Of a stretch of DNA of 64,000 nt, positions 1-64,000 are shown piece after piece (position 1 is the stretch's first letter; each line of letters starts with the position of its first letter). The notes beneath the pieces are model-generated. The model worked only from the letters and a program-made list of their open reading frames with translations, was not told where the DNA came from and made no database searches. Origin of the DNA: Calothrix sp. MO_167.B12 (GTDB lineage Bacteria; Cyanobacteriota; Cyanobacteriia; Cyanobacteriales; Nostocaceae); the NCBI GenBank assembly GCA_030066045.1, contig JASJCJ010000001.1, forward strand, positions 62,001-126,000, written 5' to 3'. Made by a program: the position numbers and the translations under genes.

Positions 1-29
1 CTGCTTTTAGGTCAGAGTTTCCAGCAGAA

Positions 30-977
30 GTGCGGATTATAGATTTAAAAGCAGATAAAATCCAAGCCAGACTACCCAGACTAATACGTTATTTACGACA
101 GCATCAACCTACAGCCTTATTATCAGCTAATCACTATGCCAATGAAATGGCTATATTAGCCAAATATCTCTCACGTGTGCCTACAAAGGTAGTAGTTTCC
201 GATCAAACTAATTTATCCGTAGAAACAAAGAAAAAATCTCCTTTGAGTGGCAGATATTGGGCACCTTTGGCTTTAAAATTGCTTTATCCTGGGGCTGATG
301 GCAGAATAGCTCCCTCTATTGGTGTAGCTCAGGACTTGGTTAGTATAACTGGTTTGCCAATAGATAAATTTCAGGTCATTTACAATCCGGTAATCAATCC
401 CACAATTTTTGCTAAAGCAAAAGAGCCTGTAGACCATCCTTGGTTTGCTCCTGGGGAGTTACCAGTAATCTTGGCAGCCGGAAGACTAGAAAAACAAAAA
501 GACTTCCCCACTCTCATTCGAGCTTTTGCAAAAGTACGAGAGGTGACACCATCTCGATTAGTCATTTTTGGTACAGGCTCTGAACATTCTAGATTAAAAA
601 GTTTAATTAATGAATTGGACTTAGAAGATTATGTAGATCTACCCGGTTTTACCAAGAATCCCTATGCCTATGTTGCCAAATCAGCAGTACTGACATTATC
701 TTCTGCTTGGGAAGGATTACCCACATTTTTGATTGAGACTATGGCTTTGGGTATACCAGTGGTTTCGACTGATTGTCCGAGTGGTCCAGCAGAAATTTTA
801 GACAATGGCAAATATGGTGATTTAGTCCCTGTTGACGATCCTCCAGCTCTGGCAGAAGCAATTTTAAACATCTTATCTGGTAATTACAAATCTGCATCTC
901 TAGATTGGTTAGAACAATTCACTGTAGAACAGACTACTCAAAAATATCTAGATATGCTCGGTATTCAAGTTGAATAA
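30..977 (+). CDS. Glycosyltransferase family 4 (5' end probably outside window)
   Basis: GT-B C-terminal signature ILAAGRLEKQKDFPTLIRAF...SSAWEGLPTFLIETMALGIPVVSTDCPSGPAEI; short N-terminus at the window edge. Confidence 0.85.
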   Translation: MRIIDLKADKIQARLPRLIRYLRQHQPTALLSANHYANEMAILAKYLSRVPTKVVVSDQTNLSVETKKKSPLSGRYWAPLALKLLYPGADGRIAPSIGVAQDLVSITGLPIDKFQVIYNPVINPTIFAKAKEPVDHPWFAPGELPVILAAGRLEKQKDFPTLIRAFAKVREVTPSRLVIFGTGSEHSRLKSLINELDLEDYVDLPGFTKNPYAYVAKSAVLTLSSAWEGLPTFLIETMALGIPVVSTDCPSGPAEILDNGKYGDLVPVDDPPALAEAILNILSGNYKSASLDWLEQFTVEQTTQKYLDMLGIQVE

Positions 978-986
978 ATTCTCAAA

Positions 987-1931
987 ATGAAAATTGCATT
1001 GATTATTGCCTACTTTGGTAAATGGCCAATTTGGTTTCCTGCTTTTCTCGAATCTTGTAAATATAATTCTGGAGTTGATTGGATTTTATTCACAGATTGC
1101 GAGATACCTAATTTTACAGTAAATAATGTCAAGTTTGTGCAATTTACTGTTGAAGATTTTAATTCACTAGCTTCAAATAAATTGGGATTTCAAGTAAATC
1201 TCCCATTTATTTACAAAATGTGTGATTTCAAACCTACATTTGGTCTTGTTTTTGAAGATTATCTCAAAAATTATGATTTTTGGGGGCATTGCGATCTAGA
1301 TGTAGTTTGGGGTAATATTCGTAAATTTATCACTGATGATATTTTGAATCATCATGAAATTATTTCGGGAGGGAAAGAAATTATATCTGGACATTTTTGC
1401 CTGTATAAAAATACAAATAAAATAAATAATATTTTCACAAAACTATCTTATTATAAAAGCCAATTAACATCGTCAGAACATACCTGCTTTGATGAATCGG
1501 CAATGACAAATATAATTAAAAATTTATCAAATAAGGGTGAGGTCACAGTTTATTGGCCAAAGTGGTTAGTTAATTTCCCTAACTTAGAAAAACCAATGCC
1601 GGCAGCTCGGTTAGGAGTTCATGTTAATCGTTGGTATTGGGAAGCAGGAAAATTATATAATCGTTCCCATGAAGTAATGTATATACATTTTATGACATGG
1701 AAAAAAAGTCTTACATCTTGTAAATTTGATTACTCAGATAACCCTACATCTTTCTATATATCTTACTCTCATATTGGATTGAATAAAGCAGATAGACCAT
1801 CATTAACATCTCAATTATCTTCATTGTTTGTATTAATTCAGACATTGATCTATTTTGATTACAAAGTTTGGTATCGTCGAATTAATCATTATGTAATCAA
1901 AAAAATATTGTACAGATTTAATGAAATTTAA
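987..1931 (+). CDS. DUF6625-like putative glycosyltransferase
   Basis: N-terminus MKIALIIAYFGKWPIWFPAFLESC and DFWGHCDLDVVWGNIRKF (DxD-like) resemble the DUF6625 family. Confidence 0.6.
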   Translation: MKIALIIAYFGKWPIWFPAFLESCKYNSGVDWILFTDCEIPNFTVNNVKFVQFTVEDFNSLASNKLGFQVNLPFIYKMCDFKPTFGLVFEDYLKNYDFWGHCDLDVVWGNIRKFITDDILNHHEIISGGKEIISGHFCLYKNTNKINNIFTKLSYYKSQLTSSEHTCFDESAMTNIIKNLSNKGEVTVYWPKWLVNFPNLEKPMPAARLGVHVNRWYWEAGKLYNRSHEVMYIHFMTWKKSLTSCKFDYSDNPTSFYISYSHIGLNKADRPSLTSQLSSLFVLIQTLIYFDYKVWYRRINHYVIKKILYRFNEI

Positions 1932-2007
1932 ATCTGTATGTGCAATATAATATATGTTTATGGAAGCATTTATCAAATAAATTAGTAATAATTAAATTTT
2001 AGTTTCA

Positions 2008-3282
2008 TTGATGAAAAAAATAAAACGTGAATTACAACATATAGGTAAAAACCAGACTCGCAATTTTCTTAATCTTCTATTAGCTAGACCGTTAAGGATG
2101 TCTAATTTTAAGTCTATGACTTTAGATTGGGATGATGTGGAGTTAGTTAATAATTTACTATTAAATCATTCATCTTGGCAAGACACCAAAATAGTTTCTC
2201 AATACGAATCTGAATTTGCCCAATGGAATGGCTCAAAATATGCTTTTGCTTTTATGGCTGCCCGGGTAGCACTGAGTGCTTGTATTTATGCCCTAGACTT
2301 ACAACCAGGAGATGAGGTTATTTTACCTGGTTATACTTGTGTAGTTGTTCCCAATGCCTTTAAATGGGCTGGGGTAAACACGGTTTATTGCGATATAGAA
2401 TTGGATACCTATGGACTTGACATTAAAGAAGTAGAAAAGAAAATTACTTCTAAAACCCGTGCCATTTTATTGCACCACCTCTACGGGATTGTGTGTCGTG
2501 ATTATGAAGCTATTTTAGATTTGGCGAAACGTCATGATTTAAAAGTCATTGAAGATTGTGCCCATTCCACAGGAGCTGAATATCAAGGACGTAAGGTGGG
2601 TAACTTTGGTGATGTTGCCATTTATAGTAGCGAAAAATCTAAAATTTTCAACACTATTCAAGGTGGACTAGCTGTTACCAATGATGAATGTTTAGCACAG
2701 AGAATTCAAGAATACTATAACCAAGCCTCCCTTCCAGATGAAAATTTAATTGAAAGGCAATTAAATAACGTGCTTTTGGAATTTTACCAGTTCAAGCATC
2801 CTCAATCTTGGTGGCTTGGGGATATCTACCACCTTTTACATGGTGATTGTGTCATATATACTACTAGTAATCAAGAAATGCAAGGAATTCGTCCTGCTGA
2901 TTATGGTATGAAAATGCCAGCACCCATTGCAGCTGTGGGACTCAACCAACTGAAAAAAATTGATTATTATATTGATTTAAGAAGAAAAAATGCTCAAACG
3001 TGGGATCTGTGGTGTGAGAAAAATAATTATCAAAAACCATTGGTAATTGAAGGTTCTGTTCCATCTTATTTATTGTATCCAGTTCTAGTGGAACCCGAAA
3101 TCAAGCAGAACGTTAAATGGTGGGGATTTAAAAAATTTAACGTTAGTGTTGGTGATTGGTTTACCAGTCACTTACATCCCGTACCAGGAAAGATACCAGG
3201 ATGTAAAAATGCTGATACTGCCGTTGAAAGATGCATTAATTTTCCGACTTTAAATCAGATGTGTAAATTTCCTGCTTCTTAA
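2008..3282 (+). CDS. DegT/DnrJ/EryC1/StrS-family PLP-dependent aminotransferase
   Basis: PGDEVILPGYTCVVVPNAFKWAGV, VIEDCAHSTGAEYQGRKVGNFGDVAIYSSEKSK. Confidence 0.85.
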   Translation: MMKKIKRELQHIGKNQTRNFLNLLLARPLRMSNFKSMTLDWDDVELVNNLLLNHSSWQDTKIVSQYESEFAQWNGSKYAFAFMAARVALSACIYALDLQPGDEVILPGYTCVVVPNAFKWAGVNTVYCDIELDTYGLDIKEVEKKITSKTRAILLHHLYGIVCRDYEAILDLAKRHDLKVIEDCAHSTGAEYQGRKVGNFGDVAIYSSEKSKIFNTIQGGLAVTNDECLAQRIQEYYNQASLPDENLIERQLNNVLLEFYQFKHPQSWWLGDIYHLLHGDCVIYTTSNQEMQGIRPADYGMKMPAPIAAVGLNQLKKIDYYIDLRRKNAQTWDLWCEKNNYQKPLVIEGSVPSYLLYPVLVEPEIKQNVKWWGFKKFNVSVGDWFTSHLHPVPGKIPGCKNADTAVERCINFPTLNQMCKFPAS

Positions 3283-3364
3283 GCGGATTTTAAATAGCAA
3301 TCAAGTAATAATTTTCAGTGCTAATTAACTAAAATCTTTTGATTTCTCAAACAGATGTAATAGG

Positions 3365-4693
3365 ATGTTTATAGATAATCCCCGGGTTCTCATTGTTGCC
3401 CAACACGCCTCTTTAAAATTTGGTGGTGAAGCTGCTTTACCCTGGCATTACTTTCAATTTCTTCGCCAACGAAAAGTTGAAGCTTGGTTGGTAGTTCATG
3501 ATTGGACTCGTGATGAACTCAAATCATTTTTCCATGAAGACTTTGACCGTATTTACTTTGTACCCGATCCCCCTTGGTTGCGTGTTTTAGGAAAGTGGAG
3601 TAGGGTATTACCCAGTAGACTCGGCAATTTTACGGTGCGATTAGTGTCCCGACTATTAGCCCAGTTACTATATCAACGTCCTATCATCAAACAAGCGATC
3701 GCAGAGCAACAAATTGATGTTATTCATCAACCCATGCCTGTATCACCTAAAGAACCATCTATGATGTTTGGTCTAGGTGTTCCGGTGGTTATCGGACCTA
3801 TGAATGGGGGAATGGATTACCCTCCAAGTTTCCAGTGTATGCAAAGTTGGTTTACCCGTAAGACATTAAATATTGCTCGTCTGGGAAGTAATTTGTTTAA
3901 TATTATAATTCCCGGTAAACTGATGGCTACTACCTTATTAGTTGCTAACTCACGCACAAAAGATGCATTACCTAAACCTATTCGTGGCAAGGTAATTGAA
4001 TTGGTAGAAAATGGTATTGACTCTGCAACATGGCAACCTCATTTTCACAATCACACAGGAAAAGATGCAACTCAACAATTAACAATAACACCTCAAAAAC
4101 CAACCAAGTTTGTATTTGTTGGTAGATTGGTTGACTGGAAAGCAGTAGATTTATTAATCCTTGCTTTTAAGCAGGTAGTAGAACAAATACCAGCAGAATT
4201 GGAGATTATCGGTAAAGGACCTAAACGAGTGGCTTTAGAATCCTTAGCCAAAGAACTGGGTTTAATTCATTCCCAACTCTCCCACGAAATTCCAAATTCA
4301 GAAGTAGTTAAATTTACTGGTTGGTTAACACGAACTGAATGTGCCCGACATTTAGAACTTGCTGACGTATTAGTACTTCCTAGTTTATTTGAATGTGGAG
4401 GTGCGGTAGTACTAGAAGCTATGGCTATGGGCATTCCTGTAATAGCAACTCATTGGGGTGGACCTGCTGACTATCTGGATACATCCTGTGGCATTCTCGT
4501 CCAACCGACTTCCCGAGAGCCATTTATTAACGACCTAGCAGAAGCAATGGTGAAAATGGCAAAATCTCCCGAATTACGGCAAGCAATGGGTAAAGCAGGT
4601 CGTCAGCGAGTAATTGACAACTTTGACTGGGAAGTGAAAGCAACAAAAATTATTGACGTTTATCAGGAAGCGATCGCCAGAACAAAAACCTAA
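3365..4693 (+). CDS. Glycosyltransferase family 4
   Basis: FVGRLVDWKAVDLLILAF...VLVLPSLFECGGAVVLEAMAMGIPVIATHWGGPADYL. Confidence 0.88.
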   Translation: MFIDNPRVLIVAQHASLKFGGEAALPWHYFQFLRQRKVEAWLVVHDWTRDELKSFFHEDFDRIYFVPDPPWLRVLGKWSRVLPSRLGNFTVRLVSRLLAQLLYQRPIIKQAIAEQQIDVIHQPMPVSPKEPSMMFGLGVPVVIGPMNGGMDYPPSFQCMQSWFTRKTLNIARLGSNLFNIIIPGKLMATTLLVANSRTKDALPKPIRGKVIELVENGIDSATWQPHFHNHTGKDATQQLTITPQKPTKFVFVGRLVDWKAVDLLILAFKQVVEQIPAELEIIGKGPKRVALESLAKELGLIHSQLSHEIPNSEVVKFTGWLTRTECARHLELADVLVLPSLFECGGAVVLEAMAMGIPVIATHWGGPADYLDTSCGILVQPTSREPFINDLAEAMVKMAKSPELRQAMGKAGRQRVIDNFDWEVKATKIIDVYQEAIARTKT

Positions 4694-4710
4694 CAGGAGT
4701 TATTATAACA

Positions 4711-5298
4711 ATGCACATATTAGCCACGATCCAAAAAGAACACTGGCAGGTGTTAATTGGTGATCCCACCCCCATTGGTTGGCTAACTTTTGTCGCATAT
4801 CTGATTGCTTGTTTTTTGTGCGTTTTTTGGGCATTGCGTATCAGTCGTTTCTCTTCCCTGCGTCAATCAGGTCAGCTTCCCTGGCTGTGGTGGAGTTTGG
4901 CAATTATCTTGTTGCTACTGGGACTGAATAAACAATTAGATATTCAGTCTTGGTTGAGGATAGCTAGTAAGGAATTAACCATAGCCCAAGGCTGGTCTAA
5001 CCACCGCAGTACTATGTATATAGGGTCTGCTGCTGTGCTATTTACCACTGTTTTAGCTTTATTGGTGTTTGTGGGCAGAGCATTACGCAACCTCTGGCAA
5101 AAGTATTGGTTAGTACTACTTGGTCTGGTGTTTTTGAACAGTTATATTCTGTTTCGAGCTCCACCCATATTTCGCGCTACTCGCTTGCTGCTGAATTGGC
5201 GACTGGAGGAATTACAAAATAGCTGGCTTTTAGAAATAGCGGGTATTGCTTGCATCGGGGTGTCGGCAATGAATAATCTTCGGAATTTTCGTAAATAG
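4711..5298 (+). CDS. Hypothetical multi-pass membrane protein
   Basis: 195 aa, several hydrophobic segments; LLLLGLNKQLDIQSWL motif; 18 nt after the upstream GT4. Confidence 0.6.
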   Translation: MHILATIQKEHWQVLIGDPTPIGWLTFVAYLIACFLCVFWALRISRFSSLRQSGQLPWLWWSLAIILLLLGLNKQLDIQSWLRIASKELTIAQGWSNHRSTMYIGSAAVLFTTVLALLVFVGRALRNLWQKYWLVLLGLVFLNSYILFRAPPIFRATRLLLNWRLEELQNSWLLEIAGIACIGVSAMNNLRNFRK

Positions 5299-5578
5299 AT
5301 ATAGATGTAGTAAGTACTTTTACCTTGTTAGAGAGCTTTCGCAATTATCGGGAGGTGCGAGGGAAAATAGAGAGCGATCGCTAGATGAGGTTTATAGTAG
5401 CCTGGACGCAGAAGACCATTTACCAAAACCACACACTACATCCCCCATAGCCCCTATCCTGCTTCCAAAACTGGCGGTGACCATATTATCACACTTACGG
5501 TTTGCCTACCATAATCACCAATTGTTCTAATAGCTATGATCCTTATAAACCTAGGGGTCAAATTTTGGAGAAATAAAA

Positions 5579-6856
5579 ATGGCTAATAAAAAATTGAAAG
5601 TATTACTGATTATAGAGCAATGCAATCCGGAAGGTTTTTCCGTTCCTTTAGAAGGTTATAATTACTACAAAGCCATTAGTGAAATAGCTGATGTCACCCT
5701 AGTTACTCATGGCAGGAATGAAAAAACTATTCAAAAAATAGCTGCTCACAAAGATGTTGTTTATATCCATGAAAGCAATTTCAGTGGTAAATATCATTCC
5801 TTAGTAGAAAAATTAACTTATAGGGGTAGAGTCAATTGGCCTCTATATAATGCCCTTAGTTACCCAATATATGCAGAATTTAATCACAAGGTTTATCAAA
5901 AATTCAAAAATGAAGTGCGTAGGGGAGACTATGATATAGTGCACGCCCTGACTCCTATGATGCCTAGGTATCCAGTCAAGATAGCTAGAGAATGTAAAAA
6001 TACTCCTTTTATTCTTGGACCAGTTAATGGAGGCGTTCCTTTCCCATCAGGATTTCAAGAAGTAGCTAAACAAGAATCGGCTCATTTCAACTTTTTACGA
6101 GCTGTTGGCAGATATCTAATTCCTGGATATGTAGAAACTTATAAAAAAGCGGATAAAGTACTAGCAGGTTCTACTTTTACTTTAAAATTATTGAAGAGTT
6201 TATTTAAATTTTCCGAAGATAATATAGAACTATTTTATGAGAACGGTATTTCTAGTAATTTTCTTAATTATAAACCTAAACTCCAACAATATGAAAAAAT
6301 AAACTTACTCTTTGTTGGTAGACTAGTTCCCTACAAAGGAGCAGATATGGTTATAGAAGCCATTGCTCAATTAGAACAATCTATCCGCGATCAAGTACTA
6401 TTAACCATAGTTGGCGATGGTTCAGAAAAAACCTCTTTAGAATTAAGAGTAAAAGAACTTAATTTAAGTAATATAGTCAAATTTGCAGGCTGGGTTCCTC
6501 AACATAAGACAGTTGAATATTATCGTCAGGCAGATATATTTTGTTTCCCTTCTGTCCGCGAATTTGGTGGAGCGGTGGTATTAGAAGCTATGGCTTGTGG
6601 ACTACCATGTATCGTTGTTAATAATGGTGGCATTGGAGAATATGTAACAGAAAAAACTGGTTTTAGCATCGAGCCAATTTCTAAAGAATACGTTATAAAA
6701 GAAGTATCTGACAAGATAAGTATTCTTGCAAAAAATCAAAAAATGCTTGGGGTAATGTCAACCCAAGCTGTTGAGAGAGTCAAAGAATTTGAATGGGGTA
6801 ATAAAGCAAATAAAATAGTTAATTTATATCAAGATATGGTTAGTAAATATAAATGA
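5579..6856 (+). CDS. Glycosyltransferase family 4
   Basis: LFVGRLVPYKGADMVIEAI...DIFCFPSVREFGGAVVLEAMACGLPCIVVNNGG. Confidence 0.88.
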   Translation: MANKKLKVLLIIEQCNPEGFSVPLEGYNYYKAISEIADVTLVTHGRNEKTIQKIAAHKDVVYIHESNFSGKYHSLVEKLTYRGRVNWPLYNALSYPIYAEFNHKVYQKFKNEVRRGDYDIVHALTPMMPRYPVKIARECKNTPFILGPVNGGVPFPSGFQEVAKQESAHFNFLRAVGRYLIPGYVETYKKADKVLAGSTFTLKLLKSLFKFSEDNIELFYENGISSNFLNYKPKLQQYEKINLLFVGRLVPYKGADMVIEAIAQLEQSIRDQVLLTIVGDGSEKTSLELRVKELNLSNIVKFAGWVPQHKTVEYYRQADIFCFPSVREFGGAVVLEAMACGLPCIVVNNGGIGEYVTEKTGFSIEPISKEYVIKEVSDKISILAKNQKMLGVMSTQAVERVKEFEWGNKANKIVNLYQDMVSKYK

Positions 6857-6961
6857 TACTAAGAATATTTTTGGTGAGAGAGCTATAAAATTAATTCACT
6901 AGCAATAAACATTCTCTAATAAAACTACAATTTTGAAATTATATAATATATAGGCTAATTA

Positions 6962-7945
6962 ATGATGAAAAATAAACAAAATGTTCGTTTAGATCCCGTA
7001 TTCGTAATTGGCTATAGTAGATCGGGAACAACCATGCTACGTCTAATGCTCAATAGACATCCAGACCTGTTCATACCGAAAGAATCTGAATATTTTCAAA
7101 AAGTTCCGAGACAATATCGCGATCGAATTCACCAAGTGAAAGATATTGATCGCATACTCAAAACCCTCCCTAATTATTATGATTCTATTTTAAATGAAGA
7201 ACAGTTTAGAGAGTTATTGAAACAGAATCTACCAGGTGATAACAGAATACTACTAGCTTGTTTATATCAAGCTTGTGCAGCTTCTATGGGTAAAAATGAT
7301 GTGCGTTGGGGAGAAAAAAAGCCTCAGAATTGGCAGTTTGTTTATCGATTACAAAGCTGGTATCCACAAGCTCAGTTTGTGAATATTATTCGCGATCCAA
7401 GGGATGTAATTACATCTATGGAGAGGTCCTTATCTGAAATAGTACCACTCCGGACGATTTTTCCTGCACATATAATCCTTGCATGGCAATGGCAATTTGT
7501 TTTTAAAACTATGATTCAGCAGGAAAAAATATTGGGGAACCAACGTTATTTAAAACTGAGATATGAAGATTTAGTATCAGAACCAATTACTCATCTAACT
7601 ACAATTTGTGAATTTTTGAGTTTATCAATAAACTTTGTTAATGATATGCTTAATTTCAATGAAGATGCTCGCGATCCCAAAATAGGTGATGGTGGTCAGC
7701 ATATGTTAGGTACCAAGAAAAAATTAAATGTGCAAAGCATTGGTAATTTTAATAAATTTTTGAGTGAACAGCAAATTAGAGAAATTGAATTTATTTGTGG
7801 AGATATAATGGAAGAAATGGGATATGTAAGACTTTACAACTCTCCCACATTTGCTGATCGTACGCGTATTATTACTATTTGTAATATACTCACAAGTATG
7901 TGGAGATGTGTTCGTGGTACGCGCTTAATCATGGGTAGTCTTTGA
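6962..7945 (+). CDS. Sulfotransferase family protein
   Basis: 5'-PSB-like loop GYSRSGTTMLRLMLNRHPDLF and 3'-PB-like FVNIIRDPRDVITSMERSLSE. Confidence 0.87.
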   Translation: MMKNKQNVRLDPVFVIGYSRSGTTMLRLMLNRHPDLFIPKESEYFQKVPRQYRDRIHQVKDIDRILKTLPNYYDSILNEEQFRELLKQNLPGDNRILLACLYQACAASMGKNDVRWGEKKPQNWQFVYRLQSWYPQAQFVNIIRDPRDVITSMERSLSEIVPLRTIFPAHIILAWQWQFVFKTMIQQEKILGNQRYLKLRYEDLVSEPITHLTTICEFLSLSINFVNDMLNFNEDARDPKIGDGGQHMLGTKKKLNVQSIGNFNKFLSEQQIREIEFICGDIMEEMGYVRLYNSPTFADRTRIITICNILTSMWRCVRGTRLIMGSL

Positions 7946-8018
7946 TTGTTAATTATTTTAATCTAGATAATTTAGGTTCCAAAATATAACTTAAAAGCAG
8001 TAAAATTTAGGAAAAAAT

Positions 8019-8924
8019 ATGACAAGTGATACATTAAAGTACTCTAGTGCCTTTGCAAAACTGACTGAGCGGACTTGGACAGGAAAGTATAATCGCACAA
8101 TGGAGAGATTAGTTGCTAGATTTCATCTTGGAAGGAGAGCTTATAGCTTTTTACAGAGTCAACGAGAAATTATCAACTCCAATGATGCAAAAAAACATCT
8201 ACAAATTTCTCCCAAATCTGTGTTTGACGGTGTAACAGCTAACACATACGTCGAAAAAATTCGTCAAGAAGGAGTAGCTTTTGGTATTAATTTACCAACT
8301 CCCATGGTAGACGAAATTTATCAGTATGCTTGTACAGCTCCTTGTTATGGTACTGGCACTGCAAGAGATGAAGGTGACTTTCTAATTACAGAGGTCAAGA
8401 ATGGTTATCTTCGAGGGAAACATCCGATCGCATTAGCAGAGTTTAGCAACTCTACTTTAATGGGTTCTCAAGCTATCAATAATTTAGTACAAGATCCTCT
8501 ACTTTTGGAGGTCGCTCGAAATTATCTTGGTTATTGGCCAACTAAAATATTAAGGTATATGAGTTGGACTCTAGTTTCAAGTTTACCTGAGGAACAACAA
8601 AAGCGTCTAAATGAACCAGTTATCTATCACTACGATATTCCTAGTTATAATTCTGTCAGAATTTATTTTTATATAACTGATGTGGATGCATCTTCTGGAC
8701 CTCATATTATGATTAAAAATTCCCACGATAAAAAGCCTTTAAAGATGCTATTTGCTCCATGTCAGCAAACTGATGATGCTATACATAATTATTATGGGCA
8801 AGAAAAAGAAATCATCATTGAAGGAAATAGGGGATTTGGGTTTTTTCAGGATCCTTACTGTTTTCATAAAGCAACTACGCCAGTTACATCAGACCGCTTA
8901 TTACTACAAATTAGATATTTTTGA
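8019..8924 (+). CDS. Phytanoyl-CoA dioxygenase (PhyH)-like Fe(II)/2OG oxygenase
   Basis: Candidate HxD in IYHYDIPSYNSVRIYFYITDVDASSGPHIMI and distal H/R in CFHKATTPVTSDRLLLQIRY. Confidence 0.6.
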   Translation: MTSDTLKYSSAFAKLTERTWTGKYNRTMERLVARFHLGRRAYSFLQSQREIINSNDAKKHLQISPKSVFDGVTANTYVEKIRQEGVAFGINLPTPMVDEIYQYACTAPCYGTGTARDEGDFLITEVKNGYLRGKHPIALAEFSNSTLMGSQAINNLVQDPLLLEVARNYLGYWPTKILRYMSWTLVSSLPEEQQKRLNEPVIYHYDIPSYNSVRIYFYITDVDASSGPHIMIKNSHDKKPLKMLFAPCQQTDDAIHNYYGQEKEIIIEGNRGFGFFQDPYCFHKATTPVTSDRLLLQIRYF

Positions 8925-9233
8925 TAGATGTTTATAGATTTTACTTCTAGATATTAAATACTTGCGATTAAGAATATCTAAGCCGATACAAAATATGGCA
9001 TCAGTAAAACTATTCCATATGAGCAAACATTACAGATGTCATATTGTTTCGGTAATCATTTAATTTGTCGTGCTTCTTGAGCTTGAGAGATACATATTTG
9101 AAGTTAAACAACTGATTAATTTAGCTTTATGCTGTAGCTCATTAGAGTTATAACTGGTATACAAAAAAACTGGTGATTGAAAATACAATATCGAAATCAG
9201 GTTAATATCTATATTCACAAAACATTTATACCA

Positions 9234-10457
9234 ATGAATCAATTATTAATTTTATTGTTCGATTTAGTCCTATGTTTAATTGCAGTGGGACTTTTTTTAC
9301 CAATTACCATTCTTTTTATTGAGTGTATTGCAGCATTATTTCCTATAAGTTATACAACGCAGAATAATTTAGGTTATCGACCAAAGAGTGTTGTTTTAGT
9401 TCCTGCTCATAATGAAGCTGCCACAATTAGTAAAACCTTGACAACACTATTACCCCAATTACGGTCTCAAGATAGGCTAGTAGTGATTGCTGATAATTGC
9501 AGTGATGATACAGCTAATATTGCTCGCCAATCTGGTGTGACAGTAATTGAACGACAGGATTCTGAACGTAGAGGTAAAGGGTATGCTTTAGATTATGCAC
9601 TGAAGTTTTTAGAAGCAAATCCACCAGAAGTAGTTATTAATGTAGATGCAGACTGTATTGTCTATCCAGGGACAGTTGATCGAATTGCTAGCCTTGCCAA
9701 GACTACAAACCGCCCCGTTCAATCAACATATCTGATGGTACAACCAACTACCCCCACTCCCAAGGATACGATCTCTGCTTTGGCAGTTAAAGTTAAAAAT
9801 TTGGTTCGTCCTGTTGGATTGCAGCGACTAGGCTTGCCCTGTTTACTAACAGGTTCTGGTATGGCTTTCCCTTGGTCAGTGATTCGCACGGTTTCTCTAG
9901 CTAATAGCAAAACAGTTGATGATATGCAACTAGGTTTAGATTTGGCGATCGCTGGATATCCGCCAATTTACTGTCAAGATGCTCAAGTGACAGGGCGCTT
10001 GATGGAAAAACAAGCTGCTAAAAGCCAAAGAAGCCGTTGGGAACATGGACATATAGAAACTTTGCTTAACCAAGTTCCCCAGCTAATGAAAGCTTCTATG
10101 AATCAAAAACGTTTCGATTTGTTGGCAACTGCTCTCGACTTGTGCATTCCTCCCCTCTCTCTATTGGTAATGATCTGGGCAATTACCATGCTAGGAAGCT
10201 TATTAGTAGGAATAATCTCAGGAGTATGGATACCAGGGATTTTGCTAGTCATAGAAGGGCTAATACTTGCTATCTCTATTCTCGGAGCATGGGCTAAGTT
10301 CGGACGTAATGATGTATCAGGGCTAACACTTCTAGCTGTCCCTTTCTACATTTTCAGCAAAATTACCCTATATATCAATTTCTTGGTAAAACCTCAAACA
10401 AAATGGATTCGTACTGAGAGAGATGTAGTTGATGTTACTCTATCTTCCAAAGAATAA
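9234..10457 (+). CDS. Glycosyltransferase family 2, membrane associated
   Basis: VVLVPAHNEAATISKTL, VIADNCSDDTANIAR, NVDADCIVYPG, SQRSRWEHGH; ATG at 9234 preferred to the TTG at 9177. Confidence 0.85.
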   Translation: MNQLLILLFDLVLCLIAVGLFLPITILFIECIAALFPISYTTQNNLGYRPKSVVLVPAHNEAATISKTLTTLLPQLRSQDRLVVIADNCSDDTANIARQSGVTVIERQDSERRGKGYALDYALKFLEANPPEVVINVDADCIVYPGTVDRIASLAKTTNRPVQSTYLMVQPTTPTPKDTISALAVKVKNLVRPVGLQRLGLPCLLTGSGMAFPWSVIRTVSLANSKTVDDMQLGLDLAIAGYPPIYCQDAQVTGRLMEKQAAKSQRSRWEHGHIETLLNQVPQLMKASMNQKRFDLLATALDLCIPPLSLLVMIWAITMLGSLLVGIISGVWIPGILLVIEGLILAISILGAWAKFGRNDVSGLTLLAVPFYIFSKITLYINFLVKPQTKWIRTERDVVDVTLSSKE

Positions 10458-10747
10458 CTGTACTTTGTTATTCCCACAATAAACCATAACAATCAGTAAA
10501 GATACAGTGAAGATACTGAAATTAATGGTTTATTTTATCCAGTTTTAGTTGTATATTTAATTTAGTCAGATAAATAAAAATAACATCCACTAATCAAATA
10601 TTATTCAATTCAGGTACTCGCATAGTTCATGTTTGGTTATATGGGTATCAACAACCAGAATATCTTCAAGATGAAAGTGAACATATAGTAATTAATTTAT
10701 TCCTAATCAGAAAACAATTCTATAACTGATATTTTCCAAATATAGAT

Positions 10748-11938
10748 ATGGCTAATTTGAATATTTTGTTTTTAGTTCCTCACCCTTTTTATCAAGAAAG
10801 GGGGTCGCCAATTGCAGATAAAATGGTTTTACGAGTTTTATCTGAGAGACAAGAAAATGTTGATGTTGTGACTTATCCTGAAGGTGTAGATATCAACTAT
10901 AAGAATATTCAATTATACAGAGTTATTCAATTACCATTTATTACTGGTGTCAGACCAGGCTTCTCCTGGAAAAAAATAATATATGATATTTTAATTTTCC
11001 TCAAAACGACTCAACTAATCTTAAACAGGAAATACCATCTAATTCATGCAGTAGAGGAAACAGTATTTATAGCTCTCTTTTTTAAAGCTATATTCAATAT
11101 TCCTTATGTCTATGATATGGATTCTTCTCTAGCTCAACAAATCATTGAAAAGTACGCTTGCTTATTACCATTTAAAGCTATTTTTCAATGGTTTGAAAGG
11201 ATAGCCGTGAAAAATGCAGAAGTAGTAATACCAGTTTGCTCTGCTCTGGCAGATGATATTGCAAGATACCGGCCGAAAAAAGTGATGGTGCTTCCGGACG
11301 TTTCCCTTTTGACATAAAACATCAAAATTATGCAAAATCTCAAAACTGAATTGAATATTCAGAATTTGACATTAATGTATGTAGGTAATCTAGAAAGTTA
11401 TCAGGGTATTGATTTACTTTTAGATAGTTTTGCATTAATCATTAATCAAACGGATAAAGTCGATCTAGTAATCATTGGTGGAGAATCCACGGATATTCTG
11501 AAATACCAAATCAAAACAAGAGAACTTCGCATCGAGCATAAGGTACATTTTTGTGGTTCTCAACCTACTAACAAATTGGGCTTATATCTTTCTCAAGCTG
11601 ACATTTTGGTATCTCCCAGAATTAAAGGAAAGAATACACCGATGAAAATATATTCATATCTCGATAGTGGTAAGCCTGTTGTGGCAACTAATTTATTAAC
11701 CCATACTCAAGTTATGAATAATCGGGTTGCTATACTTGCAAACCCCAATGCACAAGATTTTTCTCAAGGTATCCTCAGTCTGATAGATGACTATAATCTC
11801 AGATTAAAACTTGGGAATGCAGGGAAAAAGTTAGTGCAAGAAAAACATAGTTACCAAGCTTTTAGCCAAAAATTAAATACTTTGTATGATTATCTTAGAT
11901 TAGAAATATCTAATAATAGTAGAGTATTCATCCCATAA
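10748..11938 (+). pseudogene. Glycosyltransferase family 4 split by an in-frame TAA (11315-11317)
   Basis: ORFs 10748-11317 and 11330-11938 are in the same frame. The first looks like a GT4 N-domain and ends LPDVSLLT; the second continues as a C-domain with LMYVGNLESYQGIDLLL. Confidence 0.7.
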
Positions 11939-12061
11939 TCAATCTAAATGATTGGTATTTAATCTATTTAAAATTCAATTTATTTATTTTTTGCATCTTT
12001 GATTTAGGGGTGCAAAATTTTTCTATTTTATACTTGATTTTACTATCTATAAAAAGCTTAT

Positions 12062-13735
12062 ATGAAGAGAAATTTAACAGAGCTAACATCTCACATTTAT
12101 GACTTGCTTATAGTGGGTGGTGGTATTTACGGAGCGTGCATTGCATGGGAAGCTAGTTTACGTGGTTTGTCAGTTGCTTTAGTGGAAAAAGCAGATTTTG
12201 GTGCAGCGACTTCTGCCAATAGTTTAAAAATCATCCACGGAGGTTTACGTTATCTACAAAACGCCGATTTTAAGCGGATGCGCGAATCGATTCGGGAACG
12301 AACTACTCTCATGCGAATAGCACCCCATTTAATTCATCCGCTACCAGTGCTTATTCCTACTTATGGTCATGGAATGAAGGGGAAGGAAGCATTAAGATTA
12401 GCGATGGGCATTAATGATATTATTAGTTGCGATCGCAATCAAATAAAAGATCCACAAAAGCATATCCCCAATGGTTGGGTAATTTCTCAGCAGGAGTGTC
12501 AGCAGTTGCTCCCCGGTATTCCCTATCAGGGATTAACAGGAGGAGCTATTTTCCATGATGCTCAAGTTTACAACTCCGAACGACTGACGATTTCGTTTTT
12601 GCATTCAGCAGTCAAAAAAGGTGCTAATATCGCTAATTATGTCCAAGCCACGGGATTTCTACAAATAGGAAATCGGATCAGTGGTATTACAGCTCAAGAC
12701 TCCCTCAGTGGGAATCAGTTTGAGATTCGTGCCAGAATGGTTGTTAATACCTCTGGTCCTTGGATAAATCGGGTTCTGGACTTAGTAGAAGAATCCCGAG
12801 AACGCTCCCAAGTTGCTTTAGCTAGGGCGATGAATTTAGTCATCCGTCGCCCCCTTTCTCCAGACTATGCTGTGGGAATTTCTAATCGAAATAGTAACTC
12901 TGCTACTAATAAAGGTAATCGTTTACTGTTTATGGCTCCCTGGCGCGGACACACCTTGATTGGTACCGACTATACGATCTGGGATGGAAAACTGGATGAA
13001 TTTCAGATTAGCGAATCCGAAATTCAAGGCTTTTTGACAGAAATTAACCAAGCATATCCATCAGCTAAACTAACTAGAGACGATGTTTCCTTCGTTCATG
13101 GTGGCTTGCTTCCTCGAATAGGAGTAGATCCCAAAAATGGCGAACCTATTCTTGCCAAACACTATCAAATTTGCGAGCATCGCTCTGCGGCAGGGTTAAT
13201 ATCTGTGGTGGGGGTGAAATATACAACTGCTAGGGATGTTGCTCAAAAAGTTGTTGACAGGGTATTTCAATCTTGGGGTCAAAAACCACCACAGTCTCTT
13301 TCATCGGTCACTCCCATTCATGGAGGGGAAATTGACAATTTTGCGGAATTTTTACAAAATGCGATCGCCAAAAAACCCCATGAATTAAGTGAAGGTAATA
13401 TACATTCCTTAGTATACAATCATGGTTCTGCTTACCCACAAGTACTAAAGTACCTTAACAATCAATTTGAGTCAGATAAAGCACCTGTAGATAAGTATAG
13501 TATGCTCAAAGCTGAAGTTCTACATGCACTGCGAGAAGAAATGGCACAAAAATTAAGTGATGTTATCTTTCGCCGCACAGAACTAAGTAGTGTTGGATAC
13601 CCAGGAGATGAAGTTCTTCAAGTTTGTGTTAAAACTATAGCTACAGAATTGGGATGGAGCTACACTAAAATTCAGCAGGAGTTACAAGAAGTAAATAAGA
13701 TTTTCAGAAGTACATCTCCTATGCATATATACTGA
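12062..13735 (+). CDS. FAD-dependent glycerol-3-phosphate dehydrogenase/oxidase family
   Basis: YDLLIVGGGIYGACIAWEASLRGLSVALVEKADFGAATSANSLKIIHGGLRYLQ. Confidence 0.85.
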   Translation: MKRNLTELTSHIYDLLIVGGGIYGACIAWEASLRGLSVALVEKADFGAATSANSLKIIHGGLRYLQNADFKRMRESIRERTTLMRIAPHLIHPLPVLIPTYGHGMKGKEALRLAMGINDIISCDRNQIKDPQKHIPNGWVISQQECQQLLPGIPYQGLTGGAIFHDAQVYNSERLTISFLHSAVKKGANIANYVQATGFLQIGNRISGITAQDSLSGNQFEIRARMVVNTSGPWINRVLDLVEESRERSQVALARAMNLVIRRPLSPDYAVGISNRNSNSATNKGNRLLFMAPWRGHTLIGTDYTIWDGKLDEFQISESEIQGFLTEINQAYPSAKLTRDDVSFVHGGLLPRIGVDPKNGEPILAKHYQICEHRSAAGLISVVGVKYTTARDVAQKVVDRVFQSWGQKPPQSLSSVTPIHGGEIDNFAEFLQNAIAKKPHELSEGNIHSLVYNHGSAYPQVLKYLNNQFESDKAPVDKYSMLKAEVLHALREEMAQKLSDVIFRRTELSSVGYPGDEVLQVCVKTIATELGWSYTKIQQELQEVNKIFRSTSPMHIY

Positions 13736-13765
13736 AATATTCTACTAAAGTATTAATACTGATGC

Positions 13766-13821
13766 TTTAGGCTTGTAATCACAATATACTTGTGTAAATA
13801 AAGCCTAAAACCAGATTTTTT
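13766..13821 (+). terminator. Two-tier hairpin plus T-run, probable terminator after the G3P dehydrogenase gene
   Basis: TTTAGGCTT(13766-13774)..AAGCCTAAA(13801-13809) encloses CACAA-TATAC-TTGTG; followed by ATTTTTTG. Confidence 0.55.
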
Positions 13822-13885
13822 GCTTGGATATGTAGGTGGTTTAATAAGTTACATTACCGCTCATATGATGTCTGTTCTAATAACC

Positions 13886-13960
13886 GTCATTGCGAGTGTA
13901 GGGAAGCAATATCAAAAACCCTATGATTGCGTCCTTTCAGTCTGTTCCACTCACAATGAC
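13886..13960. repeat. REP-like palindromic element (GTCATTGCGAGTG ... CACTCACAATGAC)
   Basis: 13-nt inverted ends with one mismatch, internal GGGAAGCAAT; resembles the GTCATTGCGAG..GAAGCAAT repeat widespread in bacteria. Confidence 0.6.
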
Positions 13961-14342
13961 ATATTCAGGGTGATTTGCCGGGTATCATATACTTATATAA
14001 CTATCAACAAAATTTTCAACCAAAAAATCTCAAAAATATAATCAGCATTCCATTTTGTAGATGACTTTATACCTTGAGAGATACTAAATTCTATTTCCTG
14101 AATAACTTATCTCTTAATATTATTTGTGAATTCAATAATTAATGGATGTAAAAATTAATCCGTTTTCTACAGACACAAAGAGACTAATTTATAAATTTAC
14201 ATGAATTTTGAGGTAAGCGAGGTACACCAATTACGGGATAGCTTTTAATCCTTGGAATTCGAATTGAATACTTTACCTCATAAACATCGAATCTGCTTTA
14301 TTATTGTGTCTATTGATAGAAAATAGGGATATTAACCTTATC

Positions 14343-14491
14343 AGGACTTACGCAACTGGCACATTTCACCTCAAACTGTCACATAGTAGTGATTTATCTA
14401 TAATGCTTATAAATCAAGGAATATAGAGTTTGATACCAAATTTAAGTATGTGTGCCAGTTGCCATAATTTTGTGACGCTTGCGTAAGTCCT
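14343..14491. mobile_element. MITE-like element, TIR AGGACTTACGCAA
   Basis: AGGACTTACGCAA at 14343-14355, reverse complement at 14479-14491; second inverted pair ACTGGCACA (14355-14363)/TGTGCCAGT (14451-14459). Confidence 0.6.
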
Positions 14492-14528
14492 ACTTATAAA
14501 GACTAAGTTATTCATGTTGTGTTAAATT

Positions 14529-15068
14529 ATGCCATCCCCAATAGCTCATTCAGTGTCTGGATATATACTTGGCAAGATTTTACCTTGGGAATACACCAAA
14601 GTTTCCAGACATGAAAAATTATACTTGCAGCTATATACTATCTTTGTTGCTATTTTCGCTGATTTTGATTTTATTCCTCAACTACTTACAGGAGAAAAAT
14701 TTCATCGTGGTCTGACGCATAGCATATTTTTTTCTTTTATATTTAGTAGTATTGTCGCATTTTTTATTAGTAATCGTTGGAATAAATCATATAAGCAAAT
14801 ATTTATATTTACATTTATCATATATTGTTCTCATTTATCCTTAGATTTTTTCACTGCTGGTGGAAAAGGGATGCAGTTATTTTTACCTTTTACTAATAGT
14901 TTCTTTAAATCACCAATACCTATTTTCCCTCCTGTAAAGCATTCAAGTGGTCTATGGGAACTTAGTCATATTATTACTCTTAGTTTTGAGTTAATTTATT
15001 CAGCCTTACTTGTTCTCGGATTATCATATTGGCAAAGATTTAAAACTCATCATAAAACTAGATTATGA
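14529..15068 (+). CDS. Metal-dependent hydrolase, YdjM/DUF457-like membrane protein
   Basis: MPSPIAHSVSGYILGK, FADFDFIPQLL, FHRGLTHSIFFS, CSHLSLDFFTAGGKG. Confidence 0.75.
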   Translation: MPSPIAHSVSGYILGKILPWEYTKVSRHEKLYLQLYTIFVAIFADFDFIPQLLTGEKFHRGLTHSIFFSFIFSSIVAFFISNRWNKSYKQIFIFTFIIYCSHLSLDFFTAGGKGMQLFLPFTNSFFKSPIPIFPPVKHSSGLWELSHIITLSFELIYSALLVLGLSYWQRFKTHHKTRL

Positions 15069-15928
15069 GTACAAATATGAATGAATTGAAAAATCATACC
15101 TTAAGTAACTCTTCCCCTGATGATCAATTAATAATTGCAGATGCTCATGTCCATATTTATGACTGCTTTCAACTAGATAAGTTACTCAATTCAGCCTTAA
15201 ATAATTTTACAAATCATGCTCAAAAACTGACATCAACAGATAACTTTACATCAATTCTATTTTTATCAGATATTCATAACCAAGAAACTTTTCAGCAGCT
15301 AAAAAAATATTCCCAAAGTAATTATCACATAAATAATTGGACATTTCATTATACCCAAGAAAAATTATCACTATATGCTCGTAATCAAAATAATCAAATC
15401 ATTGTTTTAATTGCTGGTCGCCAAATAATAACTGCCGAGAAACTTGAGGTCTTAGCACTAATAACAGAGCAAACCTTTGAAGAAGGTCTATCTCTAGAAG
15501 TGACAATTAAAGAAATCATAGCAGCAGGAGGAATACCTGTACTTCCTTGGGGTGTTGGCAAATGGATAGGGAAGCGAGGTAAAACTTTAAGTAATCTTTT
15601 GAAAAATAATATACATTCTATACTTTTTCTAGGTGACAATAGTAATCGTCCAGGATTTTGGTTCCGACCTTTTTATTTACAACTAGCCAAAAAACAAGGA
15701 ATACAAATTTTACCGGGAACCGATCCACTACCATTAGCTTCTGAATGCAGCCGTCCAGGGAGTTTTGGATTTATGGTTCGGGGTAGATTGAATTATGAAG
15801 AGCCTGGAAAGCATATCAAGCAAATACTACTTTATTCAAAAACAAATATTCAGACTTATGGCTATTTGGAGTCACCTTGGAGGTTTATTCGTAATCAATT
15901 GGCTATGAGATTAGGAGAGATATTCTAA
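15065..15928 (+). CDS. PHP/amidohydrolase-like hypothetical protein
   Basis: LIIADAHVHIYDCF N-terminal metal-binding-like motif; ILPGTDPLPL; start overlaps the previous stop by 4 nt. Confidence 0.5.
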   Translation: MSTNMNELKNHTLSNSSPDDQLIIADAHVHIYDCFQLDKLLNSALNNFTNHAQKLTSTDNFTSILFLSDIHNQETFQQLKKYSQSNYHINNWTFHYTQEKLSLYARNQNNQIIVLIAGRQIITAEKLEVLALITEQTFEEGLSLEVTIKEIIAAGGIPVLPWGVGKWIGKRGKTLSNLLKNNIHSILFLGDNSNRPGFWFRPFYLQLAKKQGIQILPGTDPLPLASECSRPGSFGFMVRGRLNYEEPGKHIKQILLYSKTNIQTYGYLESPWRFIRNQLAMRLGEIF

Positions 15929-16079
15929 AACAGCAATACAAGTATTTATACTAGTTTGTATGAAAGTTAGAATAGATTGAAAAACTGAAATTACAGAATA
16001 TTAATTATTAATTTACTGCCTTTTATCTTTTGCTATACGTGCAAATTAATCAAACCAATATATATACAATCGATCAAAA

Positions 16080-17066
16080 ATGCCTAAAGTTTTAGTTACA
16101 GGTGGAAAAGGTTTTCTTGGGAGTCATATAGTTTCTCGTTTATCTGCAAATGGAGAAACAGTAAAAATACTTGCACACCCTAGAGGTAAGGATAAACAGT
16201 CCCAAAATACCATAGAAAGCAATACTATTTGGGGAGATATCAGAGATTGTCAAGCTGTTGAGAAAGCAGTGGAGGGAGTTGATAGTATCATTCATGTGGT
16301 ATCAAATTTTCGTAGAGGTGGCTCAGATAAAAAAGAAGCTTATGCCGTTAATGTTGAAGGTACAAAAAATGTCCTAGAAGCAGCAAAAAAATATGGAGTT
16401 CAACATTTAATTCACTGTAGTACCATTGGTGTACATGGTACAGTTTTAGAAATTCCAGCTAATGAAAATACTCCTTTTAATCCAACCGATCTTTATCAGG
16501 AAACAAAATTAATTGCAGAGAAGTTAGTTTGTGATTTTCATAAACAGACAGGTTTACCAACAACTGTCATCCGTCCAATTTCATTGTTTGGACCAGGAGA
16601 CATAAGAATGCTGAAATTATTTCGCTTAATCAAAAAAGGTCGGTTTGTAATTATTGGTGATGGGAAAGTTCTGTTTCATCCATCTTATGTTGATGATGTT
16701 GTCAGTGGTTTTACCCTCTGTCTGAATAATGAAAAAGCTATAGGGGAAGCCTTTATTATTGGTGGTGAAGGATATCTGACATTAAATGAGTTATGTCAAA
16801 TAATTGCGGATGAACTGAATGTAAAACCACCGCAAATGAAAATCCCTATAACTCCTGTTCTTGAATTAGCGACTGCTTGTGAAAAGATTTGCGAGCCTTT
16901 TGGTATTCAACCACCCTTACACAGACGTAGAGTGAGCTTCTTCCAAAATAATCGGGCTTTTTCTATTGAAAAAGTTAAGAGTGTATTAGGATATAAACCT
17001 CAATATTCTATAAAAGAAGGTATTCAAAAAACAATCCATTGGTACAAGTCACATGGATGGCTCTAA
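16080..17066 (+). CDS. NAD-dependent epimerase/dehydratase (extended SDR)
   Basis: VLVTGGKGFLGSHIVSRL, YQETKLIAEKLV, VIRPISLFGPGD. Confidence 0.88.
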   Translation: MPKVLVTGGKGFLGSHIVSRLSANGETVKILAHPRGKDKQSQNTIESNTIWGDIRDCQAVEKAVEGVDSIIHVVSNFRRGGSDKKEAYAVNVEGTKNVLEAAKKYGVQHLIHCSTIGVHGTVLEIPANENTPFNPTDLYQETKLIAEKLVCDFHKQTGLPTTVIRPISLFGPGDIRMLKLFRLIKKGRFVIIGDGKVLFHPSYVDDVVSGFTLCLNNEKAIGEAFIIGGEGYLTLNELCQIIADELNVKPPQMKIPITPVLELATACEKICEPFGIQPPLHRRRVSFFQNNRAFSIEKVKSVLGYKPQYSIKEGIQKTIHWYKSHGWL

Positions 17067-17112
17067 ATTCATAAAATTACCAAAATAAAGCCGTATTAAG
17101 ATGTGAGACAAG

Positions 17113-18963
17113 ATGCAAAAAGAAATAAAACAAGCTATTAAAAATACCATTTCCAATCCAGAACTTTTTAAGCATTTAAAATTATTTCATCAGGAAGAAG
17201 TAAATTCCTTAGATATTGACATAATTAATAAGCAAGTTAAAAAAATAAATAAGTATCCATCGGTAAAAATTGCTTATGTAGGAAATTATACAATTGAACC
17301 TCTTCCAGCTTATGTGTGTGCTCTATCTGCTATAGAATGTATGATAGTTGGAGAATATGTTGGCAATTATAATCAATATTTTCAAGAATTATTAAACACT
17401 AATTCAGGATTAATTCAATACAAGCCTGACATAATTTATCTAGCTCTTTCGGTTCGTCAATTTTCTCCTGAAGTTTATTATCAATTTTCTAGTTTGTCTA
17501 TTGATAAAAGAAAAGAATATTTAAATTATATTATCTCACACATATCAGATTGGGTAAAAATTACACTTAATAATACCAATGCGACTCTCCTGTTAAGTAA
17601 TTTTGTCAGGCCTAATTTTCATACTGCTGGAATTGCTGATATACATCAAGAATATGGAGAATCTGAATTTTATTTTGAGCTCAATCTGGCACTTATAAGA
17701 TTATTTCGCAATGAATCAAGAGTTCATATATTTGATATTGATAGATTAGCATCACGTTTTGGAAAATCTCAAGCTTATGATTCCAAGATGTATTATTTAG
17801 CAAAAATGGAATGGAAAGAACAATTTATTTCTGTAATTGCTCAAGAAATTATTAGGTATATTAAAGCTAGTCAAAATCTTGCCAAGAAATGTTTGGTTTT
17901 AGATTTGGATAATACTTTGTGGGGAGGGATAGTTGGTGAAGATGGTGTAGGAAATATAAAAATTGGTTATGGTGATCCTGTAGGGGAAGCTTTTCTTGAA
18001 TTTCAACACAAAATTAAAGCAATAAAAGATAGAGGAATTATTCTGTGTCTTTGTAGCAAAAACAATTTAGAAGATGCCTTGGAAGTATTTGAAAAAAGGC
18101 CAGAAATGCCTCTTAAAAAAAATGATTTCTCTGTAATGGAAATTAATTGGAATCCTAAGCATGAAAATATTAAGAAGATTGCTAAAAGTTTAAATATAGG
18201 TACAGATAGTATCGTATTCATTGACGATAATCCAGCAGAGTGTAGTTTGGTTAGTCAAATGATTCCTGAAGTAAAAACAATATTACTTCCATCTAACCCT
18301 GTTGACTATCCAAAAATCATAGACCAAATAGATTATTTTGAAAAATTACACATTCTTCAAGATGATGTGCAAAAATCTACTCAGTATTTACAAAATCAAC
18401 AAAGAGAAGATGCTAAAAATAAGATAGGTGATTTAATAAGCTATTTAAAAAGCTTAGAGACAGTAATTACTATTCGCCAGGCAACAAGAGATGATTTACC
18501 ACGTGTTCATCAGTTGTTTGCAAAAACAAATCAATTTAATTTGACTACAATTCGTTATTCTATAGGAGAAGTTGAGCAATTTTTACAAAATACTAATTAT
18601 GATTTAACTGTCATATCAGCTAGGGATAAATTTGGAAAGTTAGGTACTATAGCACTTTATTTACTCAAATTTGACAAAAATAACATAGAGATAGATAGTT
18701 TGGTAATGAGCTGTAGAGCCATGGGTAGAGGTGTAGAAACTGCTGTAATAAATTACATTAAAACTAAATATTTGGTAGGTAAAAATCCGCTCAGTATAAT
18801 AGCAAAATATATTCCTAGTCAAAAAAATAAACCTGTTGAATATTTTTTGGACAAGCAAGGTTTTTCTCTTCTAGAGGAACAAACTAATGGTACAAAAAAT
18901 TATCTAATACAAACAGATAATGTAAATTTACTAGATTGTTCTTGGATTCAAGTGGTTAGTTAA
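17113..18963 (+). CDS. FkbH-like HAD-IIIC family protein
   Basis: KCLVLDLDNTLWGGIVGEDGVGNIKIG, SIVFIDDNPAECSLV, C-terminal GNAT-like region DLPRVHQLFAKTNQFNLTTIRYS. Confidence 0.88.
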   Translation: MQKEIKQAIKNTISNPELFKHLKLFHQEEVNSLDIDIINKQVKKINKYPSVKIAYVGNYTIEPLPAYVCALSAIECMIVGEYVGNYNQYFQELLNTNSGLIQYKPDIIYLALSVRQFSPEVYYQFSSLSIDKRKEYLNYIISHISDWVKITLNNTNATLLLSNFVRPNFHTAGIADIHQEYGESEFYFELNLALIRLFRNESRVHIFDIDRLASRFGKSQAYDSKMYYLAKMEWKEQFISVIAQEIIRYIKASQNLAKKCLVLDLDNTLWGGIVGEDGVGNIKIGYGDPVGEAFLEFQHKIKAIKDRGIILCLCSKNNLEDALEVFEKRPEMPLKKNDFSVMEINWNPKHENIKKIAKSLNIGTDSIVFIDDNPAECSLVSQMIPEVKTILLPSNPVDYPKIIDQIDYFEKLHILQDDVQKSTQYLQNQQREDAKNKIGDLISYLKSLETVITIRQATRDDLPRVHQLFAKTNQFNLTTIRYSIGEVEQFLQNTNYDLTVISARDKFGKLGTIALYLLKFDKNNIEIDSLVMSCRAMGRGVETAVINYIKTKYLVGKNPLSIIAKYIPSQKNKPVEYFLDKQGFSLLEEQTNGTKNYLIQTDNVNLLDCSWIQVVS

Positions 18964-18978
18964 TTAAAGGATAAAATA

Positions 18979-19218
18979 ATGCAGAATAACACTGAAAAAC
19001 AAATTAAAGAAATAATGTCCGAAATTCTGGAAGTAGAAGAAGATAGTATAACTGATGAATTTAGTCCAGAACATACTGAAGTTTGGGATTCACTTAATAA
19101 TCTCAAAATGGTTACTGCTCTAGAAGAAAATTTTAAAATCAGCTTGACTATGGAGGAAATAAATTCCATGGTTGATTTTGCAAGAATTAAAAATGTTATT
19201 TGTAAGTATGTCAAATAA
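18979..19218 (+). CDS. Acyl carrier protein
   Basis: 79 aa, EVWDSLNNLKMVTALEENFKISLTMEE with DSL phosphopantetheine attachment site. Confidence 0.88.
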   Translation: MQNNTEKQIKEIMSEILEVEEDSITDEFSPEHTEVWDSLNNLKMVTALEENFKISLTMEEINSMVDFARIKNVICKYVK

Positions 19219-19233
19219 TTACTATTGTAGAAT

Positions 19234-20859
19234 ATGAAAACATTAGGTGTTAGATTTCAAATTTCTGCAGAGATGGTGAAGGATTTCGCAGAATTGACAG
19301 GTGACTATAATTCACTACACATGGATGAAGAGTTTGCCAGAAAATCAAAGTACAGGCAACGAATAGTACATGGAATGTTGCCTTTTAGTTTTATTGCTCT
19401 TCTCCAGAATGATTTTCCCAACAACCAGATTGAGTTTTTAAGTTTTGATACCAACTTTCGTCGACCCATTTTCGTGGGTGATGAAATTAAACTTGAGATC
19501 ACATATTCAAACTCTAAAAATGAAAATTATGAATATCAAGCACTGTGGTATAGGTTCGGAACTCAAGATATTTTGATCAAATCTAGAGGAAATTTTAGTC
19601 TGATTAATCTGAGCCATTTACCAGAAGCACTGAGTCACAATAAAAACTGTTTTGTTCTAGATGAACTATTTGAAAATACGTATACAATTCAAGATATAGT
19701 TGATAAAAAAGGTGAATTTAATCTCTTAATCGATACAGTACTGACTCGTAGATATAAAGACTATATCTTTATGAGTGGGTTATTGCATCCAAGTGATGAT
19801 ATTTATATGTGCAAGAACCTAGCTGCTACTCTTCTATTATCTAGTTTGGTCGGTATGAAGTTGCCAGGCAGATATGCTACTTTTGCAAAGTTTATATTTT
19901 CTTTTCAAGAAAATATTAATACTGAAGATTTTTATAAACTTAGTGGTGAGGTCAATAAAGTTTCTGCTAAGAGCGAGTCACTGGAAATTGTAACGACTCT
20001 TGCAAATAATAACAAAGTTATTGCTAACGGAAAACTAAGTGTAACAGTAAATACTCCACCCCGACAAACCATAAGTTGTGAGGAAATCAGATCTAATTAC
20101 TTAGATATGAATCTTAAGGATAAAGTAATTATCATCACCGGTGCAAGTCGAGGAATTGGTGCAGCTACAGCAAAACTTTTTGCAATGCATGAAGCTAAAG
20201 TTGTTATTAATTATTACAGAGGTAAGCAAGATGCTGAATTGATAGTTAAGGAAATTGAACAATTTGGTGGAAATGCTATTGCATTACAATGTGATATTCG
20301 AGATGAGATTCAGGTTGTAGATTTAATTAGTGATGTTGTTGAGAAATTTGGTACTATCAATATTTTAGTTAATAATGCAGTCAAAGAATTTATTCCTAAA
20401 AAACTCTTACAAATTGGGTGGAACGACTATTTAAGTGAATTAGAAGTTTCTTTAAAAGGGATGCATAATTTATGTAAACAAGTTATCCCCATATTTCAAG
20501 AGCAACGGGGAGGAAAAATTATTAATTTATCGACTACGACTGTTGATAATCCAGTAACTGGTCAAAACCAATATATAACAGCAAAAAGTGCTGTTGTGGG
20601 TTATACAAAAAGTCTAGCGAGAGAACTGGCTGGATCTAATATTCAAGTTAATCTTGTAACTCCGAATATGACTGATACAGATCTCATTGCTTGTATTCCT
20701 TCAGAATTTGCTAAAAAAATAGCTTCAGAAAGAGCATTTGGCAGAAATTTACAGCCAATCGAGGTCGCTCAAAGTATTTTGTTTTTAGCTTCAAGCTGGT
20801 CAAACTCTATAACAGGTCAGAAAGTTGTACTTAATCTAGGAGAATTACCTTTTGGATAA
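19234..20859 (+). CDS. Fusion: MaoC-like (likely double hot-dog) dehydratase + SDR oxidoreductase
   Basis: Hydratase motif LTGDYNSLHMDEEFARKSKYRQRIVHGML; SDR GASRGIGAATAK, LVNNAV, QYITAKSA (YxxxK). Confidence 0.82.
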   Translation: MKTLGVRFQISAEMVKDFAELTGDYNSLHMDEEFARKSKYRQRIVHGMLPFSFIALLQNDFPNNQIEFLSFDTNFRRPIFVGDEIKLEITYSNSKNENYEYQALWYRFGTQDILIKSRGNFSLINLSHLPEALSHNKNCFVLDELFENTYTIQDIVDKKGEFNLLIDTVLTRRYKDYIFMSGLLHPSDDIYMCKNLAATLLLSSLVGMKLPGRYATFAKFIFSFQENINTEDFYKLSGEVNKVSAKSESLEIVTTLANNNKVIANGKLSVTVNTPPRQTISCEEIRSNYLDMNLKDKVIIITGASRGIGAATAKLFAMHEAKVVINYYRGKQDAELIVKEIEQFGGNAIALQCDIRDEIQVVDLISDVVEKFGTINILVNNAVKEFIPKKLLQIGWNDYLSELEVSLKGMHNLCKQVIPIFQEQRGGKIINLSTTTVDNPVTGQNQYITAKSAVVGYTKSLARELAGSNIQVNLVTPNMTDTDLIACIPSEFAKKIASERAFGRNLQPIEVAQSILFLASSWSNSITGQKVVLNLGELPFG

Positions 20860-20866
20860 AAAACTC

Positions 20867-20995
20867 GGCGTTGCTGAATGGAAGTATGAATTTACATTTT
20901 TCAATCTTATTGAAGAACGATTTTATCCTTTAACAAAGCAGCACTCCGTGCATAAGATTGCGCGAACTTAATTTATACCTGGATTTAGCAACGCC
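20867..20995. mobile_element. MITE-like element, TIR GGCGTTGCTRAAT
   Basis: GGCGTTGCTGAAT at 20867-20879 and ATTTAGCAACGCC at 20983-20995 (12/13 inverted match). Confidence 0.55.
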
Positions 20996-21048
20996 AAAAA
21001 CTCAATATAATTATTACTTTTTTTCTCTAAAAAAGAGAAATTATAGAA

Positions 21049-21576
21049 ATGAAATTAGATAAAATTATTCGTAGATTTTTATTACCTTCACCAGTTGTAT
21101 CTGTATACTTCATGATGAAATATGAATGCAAAGTTAGCCCAAAGGCTGAAGTTGAGCTAAGTAACCTATTGATAATAGGGAAAAATACCGAGATTGGTTC
21201 TTTCACCAAAATCAAAGCCTCGGATGGCCTATTACATATAGGTGCAAACGGCTCTATCTCCACTGGATGTTTTATTAGCTCCCACACAGGAGGTGTTAAA
21301 ATAGGTAATTACTGTATGATTGGTCCTAATTCTTCTATTATCGGTAATAGTTATAATTACAATAAATTAGATGTACCAATTCTTGAGCAGGGAATTACAT
21401 CCAAGGGAATTAAAATTGGTGATAGTGTCTGGATTGGTGCAGGTTCTTGCATTTTAGATGGGGCTGAAATTGGAAGCGGGGTGATTATTGCTCCAAATTC
21501 AGTTGTATCCTCTAGAATACCTGAAAATTCTATTGTTAGTGGTAATCCTGCAAAAGTCATTTTTAAGAGAAGATAA
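21049..21576 (+). CDS. Left-handed beta-helix (hexapeptide) acyltransferase
   Basis: IGNYCMIGPNSSIIG, IKIGDSVWIGAGSCILDGAEIGSGVIIAPNSVV. Confidence 0.85.
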   Translation: MKLDKIIRRFLLPSPVVSVYFMMKYECKVSPKAEVELSNLLIIGKNTEIGSFTKIKASDGLLHIGANGSISTGCFISSHTGGVKIGNYCMIGPNSSIIGNSYNYNKLDVPILEQGITSKGIKIGDSVWIGAGSCILDGAEIGSGVIIAPNSVVSSRIPENSIVSGNPAKVIFKRR

Positions 21577-21631
21577 GTAAAGCTTTTTCAAGATATTTGA
21601 CAAAACATTTATATGATACTTCGTCAATAAA

Positions 21632-22813
21632 ATGATTAATTCAAATCTCAAACCAGAAATCAAACCTATCCAAAAAGTCAAGAACAATGTTCATGTAATG
21701 CATGTAGTGGACAAATTAAGTGTCTCTGGATCTGGTATTCATGGAGTTACAAGAGCAATTGAACGGTGGATACCTCGTTTTGATAAAAAAGAATTTAAAT
21801 TTAGTATTTGTAGTTTGCGTACTCCCGAAGTAGCAAGTGAATTGTTTGAGAGTCAAGGAATACCTGTTCACTTCTTAAGTAAAAGCAAGTTTGATCCGAG
21901 GATATTAACTAGTTTACTCGATCTAGTTAGGCGTGAAAGACCTCATATCTTACATTTACATGGCTATGGGGCTACGAATTTTGGTCGTGTTGTTAGTTTA
22001 TTAACAGGTATTCCAAATATTATTCATGAACATGTTGTTATCCCGAACCAACCTATTTATCAAACTATTGCAGATACAATTCTATCTCCATTAAGTAAGA
22101 AAGTGATCGCATGTTCAGATCCTGTTAAAGAGTTTATGATTTCTGATCGGAAAGTGAGACCAGAGAAGATAGAAACATTGTTTTACGGGCTTCCACTTGC
22201 TGAGTTTCGACCCCCTCCCCATGATATATGCGAAAATGAGCGGCTTCGTCTAGGACTTGCTAGTGATGATAAAGTTGTATGTAATGTAGGTCGACTAGAT
22301 ACCCAGAAAGGCCAAATTTTTTTGTTGAAGGCTGCTGTTTCGATCTTGAAAGAGTTCCCAAAAACTCGTTTTCTCATTGTTGGTGAAGGTCCAGACCGTT
22401 CCATGCTTGAATCGATTACTCAACAGGAAAGAATCTCTGATCAGGTGATTTTTACCGGGTTTCGCCAGGACGTACCAACCCTTCTCGCACTATCAGATAT
22501 TGTTGCAATGCCTTCACTTTGGGAAGGTTTGCCAATATCTCTTGTTGAGGCAATGAACATGAGAAAACCAGTGGTAGGTACTACTGCTGGAGGCATGGGA
22601 TCAGCTATTCGTGATGGAGAGACAGGTTACATAGTGCCATTCAAGAATGTTGATTTGTTAGCAGAAAAGATTATTTATTTACTTAAGGACTCACACCTTG
22701 CTCAAAGAATGGGCGAGAAGGGCTGGGAAGTATGTCAGAATAACTATGACATTTCTAACTCAGTGCAGCGACTTAGTGAAATTTATAGGGAATTAGTTGA
22801 TCAGAATAATTGA
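21632..22813 (+). CDS. Glycosyltransferase family 4
   Basis: VCNVGRLDTQKGQIFLLKA, VAMPSLWEGLPISLVEAMNMRKPVVGTTAGG. Confidence 0.88.
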   Translation: MINSNLKPEIKPIQKVKNNVHVMHVVDKLSVSGSGIHGVTRAIERWIPRFDKKEFKFSICSLRTPEVASELFESQGIPVHFLSKSKFDPRILTSLLDLVRRERPHILHLHGYGATNFGRVVSLLTGIPNIIHEHVVIPNQPIYQTIADTILSPLSKKVIACSDPVKEFMISDRKVRPEKIETLFYGLPLAEFRPPPHDICENERLRLGLASDDKVVCNVGRLDTQKGQIFLLKAAVSILKEFPKTRFLIVGEGPDRSMLESITQQERISDQVIFTGFRQDVPTLLALSDIVAMPSLWEGLPISLVEAMNMRKPVVGTTAGGMGSAIRDGETGYIVPFKNVDLLAEKIIYLLKDSHLAQRMGEKGWEVCQNNYDISNSVQRLSEIYRELVDQNN

Positions 22814-23046
22814 CCATTCAATCTAAAGAATAAATTCCTCCTACTATAGTGCTTCTCAGTCAACTGAAGTACACCTAAACCTTTTATATCAAAACAAGCA
22901 ACCTTAACGATGTACCTCACTAAATTGAGAAACGCTATAATGCAGATTCTTGATAAATACATTAATTTCCAGGAATGTTCTCTTGAAAGCACCTCCACAA
23001 GGGGAAATCAAAATTATTAAGCTCTCGTAATTTGAATTAAAATTTT

Positions 23047-23817
23047 GTGATCGACCAATATATATTCATACAGGAGAAAATTTTGATAGTTTCAGAACAA
23101 AGTCACTACAATCTCAAACCTGTTACTAAGGCAGGTAAGCGAAAAAAAGAATCAATTCAAAATGATTTGTTCACTTTTCTAATTCCTAAATTATCTCAAT
23201 TTGCCAATGTATTGGAAGTAGGTTCTGGGCAAGGTGCATTCGCGAATGAATGTCGGTCAAGACAATTCTCTTACGTAGGTATAGAACCTAGTAAAGAACT
23301 CAGCCAACAATTGAGAAAAGATGGATTCAATATAGTTAGCGAAGCAGTTCCTCCAATTCCTTTAAAAAGTGAAACATTTGATCTAGTTCATTCCGATCAA
23401 TTTGTTGAACATCTGCGTGACTATAGTGAAGTGATGAATTTTTTCCTTGAGACTTATAGAATACTAAAACCTGGTGGATACACATCAGTAGTTGTACCAA
23501 ACTTTGATACTATTAACCATTTATTTTTCAAATATGAATACCAGCATAGCTATATCACTAATATCTACCGACTGAAAAATATTTTGGAAGATTGTGGGTT
23601 TGAAATAGCTAATAAACAATGTTTCTTTCTTTGGTTATCACCAAAATTTAATTGGCTCGATCGCTTGCTTGCACATATCATCATACCCATATCAATCAAT
23701 CCACTAGTGCAGACATTGATACGTACATTGATTTCCGAAGATTTTCTCTTTAGAGTGCATAAGAATATGTTTGATCAGGTTGCAATTGTAGCCAGGAAAC
23801 CTTTGAATACACCTTAG
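23047..23817 (+). CDS. Class I SAM-dependent methyltransferase
   Basis: VLEVGSGQGAFANECRSR, FDLVHSDQFVEHL, YRILKPGGYTSVVVPNF; GTG start at 23047 or TTG at 23083. Confidence 0.8.
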   Translation: MIDQYIFIQEKILIVSEQSHYNLKPVTKAGKRKKESIQNDLFTFLIPKLSQFANVLEVGSGQGAFANECRSRQFSYVGIEPSKELSQQLRKDGFNIVSEAVPPIPLKSETFDLVHSDQFVEHLRDYSEVMNFFLETYRILKPGGYTSVVVPNFDTINHLFFKYEYQHSYITNIYRLKNILEDCGFEIANKQCFFLWLSPKFNWLDRLLAHIIIPISINPLVQTLIRTLISEDFLFRVHKNMFDQVAIVARKPLNTP

Positions 23818-23854
23818 ATTTTGGAAACCAGATCCCTTAAATTCAGATCTTTTC

Positions 23855-25261
23855 ATGAAAACTCTGCTCAGTCGCCTAGATTTTTCCTACATCTATGCTT
23901 TCCTAGGTGAAATCACTCTAGGTATTACTTTTCTCTTTTACATACTTCTAGCTAGGTTTCTAGGACCTGAGCAGTATGGGATATTTGCTTCCGCCACTGC
24001 TTTGGGAGGAATTCTCGCCTTTTTTATCCAATTTGGGCTTCCAACTTTATTAGCACGAGAAGTCGCTGCCGATCCTCATGAAGGTTCAAAATCGACCATC
24101 AAATTTCTGCTCCTTGAAGTCTTAAACTCCTTGCCAGTTCTGATTTTACTTTTACCCCTTGCCCAGATACTAGGTTTTAAGGGTACTGGTATCATGGTGT
24201 GTTATTTAGTTGTTCTGGCAGAAATTTGTCGTAGTGCCAAACAAACTCTACGTGCTGTTTTTCGGGGAATAGGGAAATTCAGAGATGAAACTGTCTCTGT
24301 AGCCATAGAAAGGTTATTTGTAGCAATAATTGCAGGTACTGTATTGTTATGGTCTCAGGACTTGGTGTGGGTTGTAGCAACTTTAGTAATAGTTCGCCAA
24401 TTGGATATTTTAGGACTCATCTACTACTTAAATAAGCAGACATCAATTTGGTCTCCGATTAACATCAAAAGTCTCTGGAAAATCTTGCAAATGGCTTATC
24501 CATTTGCATTATCGGGAGTTTTATGGGTTCTCTACTATCAAATTGATGTGTTGATGCTCAAGGTATTGGCTCCAACTGAACAAGCTGGATTTTACAGTGC
24601 TTCTTACCGGATTATAGAAATTTTTTCTGCACTACCTAGAGTGATTTTTTTAGTGACTTTCACTAGATTCGCACAATGCCATGCCAAAACTCCTGAGAGA
24701 TTACCAGAAGAAATTAATAAATCAGTTCTTCTTCTTTTGGTAATAGTGTTACCAATCCTAGCCATTGCTGCCTTCTACCAAACTAATTTAGTAACTACAA
24801 TTTATGGTCAGGCTTTTTCTCCTGCTGTTAACTCCCTAGCTATTTTACTACCTAGCTTAAGCATAAAAATGTTTGCAACCTTGATGGAATATTTCCTTCA
24901 AGCTACGGGACGAGAAAAGTCTTTACCTCCTTTACTCTTATCTACTGTATTAGTTAATATTATTGTTAACACTATTCTCATACCTATCTTAGGAGCAGTC
25001 GGTGCAGCGGTAGCAACATTAATAAGTGAGATTATATTAGCTATATTTGGTCTTAACTTAATGATTCGTATCGGCTACAAACAAGTAGGTAAACGCACTC
25101 GTTTGATTGCCATAATTAGTTTGTTACTAGCAGCTACTCCATCTTTAATAATTAATGGATTAAACCCAATTTTAGGAATGGTATTTATGTTTACTTGTGC
25201 TACAGCAATATTTTCTTTAATTAAGCAAAATCCGGTTTTAAAAAATATGAAAATAACGTGA
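23855..25261 (+). CDS. Flippase (oligosaccharide/Wzx-type)
   Basis: About 12 hydrophobic segments; LARFLGPEQYGIFASATALGGILAFFIQFGLPTLLAREVA. Confidence 0.85.
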   Translation: MKTLLSRLDFSYIYAFLGEITLGITFLFYILLARFLGPEQYGIFASATALGGILAFFIQFGLPTLLAREVAADPHEGSKSTIKFLLLEVLNSLPVLILLLPLAQILGFKGTGIMVCYLVVLAEICRSAKQTLRAVFRGIGKFRDETVSVAIERLFVAIIAGTVLLWSQDLVWVVATLVIVRQLDILGLIYYLNKQTSIWSPINIKSLWKILQMAYPFALSGVLWVLYYQIDVLMLKVLAPTEQAGFYSASYRIIEIFSALPRVIFLVTFTRFAQCHAKTPERLPEEINKSVLLLLVIVLPILAIAAFYQTNLVTTIYGQAFSPAVNSLAILLPSLSIKMFATLMEYFLQATGREKSLPPLLLSTVLVNIIVNTILIPILGAVGAAVATLISEIILAIFGLNLMIRIGYKQVGKRTRLIAIISLLLAATPSLIINGLNPILGMVFMFTCATAIFSLIKQNPVLKNMKIT

Positions 25262-25366
25262 ATACATGAAAAATCAACAATCATGATTACTTCTTTAATT
25301 GAATTTAGAGTTAAGCAGTCCATAACCTAAAAAATTTTACTTTAAGTATAAAACCAAATAATTAAT

Positions 25367-26977
25367 ATGAACTTAACAGGCTTAACCATATTAAAATTAC
25401 CAATACTAAATATTACGAAGAAACAATTAAGCCAATGGCTTCCTATAAGTTTAATCTTAATATTTGCTACTGGATTACGACTTTATCAACTAGGATCAGA
25501 AAGTCTATGGGTTGATGAGATGTTCAGTATCCTTGGTGCAGAAAAGCTCAATCAAAGTACACGACCACTGTATTTTGCACTTCTACGTGTTTGGATGATA
25601 TTTGGGACAAGCGATGCCTGGTTACGAGGACTTGCACTCTTATTTGGTATAGGTAGCATATTCTTTACTTATCAGCTAGGTCGTCGTCTAGCAAGTCAGC
25701 CAGTCGGTTTAATTGCTGCTTTGTTGATGACCTTTTCTCCACTATTCATTAATCATTCCCAAGAGATAAGATTTTATACTCTTAGTACTTTCCTTTGTAT
25801 TGCTGGTACCCTAATCTTAAGCTATTTGTTTGAGCGTCCCAGCAAAATATTAATGGGATGGTGGGCATTTGCACGTGCTTTAGCAACTTTAACTACTCCA
25901 CTGAATGTCCTAATGCTGATACCGGACATTATTCTATTTAGTTGGAGATTTAGGAAAGAACGTCGGTGGTTATTACTCCTTGGAAAAGGACTGATGATAA
26001 TCGGTTGTTTTTCACTTGTGCCTGCGTTAGTCTTGATTTTTGGGGGTTCATTTTCCGATTACATGAATGGAGGAGCTAGTAATTATCCCAAACCTAGCAT
26101 TGGTAAAATTATTAGTATGCTCCCAAGATTTTCAGCATCCTGGGGATTAAAAGAACTATTGGCTTCAGTTCAAGTTTTAAGTCAAAATACCGATAGCGGT
26201 TTATTACAAAATATTTTAAATTTAAATCACATCACAAATATATTACATTTGTTGTGCTATACCATATACACTATAGTCTTAATTGGTTTATTAGTTATTG
26301 CTCTACGTAATGGTAAGGGGCAAAAAAGATTTTCATCAGGACAACTAATTTGGGTTGCAACATGGGGATTTTTACCCACAACTGCTATCTTATTCATATC
26401 TTACGTATTTAGTACTATATGGATACCCCGTTACCTATTATTCATTGCGCCTTACTTATTTATTCTTCTAGCAGTCGGTATAGTTAAAGTTTGGCATCAA
26501 TGGCGATCGCTGGCAATATTCATGGTTGCTGCCTATATATTTACGGTTAGTAGTGGACTAGTAAATTACTACACAAATCTGGATCGTCCTGATTTTAAGA
26601 GAGCAGCACAGATGATTAGCATTAATGAAAAACCAGGTGATGTTATTGTTGCCCATATACCGGAAATTTTTCATGACTATTCCGTAGCTCGCTACTACCA
26701 GGGAAAAGCACCCCTCTACAACACCAAGCGTCCTCCACTCCCTCAAACATTCGATAGAGTTTTCATTAAGCAAAAATTGGGTAGCTTACCACCTATTACA
26801 GGTAATCTTTGGTTGACCTGTTGGAAATTTTGTGATAATCAAGAAGAAATTAACCTAATCTTTGAAGCTCTTGTGGGTCAAGATTTTCATGTCCAAACAC
26901 AAAAGATATTTGGAGACCCAAAAGTTTCAGATAGCGTCAAGGTATTTCAAGTAACGCGCACTGTTACAAAATCGTAG
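25367..26977 (+). CDS. GT39-like membrane glycosyltransferase
   Basis: ATGLRLYQLGSESLWVDEMFSILGAEKLNQSTRPLYFALLRVW, SHSQEIRFY-type loop (NHSQEIRFYTL), multi-pass. Confidence 0.75.
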   Translation: MNLTGLTILKLPILNITKKQLSQWLPISLILIFATGLRLYQLGSESLWVDEMFSILGAEKLNQSTRPLYFALLRVWMIFGTSDAWLRGLALLFGIGSIFFTYQLGRRLASQPVGLIAALLMTFSPLFINHSQEIRFYTLSTFLCIAGTLILSYLFERPSKILMGWWAFARALATLTTPLNVLMLIPDIILFSWRFRKERRWLLLLGKGLMIIGCFSLVPALVLIFGGSFSDYMNGGASNYPKPSIGKIISMLPRFSASWGLKELLASVQVLSQNTDSGLLQNILNLNHITNILHLLCYTIYTIVLIGLLVIALRNGKGQKRFSSGQLIWVATWGFLPTTAILFISYVFSTIWIPRYLLFIAPYLFILLAVGIVKVWHQWRSLAIFMVAAYIFTVSSGLVNYYTNLDRPDFKRAAQMISINEKPGDVIVAHIPEIFHDYSVARYYQGKAPLYNTKRPPLPQTFDRVFIKQKLGSLPPITGNLWLTCWKFCDNQEEINLIFEALVGQDFHVQTQKIFGDPKVSDSVKVFQVTRTVTKS

Positions 26978-27039
26978 AAAAAATTGCAGATGCCAATTTG
27001 ACTTCTATTATTCTTAGTAATGATATATCCCATATAACT

Positions 27040-28047
27040 ATGCAAAATTCATTATTTTCTAAACAATACCAAGAGCCCGTTCTCTTAAACCCTGTTAAGC
27101 CACAAATATCAGTAGTGGTACCTATTTATAACGAAGTAGAAAGTCTATCCATATTAGTGGAGTCCATCACTGAGAGTTTAAATGGTATTGGACTCAGCTA
27201 CGAGCTAATCTGCGTTGATGATGGTTCTCAAGATGGTTCCGTGCAACTGCTCCAAAAACTAACACTCAGTTACCCACATTTACGAGCCATTATTCTGCGG
27301 CGCAATTATGGTCAAACCGCAGCCATGGCTGCTGGATTTAACTATGCACGGGGTAAAACTATTATCACTTTAGATGGTGATTTACAAAATGATCCGGCTG
27401 ATATTCCCATGCTGCTTGCTAAACTAGATGAGGGCTATGACTTAGTCAGTGGATGGCGTAAAAATCGTCAGGATGCAGCTTTAACCCGTCTGGTACCTTC
27501 TAAAATAGCTAACTGGTTAATTGGTAAAATTACTGGGGTTAAGCTGCATGATTATGGCTGCTCCTTGAAGGCTTATCGTTCAGAATTGGTAGCTGACATG
27601 AATCTCTATGGAGAGTTGCATAGATTCTTACCAGCTTTAGCTTTTATTGAAGGAGCAAGAATTACTGAGCTACCAGTAAACCACCATAAACGTCAGTATG
27701 GACATAGTAAATATGGACTTGGTCGCACTATCAGGGTAGTACTGGATTTAATTACTGTATTTTTCATCAAAAAGTTCTTGACACGACCAATGCACGTATT
27801 TGGGTCATTGGGAATTATATCTCTAGTCATCGGCACTGGTTTAGGTCTTTACTTGACTTTCTTAAAACTATTTCTTAATCAGGGTATTGGCGATCGACCA
27901 CTGCTTATTTTGACTGTAGTATTAGTTTTAACAGGTATACAATTGTTTAGCTTTGGTTTATTGGGTGAAATGCTCATGCGTACTTATCATGAATCACAAG
28001 GAAAACCTATTTATAGAGTGAGAGAAGTACTAGGAGATCAGATTTAA
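27040..28047 (+). CDS. Glycosyltransferase family 2 (DPM1/GtrB-like)
   Basis: SVVVPIYNEVESLSILVESI, CVDDGSQDGSVQLL, ITLDGDLQNDPADIP; two C-terminal TM segments; TTG start possible at 26998. Confidence 0.87.
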   Translation: MQNSLFSKQYQEPVLLNPVKPQISVVVPIYNEVESLSILVESITESLNGIGLSYELICVDDGSQDGSVQLLQKLTLSYPHLRAIILRRNYGQTAAMAAGFNYARGKTIITLDGDLQNDPADIPMLLAKLDEGYDLVSGWRKNRQDAALTRLVPSKIANWLIGKITGVKLHDYGCSLKAYRSELVADMNLYGELHRFLPALAFIEGARITELPVNHHKRQYGHSKYGLGRTIRVVLDLITVFFIKKFLTRPMHVFGSLGIISLVIGTGLGLYLTFLKLFLNQGIGDRPLLILTVVLVLTGIQLFSFGLLGEMLMRTYHESQGKPIYRVREVLGDQI

Positions 28048-28306
28048 CTAAAATCAACGTGTTCTTGATTGTTACAGTCGATATTGAATGATTTTTTACA
28101 CATTTAATAATTTATGTACGCAAAAAAATAAACCCATCTTCTCATATATTTATATGGTTAATACTAATCATTTATTGTAGAAATAGAGTTAATTTGTGCA
28201 AGATCAATACTTTATAGAAAATTGGTATTAACTTTAATCAAAAAATACTATTAATTGGCTTGAAAACTAAGATACGGATGATATACTAAATAGAAATAAA
28301 CATAAT

Positions 28307-28537
28307 TTAACGTAAGTTCGACGAAATTAGGAGGCTAAAACCCTGATGTGGAAAAGATTTGTGCAATTCAGGTGACGAGTCACTTACCAAATAGTTGAGA
28401 ATGAAGTCAACAATTAACCTAATTGAAACGTAATTGATTTTATTCTCAATAAGTCCTGGATTTTTATGAGCAGGCAATTTCCCTAATTACATACAGGCAA
28501 TGGTTTCATAGTTTAAAACTCGTCGAACTCACGTTAA
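28307..28537. mobile_element. MITE-like element, TIR TTAACGTRAGTTCGACGA
   Basis: TTAACGTAAGTTCGACGA 28307-28324; TCGTCGAACTCACGTTAA 28520-28537 (17/18 inverted match); no ORF inside. Confidence 0.65.
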
Positions 28538-28670
28538 TTTATTCTATTCTAGATGATATATATCCAAAATTTAAAGCTATATATATGTTATTTAGCACTA
28601 AATTTATTTGAGTTTCAGTATATTTACAGTTCACGATTAAATTCTACTTCATATATTTAATCAATAAATT

Positions 28671-28715
28671 AAGAGTTTAATATATTCAATTTAAAATTGA
28701 ATATATTAAACTCTT
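28671..28715. repeat. 45-nt near-perfect AT-rich palindrome
   Basis: AAGAGTTTAATATATTCAATTT-A-AAATTGAATATATTAAACTCTT: perfect 22-nt arms, 1-nt centre. Confidence 0.9.
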
Positions 28716-28901
28716 AAAAGCTCCTTAAAATAAAAATATAACTGATATTTCAGTTGTTTCAAAGCTATCAAAATTGTAATGTGACATAATAGGCATGGTT
28801 TTGCGATCGCTCATTCAGGTAGCGTTAGTATCGCAAAAATTCTGGGTAACATAATGGAGAAACCATAATTCTTATATTTTTATTTAATTTTTGTAATCAA
28901 G

Positions 28902-29897
28902 ATGCAATGTTTACAGCAAGTTGGAGTAGTCATCATTGGACGCAATGAAGGTCAACGCCTGAAGCAGTGTTTACTTTCTGTGCTGGGAAAAGTTTCTTAC
29001 ATTGTCTATGTTGATTCTGGTTCAACCGATGGCAGTGTAGAAATGGCACAATCTTTAGGGGTAGATGTAGTTGAGTTAGACCTGTCTATACCCTTTACAG
29101 CCGCTCGAGCTAGAAACGAGGGACTTTACCATTTATTGGCATTAAATAAGCAAATTAAATTTGTCCAATTTGTAGATGGTGATTGCGAAATTGTTGAGGG
29201 ATGGATAAATCGCGCTCAACAAGAGCTAAATGTTCAACCCCAGCTAGCTGTGGTCTGTGGTCGCCGACGGGAACGTTTTCCACAAAGGTCTATCTACAAT
29301 AAATTATGCGATATTGAATGGAATACCCCAATTGGCGAGACAAAAATGTGTGGTGGTGATTCCATGATGCGTGTAGAAGCTTTTACACAGGTCAGTGGTT
29401 TTAACCCTAGTCTCATAGCTGGTGAAGAGCCAGAACTATGCGTCAGGCTACGTCAAAAAGGGTGGAAGATTTTGCGTATTGATAAGGACATGACCTTACA
29501 CGATGCACAGATGACCCGTTTTAGTCAGTGGTGGAAACGTTCTTTGCGAGCAGGTCATGCCTATGCCGAAGGTTCCTGGTTGCATGGTCACAGTGCAGAA
29601 CATCATTGGGTTAAAGAAAGTCGAAGTATTTGGTTATGGGGTTTACTTTTACCATTGCTGAGTTTGGGAACAGCCTGGTTGAGTAGTGGCTTGAGCCTAC
29701 TATTGTTAATTGGTTATCCTTTAATTATCTATCGTAGCTATTGCCATACTCTACAACAAGGTTTCAATAGCCAGGATGCTCTAGTTTATGCTCTATCTTG
29801 TGTCTTAGGTAAATTCTCTGGAGTTCAGGGTCAAATTCAGTTTCATCTCAATAGATTACTCGGTAAACGTCGTCAATTGGTTGAATACAAAAATTAA
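28902..29897 (+). CDS. Glycosyltransferase family 2
   Basis: GVVIIGRNEGQRLKQCLLSV, YVDSGSTDGSVEMAQ, QFVDGDCEIVEGW. Confidence 0.85.
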   Translation: MQCLQQVGVVIIGRNEGQRLKQCLLSVLGKVSYIVYVDSGSTDGSVEMAQSLGVDVVELDLSIPFTAARARNEGLYHLLALNKQIKFVQFVDGDCEIVEGWINRAQQELNVQPQLAVVCGRRRERFPQRSIYNKLCDIEWNTPIGETKMCGGDSMMRVEAFTQVSGFNPSLIAGEEPELCVRLRQKGWKILRIDKDMTLHDAQMTRFSQWWKRSLRAGHAYAEGSWLHGHSAEHHWVKESRSIWLWGLLLPLLSLGTAWLSSGLSLLLLIGYPLIIYRSYCHTLQQGFNSQDALVYALSCVLGKFSGVQGQIQFHLNRLLGKRRQLVEYKN

Positions 29898-29914
29898 ATT
29901 ATAATCTATATTTT

Positions 29915-32227
29915 ATGAATTCAAATAATATAAATTATCCACTAGAATCCGAGAATGGCAAGAAAATTGAAATTGAAAATACTTCTTGGAGTCAGTCAAG
30001 AGCAAGACAATTAGAAGAAGCAACATTAGAGACTCTAGAAAGCAACGATTCTCCACCTCAAAAAGGCTTGGATTTGCGCTGGCTTGGGAGGACTGTTAAG
30101 CGCAAGGCACTGCTAATTATTGGCATTACCAGTTTAACCACTGGAACTGCCTGGTATTTAAATTCTAAATCTTTGCCCATATATCAAGGTAATTTTCAGC
30201 TTTTAGTTGAGCCTGTAACATCTGCAGAAAAATTATCCGATCCCAGTACACTCGCTCGTACAGGAGGAGTACCTAATGAGGGACTATTAACCTTGGACTA
30301 CCCGACTGTAATTCAAATTTTAACTAGTCCAGGGATGTTGTCTAACATTGCCAAGGAAATAAAACTTAAGAATACTAACTATAGTATTAGCAGTGGTCAA
30401 ATAAAAAAAGGATTAACAATTCAACGCCTTGGGGGGAAAAGTCGTTTAGATCAAACTAAGATTCTTGATGTTACTTACCAAGGAATAAATCCTAAAATTG
30501 TCCAATTAGTCTTGGCAACAACAGCACAAAAATATCTAACTTATTCTCTGGAAGAGCGCAAGAGTCGTATTGGTCAAGGTGTTGAATTTATCGAAAAACA
30601 ACTTCCCACTTTGCATAAACGAGTAGCTACTTTACAAAAAAACTTACAGAAGATACAAGAGCAGAACAAAACTATTAATACGGCTGGAAAGGGTGAATCA
30701 TTATTTATCAAAGTTAGGGAAATTGAAGCGCAACAAATTAATACCCAAAGAGAGTTACAAGAACTAAGAAATCTTAAAGGAAACTTAGAAAAACAGTTAA
30801 AACTAACGCCTGATGAAGCTATTGTGGCATCTACTTTAAGTCAAGATCCTAATTATCAAAGGTTACTGGCAAAATTAAAGGAAATCGAAAGTCAGATTGC
30901 CATAGAAACAGCTCGTTTTCAGTCTGATAGCCCTAATATTTTATCTTTAGAAGCTCAACGTCAGAACTTAATCAGTTTACTGAACAAAGAAACCCAAGAG
31001 ATACTTGGACAAAATTTTACAGAAGCTAAAGCTAAAAATGCTGCTGTACTAATTTTACAGAATTCGATCCGTGTGGGAATGATTCAAAGACTAACTGATA
31101 CTACAAATCAAATTCAGTTACTAGAAATTCGCTCTCGGGAATTAGCTAAGGAACAAAAATATTTTGAAACACAAGCAAAGCGATTTCCTGATGTAGTACG
31201 ACGATATAATGAATTACAAAGACAATTAGAAATTGCCCAGCGATCGCTCAATCAGTTATTGACTCAGCGAGAAACTTTAGGTATTGAAGCAGCACAAAGT
31301 CAAGTACCTTGGGAAATAATTTCTAAACCTCAAATACCCATTGATGCTTTTGGCAATCCTGTACCAGTTGCTACTGAATCTGATAAAAAATTATTAATGG
31401 GATTGGTGGGCGGTCTATTTTTTGGCATTGCAGCAGCTGTACTTATAGAGAAATCACGCAATACATTTTATACTAGTGAAGATATAGAAGATGTAATCCA
31501 ATCTCCTTTGTTAGGTAAAATTCCAGTTGATCAGAGTTCTGAAAAAGTAATCAAATCAAGAATAAAATCAGGCACTCTCATAGAGTCAATGAAAGAACCG
31601 ACTATAGAAGTAAAAGAAAGCAATCAGAACCTTTTTCCTGTAATAGATGCTTATAATTCTCTATATAGTAACCTGCGTTTTTGCTTTTCTAATTCACCGA
31701 TTCATTCATTAGTAGTTTGTGCTGCAGAACCAGGGAATGATAGTACTACAATTGCTTTACAATTAGCTCAAACAGCAACGGGGGCAGGTGAACGAGTTCT
31801 GTTAATAGATACAAACTTTCGTTGTCCTCAGATACATTCTCAATTAAACTTACCAAATTTGAAAGGTTTTAGTGATTTACTCTCTTGTGAATCTGACTCT
31901 GATGATATTATCCAAAAGCCACTTTTGAGTAATAATCTTTTTGTCTTGACTTCTGGGAAATATATATCAAATTCTGCAAGGCTACTTACTTCAGAACAGA
32001 TGAAAAAGTTAATGGATAAATTTGTGAAATCTTTTGATTTAGTAATCTATAATACTCCTGATATTCTCAGTTCTATGGAAGCTACTTTTGTTGCTACTCA
32101 TACAGATAGTACTTTGATGGTTGCCACAATTGGCAAAACAAAAAAATCTGTATTTATGCAAGCTATAGAACAATTACAAAAGAATAATTTACCAAATTTA
32201 GGTATAGTTGCAAATCAAGTAAATTAG
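29915..32227 (+). CDS. Wzz-type chain-length protein with BY-kinase-like (apparently degenerate) domain
   Basis: N-terminal Wzz-like region, coiled coil, TM LMGLVGGLFFGIAAAVLIEK, then CpsD-like domain with AAEPGNDSTT, LLIDTNFRCPQIH, DLVIYNTPD. Confidence 0.82.
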   Translation: MNSNNINYPLESENGKKIEIENTSWSQSRARQLEEATLETLESNDSPPQKGLDLRWLGRTVKRKALLIIGITSLTTGTAWYLNSKSLPIYQGNFQLLVEPVTSAEKLSDPSTLARTGGVPNEGLLTLDYPTVIQILTSPGMLSNIAKEIKLKNTNYSISSGQIKKGLTIQRLGGKSRLDQTKILDVTYQGINPKIVQLVLATTAQKYLTYSLEERKSRIGQGVEFIEKQLPTLHKRVATLQKNLQKIQEQNKTINTAGKGESLFIKVREIEAQQINTQRELQELRNLKGNLEKQLKLTPDEAIVASTLSQDPNYQRLLAKLKEIESQIAIETARFQSDSPNILSLEAQRQNLISLLNKETQEILGQNFTEAKAKNAAVLILQNSIRVGMIQRLTDTTNQIQLLEIRSRELAKEQKYFETQAKRFPDVVRRYNELQRQLEIAQRSLNQLLTQRETLGIEAAQSQVPWEIISKPQIPIDAFGNPVPVATESDKKLLMGLVGGLFFGIAAAVLIEKSRNTFYTSEDIEDVIQSPLLGKIPVDQSSEKVIKSRIKSGTLIESMKEPTIEVKESNQNLFPVIDAYNSLYSNLRFCFSNSPIHSLVVCAAEPGNDSTTIALQLAQTATGAGERVLLIDTNFRCPQIHSQLNLPNLKGFSDLLSCESDSDDIIQKPLLSNNLFVLTSGKYISNSARLLTSEQMKKLMDKFVKSFDLVIYNTPDILSSMEATFVATHTDSTLMVATIGKTKKSVFMQAIEQLQKNNLPNLGIVANQVN

Positions 32228-32320
32228 TTTTTCGGTATATAGTAGGCTAAACTATTAGTTAAAACTGAAATTATGCTTTGAAATAAAAGCTCAGATATTC
32301 ACAACTAGATTTGAGACTAA

Positions 32321-33223
32321 GAGGATGTCTGAGAAGTTAATAAAGCTCAAGTAATGTTATCCTGTTAGTAGAAAAAATAGAACATAGCAACGAATCCATA
32401 AGCGATTACGTTTGTGGGTGCGCGTAAGCCAATATCGCGAACCTTCTCCATCAGAAGCAATTATAGGCAGTAAAACAGTTGAAACAGCAAATATGGTGTC
32501 CAAAGACGTTGGTTTCGATTCAGGTAAGAAAATAAAAGGGCGTAAACGCCACATACTGGTTGAGACCTTAGTGAGACCTTAGGCTTATGTATAGTTGTAG
32601 TCATTACAGATGCTTCGCTAAACTTACATCTTGCACGCCTCGTATTTAATACTGTTTTTTTCTGTTGTTAATAAACATATATTTTTATCAGTAACACGAA
32701 GAATTAGGTTTTTTAGCCTGCTCCCGGCAGGCTTTGTTTGTATAGCCGAGGCAGTTGCGGTGGACGGGTTCCCCGGCATAAGCAAACTGCCGTTCACCCT
32801 TCTAGGGGTGAAGGTGCAAGATATGAGTAAACGAACAGGCAGGTACTCAACAAGTTTTATCAAAGCTGAATCAATTAGGTAATAGGCCTTCGGCATAGCT
32901 TCGCTTACCGCGTTGCTAGATTGATTCGGATCTGGATTGACAGGGGATATCGTGTAAGGATTTACACCCTAGGTAATTGATGTTTATCGCTGGCTATGAA
33001 GCATTATTAGGCACCATCAGGAACAGAAAGGTTTTGTTGTTTTACCCAAACTTTGGCTTGTAAAAAGAACTTTCGGTTGGTTTAATTGATGTCAGCGACT
33101 AAGTAAAGATTATGAAATATTACCTGAAACCACCGAAGCTTTTATTTATATTGCCATGATTCGTTTGATGGTCAAGCAACTTGTGTGAAAAAGTTACTCC
33201 TCAAAAACTTTTCAGACATCCTC
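32321..33223 (+). mobile_element. Decayed IS5-family insertion sequence
   Basis: TIRs GAGGATGTCTGAGAAGTT (32321-32338)/AACTTTTCAGACATCCTC (33206-33223), flanking TAA on both sides; transposase remnants REPSPSEAIIGSKTVETANM..GKKIKGRKRHILVETL and SKDYEILPETTEAFIYIAMIRLMVKQL. Confidence 0.8.
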
Positions 33224-33225
33224 TA

Positions 33226-33405
33226 AGCTCGACTTTGTCCAAAATTAAGAACTTGCTTATTCTTACAGGGCAAAAGCCCTAGCTTTTTGGCAAAACATTT
33301 TTCAATATCACTGATTGATGATGACATTCAAAAATTCAAACAATCTTCCCACAAAGGTTTCAGCGTTAGCATTCGCGTTGCTAAAAAATTGATAAAGTCG
33401 AGCTA
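33226..33405. mobile_element. MITE-like element, TIR AGCTCGACTTTRTC
   Basis: AGCTCGACTTTGTC near 33226 and GATAAAGTCGAGCT near 33391-33404; abuts the IS5 remnant. Confidence 0.5.
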
Positions 33406-33483
33406 AGAAATCACAAAATAGCACAACAGTAAGAACTTGATGCGCGTCAGTGTAAAAATTATTGAATCAATAAAGTTTTTAAG

Positions 33484-33685
33484 TAGGGTCTGCTGAATAA
33501 CTTTAAAACTCTTATCTTGTAAGCTTCTCAGGCGATTTTTGTGAACACAAGTGCAAGATAATAAGGATATAAGGCTTAAAAACCTTGCATATTCAATTTT
33601 TTGGAGTCCAAAAAATTGGAAAAGATAGAGGTAAAACTGTTGAGTTCCCTACTCCCCACAATCATGACTTTTTCAGCAAGCCCTA
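33484..33685. mobile_element. MITE-like element, TIR TAGGGYYTGCTGAA
   Basis: TAGGGTCTGCTGAA at 33484-33497; TTCAGCAAGCCCTA at 33672-33685. Confidence 0.55.
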
Positions 33686-33973
33686 AGTAGACTTGGGTCG
33701 CTTTGTTGTGTGAATCTTAGTTTGTTTTTTAACTACATTATAGTTATTTATAAGTTTTACTGAAATCTTCATTAAAAATATATACTCATTTCAGTATAAA
33801 TAAGTCATAATACAAATATGATAATACAAAAAAAATTTGTATTATCTCAAAAATGTACAGTAAATAACCAATAAAAATATGATCGAAAAATTGATAATTG
33901 TTTAATTTAAGTCTCTAGAAAATAGTTTTACTTAGAAGTAGAGTTTATAAGGAAATATATCTAGGAAGAAAAT

Positions 33974-34552
33974 ATGCAAATAAAACAAAGTGGTGTAACA
34001 GTTTGGTTTACAGGTTTGAGCGGTGCAGGGAAAACTACTATCTGTAGAGCAGTAGAAAAAGAACTTCGCATTCAAGGATGTCAAGTAGAGGTTCTTGATG
34101 GAGATGTAGTTAGGGAGAACCTCACAAAAGGATTAAGTTTTAGTAAAGCAGATAGGGATGAAAATATCCGACGGATTGGTTTTGTAGCAGATTTATTAAC
34201 TAGAAATGGAGTGATTGTATTAGTATCAGCAATCTCACCATATTCTGAGATTAGAGATGAGGTCAGACATAAAATAGGTGATTTTATTGAAGTATATGTT
34301 AATGCTCCTCTCAATATATGTGAGAAAAGAGATGTGAAAGGTTTGTATAAAAAAGCTCGGGTTGGGGAAATAAAGAACTTTACTGGCATTGACGATCCCT
34401 ACGAACCACCAGTAAATCCAGAAGTTGAATGTAGAACAGATAGAGAAAATTTACAAGAAAGCGTCAACAAGGTTATGGATGCTCTTAATAAATATATAGT
34501 TTTACCTCAACTTTTATCAGTCAACAATAGTCACAGTAATATTGCTGTATAA
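33974..34552 (+). CDS. cysC: Adenylylsulfate (APS) kinase
   Basis: GVTVWFTGLSGAGKTTICRAVEKEL, VLDGDVVRENLTKGLSFSKADRDENIRRIGFVA, NFTGIDDPYEPP. Confidence 0.93.
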   Translation: MQIKQSGVTVWFTGLSGAGKTTICRAVEKELRIQGCQVEVLDGDVVRENLTKGLSFSKADRDENIRRIGFVADLLTRNGVIVLVSAISPYSEIRDEVRHKIGDFIEVYVNAPLNICEKRDVKGLYKKARVGEIKNFTGIDDPYEPPVNPEVECRTDRENLQESVNKVMDALNKYIVLPQLLSVNNSHSNIAV

Positions 34553-35074
34553 TTTCTAATCAAAATATAATTTTTATCCTGTTGGGTAATGCAAAATAAG
34601 AAATATATTGATTGCTTGTACGAGCAAAGTATGTATGCATTACCCTTTTTCTATCTTCTTAATTAACGCGATGTGCTACTAGTCATATTAACTATTCTGT
34701 GGTTGAGTGTTTTATCTTTATCTCAAGTATTCATCTGTTATAATGCTTGTGAAATAAGGATTTTGGAAAAGTCACACATGGCGTTAATCAATAAAAATTA
34801 TATATGGGATACTAGTTTTTCAATTGATTTTTGAAAAATAGTTTTGTTTTGCGTCATCGTTTATATATACGTCTTGAATCTCATAGCAGATTCATATCAG
34901 GTTTGCCTAATTATTTACGGTAAAAACTTGGCAGAGTTATTTGTAATTACCCTACAATAAGCCACAATCTTACTCATGCATGAGCTTTTACGATAATTGT
35001 TTAACCTAACATAACATCATATTCTCTGCATAACATTATTTTTTTGCAATTAGTATAAAACAAAATACAAATAT

Positions 35075-36865
35075 ATGTCTATTTTTCTGACATTAGCCGT
35101 TGTTTTTTTGGCATTAGTTTGCTTTATTGGCGAATGGTTGCCATCAGATATAATTGCTATTATTGTTTCTGTTTTATTAACTGTATTGGGTCTAGTTACC
35201 CCAGAGGAAAGCATATCTGGCTTTAGTAACTCTGCAACTATTACTGTAATGGCAATGTTTATTCTTAGCGCAGGTATTAGCCGTACAGGAGCAATTCAAA
35301 TAGTTAATGATTTGCTATTTAAGTGGGGAGGTAAACATCCTACTAGACAAATCCTCACTTTGGGAATTATTGCTGGATCAATTACAACATTAGTTAATAA
35401 CACTGCTGTTGTTGCAGTATTTTTACCAATTGTAGAGAATTGGTGCTCCCAGCGAAAGATATCTGTATCCACATTATTATTACCATTATCATATATTACT
35501 ATTCTTGGCGGAATGACAACGGTAATTGGTACGTCTACTAGTATCTTAGCCAGTGGTCTATCAGAAAAACTAGGTTATGGAGCGTTCAGTTTATTTCAGT
35601 TCACTCCATTGGGTTTAATCACATTTACAATTGGTTTAGCTTACTTAGCAATCGCAGCTCCTCGTTTACTTAGAGAACGTAAATTTTCTACGGGGGATAT
35701 TGTTAGTACAGAGTATGAACTTAAAGATTATATTAGTGAGATTATCATTCCACCCCGTTCTCCATTAGTAGGACAAACCTTGAATAGCAGTCGTCTACAA
35801 CGCAAGTTTGATGTAGACGTGTTAGAGATGATTTGTAACGGTGTACATTTTTCTCAACCTTTAGGGGACAAACAGCTGCAAGCAGGTTGTATTCTTTTGG
35901 TTAGGGGTGGACGAGAAGATTTACTGCAAATAAAAAATCAACAAGGGATCGAAATTTTACCAGAAGTCAAATTTCGCCATCATTCCTTAACATCAGAACT
36001 TAATTCTCTAGAGGAAGGAATTGCAGAGGTATTAATCCCTTCTGAGTCTAGCTTAATTGGCTCTACTCTCAAAGAATTACGCTTCCGACAACGATATAAT
36101 GTTACTGTTTTAGCTATTCGTCGGGGTGAAGAACTGACTCGCAACCGCTTAGGTCAAATACCCTTACGTTTTGGTGATGTTTTATTAGTGGGTGGTCCTC
36201 AACAAAGCCTTGTGGGATTGCAAACTAGCCGGGATGTGTTGCTAATTATGCAACGAGATATAGAAAACCTACGTCATTCTAAAGCAGGAATTGCTATTGC
36301 CATCGGTATGGGGGTAGCATTACTAGCAGCTTTAAAGTTGCTACCAATTTTAGTCAGTTCTTTAATTGGTGTCATATTAATGGTGCTTACAGGCTGTCTC
36401 AAGCCGAGGGAAATTTATGAAGCTGTACGTTGGGATATTATTTTTCTGCTAGCTGGCTTGATCCCTTTAGGAATCGCAATGAATAATTCTGGTGCTACTC
36501 AACTACTGGCAGATAATATTGTTAAACTAGGCGGTAACTTGTCTGGCTATTGGTTGCTAACTTTTTTCTTTGTTATTACTGCTTTGATGACTGAAATATT
36601 GTCCAATAATGCTGCGGTAATTTTACTTTTACCTATTGCAGCAAAGGTTGCAGAAAATCTCAATTTTAATCCCTTAGCTTTTATGTTATCCGTAACTTTT
36701 GCCGCTTCTTACAGTTTTATGACTCCCATCGGTTATCAGACAAATACTATGGTATATGGTCCTGGTAGCTATAAATTTTTTGATTTTTTCCGAATCGGTG
36801 CTCCTTTAAGTATATTGATGACACTGATAATCCCACCATTAATTATATTTTTATACGGTCTTTAG
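35075..36865 (+). CDS. SLC13-type permease with TrkA-C domains
   Basis: GFSNSATITVMAMFILSAGISRTGA, two RCK_C-like blocks (EIIIPPRSPLVGQTLNSSRLQ; EVLIPSESSLIGSTLKELRFRQ), multi-pass. Confidence 0.82.
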   Translation: MSIFLTLAVVFLALVCFIGEWLPSDIIAIIVSVLLTVLGLVTPEESISGFSNSATITVMAMFILSAGISRTGAIQIVNDLLFKWGGKHPTRQILTLGIIAGSITTLVNNTAVVAVFLPIVENWCSQRKISVSTLLLPLSYITILGGMTTVIGTSTSILASGLSEKLGYGAFSLFQFTPLGLITFTIGLAYLAIAAPRLLRERKFSTGDIVSTEYELKDYISEIIIPPRSPLVGQTLNSSRLQRKFDVDVLEMICNGVHFSQPLGDKQLQAGCILLVRGGREDLLQIKNQQGIEILPEVKFRHHSLTSELNSLEEGIAEVLIPSESSLIGSTLKELRFRQRYNVTVLAIRRGEELTRNRLGQIPLRFGDVLLVGGPQQSLVGLQTSRDVLLIMQRDIENLRHSKAGIAIAIGMGVALLAALKLLPILVSSLIGVILMVLTGCLKPREIYEAVRWDIIFLLAGLIPLGIAMNNSGATQLLADNIVKLGGNLSGYWLLTFFFVITALMTEILSNNAAVILLLPIAAKVAENLNFNPLAFMLSVTFAASYSFMTPIGYQTNTMVYGPGSYKFFDFFRIGAPLSILMTLIIPPLIIFLYGL

Positions 36866-36930
36866 TTTGAATTATGCTAGTAATGATTAATTTTGCTTAC
36901 TTCAGAATTAACTCACTGTAAAAATATTCA

Positions 36931-37092
36931 GAAATTACGCAATTATCACAATTGGTGATTGGTGCGTGAGGTTAAAAGTCTGATTTCTAAGTTCAAATAT
37001 GATCGTAGCGTCACGGAACGGTAATAATGCGGTCAGAAAATCTACACTGAATTTTGCCTCCCATACAGAAAAATATGCCAACTGCGTAAGTC
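36931..37092. repeat. Degenerate relative of the GACTTACGCA MITE
   Basis: Left AATTACGCAATTATC, right GCCAACTGCGTAAGTC; imperfect inversion sharing the TTACGCA core with the 14.3 kb element. Confidence 0.35.
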
Positions 37093-37718
37093 ATAATATT
37101 AATCTGATGGTTGAGAATATTGTATATTTTTTATTTCTTAGAATGACAATTTAAAGCTTTATGTAATTGTTCATAAATTATTTATTTTTATTTTTTTACT
37201 ATTTATTTGTATTTAACATTCCATCATAGTTGAGATTGCAGCATAGCTACAAATTAGAGAATGGAAATAGTCACAGAAATTACGGTAAATCTATGGTAAT
37301 GCCCTATATATTGACAATAAGTACAGTGTGAATCTCGGAAATCCAATGCTGGCTACCTCAGATAGATATCTGTAAATTAGCTAGCATTTGTTATCTGCAT
37401 TTTAATTTCAATGAAAAAAATTTGGGTATTGACATTGGCAACAAGTTCTAGAACCGATTTTATTCACAAATAATTATTGTGCGAATAGAGTGTATCTGAA
37501 TTTTGTTTTTGCATATACTCGCCAATTACCGAATTTTTGGTGAATACTCCCCTTCAAAACTGTAGTTAGTAACCATGAGTTGGGTAAGTACTATCATGGC
37601 TATGTAAAAAATAAATCATCAGCAATGTGTTTCATTCTCAGTGACATGACTATGGCTTGAGTTTAAATCTTTTCTGACGATTCAACTTTGTTCAAGACTA
37701 GCAACACCTTAATTAACG

Positions 37719-37973
37719 ATGACTCAAACTCTTGATTCATTGCCCTTGGAGTATAGCCAACGTATTTTATGTATTTACTCCAATCATAGCAATCAAATCC
37801 TCATTGCTCGCATTTCCAACATTCCTGGTTGGTATTTTGAACGAGTGGTATTCCCTGGAGAGCAGTTACTGTTTGAAGCTTTACCAGAAGCCGACTTGGA
37901 AATCCATATAGGTAAGAAAAATGACATGACTTTAGCGGAAAAACTTCCCTGTTCCCAGTTGCAAGTTACTTGA
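37719..37973 (+). CDS. DUF1830 domain protein
   Basis: CIYSNHSNQILIARISNIPGWYFERVVFPGEQLLFEALPEADLEIH. Confidence 0.8.
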   Translation: MTQTLDSLPLEYSQRILCIYSNHSNQILIARISNIPGWYFERVVFPGEQLLFEALPEADLEIHIGKKNDMTLAEKLPCSQLQVT

Positions 37974-38180
37974 AAATTGGGATTCTCCCCTTGGGTGGCT
38001 CCCAGGGGGCAAAGATTGGACAAGTTAATAGTACAACCAAAAATCTGAATTCTTTTTCTGGAGTGGAATTGAGTTAGTGGCGATCGCACTTAGGTATGAT
38101 TTCCTTCACAAAACTACATAATGAAGTAAAATTAGGTAATCATACTTTCGTATTTGTAATCCGAAGGGTTTCCTTAACTC

Positions 38181-39281
38181 ATGCAACTTCCGCTTCGTGC
38201 ATTCCGATTTCCATTCGCATCTCTACTGTTAATCGCGCCCTTTTTCTTGTGGGGTACGGCGATGGTAGCGATGAAGGGAGCGATTTCCCACACTACGCCA
38301 CTATTTATAGCGGGAGTACGCTTGTTGCCGGCGGGAGTATTGATTTTGATAGTAGCAGCATTTCTGGGTAGACCGCAGCCCCGAGGATGGATGGCTTGGT
38401 TGTGGATTACTTTATTTGCTTTGGTGGATGGAACCCTATTTCAAGGCTTTTTAGGGGAAGGACTGGTAAAAACTGGTGCTGGTTTGGGTTCGGTGATGAT
38501 TGATTCCCAACCCATAGCAGTGGCTTTAATGTCTTCCTGGTTATTTCAGGAAAGGATTGGTTTATGGGGATGGCTAGGTTTGTTTTTGGGGGTAACTGGT
38601 ATTAGTTTGATTGGTTTACCCGATGAATGGATTTTTCATACTATTTCGGGTTTTATTCCCTTCCTCTCCCACTCCTCCACTTCTGGTATTTCCCTTTCTT
38701 TTTTTGAAACAGGTGAATGGTTGATGCTGCTAGCAGCATTAAGTATGGCCTTAGGAACCATACTCATTAGGTTTGTCTGTCGCCATGCCGATCCGGTAAC
38801 TGCTACGGGATGGCATATGATTATTGGTGGTTTGCCATTGTGGGGGATTTCAGCGGTGACGGAAAGTGACCCTTTTGTTAATCTGATTCCTGCTGATTGG
38901 ATGGCACTGGCTTATACCACAGTACTTGGAAGTGCGATCGCTTATGGGTTATTTTTCTATTTTGCTTCTTCTGGAAATCTTACCAGTCTCAGCTCTCTTA
39001 CTTTCCTTACCCCCGTATTTGCTTTAATATTTGGTCATTGGTTACTCAATGAAGTTCTCAGTCCCTTGCAGTGGATTGGGGTAGGTATAACTTTAATCAG
39101 TATTTATTTAATTAACCAACGAGATAAATTAGCAGGTGTTAATCAGCAAGTGGCTGAAATAGAACAAAATACAACACCACAGCCAGCAGTATTGGCAGCT
39201 TCAGAACGGGATTTACAGCCTGTAAATGTAGCAGTGAGAAAATCAGCATCAGAAGTTTTACCCTCAACTCTACGGAATTAA
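38181..39281 (+). CDS. DMT superfamily (EamA) transporter
   Basis: APFFLWGTAMVAMKGAI, two EamA-like repeats, WIGVGITLISIYLINQR. Confidence 0.88.
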   Translation: MQLPLRAFRFPFASLLLIAPFFLWGTAMVAMKGAISHTTPLFIAGVRLLPAGVLILIVAAFLGRPQPRGWMAWLWITLFALVDGTLFQGFLGEGLVKTGAGLGSVMIDSQPIAVALMSSWLFQERIGLWGWLGLFLGVTGISLIGLPDEWIFHTISGFIPFLSHSSTSGISLSFFETGEWLMLLAALSMALGTILIRFVCRHADPVTATGWHMIIGGLPLWGISAVTESDPFVNLIPADWMALAYTTVLGSAIAYGLFFYFASSGNLTSLSSLTFLTPVFALIFGHWLLNEVLSPLQWIGVGITLISIYLINQRDKLAGVNQQVAEIEQNTTPQPAVLAASERDLQPVNVAVRKSASEVLPSTLRN

Positions 39282-39411
39282 ACTGAGATATATGTAAAAT
39301 AGGTTAACGCTCTTTAACAAGGCTCACTTAGGGTGTATAGGTAACTATTTTTGTCCAATGAAGAGTTAACATTGAGCCAGTTAAAATTTATCTGTATATC
39401 TATTTTTACTG

Positions 39412-40581
39412 ATGTCTTTACTGGCGAAAACTTTGTATATGAGGCTTTGCCGTAACCCTATCCCGATCTTTATCTATCTAATTGGCTGGATGTTCATCCC
39501 CATTCCAGCCAGTGCAGTCTTCTATGGTGTTACCCATAATAGTTTGTTGGCTCAAAGTACTTCTACGGAGATTCTACGTATTGGTAGTAGGGGTCAAGAG
39601 GTAGAACTATTACAAATCCAATTGCAAAAGTTGGGATATTATGGTGGTGCGATCGATGGTAAATACGGTATTGCTACGAGAAATGCTGTATATAAATTTC
39701 AGCAAGAACAAGAGTTAGCAGCAGATGGGAATGTGGGTGATGAAACTAGGAAGCAATTGCGAGTACAACTAAATAAATCTACTAGTTTAATTGCTAGTAC
39801 AACTCCACAATCAATCAAACATACTTCCCAATCATCAGGAAAGGGTTTTGTATGGTGGTCATTAATGGGAATAGGTATTTTGGGTAGTATTGGCGCGTTA
39901 CTGTACTGTGTCAAATGGTTCTCTGATCAGAAAAAGTTACAAAATACGGATATTTCCCCAACTAATAGTACCCATAGTCAACATTCAGGGATAGATGTTC
40001 TCGAAGAACACCACCACCCACAAATTACAAGCCAAAAAGAGTCAGAATTATCTCTTCCTCAAACACAATTACTACCACCTGAAAACACATCCCGATTGGC
40101 AAAAATCAATATTGTTGAGGAATTAGTCACAGACTTAAACAGTCAGGATGGAAATCAAAGATGCAAAGCAATCTGGAATTTAGGACAACAGGGTGATTCA
40201 CGGGCAATCCAGCCCTTAGTAGATTTGATGATTGATGCGGATTCTCAGCAGCGTAGTTTAATATTGGCTGCTTTGGCAGAAATTAGTACCCGTAACCTGA
40301 AACCCCTGAATCGGGCTTTAGCAATCTCCTTACAAGATGAAAGCCCCCAAGTGCGGCAAAATGCCATCCGCGATTTAACTCGTGTGTATGACATGATGGC
40401 TCAGGTAAGTCAAATGCTATACCATGCTATAGAAGATCCCGATGCAGAAGTACAAGAAACGGCTAAATATGCTTTAGGACAAATGAATCGGATGCGTACT
40501 TTGTCTAATGACTTATCTTCTTCGTCACCTAACTCTGTGGAGCATAAATCTACTGAACACAACTCCAATCACTCCTCCTGA
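39412..40581 (+). CDS. Peptidoglycan-binding domain + TM + HEAT-repeat protein
   Basis: LRIGSRGQEVELLQIQLQKLGYYGGAIDGKYGIATRNAVYKFQ; C-terminal HEAT-like CKAIWNLGQQGDSRAIQPLVDLM. Confidence 0.8.
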   Translation: MSLLAKTLYMRLCRNPIPIFIYLIGWMFIPIPASAVFYGVTHNSLLAQSTSTEILRIGSRGQEVELLQIQLQKLGYYGGAIDGKYGIATRNAVYKFQQEQELAADGNVGDETRKQLRVQLNKSTSLIASTTPQSIKHTSQSSGKGFVWWSLMGIGILGSIGALLYCVKWFSDQKKLQNTDISPTNSTHSQHSGIDVLEEHHHPQITSQKESELSLPQTQLLPPENTSRLAKINIVEELVTDLNSQDGNQRCKAIWNLGQQGDSRAIQPLVDLMIDADSQQRSLILAALAEISTRNLKPLNRALAISLQDESPQVRQNAIRDLTRVYDMMAQVSQMLYHAIEDPDAEVQETAKYALGQMNRMRTLSNDLSSSSPNSVEHKSTEHNSNHSS

Positions 40582-41456
40582 AGTTCAAAGCAGTATTCTT
40601 TCTTCTGGGTCAAATACATGGCAATTCCCTTTTCATAATAGGCAACCTCGTTAATAAATACCGGATAAACTGTAGATTCTCCTTCATAGAAAATGTCTTT
40701 ACCATCAAAAGTGATAAACATCGGATTACCAGGATGTAGCGGTTTGTAGTCTTGAAACTGCAACTGGGGATGAATCATAGCTTGGATTTCTTGATGTTGA
40801 TTTCTGGGATAATCAACTTTTTCTAGTATGTGATAAAAGGTTAAATTTGCTGGTGCTGCTAAGGGTTTCCCTTGTCTGTCAGCTTCAATATAGTCCAGAA
40901 TAGAGTGAATCAAATCTTCAGTTTCTTGAAACAATTGTGCATCTAATAAACCATTCGCAACTGCTCCCACTTCGATGGCAATACCAAATTCCACCAGACT
41001 TCTCAAATAAGATGTATTTTGGTCAGGAGGATGTTGTAAAATTTTCACTTTAGGATTAATTTTTGTGAGATATGCAGCTAATCGCAATAGATAAGGATGA
41101 GTGCTGCGTAAAATTATTGTCAACCCCATATTTGCAGTTGTGCTGTGCAAATCAATTATTAAATCAATTTTTTCTTGCTGGATTCGTCGAGCAATAGTTT
41201 TGGCGATTGATTGCTCGTAATTCATTAATTGGGGATTGGCTAAATCTTGGGGATGAAAAGACCGATTTAAGTCTGTATCAATATACCTTCTTCCCATTGC
41301 GATCGCTTTCTTGTTTGCCAATAATGTAATAGTTTCAACACCATTACGTTGAATTTGTAGGGGAAACTGTTGAAATTTCTTAGCTAAAAAGACTCCCGTG
41401 AGTTCGGCACCGTGGGTTCCTCCCACTAAGGCAACTCGTTGAATTGGCAAAACCAT
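40569..41456 (-). CDS. Aspartoacylase (M14 AspA/AstE family)
   Basis: VALVGGTHGAELTGVFLAKKF, YIDTDLNRSFHPQDL, IDLHSTTANMGLT. Confidence 0.88.
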   Translation of the reverse strand: MVLPIQRVALVGGTHGAELTGVFLAKKFQQFPLQIQRNGVETITLLANKKAIAMGRRYIDTDLNRSFHPQDLANPQLMNYEQSIAKTIARRIQQEKIDLIIDLHSTTANMGLTIILRSTHPYLLRLAAYLTKINPKVKILQHPPDQNTSYLRSLVEFGIAIEVGAVANGLLDAQLFQETEDLIHSILDYIEADRQGKPLAAPANLTFYHILEKVDYPRNQHQEIQAMIHPQLQFQDYKPLHPGNPMFITFDGKDIFYEGESTVYPVFINEVAYYEKGIAMYLTQKKEYCFELQEE

Positions 41457-41565
41457 AGCCTATCTCGATTTTTAAGATTTGTTTATGTCACCAGTGTAAA
41501 GGAGATAGTATTATCTAGAAAAGCATATATTTGAGATTGTAGTATATTAGATAATATATATCTAC

Positions 41566-42510
41566 ATGAATTATCGAGATTCAGACAGGTTAGAATTGCA
41601 AGATTTACGCTACTTTGTTGAGGTAGCTAGTCACGGAGATTGTAGCATTAGCGATGTTGCGAAGCAATTGGGTATGGCACAGTCGAACCTCAGTGCTTCA
41701 ATTAAGAACTTGGAAAAAAAGTTAAGTTTACGTGACAATAAAAAGAAATTAGAGGTAGCGCTGTTTAACCGTAAAAAACGTCCCCTACAGTTAACAACGG
41801 TAGGGCAAGAATTTTTTCAAGAAGCCATTTCAATATTGAGTGCAATTGACCGCGCTTTTGAGAACGCCCAACAAAGGAGTGAGGGAAAAGTTGGACAGGT
41901 AACCGTTGCTCTCACCAGTTCTGTTTCCAATAGTATCCTACCGGATATTTTGAGAAAATTCCGCGAACAATATCCCCATGTCAAACTAATCTGGAGAGAA
42001 ATGACAACCCACAACCAACTTCAAGCACTTCGCTCTCACCAAATTGATGTGGGTCTTTTACATCTGCCCAAATCAGCAATTGAGGATAAAGAACTGGGTT
42101 TTACTACGGTTTTAGAAGAGCCTTTAATTATAGTGTTACCAGAGAATCATCAATTAGCGAGGACTAAGCAAATTCCCTTAAAAGAACTTCAAGGAGAAAA
42201 ATTCATTCTTCCTGACCGTCAATTGGTTCCAGGATTATCCCAGGAAATTTTAGATTTGTGCAAAAAAGTAGGTTTTGAGCCTAAAGTTACTCAAGAAGCT
42301 GCATTAATGCTGACAATTTTGGGACTTGTTGCTGGAGAGGTGGGAATTGCATTACTTCCTGCTAATGCTAAAAATCTCCGGCGCAAAGGAGTTGTCTATC
42401 GGAAAATTGAAGAAAAAGCGACAACGGTGAAAATAAATATGGCTTGGCGACGAAGTGATGAATCTGCTGTGGTGGAACAATTCCGTAAAGTTGTCAGGGA
42501 AATAGGATAA
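41566..42510 (+). CDS. LysR-family transcriptional regulator
   Basis: N-terminal HTH LQDLRYFVEVASHGDCSISDVAKQLGMAQSNLSASIKNLEK. Confidence 0.9.
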   Translation: MNYRDSDRLELQDLRYFVEVASHGDCSISDVAKQLGMAQSNLSASIKNLEKKLSLRDNKKKLEVALFNRKKRPLQLTTVGQEFFQEAISILSAIDRAFENAQQRSEGKVGQVTVALTSSVSNSILPDILRKFREQYPHVKLIWREMTTHNQLQALRSHQIDVGLLHLPKSAIEDKELGFTTVLEEPLIIVLPENHQLARTKQIPLKELQGEKFILPDRQLVPGLSQEILDLCKKVGFEPKVTQEAALMLTILGLVAGEVGIALLPANAKNLRRKGVVYRKIEEKATTVKINMAWRRSDESAVVEQFRKVVREIG

Positions 42511-42524
42511 GTCGAATGAGCATT

Positions 42525-43109
42525 TTAACCGGAGAAAGCTCTATCTATTTGTGTATATAAATTTTCTATCCCTAAATTATTATCTAACACCACATCAGCA
42601 AGGGCTACTTTTTCCCCCAGAGGCATTTGACTCTTAATTCTGGCTTGTGCTTGTTCTACAGTTAAATTATTGCGCTGTATTAACCTAGTTAACTGTTGTT
42701 GTCGATCGCAGTAAACTACCCAAATCTCTGTTACTAAGTTGGTAATCCCAGCTTCAAATAATAAAGGCACAACCAATACTAGTGTTTTTACTGGTAATTT
42801 GTTCATTTCATCCAAAAAGCGATCGCGTACATAAGGATGGATTAAATCTTCTATATAGATGCGTTCTGCTGGCTGATGAAAAATAATTTCACCCAGTTTT
42901 TGGCGGTTTAGACTGCCACCTGCAAGTAGTATTTGTGACCCGTATTTTTTTGCGATCGCTTGGAGGATTGGTGAACCCACAGCCACCGCATCCCTGGCGT
43001 AGATATCAGCGTCTAAAATGGGTAAGTTGTAAGTTTTGGCTAAATAATTAGCGACGGTTGTTTTACCTGTAGCAATACCACCAGTTAAACCGATAATGCG
43101 TTTGGTCAT
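42525..43109 (-). CDS. coaE: Dephospho-CoA kinase
   Basis: RIIGLTGGIATGKTTVANYLA, LDADIYARDAVAVGSP, VVPLLFEAGI. Confidence 0.93.
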   Translation of the reverse strand: MTKRIIGLTGGIATGKTTVANYLAKTYNLPILDADIYARDAVAVGSPILQAIAKKYGSQILLAGGSLNRQKLGEIIFHQPAERIYIEDLIHPYVRDRFLDEMNKLPVKTLVLVVPLLFEAGITNLVTEIWVVYCDRQQQLTRLIQRNNLTVEQAQARIKSQMPLGEKVALADVVLDNNLGIENLYTQIDRAFSG

Positions 43110-43161
43110 TCGATTTTGGATTTTAGATTTTGGATTTTGGATTTTATATTCACTCCCTCCT

Positions 43162-43986
43162 TCACTCCATCACTCTAATCAGTGCTTGAGTCAATCCATC
43201 TAAGGTATATTCCTCTGCCTCAACATCCACCCGTCCAATCAGAGAAAGACAAGTTTTTGAGGTTTGTGGACCAATGGAGGCAATACAAACCCCCTGCAAC
43301 AAATCTGTTATCGCCTGAGATTGATTCTCATTCCCATTCTTGGTAAATGTCTGTTCTAGTAGCTGACAGAAAAACTTAACTGTTTTGGAACTGGCAAAGG
43401 TAATGGCATCTACAGTACGATTGTGCAAAGCAATTTTTGCCTCTAGGGGAATATTACGAGGACAGCAGGATTTATAAGCTGCCACTTCCACAACTTCCGC
43501 ACCCTGAGCAGTAAATTCCTTCACTAGTACTTCTCTACCACCACTTTCTACCCTGGGGAATAATACCCTCTTCCCTAGCAATTCTGCGGGAAAGTTTGCC
43601 ACCAGGGAATCTGCCACAAAGTTAGGAGGGATAAAATCTGGTTGCAAACTCCTTTGTTTGAGGCTTTGGGAAGTTTTCTCACCCACCACAGCAATTTTAA
43701 CTCCTTCCAAGTTACGGACATCTCGACCTTGCTCCAGTAATCTGTCAAAAAAATAATTGACGGCATTGCTGGAAGTGAGAATTAACCAGTCAAATGTAGA
43801 TAAATTAGCGATCGCAAAATCCAAATCTTCCCAACTAGAAGGTGCTGCAATTTCTAAGGCTGGCATTTCAATTACGGTAGCTCCAACATCGGTAAGGAGT
43901 TGGGTAAATTGACTCGACTGTCCTGCCGAACGGGTGACTAAAATGGTTTTACCATTGAGGGGAAGAGGAGAAAAATTGCTGGTCAT
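43162..43986 (-). CDS. hemD: Uroporphyrinogen-III synthase
   Basis: GKTILVTRSAGQSSQFTQLLTDVGATVIEMPALEI, TFASSKTVKFF; gene order next to cobA. Confidence 0.85.
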   Translation of the reverse strand: MTSNFSPLPLNGKTILVTRSAGQSSQFTQLLTDVGATVIEMPALEIAAPSSWEDLDFAIANLSTFDWLILTSSNAVNYFFDRLLEQGRDVRNLEGVKIAVVGEKTSQSLKQRSLQPDFIPPNFVADSLVANFPAELLGKRVLFPRVESGGREVLVKEFTAQGAEVVEVAAYKSCCPRNIPLEAKIALHNRTVDAITFASSKTVKFFCQLLEQTFTKNGNENQSQAITDLLQGVCIASIGPQTSKTCLSLIGRVDVEAEEYTLDGLTQALIRVME

Positions 43987-44032
43987 TCAATTTTGGATTT
44001 TGGATTTTGGATTTTGAGGACACTGTGGTCTT

Positions 44033-44240
44033 GGGGAGCCAGCGTTGCGGACGGTAAGCCACTGCGGTGGACGGGTTCCCCGGCATAAAGCAAGTGGCGA
44101 ACCCGAAGGGGTTTCCCGCCGCAGACGACTGGCGTTGGTTTCCCCCATGAACAACTGTCCGGGATTGACGAGCGAACCCGCGACGACGGAAGTCGCTCTG
44201 GGTAGCGGGAGTCGTGACCCCATGTCTAAAGCTAGGGGTT
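44033..44240. repeat. GC-rich dispersed repeat between hemD and cobA
   Basis: Block GCGGTGGACGGGTTCCCCGGCATA (44064-44087) also occurs at 32757-32780; GC-rich against the AT-rich surroundings. Confidence 0.55.
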
Positions 44241-44303
44241 TGAAATAATGATAAAACCGTTTGTTTCTTCTCCACGGATAAATCCACACGGCTTATATCC
44301 AGT

Positions 44304-45092
44304 TTATTTTTCGGTCATATTTGGTTGAGTATTGCCAGTGGCAAGAGAATTATCTAAAGATATATTCTCAAATTGTAAGTATCTGCGGAGTTCCACCACT
44401 TCCCCAATTACAATTACCGTGGGGGAAAGTAACTGACCAGACGTTTGTTCCACAATGGTTTCTAAGGTACCAGTCCAGACTTGCTGTTGACTAGTTCCTG
44501 CCCAACGAGCGATCGCAACTGGAGTATGGGGCGATCGTTGATGTCTGAGTAATTGGCTGACAATTTCTGGCAGATGCTTACTACCCATTAATATTACCAG
44601 GGTTTCGATCCGGGACAGGGCATCCCAATCCAATGCATCTGGATCGTGAGCGGTTAATACTGCAAAACACCTACTCATTACCGGATCTGTGAGGGGTATT
44701 CCCGCTAGTAAGGGTGCAGCTAAGGCAGAGGAAATTCCCGGCACAACTTCAAAGTCACAACCTGCTGTTTTTAAAGCTTCAATTTCCGCAGTACAGCGGC
44801 CAAAAATAAATGGATCGCCAGATTTCAACCTGATAACTTGTTTTCCCTGACGACAATATTTGACTAATAGTTGGTTAATCTCCTTTTGGGGAGTGCTGGG
44901 TTGACCACCCCGCTTACCCATCTCTAACTTGAGGCAATCTGGCGGTACTAATTGCAATAACTCAACATCCACCAGGGCATCATAAACCAATACTTGAGCA
45001 TTACCTAGGAGATTGTAGGCTTTAACCGTCAGGTATGCCACATCTCCCGGTCCTGCACCCACAAGGTAAACTTTGCCCTTTTGTCCAGTCAT
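44304..45092 (-). CDS. cobA: Uroporphyrinogen-III C-methyltransferase
   Basis: KVYLVGAGPGDVAYLTVKAYNLL, VIRLKSGDPFIFGRCTAEIEAL, VVPGISSALAAPLLAGIPLT. Confidence 0.93.
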   Translation of the reverse strand: MTGQKGKVYLVGAGPGDVAYLTVKAYNLLGNAQVLVYDALVDVELLQLVPPDCLKLEMGKRGGQPSTPQKEINQLLVKYCRQGKQVIRLKSGDPFIFGRCTAEIEALKTAGCDFEVVPGISSALAAPLLAGIPLTDPVMSRCFAVLTAHDPDALDWDALSRIETLVILMGSKHLPEIVSQLLRHQRSPHTPVAIARWAGTSQQQVWTGTLETIVEQTSGQLLSPTVIVIGEVVELRRYLQFENISLDNSLATGNTQPNMTEK

Positions 45093-45570
45093 TTTTTATT
45101 TAGCTATTGGTTGTTAGTTATTTATTTTAGGACTTTCATCAAAATAGCAACTTGCTTTATGAGAATTGTTCGAGGTAACTACAACTATTTAGTTAAACGA
45201 TGAACAATGGCATTAACTACGCATAATTGCTGATTCATGCATTTTTAAAGTATTTCAAGTCACTTTCTGTAAATAAAAATACTCACAAATATTTTACAAA
45301 AATTATCAATCTAGTAAAGTTATGTTACCTTAATGCCATAGATTATCAATTATTCAACGAATTTGCTGGATTGTAGAACATTGGTTGGGAATAGGAACAT
45401 TAAATCATGGTAGATTGTACATATATGGTGGGATTGTTTTGTCTTTTTTTATTTATGTCTGACAAACTTGATTCAAAATAAATAAAAATACAGAGACAAA
45501 GAAAACAAGTTTTAACCCACTGCTATTGTTGTTTTCAATCGGAATAATTACCCATCAGCCATGACTCAAA

Positions 45571-46038
45571 ATGCCCAGTTCTTCCTCAAACGCTGAATTT
45601 CTTCACCAATGGCGACACGCTCTAGCTCCCTATAACTTGGGTTATAAGCTTAAACTTACGTCTCAATTGATGTACCGTGATTTCTTGGAGAGATTGGAAC
45701 CCTATGGGCTAACTCCTTTTCATTACCTAGTGTTGTGTTGTCTTTGGGAAGAAGATGGGCTTTCCACTTCTGGAATTGCTGACAAACTAAAACAACTGGG
45801 AGCAACCCTCACAGGAGTTGTAGACCGCATGGAGGAGCGTAACTTAGTTTATCGAAAACGGGACCCAAGCGATCGCCGGATTGTAAGAATTTGGCTTACA
45901 GATGAAGGAAAGCAACTCATGAACATTTTGCCATCAATTGGTGCAGAAACCATTGAGAAGGCAACTACAGGTATCTCAAAAGCTGAACAAGAGGCTGTTT
46001 TAAAGCTTCTCGATCAAATTGTTCTCAACCTTCTCTAA
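45571..46038 (+). CDS. MarR-family transcriptional regulator
   Basis: LTGVVDRMEERNLVYRKRDPSDRRIVRIWLTDEGKQL. Confidence 0.9.
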   Translation: MPSSSSNAEFLHQWRHALAPYNLGYKLKLTSQLMYRDFLERLEPYGLTPFHYLVLCCLWEEDGLSTSGIADKLKQLGATLTGVVDRMEERNLVYRKRDPSDRRIVRIWLTDEGKQLMNILPSIGAETIEKATTGISKAEQEAVLKLLDQIVLNLL

Positions 46039-46183
46039 AAGATGTTTAGCTCCAAGATTTGACTCTTCAAAAAATACTTAATATATTAAATATCAATACG
46101 TTTATTTTTATCAAGTAATACCGAAGCATAGGTTAAGACCTTACGCTCCGGTGGTTTTGTGTTGGTTAAATTAGGAGAATATC

Positions 46184-46696
46184 ATGTCCAAATTAAGTAT
46201 TAGGCAGAAGAACTGGTTGTTATCAGTACACATTATTTTTGCTGCACTTTGGACAGGTACAGTTTTGAGTATGTTCTTGTTAGCATTGCTCAATCAAGGG
46301 TCAACTAGTGCAGATGTTCTTTATGCTTTACATTCCGCGATTAATCTACTGGATGACTACGTGGTAATTCCTTGCGCTATTGGTTCAGTAGTGACAGCGA
46401 CTTGCTTGTGTTGGTTGACTAATTATGGATTCATGAAATTTTGGTGGATAATTACCAAGTGGTTCCTGACAATTTCTTTGATAGTCTTTGGTACTTTTTG
46501 CTTGTATCCTTGGTCGGTTAGTGCAGAATCAATTGCTCAAACACAGGGTTTGTCAGCCTTTGAAGATCGAGTGTATGTGGTTGATGCCAGAGGGATTTTA
46601 ATTGGTGCAGTTATTCAGGCTGTATTCTTGTTATTTATTATTATCATTTCTGTGATTAAACCTTGGGGTAGGCGAACTGTGACAAATTCACCGTAG
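46184..46696 (+). CDS. DUF2269-like membrane protein
   Basis: Four hydrophobic segments; VHIIFAALWTGTVLSMFLL; downstream of marR. Confidence 0.5.
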   Translation: MSKLSIRQKNWLLSVHIIFAALWTGTVLSMFLLALLNQGSTSADVLYALHSAINLLDDYVVIPCAIGSVVTATCLCWLTNYGFMKFWWIITKWFLTISLIVFGTFCLYPWSVSAESIAQTQGLSAFEDRVYVVDARGILIGAVIQAVFLLFIIIISVIKPWGRRTVTNSP

Positions 46697-46858
46697 CCAC
46701 TTCTGAGGAATTTTCACTGCCAAGTAGTGTGAGTATGTTGCCATCGGCATCTTTATTAATTCAGGGGAGTGTCAACCGCTTCGCGGAAGTAATAAGGTTG
46801 TTTGCATTTACTGATATGGTATGCGTGATTCTGTGGTTTTCACAATTTAGCTATCAAT

Positions 46859-47320
46859 TTAGGATGATGATTCTATCTTTTGCAAAATATCTTGTAATTT
46901 TGCTAATTCATTAGCATAGCGTTTTGATTGAAAAAAATCTTGAGCTTTTGTGAGAATATCCATCGCTTCTTTTTGTTTGTCTTGTAATAAGAGAGCATTT
47001 GCCAAGCGTAAATGTGCATCAATTTTTTTAGGAGCGCGATGAATCACTTCTTGATATTTAATGATTGCAGCTTCTATTTGTTTTTGCTGCATCAATGTAT
47101 CTCCTAACAGCAGGTGAACTACATCATTGGTAGAATTGATAGCAATTACCTGACGAAAAGCTGTTTCTGCATTTTGATAATCTTTTTTCTGATAAAAGTT
47201 GATACCTGTTTGAAATAAATGATTAGTTCTCCAAGTCCTGATTGAAAAATAAACTAGCATGGAGAGAGTAAAGATAACCACAACAGCAGCAAAGTAATTT
47301 AATGGCAAAGTTTCCATCAT
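46859..47320 (-). CDS. TPR-repeat protein
   Basis: GINFYQKKDYQNAETAFRQVIAI, LGDTLMQQKQIEAAIIKYQEVIHRAP. Confidence 0.8.
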   Translation of the reverse strand: MMETLPLNYFAAVVVIFTLSMLVYFSIRTWRTNHLFQTGINFYQKKDYQNAETAFRQVIAINSTNDVVHLLLGDTLMQQKQIEAAIIKYQEVIHRAPKKIDAHLRLANALLLQDKQKEAMDILTKAQDFFQSKRYANELAKLQDILQKIESSS

Positions 47321-47323
47321 TTA

Positions 47324-48214
47324 TTAATCCAAAAGACAAGCAAGGGGAAATAGCAAATATTCTAGGAAGAATAGTTTCCAAATAAATTGATAAAAATTAG
47401 CGATCGCACTTTGATTTTCTAGGTTAACATCTTGACTACGCCACCACATAATTCCCAACAATAATAGATGGGAAATAATCAGAAAAATTGAGTTAACACC
47501 AATTCCAGGTAATACAGCCGCCACAATCATCCCTAGGTAACATATGGTAATTACCCAACGAGCCAAATTAAACACAGCTTGCTGACCGAGTTTAATAGTA
47601 AAAGTAATGATATTATACTGGCGATCGCCCTCTAAATCTGGGATATCTTTAAAGATCGCGATCGCAAAGGTAAACATAATAATAAATAGTGTTAATATCC
47701 ATACCGCAGGAGGAATGGATTGATTCTGTTGCCATACCCAACTAAAATGTAAAAATAGACCTAAATTAACAATTGCTCCCCGCACAGCGAAAATACACAG
47801 TGCTGCCCAGAAAGGAAATCGTTTTAAACGAATTGGCGGTAAAGAATAAGCCGTACCAATAGCTAAACTAATTCCTATCATTCCTAATAAAAATGGTCCT
47901 TGTATCCCAGCTAAAAGGAGTGCAGAAATACCAGTAATAACGACAATTATCTGACCCATTTGTAGAGTAAACTCACCGGAAGCAAGGGGTAGGTGGGGTT
48001 TATTGATTTTATCAATTTCTATATCTTCTAGTTGATTCAAGCCGACAATATAAACATTGCCACAAAGACAAGCAATCCAACTTCCCAAAGGGGAGAGTAG
48101 GGAATGGGAAGAAAATAGGGAAATAACAATTAAATATAAGCCCCACACACTGAAACTAGTACCAATAATTGTATGTGGACGAGAAAACTTCCACAAAGCA
48201 TAAAACCAATTCAT
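47324..48214 (-). CDS. Homogentisate phytyltransferase (UbiA family), start re-set to MNWFYALWKFSRPH
   Basis: FSRPHTIIGTSFSVWGLYLI, NQLEDIEIDKINKPHLPLASGE, FKDIPDLEGD; the ORF-track N-terminal extension (to 48274) reads through STRR sequence. Confidence 0.85.
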   Translation of the reverse strand: MNWFYALWKFSRPHTIIGTSFSVWGLYLIVISLFSSHSLLSPLGSWIACLCGNVYIVGLNQLEDIEIDKINKPHLPLASGEFTLQMGQIIVVITGISALLLAGIQGPFLLGMIGISLAIGTAYSLPPIRLKRFPFWAALCIFAVRGAIVNLGLFLHFSWVWQQNQSIPPAVWILTLFIIMFTFAIAIFKDIPDLEGDRQYNIITFTIKLGQQAVFNLARWVITICYLGMIVAAVLPGIGVNSIFLIISHLLLLGIMWWRSQDVNLENQSAIANFYQFIWKLFFLEYLLFPLACLLD

Positions 48215-48292
48215 ATAATTTTGGATTTTAGATTTTATATTTTGGATTGATTCCACACTCCTTTCCTCCATCACTCTTCACCACCTAACTCA

Positions 48293-48394
48293 CAACCGTC
48301 AACTGTCAACTGTCAACCTTCAACCAACAACCTTCAACCTTCAACCGTCAACTGTCAACTGTCAACTAACAACTAACAACTAACAACTAACAAC
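48293..48394. repeat. STRR array (CAACTGT/CAACCTT/CAACTAA heptamers)
   Basis: CAACCGTCAACTGTCAACTGTCAACCTT...CAACTAACAACTAACAACTAACAACT. Confidence 0.85.
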
Positions 48395-49240
48395 TCCTCC
48401 CTTAACTCCATAAAGCAATCCAAACCGAATCAACCCACGCTCATAACCGCGACGCATCAACCCCAAAGAAAATGCTCCCACAATCGTTGTCCAACCCGCA
48501 CCCAATAAACCAAAAATTGCCTTGGGAGTGAGTGCCGAATCAATTACCACATTCCAAAAAGGTGCGACAGCTTTTGACCAATCAGCAGTGTGGATATTTT
48601 GTAAACCAATTTGATTAGCAATCGCTTCATACTCAGGTAAGGAAATCACATAAGGTAAACAATATACCCGATAAATATCCTGCAAATGCTTTTGCTCATC
48701 TGCGCTCAGGGGAGAATCATCGGTGGGACGATGGCACCAAGTCACCAGAATTAGCTTTCCTCCCGGTTTTAATACCCGGTAGCACTCCTGAATAAACTGA
48801 TTTTTATCCGGCATATGCTCCCCACTTTCCAAAGACCAAACCAAATCAAAACTATTGTCTGCAAAAGGCATAGCTTGAGCATTGGCAACCAGAAACTCTG
48901 TTTGGCTGGTTAAATCCAACTCCACAGCACGCTCCTTTGCCCTAGTCGCTTGCACCGGACTGAGGGTAATACCTGTAGCTTGAGCATGAAATTTCTCTGC
49001 CAGATATAAAGAGCTACCACCAATGCCACAACCTACGTCTAGAACCCTCTCTACCTGACCTATTTTTCCCCATTTGATTATTTCTTCAATTAAATCAATT
49101 TGCGCCTGTCTACGGTCTTTTTTCTGGGTTCCTTCCGCACCATAGTAGCCATGATGCATATGTTCGCCCCAAATTTCCTCCCACAGTCCAGAAGAAGCAT
49201 CGTAAAATGCCTGAATTCGTTGGTAAAGAGTCGCGCTCAT
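48380..49240 (-). CDS. Tocopherol-type SAM methyltransferase (gamma-tocopherol methyltransferase-like)
   Basis: LYQRIQAFYDASSGLWEEIWGEHMHHGYYG, VLDVGCGIGGSSLYLA, YRVLKPGGKLILVTWCHR; adjacent to the prenyltransferase. Confidence 0.82.
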   Translation of the reverse strand: MSATLYQRIQAFYDASSGLWEEIWGEHMHHGYYGAEGTQKKDRRQAQIDLIEEIIKWGKIGQVERVLDVGCGIGGSSLYLAEKFHAQATGITLSPVQATRAKERAVELDLTSQTEFLVANAQAMPFADNSFDLVWSLESGEHMPDKNQFIQECYRVLKPGGKLILVTWCHRPTDDSPLSADEQKHLQDIYRVYCLPYVISLPEYEAIANQIGLQNIHTADWSKAVAPFWNVVIDSALTPKAIFGLLGAGWTTIVGAFSLGLMRRGYERGLIRFGLLYGVKGGVVSC

Positions 49241-49330
49241 AAATGAAGCAATTTTAAAACAAAATTGAAACAGGATGGACAATATACTGGTAGGCTACCA
49301 TGTGTGCTTCTAATTAAATCAATCAACCGT

Positions 49331-49388
49331 GTTAGCGCAACTCCTCTGTAAGAGGCATAATGTTAGCGCAGCTTCTTTGTAAGAGGCA
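49331..49388. repeat. Tandem duplicate of ~27-bp GTTAGCGCA(A/G)CTYCTYTGTAAGAGGCA
   Basis: GTTAGCGCAACTCCTCTGTAAGAGGCA then GTTAGCGCAGCTTCTTTGTAAGAGGCA. Confidence 0.75.
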
Positions 49389-49495
49389 CAGTAAACAATT
49401 GTCAGCGATCAAAGCCTATGGTGAGGGATGAGGGATACGGGGAACCTTGCACCGAACCTTGAGAAGACTCCAATGATGAATCTCATAAACTTTTA

Positions 49496-49527
49496 ACTGA
49501 TGACTGATAACTGATAACTGATAACTG
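49496..49527. repeat. Short STRR (ACTGATA heptamer) immediately 5' of the TrkH-family gene
   Basis: AACTGATGACTGATAACTGATAACTGATAACTG. Confidence 0.85.
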
Positions 49528-49529
49528 AA

Positions 49530-50864
49530 ATGACTGTTTCTCGCACAATTTGCTTGGGTTTTTTGACTGTGATTGCAGTGGGAACCATCCTACTAATGAT
49601 GCCTTTTGCTACCAGTAATGGTACGTGGAATGACCCAATTGTGGCTTTATTCACCTCTACTTCAGCGGTTTGCGTCACTGGACTGATAGTAGTTGATACT
49701 GGTACTGATTATTCGTTTTGGGGTCAGTTATTTATTTTACTGCTTTTGCAGATTGGGGGTTTGGGATATATGACCACAACCACCTTTATGATTTTACTTC
49801 TGGGTAAAAAATTTGATCTTACTCAAAAAAGGGCAATTCAAAAAGCTTTAGATAGACCTGGGATGAGTGGTAGTAACTACATAATTCGTTCTATCATTGC
49901 CACGACACTGATTTTTGAAATTACAGGTATATTTTTATTATTACCTGCCTTTGTTAGAGATAGTGGGTGGCAACAGGGGGCATGGTTAGCTATTTTCCAC
50001 AGTATTAGTGCTTGGAACAATGCTGGTTTTAGTTTATTTACAGATAGCTTAGTTAAATACCAGTCATCTACCTTATTAATTTTTACCATTTCCGCATTAA
50101 TTATCTTTGGCGGTATTGGCTATCAAGTAATTTTAGAAATATTCTTTTGGTTGCGCGATCGCATCAATAAAAAAAAGGAAAAATTAGTTTTTTCTCTAGA
50201 TTTTAAAGTTGCAACTAGTACAACTATAGTCTTACTGATTCTCGGAACTATCGCCTTTTCTTTAGTCGAATTAAGGAACTCTGCTAAGTTTGGTGTTCTT
50301 AATTATTATGACCAGATGTTAGTAGCTTTATTTCAATCTGTTTCCACTAGAACTGCTGGCTTTAATAGTATTGACATTGCCAAAATGACCAATGCTGGCT
50401 TATTTATTATGATTGCCTTTATGTTTATAGGTGCTAGTCCTGGTGGAACTGGTGGAGGGATAAAAACAACTACACTCAGGGTCTTAACTAGTTGTACTAA
50501 ATCAATTTTATTGGGTAAACAAGAAGTCATTTTATATGAACGTAAGGTTCCAAATACTCTAATTTTAAAGGCAGTAGGAGTCCTAATTGGTTCAGTGACA
50601 ACCGTAATCATATCCACAATCTTAATTGCCATCACAGATCCGACCTTACCTTTTATTCAAGTCTTATTTGAAGTAGTATCTGCCTTTGCTACCGTAGGTT
50701 TATCCACAGGAATTACAGCTAGTATTTCTGGATTTGGCAAAGTGATTTTAATTATCACTATGTATATTGGCAGGGTGGGAGTATTATTGTTCATATCATC
50801 TCTGTTGGGAGATCCCCGTCCTACTCAAGTTCACTACCCAGAAGAAAATTTACTTGTGGGATAG
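49530..50864 (+). CDS. TrkH/KtrB-family K+ transporter membrane subunit
   Basis: FTSTSAVCVTGLIVVDTGTDYSFWGQ, FHSISAWNNAGFSLF, SVSTRTAGFNSIDI, FATVGLSTG. Confidence 0.9.
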   Translation: MTVSRTICLGFLTVIAVGTILLMMPFATSNGTWNDPIVALFTSTSAVCVTGLIVVDTGTDYSFWGQLFILLLLQIGGLGYMTTTTFMILLLGKKFDLTQKRAIQKALDRPGMSGSNYIIRSIIATTLIFEITGIFLLLPAFVRDSGWQQGAWLAIFHSISAWNNAGFSLFTDSLVKYQSSTLLIFTISALIIFGGIGYQVILEIFFWLRDRINKKKEKLVFSLDFKVATSTTIVLLILGTIAFSLVELRNSAKFGVLNYYDQMLVALFQSVSTRTAGFNSIDIAKMTNAGLFIMIAFMFIGASPGGTGGGIKTTTLRVLTSCTKSILLGKQEVILYERKVPNTLILKAVGVLIGSVTTVIISTILIAITDPTLPFIQVLFEVVSAFATVGLSTGITASISGFGKVILIITMYIGRVGVLLFISSLLGDPRPTQVHYPEENLLVG

Positions 50865-51093
50865 TAAATATAGCTTTACATTTCTTAAATTTTGGCAATT
50901 GATTTGTAGCATAATGAATCAATCAAAAATGAATAGCGATCGCTAAATAATCTATAATTACCAATGAAATAAATTAGGTCAACAAAGTCTTATTTACTGA
51001 ATGTAAAAAACTAATTGTCTTCGCGTTACAGAATAAATAAATACCAAATTTATTTTTAATTGTAAGTATTAGCAGTAATGAAGGATAATAACT

Positions 51094-51789
51094 GTGAATT
51101 TATCATCATTAAAGTTCTTTCGCAATTTAATTGAAGAGAATCACCAATTTGCAGTAGTTGGATTAGGTCGTTTTGGTCGGTCAGTCAGCAGCACATTACA
51201 TAAATTGGGTTATCAAGTACTGGCTACAGATATAGATGAAAAGCTAGTATCCCAAGCTTTAACGGAAAATATTGCTGGTCATGCCTTGCAGCTAGATTCC
51301 ACAGAGCCATTAGCTCTCAAAGAAGCGGGAATATTTGAATTTGATACCGTAATTGTGGCAATTGGTAATTATATTCAGGAAAGTATTATTACTACTTTAA
51401 ATGTGAAAGAGGGTGGTGTACCCAATGTAGTGGCTAAAGCATCTAGTGAAGTTCATTGTAAACTATTAAAGAGAGTGGGTGCAGATCGTGTAGTCTTCCC
51501 TGAATTTGAAGCAGGTTGTGCTTTAGCACGAACCCTTACCAAACCATCAATTTTAGAAAGATTTGAACTCGATCCAGATAATAGCATTGTGGAATTGATG
51601 GTACCCGAAGAATTTAATGGCAAAACCATTGCTGAGTTGCAACTACGTAATCGATTTGGTTTGAATGTATTGGCAGTAAGTGAAGGTGGAAAGTTTGTCA
51701 TTAATCCCGAGCCGAGTAAACGTTTGCAAAAGGGGTCAATTATGGCAGTAATCGGTTGCAATAAAGATATTAATCGTTTGCCAATTTAA
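51094..51789 (+). CDS. TrkA/KtrA-family K+ channel regulatory subunit
   Basis: FAVVGLGRFGRSVSSTLHKLGYQVLATDIDE; RCK_C at C-terminus; GTG start. Confidence 0.9.
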   Translation: MNLSSLKFFRNLIEENHQFAVVGLGRFGRSVSSTLHKLGYQVLATDIDEKLVSQALTENIAGHALQLDSTEPLALKEAGIFEFDTVIVAIGNYIQESIITTLNVKEGGVPNVVAKASSEVHCKLLKRVGADRVVFPEFEAGCALARTLTKPSILERFELDPDNSIVELMVPEEFNGKTIAELQLRNRFGLNVLAVSEGGKFVINPEPSKRLQKGSIMAVIGCNKDINRLPI

Positions 51790-51824
51790 CCTCATGTTTT
51801 GCCCAAAGGGAAAGGGGATAGAGG

Positions 51825-51868
51825 AAGTAATAAGTAATAAGTAACAAGTAATAAGAATAAGTAATAAA
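51825..51868. repeat. STRR (AAGTAAT-type heptamers)
   Basis: AAGTAATAAGTAATAAGTAACAAGTAATAAG. Confidence 0.8.
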
Positions 51869-52484
51869 GAATTAAACCTCCTTCCTATGAATGGAAGAAA
51901 CTAGTCATATCCTCTTCTCTCTAGCATAGGTGCCTCCTGCCTGCTGATATAATGTCCGGCAAATCACCCATAATTTAAGACATGGTGCAAAAATCTGAAA
52001 CCTCTTTATGGGAGTATAAATTCAAAATCCCAACTCAGGGGTTAATTAACGGTAATTACTGAGGGATAATCAATCAATTCTTTCGTAGAAATCCAAAATC
52101 TAACATCCACAATCTAAAATCTCAAATTGATTGACGGCAAACACCACTTTGAGATTACGGTTCACCCCAATGGCTGGAGGTATTAATTCTCATACATTAG
52201 ACAAGGTGAGGGCAAATCCTTGAGATGAGCCAACTAGATACATCTGAGGCTTAACCGTCCTAACTGAGGTTCGGAAAACCACCCTTCATGGACTGGCTAC
52301 ACAGGCTCAGTATATATGTCAGCATAGACTGGATTACCAATGGTTTCTACCAGTGGTTGTCCCCAAAAACACTAAAGGTATTTATGCTGAACTGACTGTT
52401 TAGTCAAACCAGTTGGTTCAATATTAGTCCTTTATAAACCCACCCATTCATTTTTTTGTAGTTATACGGAGCCAATAGCTAACA

Positions 52485-54407
52485 ATGGCAAAAGTAGTTG
52501 GAATCGACTTAGGTACTACTAACTCCTGCGTGGCAGTTATGGAAGGTGGTAAACCCACGGTTATTGCCAACGCAGAAGGTTTTCGTACCACCCCCAGTGT
52601 GGTAGCATTTGCTAAGAATGGCGATCGCTTGGTGGGTCAAATTGCCAAACGCCAAGCGGTGATGAACCCTGACAATACTTTTTATTCTGTAAAGCGTTTC
52701 ATTGGACGCAAGCAAGATGAAGTTGCCAACGAAACCACTGAAGTTTCCTACAAGGTCATCAGCAGTAATGGCAATGTTAGATTAGATTGTCCCCAAGCTG
52801 GCAAACAATTTGCACCGGAAGAAATTTCCGCCCAGGTTTTGCGGAAGTTGGTGGATGATGCCAGTAAGTACGTTGGTGAAACTATTACCCAAGCAGTAAT
52901 TACCGTTCCTGCATACTTCAACGACTCCCAGAGACAAGCAACTAAAGACGCTGGTAAAATTGCCGGTTTAGAAGTCCTGCGGATTATCAACGAACCTACC
53001 GCCGCCTCCTTGGCATACGGCTTTGATAAAAAGAGCAATGAAACCATCCTCGTATTTGACTTGGGTGGTGGTACCTTCGACGTATCCATCCTAGAAGTAG
53101 GGGATGGGGTATTTGAAGTTCTTTCCACCTCCGGCGACACCCACCTTGGTGGTGATGACTTCGATAAAAAAATTGTTGATTTCTTAGCAGAAGAATTTAG
53201 AAAACAAGAAGGTATCGATCTTCGCAAAGATAAGCAAGCTTTACAACGCCTCACAGAAGCAGCAGAAAAAGCCAAAATCGAGCTTTCCAGCGTTACCCAA
53301 GCGGAAATCAACTTACCATTTATCACCGCCACTCAAGAGGGTCCCAAGCACCTAGATACAACTCTCACCCGCGCCCAATTCGAGGGACTCTGCTCTGATT
53401 TAATTGATCGCTGCCGTATTCCTGTAGAAAATGCCCTCCGCGACGCTAAAATCAATAAGAGCGATATTGATGAAGTGGTTCTAGTGGGTGGTTCTACCCG
53501 GATTCCCGCAGTCCAAGAAGTTGTCAAGCGGATATTGGACAAAGAACCCAACCAAAGCGTGAACCCCGATGAAGTGGTAGCAGTTGGTGCGGCGATTCAA
53601 GCAGGTGTCCTTGGTGGCGATGTCACAGGTATCTTACTGTTAGACGTAACCCCCCTATCCTTGGGTGTGGAAACCTTGGGCGGCGTAATGACCAAAATTA
53701 TCCCCCGCAATACCACCATTCCCACCAAGAAGTCAGAAGTATTCTCCACCGCCGTGGATGGTCAAACCAATGTGGAAATCCACGTCCTCCAAGGCGAACG
53801 GGAAATGTCCAATGACAACAAGAGTTTAGGAACCTTCCGTTTAGATGGTATCCCCCCCGCACCCCGTGGCGTACCCCAAATCGAAGTGGTATTCGACATT
53901 GACGCTAACGGTATCCTCAACGTGACTGCTAAGGATAAGGGTACTGGTAAGGAACAATCCATCAGCATCACCGGCGCTTCCACCTTAGATAAAGCAGATG
54001 TGGAACGCATGGTTCAAGAAGCCGAATCCCACGCTTCAGAAGACAAAGAACGCCGGGAAAAAATTGATCGCAAGAACCAAGCAGACTCTTTAGCATACCA
54101 AGCCGAGAAGCAGTTACAAGAACTGGGCGATAAAGTACCTGCCGATGATAAAACCAAAATCGAAGGTTTAATTAAAGACTTGCGGGAAGCTGTTGGTAAG
54201 GAAGACGACGAACAAATCCAGAAGTTAACACCAGAACTACAACAAGCACTATTCTCCGTTGGTAGCAATATTTATCAACAAGCAGGTGGTCCTGGCGCCC
54301 CTGATGCTCCTGGTGATGGTGCTGCTCCTGGTGGAGATGCAGGTAGTACTTCTTCTACTACCGGCGGTGATGATGTAATTGACGCTGATTTCACTGAATC
54401 TAAGTAA
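52485..54407 (+). CDS. dnaK: Molecular chaperone DnaK
   Basis: [60 protein letters not shown]. Confidence 0.98.
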
Positions 54408-54464
54408 TAGGATTATAGAAATTAGATATGATCTAATTTCCATAATCTAAATTAATGAATTGCT

Positions 54465-54494
54465 TGTAGAGACGCGATATATCGCGTCTCTACA
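54465..54494. repeat. 30-nt perfect palindrome downstream of dnaK
   Basis: TGTAGAGACGCGATATATCGCGTCTCTACA; may act as terminator (followed by TTATTTTT). Confidence 0.85.
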
Positions 54495-54706
54495 TTATTT
54501 TTCGCTTAAAAATGAAAATATAATTACTTAAAAATGAAATCAACTCTGAAAAAAACGGTAATATTTTTGACATAAAATGATAATGACCTCCTTCTTGCTT
54601 GACATATACAATGGCTGTGTAAGTGAAAAGAGTAATGAACACAAAATTATGTTCTCAACTCTCATACCATTCATTCAAGTAAGCTGCATTCAAAAGGAGA
54701 AAGATT

Positions 54707-54895
54707 ATGTTAGTTCTCGACAAAAAAGAATTGTTTGAAGAAGTTAAGGATCTAGAATCTGCTACCGTTAGTGGGGGAGGTGATGGCGGACTTAACCCCG
54801 GTGTCATATTTGTTTGTAACGTAGGCAATGGCGGCAATGTGCCCGACATTACTAACTTTGTTCCATTCAGTCCAATTGTTTGTAACACGTTCTAG
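54707..54895 (+). CDS. Small peptide with double-glycine-type leader (putative RiPP/bacteriocin-like precursor)
   Basis: AAAGGAGA Shine-Dalgarno upstream of ATG; MLVLDKKELFEEVKDLESATVSGG | GDGGLNPGVIFVCNVGNGGNVPDITNFVPFSPIVCNTF. Confidence 0.6.
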   Translation: MLVLDKKELFEEVKDLESATVSGGGDGGLNPGVIFVCNVGNGGNVPDITNFVPFSPIVCNTF

Positions 54896-54976
54896 ATGTG
54901 ATTTTCCCCATAGTGCGATCGCCCTATGGGTAAGATAGTGCTGTTACACTGAGAGTTGAACCCAAATACTCTAACT

Positions 54977-55213
54977 ATGTTAAGACGTTCTAAATTCGAT
55001 ACCACCCAGTCTCAAATTATGCACCGCGCTGAGGATTTGATTAGTGCTGCATCCAACCGTTACCGGATTACAGTACAGGTGGCGCATCGTGCCAAGCGTC
55101 GGCGTTATGAAGATTTTGATAGTGGGGAAGATATGGTCATGAAACCTGTACTCAGAGCAATTATCGAAATGTCTGATGAACTCACCCAGCCAGAAATCAT
55201 TGGAGAATTATAG
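54977..55213 (+). CDS. rpoZ: DNA-directed RNA polymerase omega subunit
   Basis: [49 protein letters not shown] at 54977 preferred to the TTG at 54956. Confidence 0.88.
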
Positions 55214-55318
55214 AAACTAGTCGAAGTCCAAAACTCAAGCGCCTAGGCTTGGAAGAATCTCCCACCTGGAAGATGGGAGATTGTCAAAGATCATAGATCA
55301 GAACTGTTGGCAGGGAGA

Positions 55319-55831
55319 ATGAGGAAAAATCCATTGTTCATTCCACCACTGTTCAAAACTTTACCAGCACTCGCTATCTTCATGGTGGTGGGTGTTATGG
55401 TAACTGGTTTGGCAGCAAGTGAATCAAAATTGACTGGTATAATTGGTATCCAAAGAGCGATCGCTCAAAGCACAAATTCCCGCGAGGTTTCCCAAAGAAT
55501 TTATCAAAAACTACCAGATTTACCAAGGGAAAACCAATATATAAGTAAAGAAAATGGGAAAGTTGCCACTAACAATACCCTAGTTAGTCGGATGGTTGGC
55601 TATCACTTTTACCTCAAAGGACGGGCACCTAACTATCGATTCGATTGGAAATTGACTTTAGCTGATTATCTCGGTGCCAATGAAATTATGTACGACACAT
55701 CCTATCCTGGTCATGATAGCTTACGAAAAAATCCTTTGCAAGGCGATCGCACAGCCATTAAAAAGCTGAGTCGCCGTCAGCGTAATGCCTTGGTGCAAAC
55801 TCTAGTTGATTATTTTAGTGGTAATCAGTGA
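55319..55831 (+). CDS. Conserved hypothetical protein with N-terminal hydrophobic/signal segment
   Basis: MRKNPLFIPPLFKTLPALAIFMVVGVMVTGLA; TTG start possible at 55307. Confidence 0.55.
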   Translation: MRKNPLFIPPLFKTLPALAIFMVVGVMVTGLAASESKLTGIIGIQRAIAQSTNSREVSQRIYQKLPDLPRENQYISKENGKVATNNTLVSRMVGYHFYLKGRAPNYRFDWKLTLADYLGANEIMYDTSYPGHDSLRKNPLQGDRTAIKKLSRRQRNALVQTLVDYFSGNQ

Positions 55832-56059
55832 TTTGTTATTCGTCATTCGTCAATGGCAATAGTTGAGGTGATTTATGAAAATAATTTTATCAATGAAGAG
55901 GGCGCAAGCCGCAGTGCCCCTACAATTGATTGGTGATGTGAGATAGGTAATCTTGCACCACCGAAGGGAGTATTTTCCATCACTCCTTCACTCCGGGCGG
56001 GGAAACCCCGCCCCTACTCCGAACCCCGAACCCCGAACTCCGAACTCCTTCCCTCCCAA

Positions 56060-56425
56060 ATGGAACGTGTAATCAAAACTGGTAACGGCTGGCGTATTGG
56101 CTGGAACCCAGAAGCACCTGAATTTAAAGGCTTAGTTGGTACAGATGATTGGGCGATTGAGTTAACAGCAGCCGAATTGAACGATTTTTGTCGTCTGATG
56201 TTGCAACTAGCTGACACCATGAGTCAAATAGCCACTGAGCTTATGGATGAAGAGAAAATTACTTGTGAGGCGGAAAGTGATTTATTGTGGATGGAAGTAA
56301 CAGGCTATCCCCAAGAATATAGTTTGCGGTTTATCCTCCATTCAGGACGGTGTGTAGAAGGGAAGTGGAACCCCTCAGCAGTACCAGGTTTACAACAAGC
56401 TGCTGGAATGCTGCAAGTTTTTTAG
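56060..56425 (+). CDS. DUF1818 family protein
   Basis: MERVIKTGNGWRIGWNPEAPEFKGLVGTDDWAIELTAAELNDFCRL. Confidence 0.8.
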   Translation: MERVIKTGNGWRIGWNPEAPEFKGLVGTDDWAIELTAAELNDFCRLMLQLADTMSQIATELMDEEKITCEAESDLLWMEVTGYPQEYSLRFILHSGRCVEGKWNPSAVPGLQQAAGMLQVF

Positions 56426-56519
56426 GATTTGTGGTTGCTTATTGTTAAACTCATGTTAATATATTAAAGCCACACTCAAATATTGAATATTCTCTATAGG
56501 AAATTCACAACGAGTGTAA

Positions 56520-56593
56520 CGGGGCGTAGCGCAGCTTGGTAGCGCGCCACTTTGGGGTAGTGGAGGTCGTGGGTTCAAATCCCGCCGCTCCGA
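56520..56593 (+). tRNA. tRNA-Pro (anticodon TGG)
   Basis: CGGGGCGTAGCGCAGCTTGGTAGCGCGCCACTTTGGGGTAGTGGAGGTCGTGGGTTCAAATCCCGCCGCTCCGA; acceptor CGGGGCG/CGCTCCG pairs. Confidence 0.95.
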
Positions 56594-56601
56594 TTAGTAA
56601 A

Positions 56602-56723
56602 TGTCGAATAACCCTTTATTTGTCGTCGTTAAAACATTACTGTCGTTATTAACGATTTGAATGTCGTATTAACAAATTATTTTTGTCGGTTTCCTCCTGG
56701 CATCCGTTAACAAATTAATGTCG
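56602..56723. mobile_element. Putative Tn7-like/CAST transposon end (TGTCG array) 3' of tRNA-Pro
   Basis: TGTCG at 56602, 56621, 56641, 56662, 56684 and 56719 with TTAACAAATTA(AT)-type companions. Confidence 0.5.
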
Positions 56724-57022
56724 TTGAAATAATTGATTAATTGTTGGAGGGGAATATTTAGTCCGTTGGGGATTATAAATCCCTATCTAAGGGACTTCCA
56801 CGAAATAAATTATCCCACATTGTAATCCCACCGTAACCCCGCCCCTACGAATCATAACATTGGTAAATTAACGTTTGGGATCTTTTTGAATCTGGAAGTC
56901 CCGAATAGCTCAAACCCTCTTTTAAACGACTAAAAAAATACAAATAATTTTTATCTTAAACACAATGATTATCATCCCCATTCTATTTATAGTGGCTGAT
57001 ATTTAAAACAAGGTGCATTCTC

Positions 57023-57868
57023 ATGAGTTACGACAATGCTTGTAAATATTTAGCTGAAGAATATCCAAGAGATTTTATGCGGTGGTTGCTGGGAGTAGAA
57101 CCACAAAATATAGAAGTATTAAAAACCGAATTAACATTAGAACCCATTCGCGCTGATTCTGTTATTTTTCTGCAAACGGAAAACGAAATTTTACACATCG
57201 AATTTCAGACTTTACCCCAATCAACCCCAGCAATACCATTTAGAATGCTTGATTACTCGGTACGGTTGAAGCGACAATATAAATGTGATGTGGTTCAAGT
57301 GGTAATTTTTCTCCAGGAGACAACAAACGAAGTTGTTTTTACAGAAGAATATCGAGATATAACAACCACCCATCATTATCAAGCAGTGCGGATATGGGAG
57401 CAAGAACCAGCATTATTCTTAGATAACCCTGCTCTCTTACCCTTAGCGACATTAGCACGGACAGATTCTCCACAAAGCTTGCTTGGACAAGTAGCCGAGA
57501 AAATCGCTAAAATTCCAGATAGAGAAACAAAGCAAAATATCGCAGGTTGTACGGAAATTTTAGCAGGACTGCGGTTTGAGAAAGATATTATTCGTCAATT
57601 TCTACGGGAGGATATCATGCAGGAATCGGTAATTTATCAAGATATTTTACAGAAGGGTTTAGAACGGGGTAAAAAGCAAGAAGCACTTTCTTTATGTAAT
57701 TCTTTGTTATCAGAACGTTTTGAAGAGCTTGATTCATCGATTATTGCGCGAGTTCAAGTCTTATCTGTGGAAAAATTGGAAGCATTAGTAAGAGCATTAT
57801 TTAGGATTTCAACTGTAGATGATTTAGTCGCTTGGTTGGATAATCAAGTCAGGGAAGAGAATAGTTAA
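57023..57868 (+). CDS. Rpn/PD-(D/E)XK nuclease-family transposase-like protein with DUF4351-like C-terminus
   Basis: MSYDNACKYLAEEYPRDFMRWLLG, ILHIEFQTLPQSTPAIPFRMLDYSVRLKRQY. Confidence 0.82.
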   Translation: MSYDNACKYLAEEYPRDFMRWLLGVEPQNIEVLKTELTLEPIRADSVIFLQTENEILHIEFQTLPQSTPAIPFRMLDYSVRLKRQYKCDVVQVVIFLQETTNEVVFTEEYRDITTTHHYQAVRIWEQEPALFLDNPALLPLATLARTDSPQSLLGQVAEKIAKIPDRETKQNIAGCTEILAGLRFEKDIIRQFLREDIMQESVIYQDILQKGLERGKKQEALSLCNSLLSERFEELDSSIIARVQVLSVEKLEALVRALFRISTVDDLVAWLDNQVREENS

Positions 57869-57870
57869 TT

Positions 57871-58385
57871 ATGCAGGAATTAGTGATTTATCAAGATATT
57901 TTAGATAAATTACCCCAAAGCTATTCTGCTGAATTGTACAACCAAGAATGTCAACAAATCTTTCAACCGGATGACGCGGGGACGCGGGGACACGGGGACA
58001 CGGGGACGCGGAGCGGGATGTGTCCCAAGCCCCGTGTCCGGGGCGATAAGCCCCAAGGGTCCTCCTCCCCCATCAAATCTGCGATTTGATGGCTCCCGAT
58101 TGGTGGGCACCTCAAGCCCCCACCACATCGGTGTCTGGTGCGTCTCCCCCTCTCCGCGTCTCCGCGTCTCTTCTTGACCATATTTATGAATCTTATACAG
58201 GACAAGGACGCAGTATTTATGAAACTAACTCATCGCCATTGTTACGAGAAAAAAACAACCATGATGTGATAAATATGAGTAATTTGGAGCGGCAAATTAT
58301 CCATCAGGATACCATCTTATACACCACAGGTGATCGCATCTTTAATTATCATCATTCATTAACAGAAAAATCAACTTGTTCGTAA
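57871..58385 (+). pseudogene. Small hypothetical ORF apparently interrupted by a GC-rich repeat insertion
   Basis: MQELVIYQDILDKLPQSYSAELYNQECQQIFQPDD before, HIYESYTGQGRSIYETN...TILYTTGDRIFNYHH after the GACGCGG/CCGCGTC block (~57973-58172). Confidence 0.4.
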
Positions 58386-58957
58386 AGGTCACTTAATGTA
58401 ATTTCAAAATCAATAGTTTCTAAAGATAAATTTGCTGATTCGCCTTCAATTTCATCAAATATCCATTTACCATCCGCAGTTTTCACGTAATGCATGACAT
58501 GATATTGATATTGGTCGATTAAAATATATTCTTGAAATTCTGGAATCGAGCGATAATATAAAAATTTATTTCCTTGGTCGTAATTTTGTGTTGATTTTGA
58601 TAAAACTTCTACAATTAATGATGGATTTGTCACAGTGGTTGTGCTGGTTCCGGTATAAATAGGTTGTCCTTCTATGACCATTACATCGGGGTAAGTATAC
58701 TGGCGATATTTCGGTATCCACAAACGCACATCAGCGATATAAACTCGGTAATTTTGATTTTTGGTAGCAATTTTGATAGAAGCAGCTAAATTTAGGGCAA
58801 TTTGATTGTGATTGGTAGTTCCACCCGTCATCAGTACAATTTCTCCATCGCGGTATTCGCTTTTAAATTCCGCTTGTTCTTCCAGTGCTAAATATTCTTC
58901 TGGAGTGTAGAAGCGTTTAACTGTTTGCACTTTTGTAGTCATAGTTTTTATTTTCAT
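58352..58957 (-). CDS. Uma2-family (DUF820) endonuclease
   Basis: FYTPEEYLALEEQAEFKSEYRDGEIVLMTGGTTNHNQIALNL, YPDVMVIEG, PSLIVEVLSKST. Confidence 0.87.
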   Translation of the reverse strand: MKIKTMTTKVQTVKRFYTPEEYLALEEQAEFKSEYRDGEIVLMTGGTTNHNQIALNLAASIKIATKNQNYRVYIADVRLWIPKYRQYTYPDVMVIEGQPIYTGTSTTTVTNPSLIVEVLSKSTQNYDQGNKFLYYRSIPEFQEYILIDQYQYHVMHYVKTADGKWIFDEIEGESANLSLETIDFEITLSDLYEQVDFSVNE

Positions 58958-59229
58958 AAGATATCATCTATCTTCTCTATTATTATCTCGGCATTGAGAA
59001 TTTTAGAAGCGGCAACATGATAATGCTCAATTTTTATCATTAGACCTCTGGTGGAAAAGAATGTAGAGACGTAGCAATGCTACGTCACCGAACAAGGGTT
59101 TTGGTGCTCCGCATATTTAATTTCCAACAGAAGTCTATTGGCTCCCATCCCAATCCCAACTTGCCAAACCGAGTTTCCAATTCTTCCCCTATCCCCCACA
59201 ATGTCCGTGGAACATGTCCAATCCGGTAA

Positions 59230-59452
59230 ACTTTTCCTAACTTCCTCTCCTTTGAAGAGTGGGTTGGAGCCTACCAAGCAGTGAGTGTGTTGAACTGATA
59301 CCGTGTTTGAGTTGGTGGATGTAAATTTTGCCATTACTAAAGGTAACCTGCTCCCATCGTAGTGCAAATAGCTCAGATATTCGCAGACTGTGACGATATG
59401 CCAGTAAAATCAAAGTAGAAGAATGAGAAAATAATTTCATTCGCAGATTCAT
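59230..59452 (-). pseudogene. Tyrosine recombinase/integrase fragment
   Basis: LILLAYRHSLRISELFALRWEQVTFSNGKIYIHQLKHG matches the box-I Arg region; no intact C-terminal H-x-x-R/Y region seen. Confidence 0.65.
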
Positions 59453-59460
59453 TGACCATT

Positions 59461-60924
59461 ATGGAAATTCAAACACCAGACTGGGTTAAACACGCCATTT
59501 TTTACCAAATATTTCCAGACCGTTTTGCTAAAAGTAAACAGCCCCATAAACGTCTATTAACAGGTCATTCTTGGGAAGATTGGGAAGCAATGCCCACACT
59601 CCAAGGTTATAAAGGAGGGGATTTATGGGGGATTATGGAAAACTTGGATTACATTCAAGATTTGGGAATTAATGCTATTTATTTCACCCCCATTTTTCAA
59701 TCTGCTTGCAATCACCGTTATCACACCCATGATTATTATCAAGTAGACCCAATATTGGGAGGAAATGCGGCTTTTAAAGAATTATTAGACGCGGCTCATG
59801 AACGCAATATAAAAGTTGTATTAGATGGAGTATTTAATCACTGTAGTCGTGGCTTTTTCTTTTTCAACGATATTTTAGAAAATGGTCCCCATTCACCTTG
59901 GGTTAATTGGTTCAAAATCGAAAATTGGCCCCTTGCCCCCTACACTGGTGATGCACCCGCTAATTATGTAAGTTGGGCTGGTAATCGAGCTTTACCCGTA
60001 TTTAATCATGACAACCCAGAAGTACGGGAATATATTATGGAGATTGCCGAATATTGGATGAAATTTGGTATTGATGGTTGGCGTTTAGATGTGCCATTTG
60101 AAATTGAAACTCCTGGTTTTTGGCAAGAATTTCGTCAGCGAATCAAAGCCATCAATCCCGATGCATATATTGTTGGTGAAGTGTGGACAGATTCTCGCCA
60201 GTGGTTAGATGGCAGTCAATTTGATGGGGTGATGAATTATTTGTTTACAGGTCCGACAATTGCTTTTACCGCAGGGGAGCACGTCATTGTAGAACAGGTA
60301 AAGGATCGGGATTATCAACCTTATCCACCATTAGGAGCTGCTGAATATGCCCAAAAAATGCAGGAATTGCTACAACTTTATCCTTGGGAAATTCAGCTCA
60401 CCCAGTTAAATTTACTTGCCAGTCACGATACAGCTAGATTGTTAACCATAGCTGGGGATGATATTCCCAGTGTGGAATTAGCAACTTTATTACTGCTCAC
60501 TTTCCCTGGTACCCCAAGTATTTACTATGGTGATGAAGTCGGTTTACCGGGTGGGATAGATCCTGATTCTCGGCGTGGTTTTCCCCCACCATCAAAGTGG
60601 AATCAAGAAATTCTGCAAATGCACCGCCAATTAATTAGTTTGCGTCACACTTACCCCTGTTTGCGTACAGGTGATTATCAAGTCCTTTATGCTGATGGAG
60701 AACTTTACGTATTTGCCCGTATCCTCGATACAGAGGAGTTGATTGTTGCTGTTAATACCGGAACAGAATCAGTGAAAGGGAATGTAGATGGAAATATTTT
60801 GCGTTCCCAACCCTGTAAACTTTTGTATGGCAATGCCGAGGTAGAATGGAACCACACCGGAGAGATGAAACAAATAAGTTTAATTCTACCTGCACGTACT
60901 GGTTGTATTCTTGGTACAGGTTAG
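59461..60924 (+). CDS. Glycoside hydrolase family 13 (alpha-glycosidase/cyclomaltodextrinase-like)
   Basis: WVKHAIFYQIFPDRFAKS, VVLDGVFNHCSRGF, DGWRLDVPFE, IVGEVWTDS, LLASHDTARLL. Confidence 0.9.
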   Translation: MEIQTPDWVKHAIFYQIFPDRFAKSKQPHKRLLTGHSWEDWEAMPTLQGYKGGDLWGIMENLDYIQDLGINAIYFTPIFQSACNHRYHTHDYYQVDPILGGNAAFKELLDAAHERNIKVVLDGVFNHCSRGFFFFNDILENGPHSPWVNWFKIENWPLAPYTGDAPANYVSWAGNRALPVFNHDNPEVREYIMEIAEYWMKFGIDGWRLDVPFEIETPGFWQEFRQRIKAINPDAYIVGEVWTDSRQWLDGSQFDGVMNYLFTGPTIAFTAGEHVIVEQVKDRDYQPYPPLGAAEYAQKMQELLQLYPWEIQLTQLNLLASHDTARLLTIAGDDIPSVELATLLLLTFPGTPSIYYGDEVGLPGGIDPDSRRGFPPPSKWNQEILQMHRQLISLRHTYPCLRTGDYQVLYADGELYVFARILDTEELIVAVNTGTESVKGNVDGNILRSQPCKLLYGNAEVEWNHTGEMKQISLILPARTGCILGTG

Positions 60925-60984
60925 TAGTTCATTGCATTAGTTTGGATAAGTAAACAATTGTAGTGGGAGGGGAGCATCCCAATT

Positions 60985-61290
60985 TTTGAAAAAGCCCTCA
61001 CCTCTTAGCCTGGGGCTATACAAACCAAGCCCGCCTACGCGGGCTAAGAGGGTTTTATAGCCCACGGAGGTGTCTACCCTGCGGGAAGCCGCTACGCGTC
61101 TAATGTTCGTATAGCGATACCCTTCTAGGGTATTGGATAGATTATTTATTAAAATTTGGGATGCTCCCAGTGGGAGCGTCTCGCTGCTGTATGTAAGGAT
61201 AAGCCTTAAGTGTAGTGGGAGCGTCTCGCTCCCTGCTGTAAGGATAAGCTTTAAGCGTATAAATTATATATAAAGCGGGCAGGATGCCCG
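60985..61290. repeat. Composite of dispersed cyanobacterial repeats
   Basis: AAGCCCGCCTACGCGGGCT hairpin; near-duplicate GTGGGAGCGTCTCGCT...GTAAGGATAAGC blocks. Confidence 0.5.
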
Positions 61291-61510
61291 CACTACGGCA
61301 GCCCATCAGAATTAATGGGACAAAACAGTAACCTTTCCGGAGGAAATACCCGAAGTCAGGCACTCCAGGCGCAGAGAACAAGAGTTTAAGATACCTGATT
61401 TTTCCAGTTCATATTTCAATTCAGCAACGCCTTTCTCTGTTTTGCTCCTTCCCTCCGGGCGGGGAAACCCCGCCCCTACTCCTACTCTACGAGAAGCCAC
61501 TTCGTGTCTA

Positions 61511-61593
61511 CACTCCTTCCCTCCTTCATTCCTTCCCTCCTTCACTCCTTCACTCCTTCCCTCCTTCACTCCTTCCCTCCTTCACTCCTTCCC
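61511..61593. repeat. STRR array of octamers (A/C)CTCCTTC
   Basis: CTCCTTCCCTCCTTCATTCCTTCCCTCCTTCACTCCTTC... directly abutting the ABC ATPase stop codon. Confidence 0.85.
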
Positions 61594-63462
61594 TCAAGAA
61601 ATACGCAATTTCTGCTGTTGAATACGTTCAGGGCTACCAGTGGGGATGGAAGCAATTAATTTCTGGGTATATTCTTGTTTGGGTTGGCGGTAAATTTCCT
61701 CGGCTACCCCTTGTTCGACGATTTCACCACGATTCATTACCAAAATGCGATCGCTCATAAATTTAACTACGCTTAAATCGTGGGATATAAAGATATATGT
61801 TAACCCAAATTCTGCTTGTAATTCCTTCAACAAGTTTAATACCTGTGCCTGTACAGATACATCCAAGGCAGAAACCGACTCATCACAAATAATAAACTTA
61901 GGATTCAAAGCCAAGGCACGGGCAATACAAACCCTCTGACGCTGTCCCCCAGAAAATTGGTGGGGATAGCGACTCATGGCATCTGCACTTAAACCCACCC
62001 GCTCTAAGAGATAAGCAGCTCTTTCTTTCTGCTCTTTTTTGGTTTTGCCAATGGAGTGAATTAATAACGGCTCCATGACTATATCCCCCACCTTCAAACG
62101 CGGATTCAACGCACTAAAGGGGTTTTGGAAGACAATCTGCATTTCTCGCCGCAGTTTTTGCAAGGGTTCTCCCGTTAACGGGGTAATATCTCGCCCTTCA
62201 AAAATAATTTGTCCTCCCATAGGCTCAATTAACCGTAGCAAGGTTCTACCAGTGGTGGTTTTGCCACAACCAGATTCACCCACTAAACCCAAAGTTTCCC
62301 CCTGTTTCACATCAAAGGAAACGCCGTTGACAGCCATGTGATAGCGTTTTGTCTCCCCAAACATTCCCCGCACAGGAAAACCTACTTTCAAGTTTCTTAC
62401 CTGTAATAAAGCGGGTTGCTCTTCCAGGTATGCCAATCGCTGCTTCACCTCTTCGGGAGTCACTTGAACTGGGGATTCTGGTGATTTTGCCTCAATTAAC
62501 GCTTCCCCTGTTGCCGACACCTCCACATCCATGTAATCAGAAACGGTGAGTAATTTTTTGGGGAAACTATCCAGGGTGGGACGACAAGCAACTAAACCTT
62601 TAGTATACGGGTGTTGGGGATTGTTAAAAATTTGCCTAGATTCCCCATATTCAACTATTTTCCCCTTATACATTACCGCTACATTATCAGCCACCTCAGC
62701 AATTAATCCCAAGTCATGGGTGATAAAAATCATTCCCATGTCCCGTCGCTGTTGCAAATCCCGCATTAAATCAATAATTGTTGCTTGTACGGTTACATCC
62801 AAAGCGGTGGTGGGTTCGTCAGCAATCAGGAGTAAGGGATTACAGGAAATTGCCATAGCAATCATCACCCTTTGTAATTGCCCTCCAGAAAGTTCGTGGG
62901 GATATCTCTCTAGGATGGCAGCTTTGTGGGCATTGACTAACCTTGCCAACTGTCCCTTATCCTGGGCAGAAACACCAGTATCAATGTATTGCTGTTCTAT
63001 GATTTCATCACTGGGAAGTAATTTTACCTCCTGCAAACCAGCGATCGCTTTTTGTTTTGCTTCCCCCGCAGTAATATTTTGATGGCGCAATATGGCTTCA
63101 GTTAACTGAAAACCAATGGTATATACAGGATTGAGGGAAGTCATCGGCTCCTGAAAAATCATGGCGATATCGCCACCCCTATATAACTGCATTTCTTCAG
63201 GGGATAATTTCAGTAAATCCATTGGTTCGCCACTTTCCTGGGGACGAAACAAAATTTCTCCACCAGTAATCTTCCCCGGAGTCTGTACTAGTCTCATAAC
63301 TGCTAGGGATGTAACTGATTTACCACTCCCCGACTCCCCGACTATGCCTAGTGTTTCACCGCGATGGAGTTGAAAGGAAATACCGTTTACAGCTTTGACA
63401 GTATTGCCATCGCCAGAAAACTCTACTTGTAGATTATGCACATCCAGGACAGTTTCTCTCAT
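61594..63462 (-). CDS. ABC transporter ATP-binding protein, two fused NBDs (peptide/opine/nickel type)
   Basis: Two Walker A ([22 protein letters not shown]), two signatures ([24 protein letters not shown]). Confidence 0.92.
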
Positions 63463-63683
63463 GGTCAGTCGGGTATGAATAGTGACTTCAAATTAACAGG
63501 ATTTTAACGCAGTATAATCTTTTTACACCGATTAGTAGCTTTTTATGCTATTGACATCTGAATCTTTTTGATTGTGACATTGCAACTACGAAAATTTGTA
63601 CTCAAAGTTACAAATGAATACAACAATCTTGCTTGGATACCCAAAATAGTATCCAAACTAGTACCACTGCCTTGGAAGTCAAG

Positions 63684-63718
63684 AGGAATTTAGAATTTAG
63701 AATGAAGAATTTAGAATT
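63684..63718. repeat. Short STRR (GAATTTA heptamer)
   Basis: GAATTTAGAATTTAGAATGAAGAATTTAGAATT. Confidence 0.75.
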
Positions 63719-63769
63719 CCCCCGTTGCCGCAGTCGTCGTGTAAGGGCTAGTAGGTTGACACCTTATAT

Positions 63770-64000
63770 TTAAGGCTTGAGTTGCTCCATTCCTTCCCAG
63801 TAACCATTAGCTTCTATCTCATAAGAGTCACAAAGCTCATGTGCCCAACTGGTTCGGGAATGAACGGGTCGCACAAAAGGAATATCATCTATATCTGGCT
63901 CATCCGTGGGTACAGCTGGTGCTGGCGGAGGTTGAATATTTGGAGTTGTGGGCATGGGTTGATTCCAATCTGGTTGGGGTGCTGCTCCCGCATTATTTGC
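63770..64000 (-). CDS. 3' part of a gene entering from the right edge; possible SSB-like acidic segment
   Basis: Frame stays open to the window edge: ANNAGAAPQPDWNQPMPTTPNIQPPPAPAVPTDEPDIDDIPFVRPVHSRTSWAHELCDSYEIEANGYWEGMEQLKP. Confidence 0.4.
   Translation of the reverse strand, partial: ANNAGAAPQPDWNQPMPTTPNIQPPPAPAVPTDEPDIDDIPFVRPVHSRTSWAHELCDSYEIEANGYWEGMEQLKP

Follow-up and report, generated by a model that had tools for sequence, protein, structure and literature searches.

The window (the whole 64,000-nt stretch of DNA analysed here) contains a tRNA-Pro(GGG) gene whose 3' end is followed, after a spacer of 8 nt, by the first of six TGTCG words located on the + strand at 56602, 56621, 56641, 56662, 56684 and 56719. 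The question raised by this locus is whether the array is an end of a type V-K CAST that homed to the tRNA, as the original prediction proposed, and what became of the rest of such an element. The six words had been placed right after the tRNA at exactly these positions, and their clustering turned out to be far beyond chance. Coordinates of the features are collected in Table 1.

Table 1. Features at the tRNA-Pro(GGG) locus and in the adjoining part of the window.
Feature	Position	Strand	Basis and remarks
tRNA-Pro, anticodon GGG	56520..56593	+	ARAGORN; attachment gene, points toward the transposon end
GTA, Cas12k PAM (GTN) of the anchor protospacer	56539..56541	+	Placed by anchor spacers of homologous CASTs
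Anchor protospacer GCGCGCCACTTTGGGGT, inside the tRNA	56542..56558	+	16/17 match to spacer GCGCGCCACTTTGGAGT
Solo LE of a type V-K CAST; six TnsB-type sites (predicted)	56602..56726	+	LE model R1 and eight-LE alignment
Stretch absent from G002 at this site	56598..58356	.	blastn synteny; LE, MITE-like repeat and DUF4351 ORF
MITE-like repeat, ~118 bp, inverted ends GGGACTTCC...GGAAGTCCC	56788..56905	.	60 bp beyond the LE
DUF4351 ORF	57023-57868		Pfam PF14261

With the array alone as a BLAST query against 99 genomes, matches were obtained in 31, its own included, with E values down to 2e-31, while in its own 7.66-Mb draft genome the array has a copy number of one. A left-end (LE) model, R1, built from an alignment of eight LEs of which the window was one, scored the window at 105.2 bits (E 1.3e-29) over model positions 1-125 of 126; because the window sat in this training set, the BLAST matches provide the independent evidence. 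Under R1, the 105 bits of the window compare with 99-110 bits for those LEs of the closest group that adjoin a full-length Cas12k, and the eight-LE alignment showed the window array to be colinear with the other LEs over its whole length. The array also aligned at full length with the CAST LEs of three relatives (G052, G007 and G026). In G052 (L071), it starts 6 nt past a tRNA-Val and bounds a 14.3-kb element with the order LE, 639-aa Cas12k, cargo, TniQ, TnsC, TnsB and inverted end CGACATTAATTTGTTAAGACGACATTTAATTAGTTAACCGACA. The same plan was found in G007 and G026, and in all three Cas12k lies 0.8-1.3 kb inside the LE and the TniQ-TnsC-TnsB run adjoins the inverted right end. Target duplications of 5 bp flank the elements of G026 (ACTTA/ACTTA) and G007 (TTTTT/TTTTT); the flanks in G052 (TATAT/ATATA) form no clean duplication. 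The G052 TnsB matched ShTnsB of ShCAST (E 9e-220), and Brasilonema Cas12k matched ShCas12k structures (E 1e-244). Thus, the proposed search of cyanobacteria for copies of the array beside intact machinery located them in relatives of the same family, where this sequence bounds CASTs carrying Cas12k, TnsB, TnsC and TniQ. Combining full-length LE homology, a CAST attachment site and the missing of the other parts, we conclude, with a probability of about 95%, that the array at 56602-56726 is the LE of a Tn7-like type V-K CAST and remains as a solo scar. Its identity as an end is read from sequence homology, and binding of TnsB to its sites is predicted.

Two origins that have nothing to do with transposition were weighed against this assignment. 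TGTCG is a short word that could have been repeated by chance in AT-rich DNA, and over the window as a whole it is not enriched (39 sites, compared with about 48 in shuffles). However, in 300 simulations of 64 kb with matched dinucleotides, clustering peaked at 3 sites per 125 nt, whereas the window has six, and the Poisson probability of six TGTCG words on one strand in a 125-nt stretch is about 1e-11. Together with the E values reached in relatives, the simulations rule out chance repetition, the probability of which we regard as practically nil. A terminator or a regulator-binding array belonging to the host tRNA locus could also lie in this place, given that the array begins 8 nt past the tRNA, where several relatives show a terminator-like hairpin. 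This origin is highly improbable and is refuted by other loci: the array is absent from G002, a congener of 97% identity, and from 15 fetched tRNA-Pro(GGG) loci of relatives, and elsewhere it follows tRNA-Val, tRNA-Thr, tRNA-Ala and tRNA-Pro(CGG), in several cases bounding a CAST. Because those 15 loci lack it, the array does not belong to the tRNA locus as a constant component. The original prediction had regarded conservation of the array at this tRNA in genomes free of any insertion history as fatal to its claim; instead, the DNA 3' of the tRNA is unrelated in the 15 loci and in G002, and the carriers of the array include a CAST. Co-option of the array by the host after insertion is possible.

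V-K elements have been reported to place their LE downstream of a tRNA, with a GTN PAM and 46-82 nt to the LE, and to use an anchor spacer that is usually 17 nt in length and follows a truncated repeat (PMC9938897). Homing to the tRNA-Pro had been proposed to occur via a GGTA at 56538-56541, lying 60 nt before the first TGTCG. The GGTA and its distance are real, and homologous elements show GTA to be the PAM. In eight relatives that retain a short piece of the repeat (GGGTTGAAAG or GGATTGAAAG) inside the LE, the 17 nt after it agree with the adjacent tRNA at 15-17 positions, and the tRNA match sits directly after GGTA. From the PAM end to the LE there are 59-61 nt in these relatives and 60 nt in the window, within the reported range. 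A delocalised spacer, GCGCGCCACTTTGGAGT, present in Brasilonema angustatum (L097 4914-4930) and in Scytonema tolypothrichoides VB-61278 (L076), agrees with the window tRNA in 16 of 17 bases directly after GTA. Both the protospacer and the PAM of the window are intact. A pattern scan of a collection of 85,462 species recovered a guide for the window tRNA in two cyanobacteria, along with 13 non-cyanobacterial matches that probably arose by chance. The proposed homing is therefore supported by a Brasilonema angustatum guide that pairs with the window tRNA beside the PAM, and the targeting history of the window site would be the one read from its relatives.

These two cyanobacteria carry the elements closest to the window in placement. 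In Brasilonema angustatum HA4187-MV1 (L097; G102:C80), a CAST occupies the orthologous tRNA-Pro(GGG), with a DUF1818-like gene upstream of the tRNA as in the window, and comprises Cas12k, a CRISPR array (repeat GTTTCAACAACCATTCCGGCTAGGGGTGGGTTGAAAG), a truncated repeat with spacer GCGCGCCACTTTGGAGT, and the LE. This LE is 96% identical to that of Scytonema tolypothrichoides and 81% identical to that of the window over 80 nt. The Brasilonema element thus shares the tRNA, the upstream gene, the LE and a guide fitting the window tRNA, but unlike the window it still has a CRISPR array and cas12k. On the right this element is damaged, with TnsB present from residue 314 on and TniQ up to residue 72, and the fetched DNA contained no recognisable right end. 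In Scytonema tolypothrichoides VB-61278 (G013, L076 1622-2420), the LE, the PAM and the spacing between them are as in the window; by contrast with the window, the anchor guide and a right end are still present, and LE, guide and right end all lie within 0.8 kb. No cas or tns genes were found in this 0.8-kb element beyond a 15-residue TniQ match, a Cas12k match is absent from the genome, and the flanking sequences (ATAAA/AAACA) do not constitute a target duplication. The element either arose by deletion or is a protein-less mini-CAST that is mobilised in trans. In another relative (G006, L081 793-892), tRNA-Pro(GGG) is separated from a V-K LE by about 100 bp containing motifs similar to GCGACAAATTATTTGTC; another Tn7-like element, nested at this tRNA, perhaps has one of its ends here.

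The rest of a CAST was then looked for around the window LE. Neither Cas12k, for which 47 of the 99 genomes have a match, nor TnsB was matched in the window's own genome (G000), although in a draft of 7.66 Mb and 321 contigs a copy of the machinery may lie in a gap. The exact guide GAAAG-GCGCGCCACTTTGG is absent from this genome, and no repeat remnant occurs within 600 nt of the LE. In the same genome the pattern TTAACAAATTANNNTGTC, allowing 2 mismatches, gave no more matches than a backward control. R1 picks up right ends at other loci with scores of 27-29 bits, but the window and the 20 kb that follow it (contig to 138000) yielded none, [CT][AG]ACAGTAAA was absent from these 20 kb, and the sole match in a right-end consensus scan of the window was the array's own reverse strand. 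The only other R1 match in the genome at E <= 0.01 lies on contig C56, about 170 bp from a tRNA-Thr, and was rejected as a CAST end, its 19.7 bits being too weak. Plasmid records gave no match to the array. The suggestion of a solo end thus held, while the opposite end and the tRNA-matching crRNA spacer that had been suggested as targets for searching were not recovered in the window plus 20 kb and, as an exact guide, in the genome, respectively.

Comparison with congeners by blastn gave the outline of the site's history. G002 is collinear with the window up to 56597 and again from 58356, so that synteny is interrupted for 1.76 kb, starting 5 nt ahead of the LE. Because collinearity resumes after so short a stretch, no large element stands behind the LE, which makes it a solo end and not half of a large element. 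At the same site G002 has an unrelated 1.4 kb, and the MITE-like 118-bp repeat has 41 matches in the window's own genome (window included) and 26 in G002. Decayed LEs occur at the same tRNA in the congener G001 (L084; 24 bits) and in G047 (L088; 38 bits); they share the position of the window LE and the absence of machinery alongside, but most of their TGTCG sites are mutated. Between G000 and G001, identity is 77% over the LE (80 nt) compared with 82% in intergenic DNA upstream of the tRNA, a stretch in which G000 and G002 are 98% identical. These values would fit a shared old insertion behind the LEs of G000 and G001, and independent insertion is also possible. If the insertion was shared, G002 may have lost the end. 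The proposed comparison with empty tRNA-Pro sites therefore succeeded in part: it yielded G002 and 15 loci free of the array, but it is uncertain that G002 represents the ancestral empty site because the LE-bearing G001 is more distant than G002. That all six sites are intact in G000 suggests a late loss of the remainder of its element, or an insertion independent of the one in G001.

The solo end probably arose as follows. An ancestor would have carried a CAST whose Cas12k, equipped with a short delocalised guide, was directed to the tRNA-Pro, with protospacer GCGCGCCACTTTGGGGT after the PAM GTA. TnsC and TniQ would have directed TnsB, resulting in insertion about 60 bp downstream with the LE first, just past the tRNA 3' end. 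Later, the interior of the element and whatever lay to the right of the LE would have been deleted or replaced, leaving the TnsB-site array beside an intact tRNA. We infer the insertion and deletion events from what the sequences display, namely the identity of the end, the PAM, guide and distance in relatives, and the absence of the rest here. Selection keeping the tRNA would explain that the tRNA-proximal end is what remains: deletions into the tRNA are lost and those stopping in the element are kept, so that survivorship is a simple reason for solo LEs. At the array-less loci L011, L014, L017, L020 and L021, a hairpin with a T run lies directly 3' of tRNA-Pro(GGG), and CAST insertion there would part the tRNA from this terminator-like hairpin.

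In the 99 genomes, 45 LE-like matches scored 45 bits or more. Of these, 13 have a Cas12k match of more than 1.5 kb no farther than 8 kb away, 8 have a fragment within that distance, and the other 24 have none. The last number is a rough upper figure for solo ends, since some of the 24 lie close to the end of a contig, two belong to a single array as its halves (G047:C390) and some retain further parts, such as a second end 7.9 kb away in G033. In that genome (L077 9686-17583), the 7.9 kb between two V-K-type ends at tRNA-Pro(CGG) contain a degenerate guide (15/17) and no Cas12k, and the sequences on either side do not pair up into a target duplication. In G052, two truncated LEs of 51.3 bits each (C18 153159-153231 and C19 127883-127955) adjoin N-terminal TnsB fragments of 56% identity, and are perhaps copies of one deletion product.

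Two other accounts of how an LE came to stand here by itself were considered alongside loss from a full CAST. The array could be the left half of a protein-less mini-CAST, consisting of ends and guide and mobilised in trans, whose right half was lost. G013 provides the precedent, as it packs LE, guide and right end into 0.8 kb in a genome lacking Cas12k. However, no part of such a mini-element is found beyond the LE in the window, where homology ends at 56722, and the lack of a target duplication in G013 means that the precedent itself may have arisen by deletion and not be a mobile unit; we consider such an origin unlikely. Alternatively, the LE could have been kept as target immunity, with a TnsB-bound end beside the protospacer shielding the tRNA-Pro from re-insertion by CASTs using the same guide. 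That the six sites are intact at 105 bits while those of G001 and G047 have decayed, that the tRNA still offers protospacer and PAM, and that orphan LEs are as common as 24 of 45 would all agree with retention. By contrast, a genome with no detectable TnsB would benefit only once a CAST arrives, recent loss of the remainder explains the intact sites equally well, and several other orphan LEs are partly decayed, leaving retention for immunity quite unlikely. Similarly unlikely is the general proposal that solo V-K LEs at tRNAs are frequent, selectively kept passive immunity marks, with the end retained in the cell while the transposon is lost. Loss from a full CAST is the account we prefer.

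Given that 24 of the 45 strong LE-like sequences lack a Cas12k match within 8 kb, surveys that count CASTs by cas12k alone probably miss many past insertions. The history of a V-K CAST can be read from a 125-base scar in the absence of any cas or tns gene, and the intact PAM and protospacer beside a solo end offer a natural test site for V-K target immunity and element loss. Degenerate cas12k copies have been mentioned (PMC9938897); our literature search, conducted without most subscription papers so that absence is unproven, found no description of solo V-K CAST LEs. Compared with the known type V-K CASTs, ShCAST of Scytonema hofmannii and AnCAST of Anabaena PCC 7120, the window differs in having the LE only, and the right end, Cas12k, TnsB, CRISPR array and anchor guide were not found with it. 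It resembles them in the LE array at a tRNA, in the GTN PAM and protospacer within the tRNA and in the distance of 60 nt, and proteins resembling ShCas12k and ShTnsB are encoded in relatives that carry the same LE. The window LE is a remnant of an already known kind of element.
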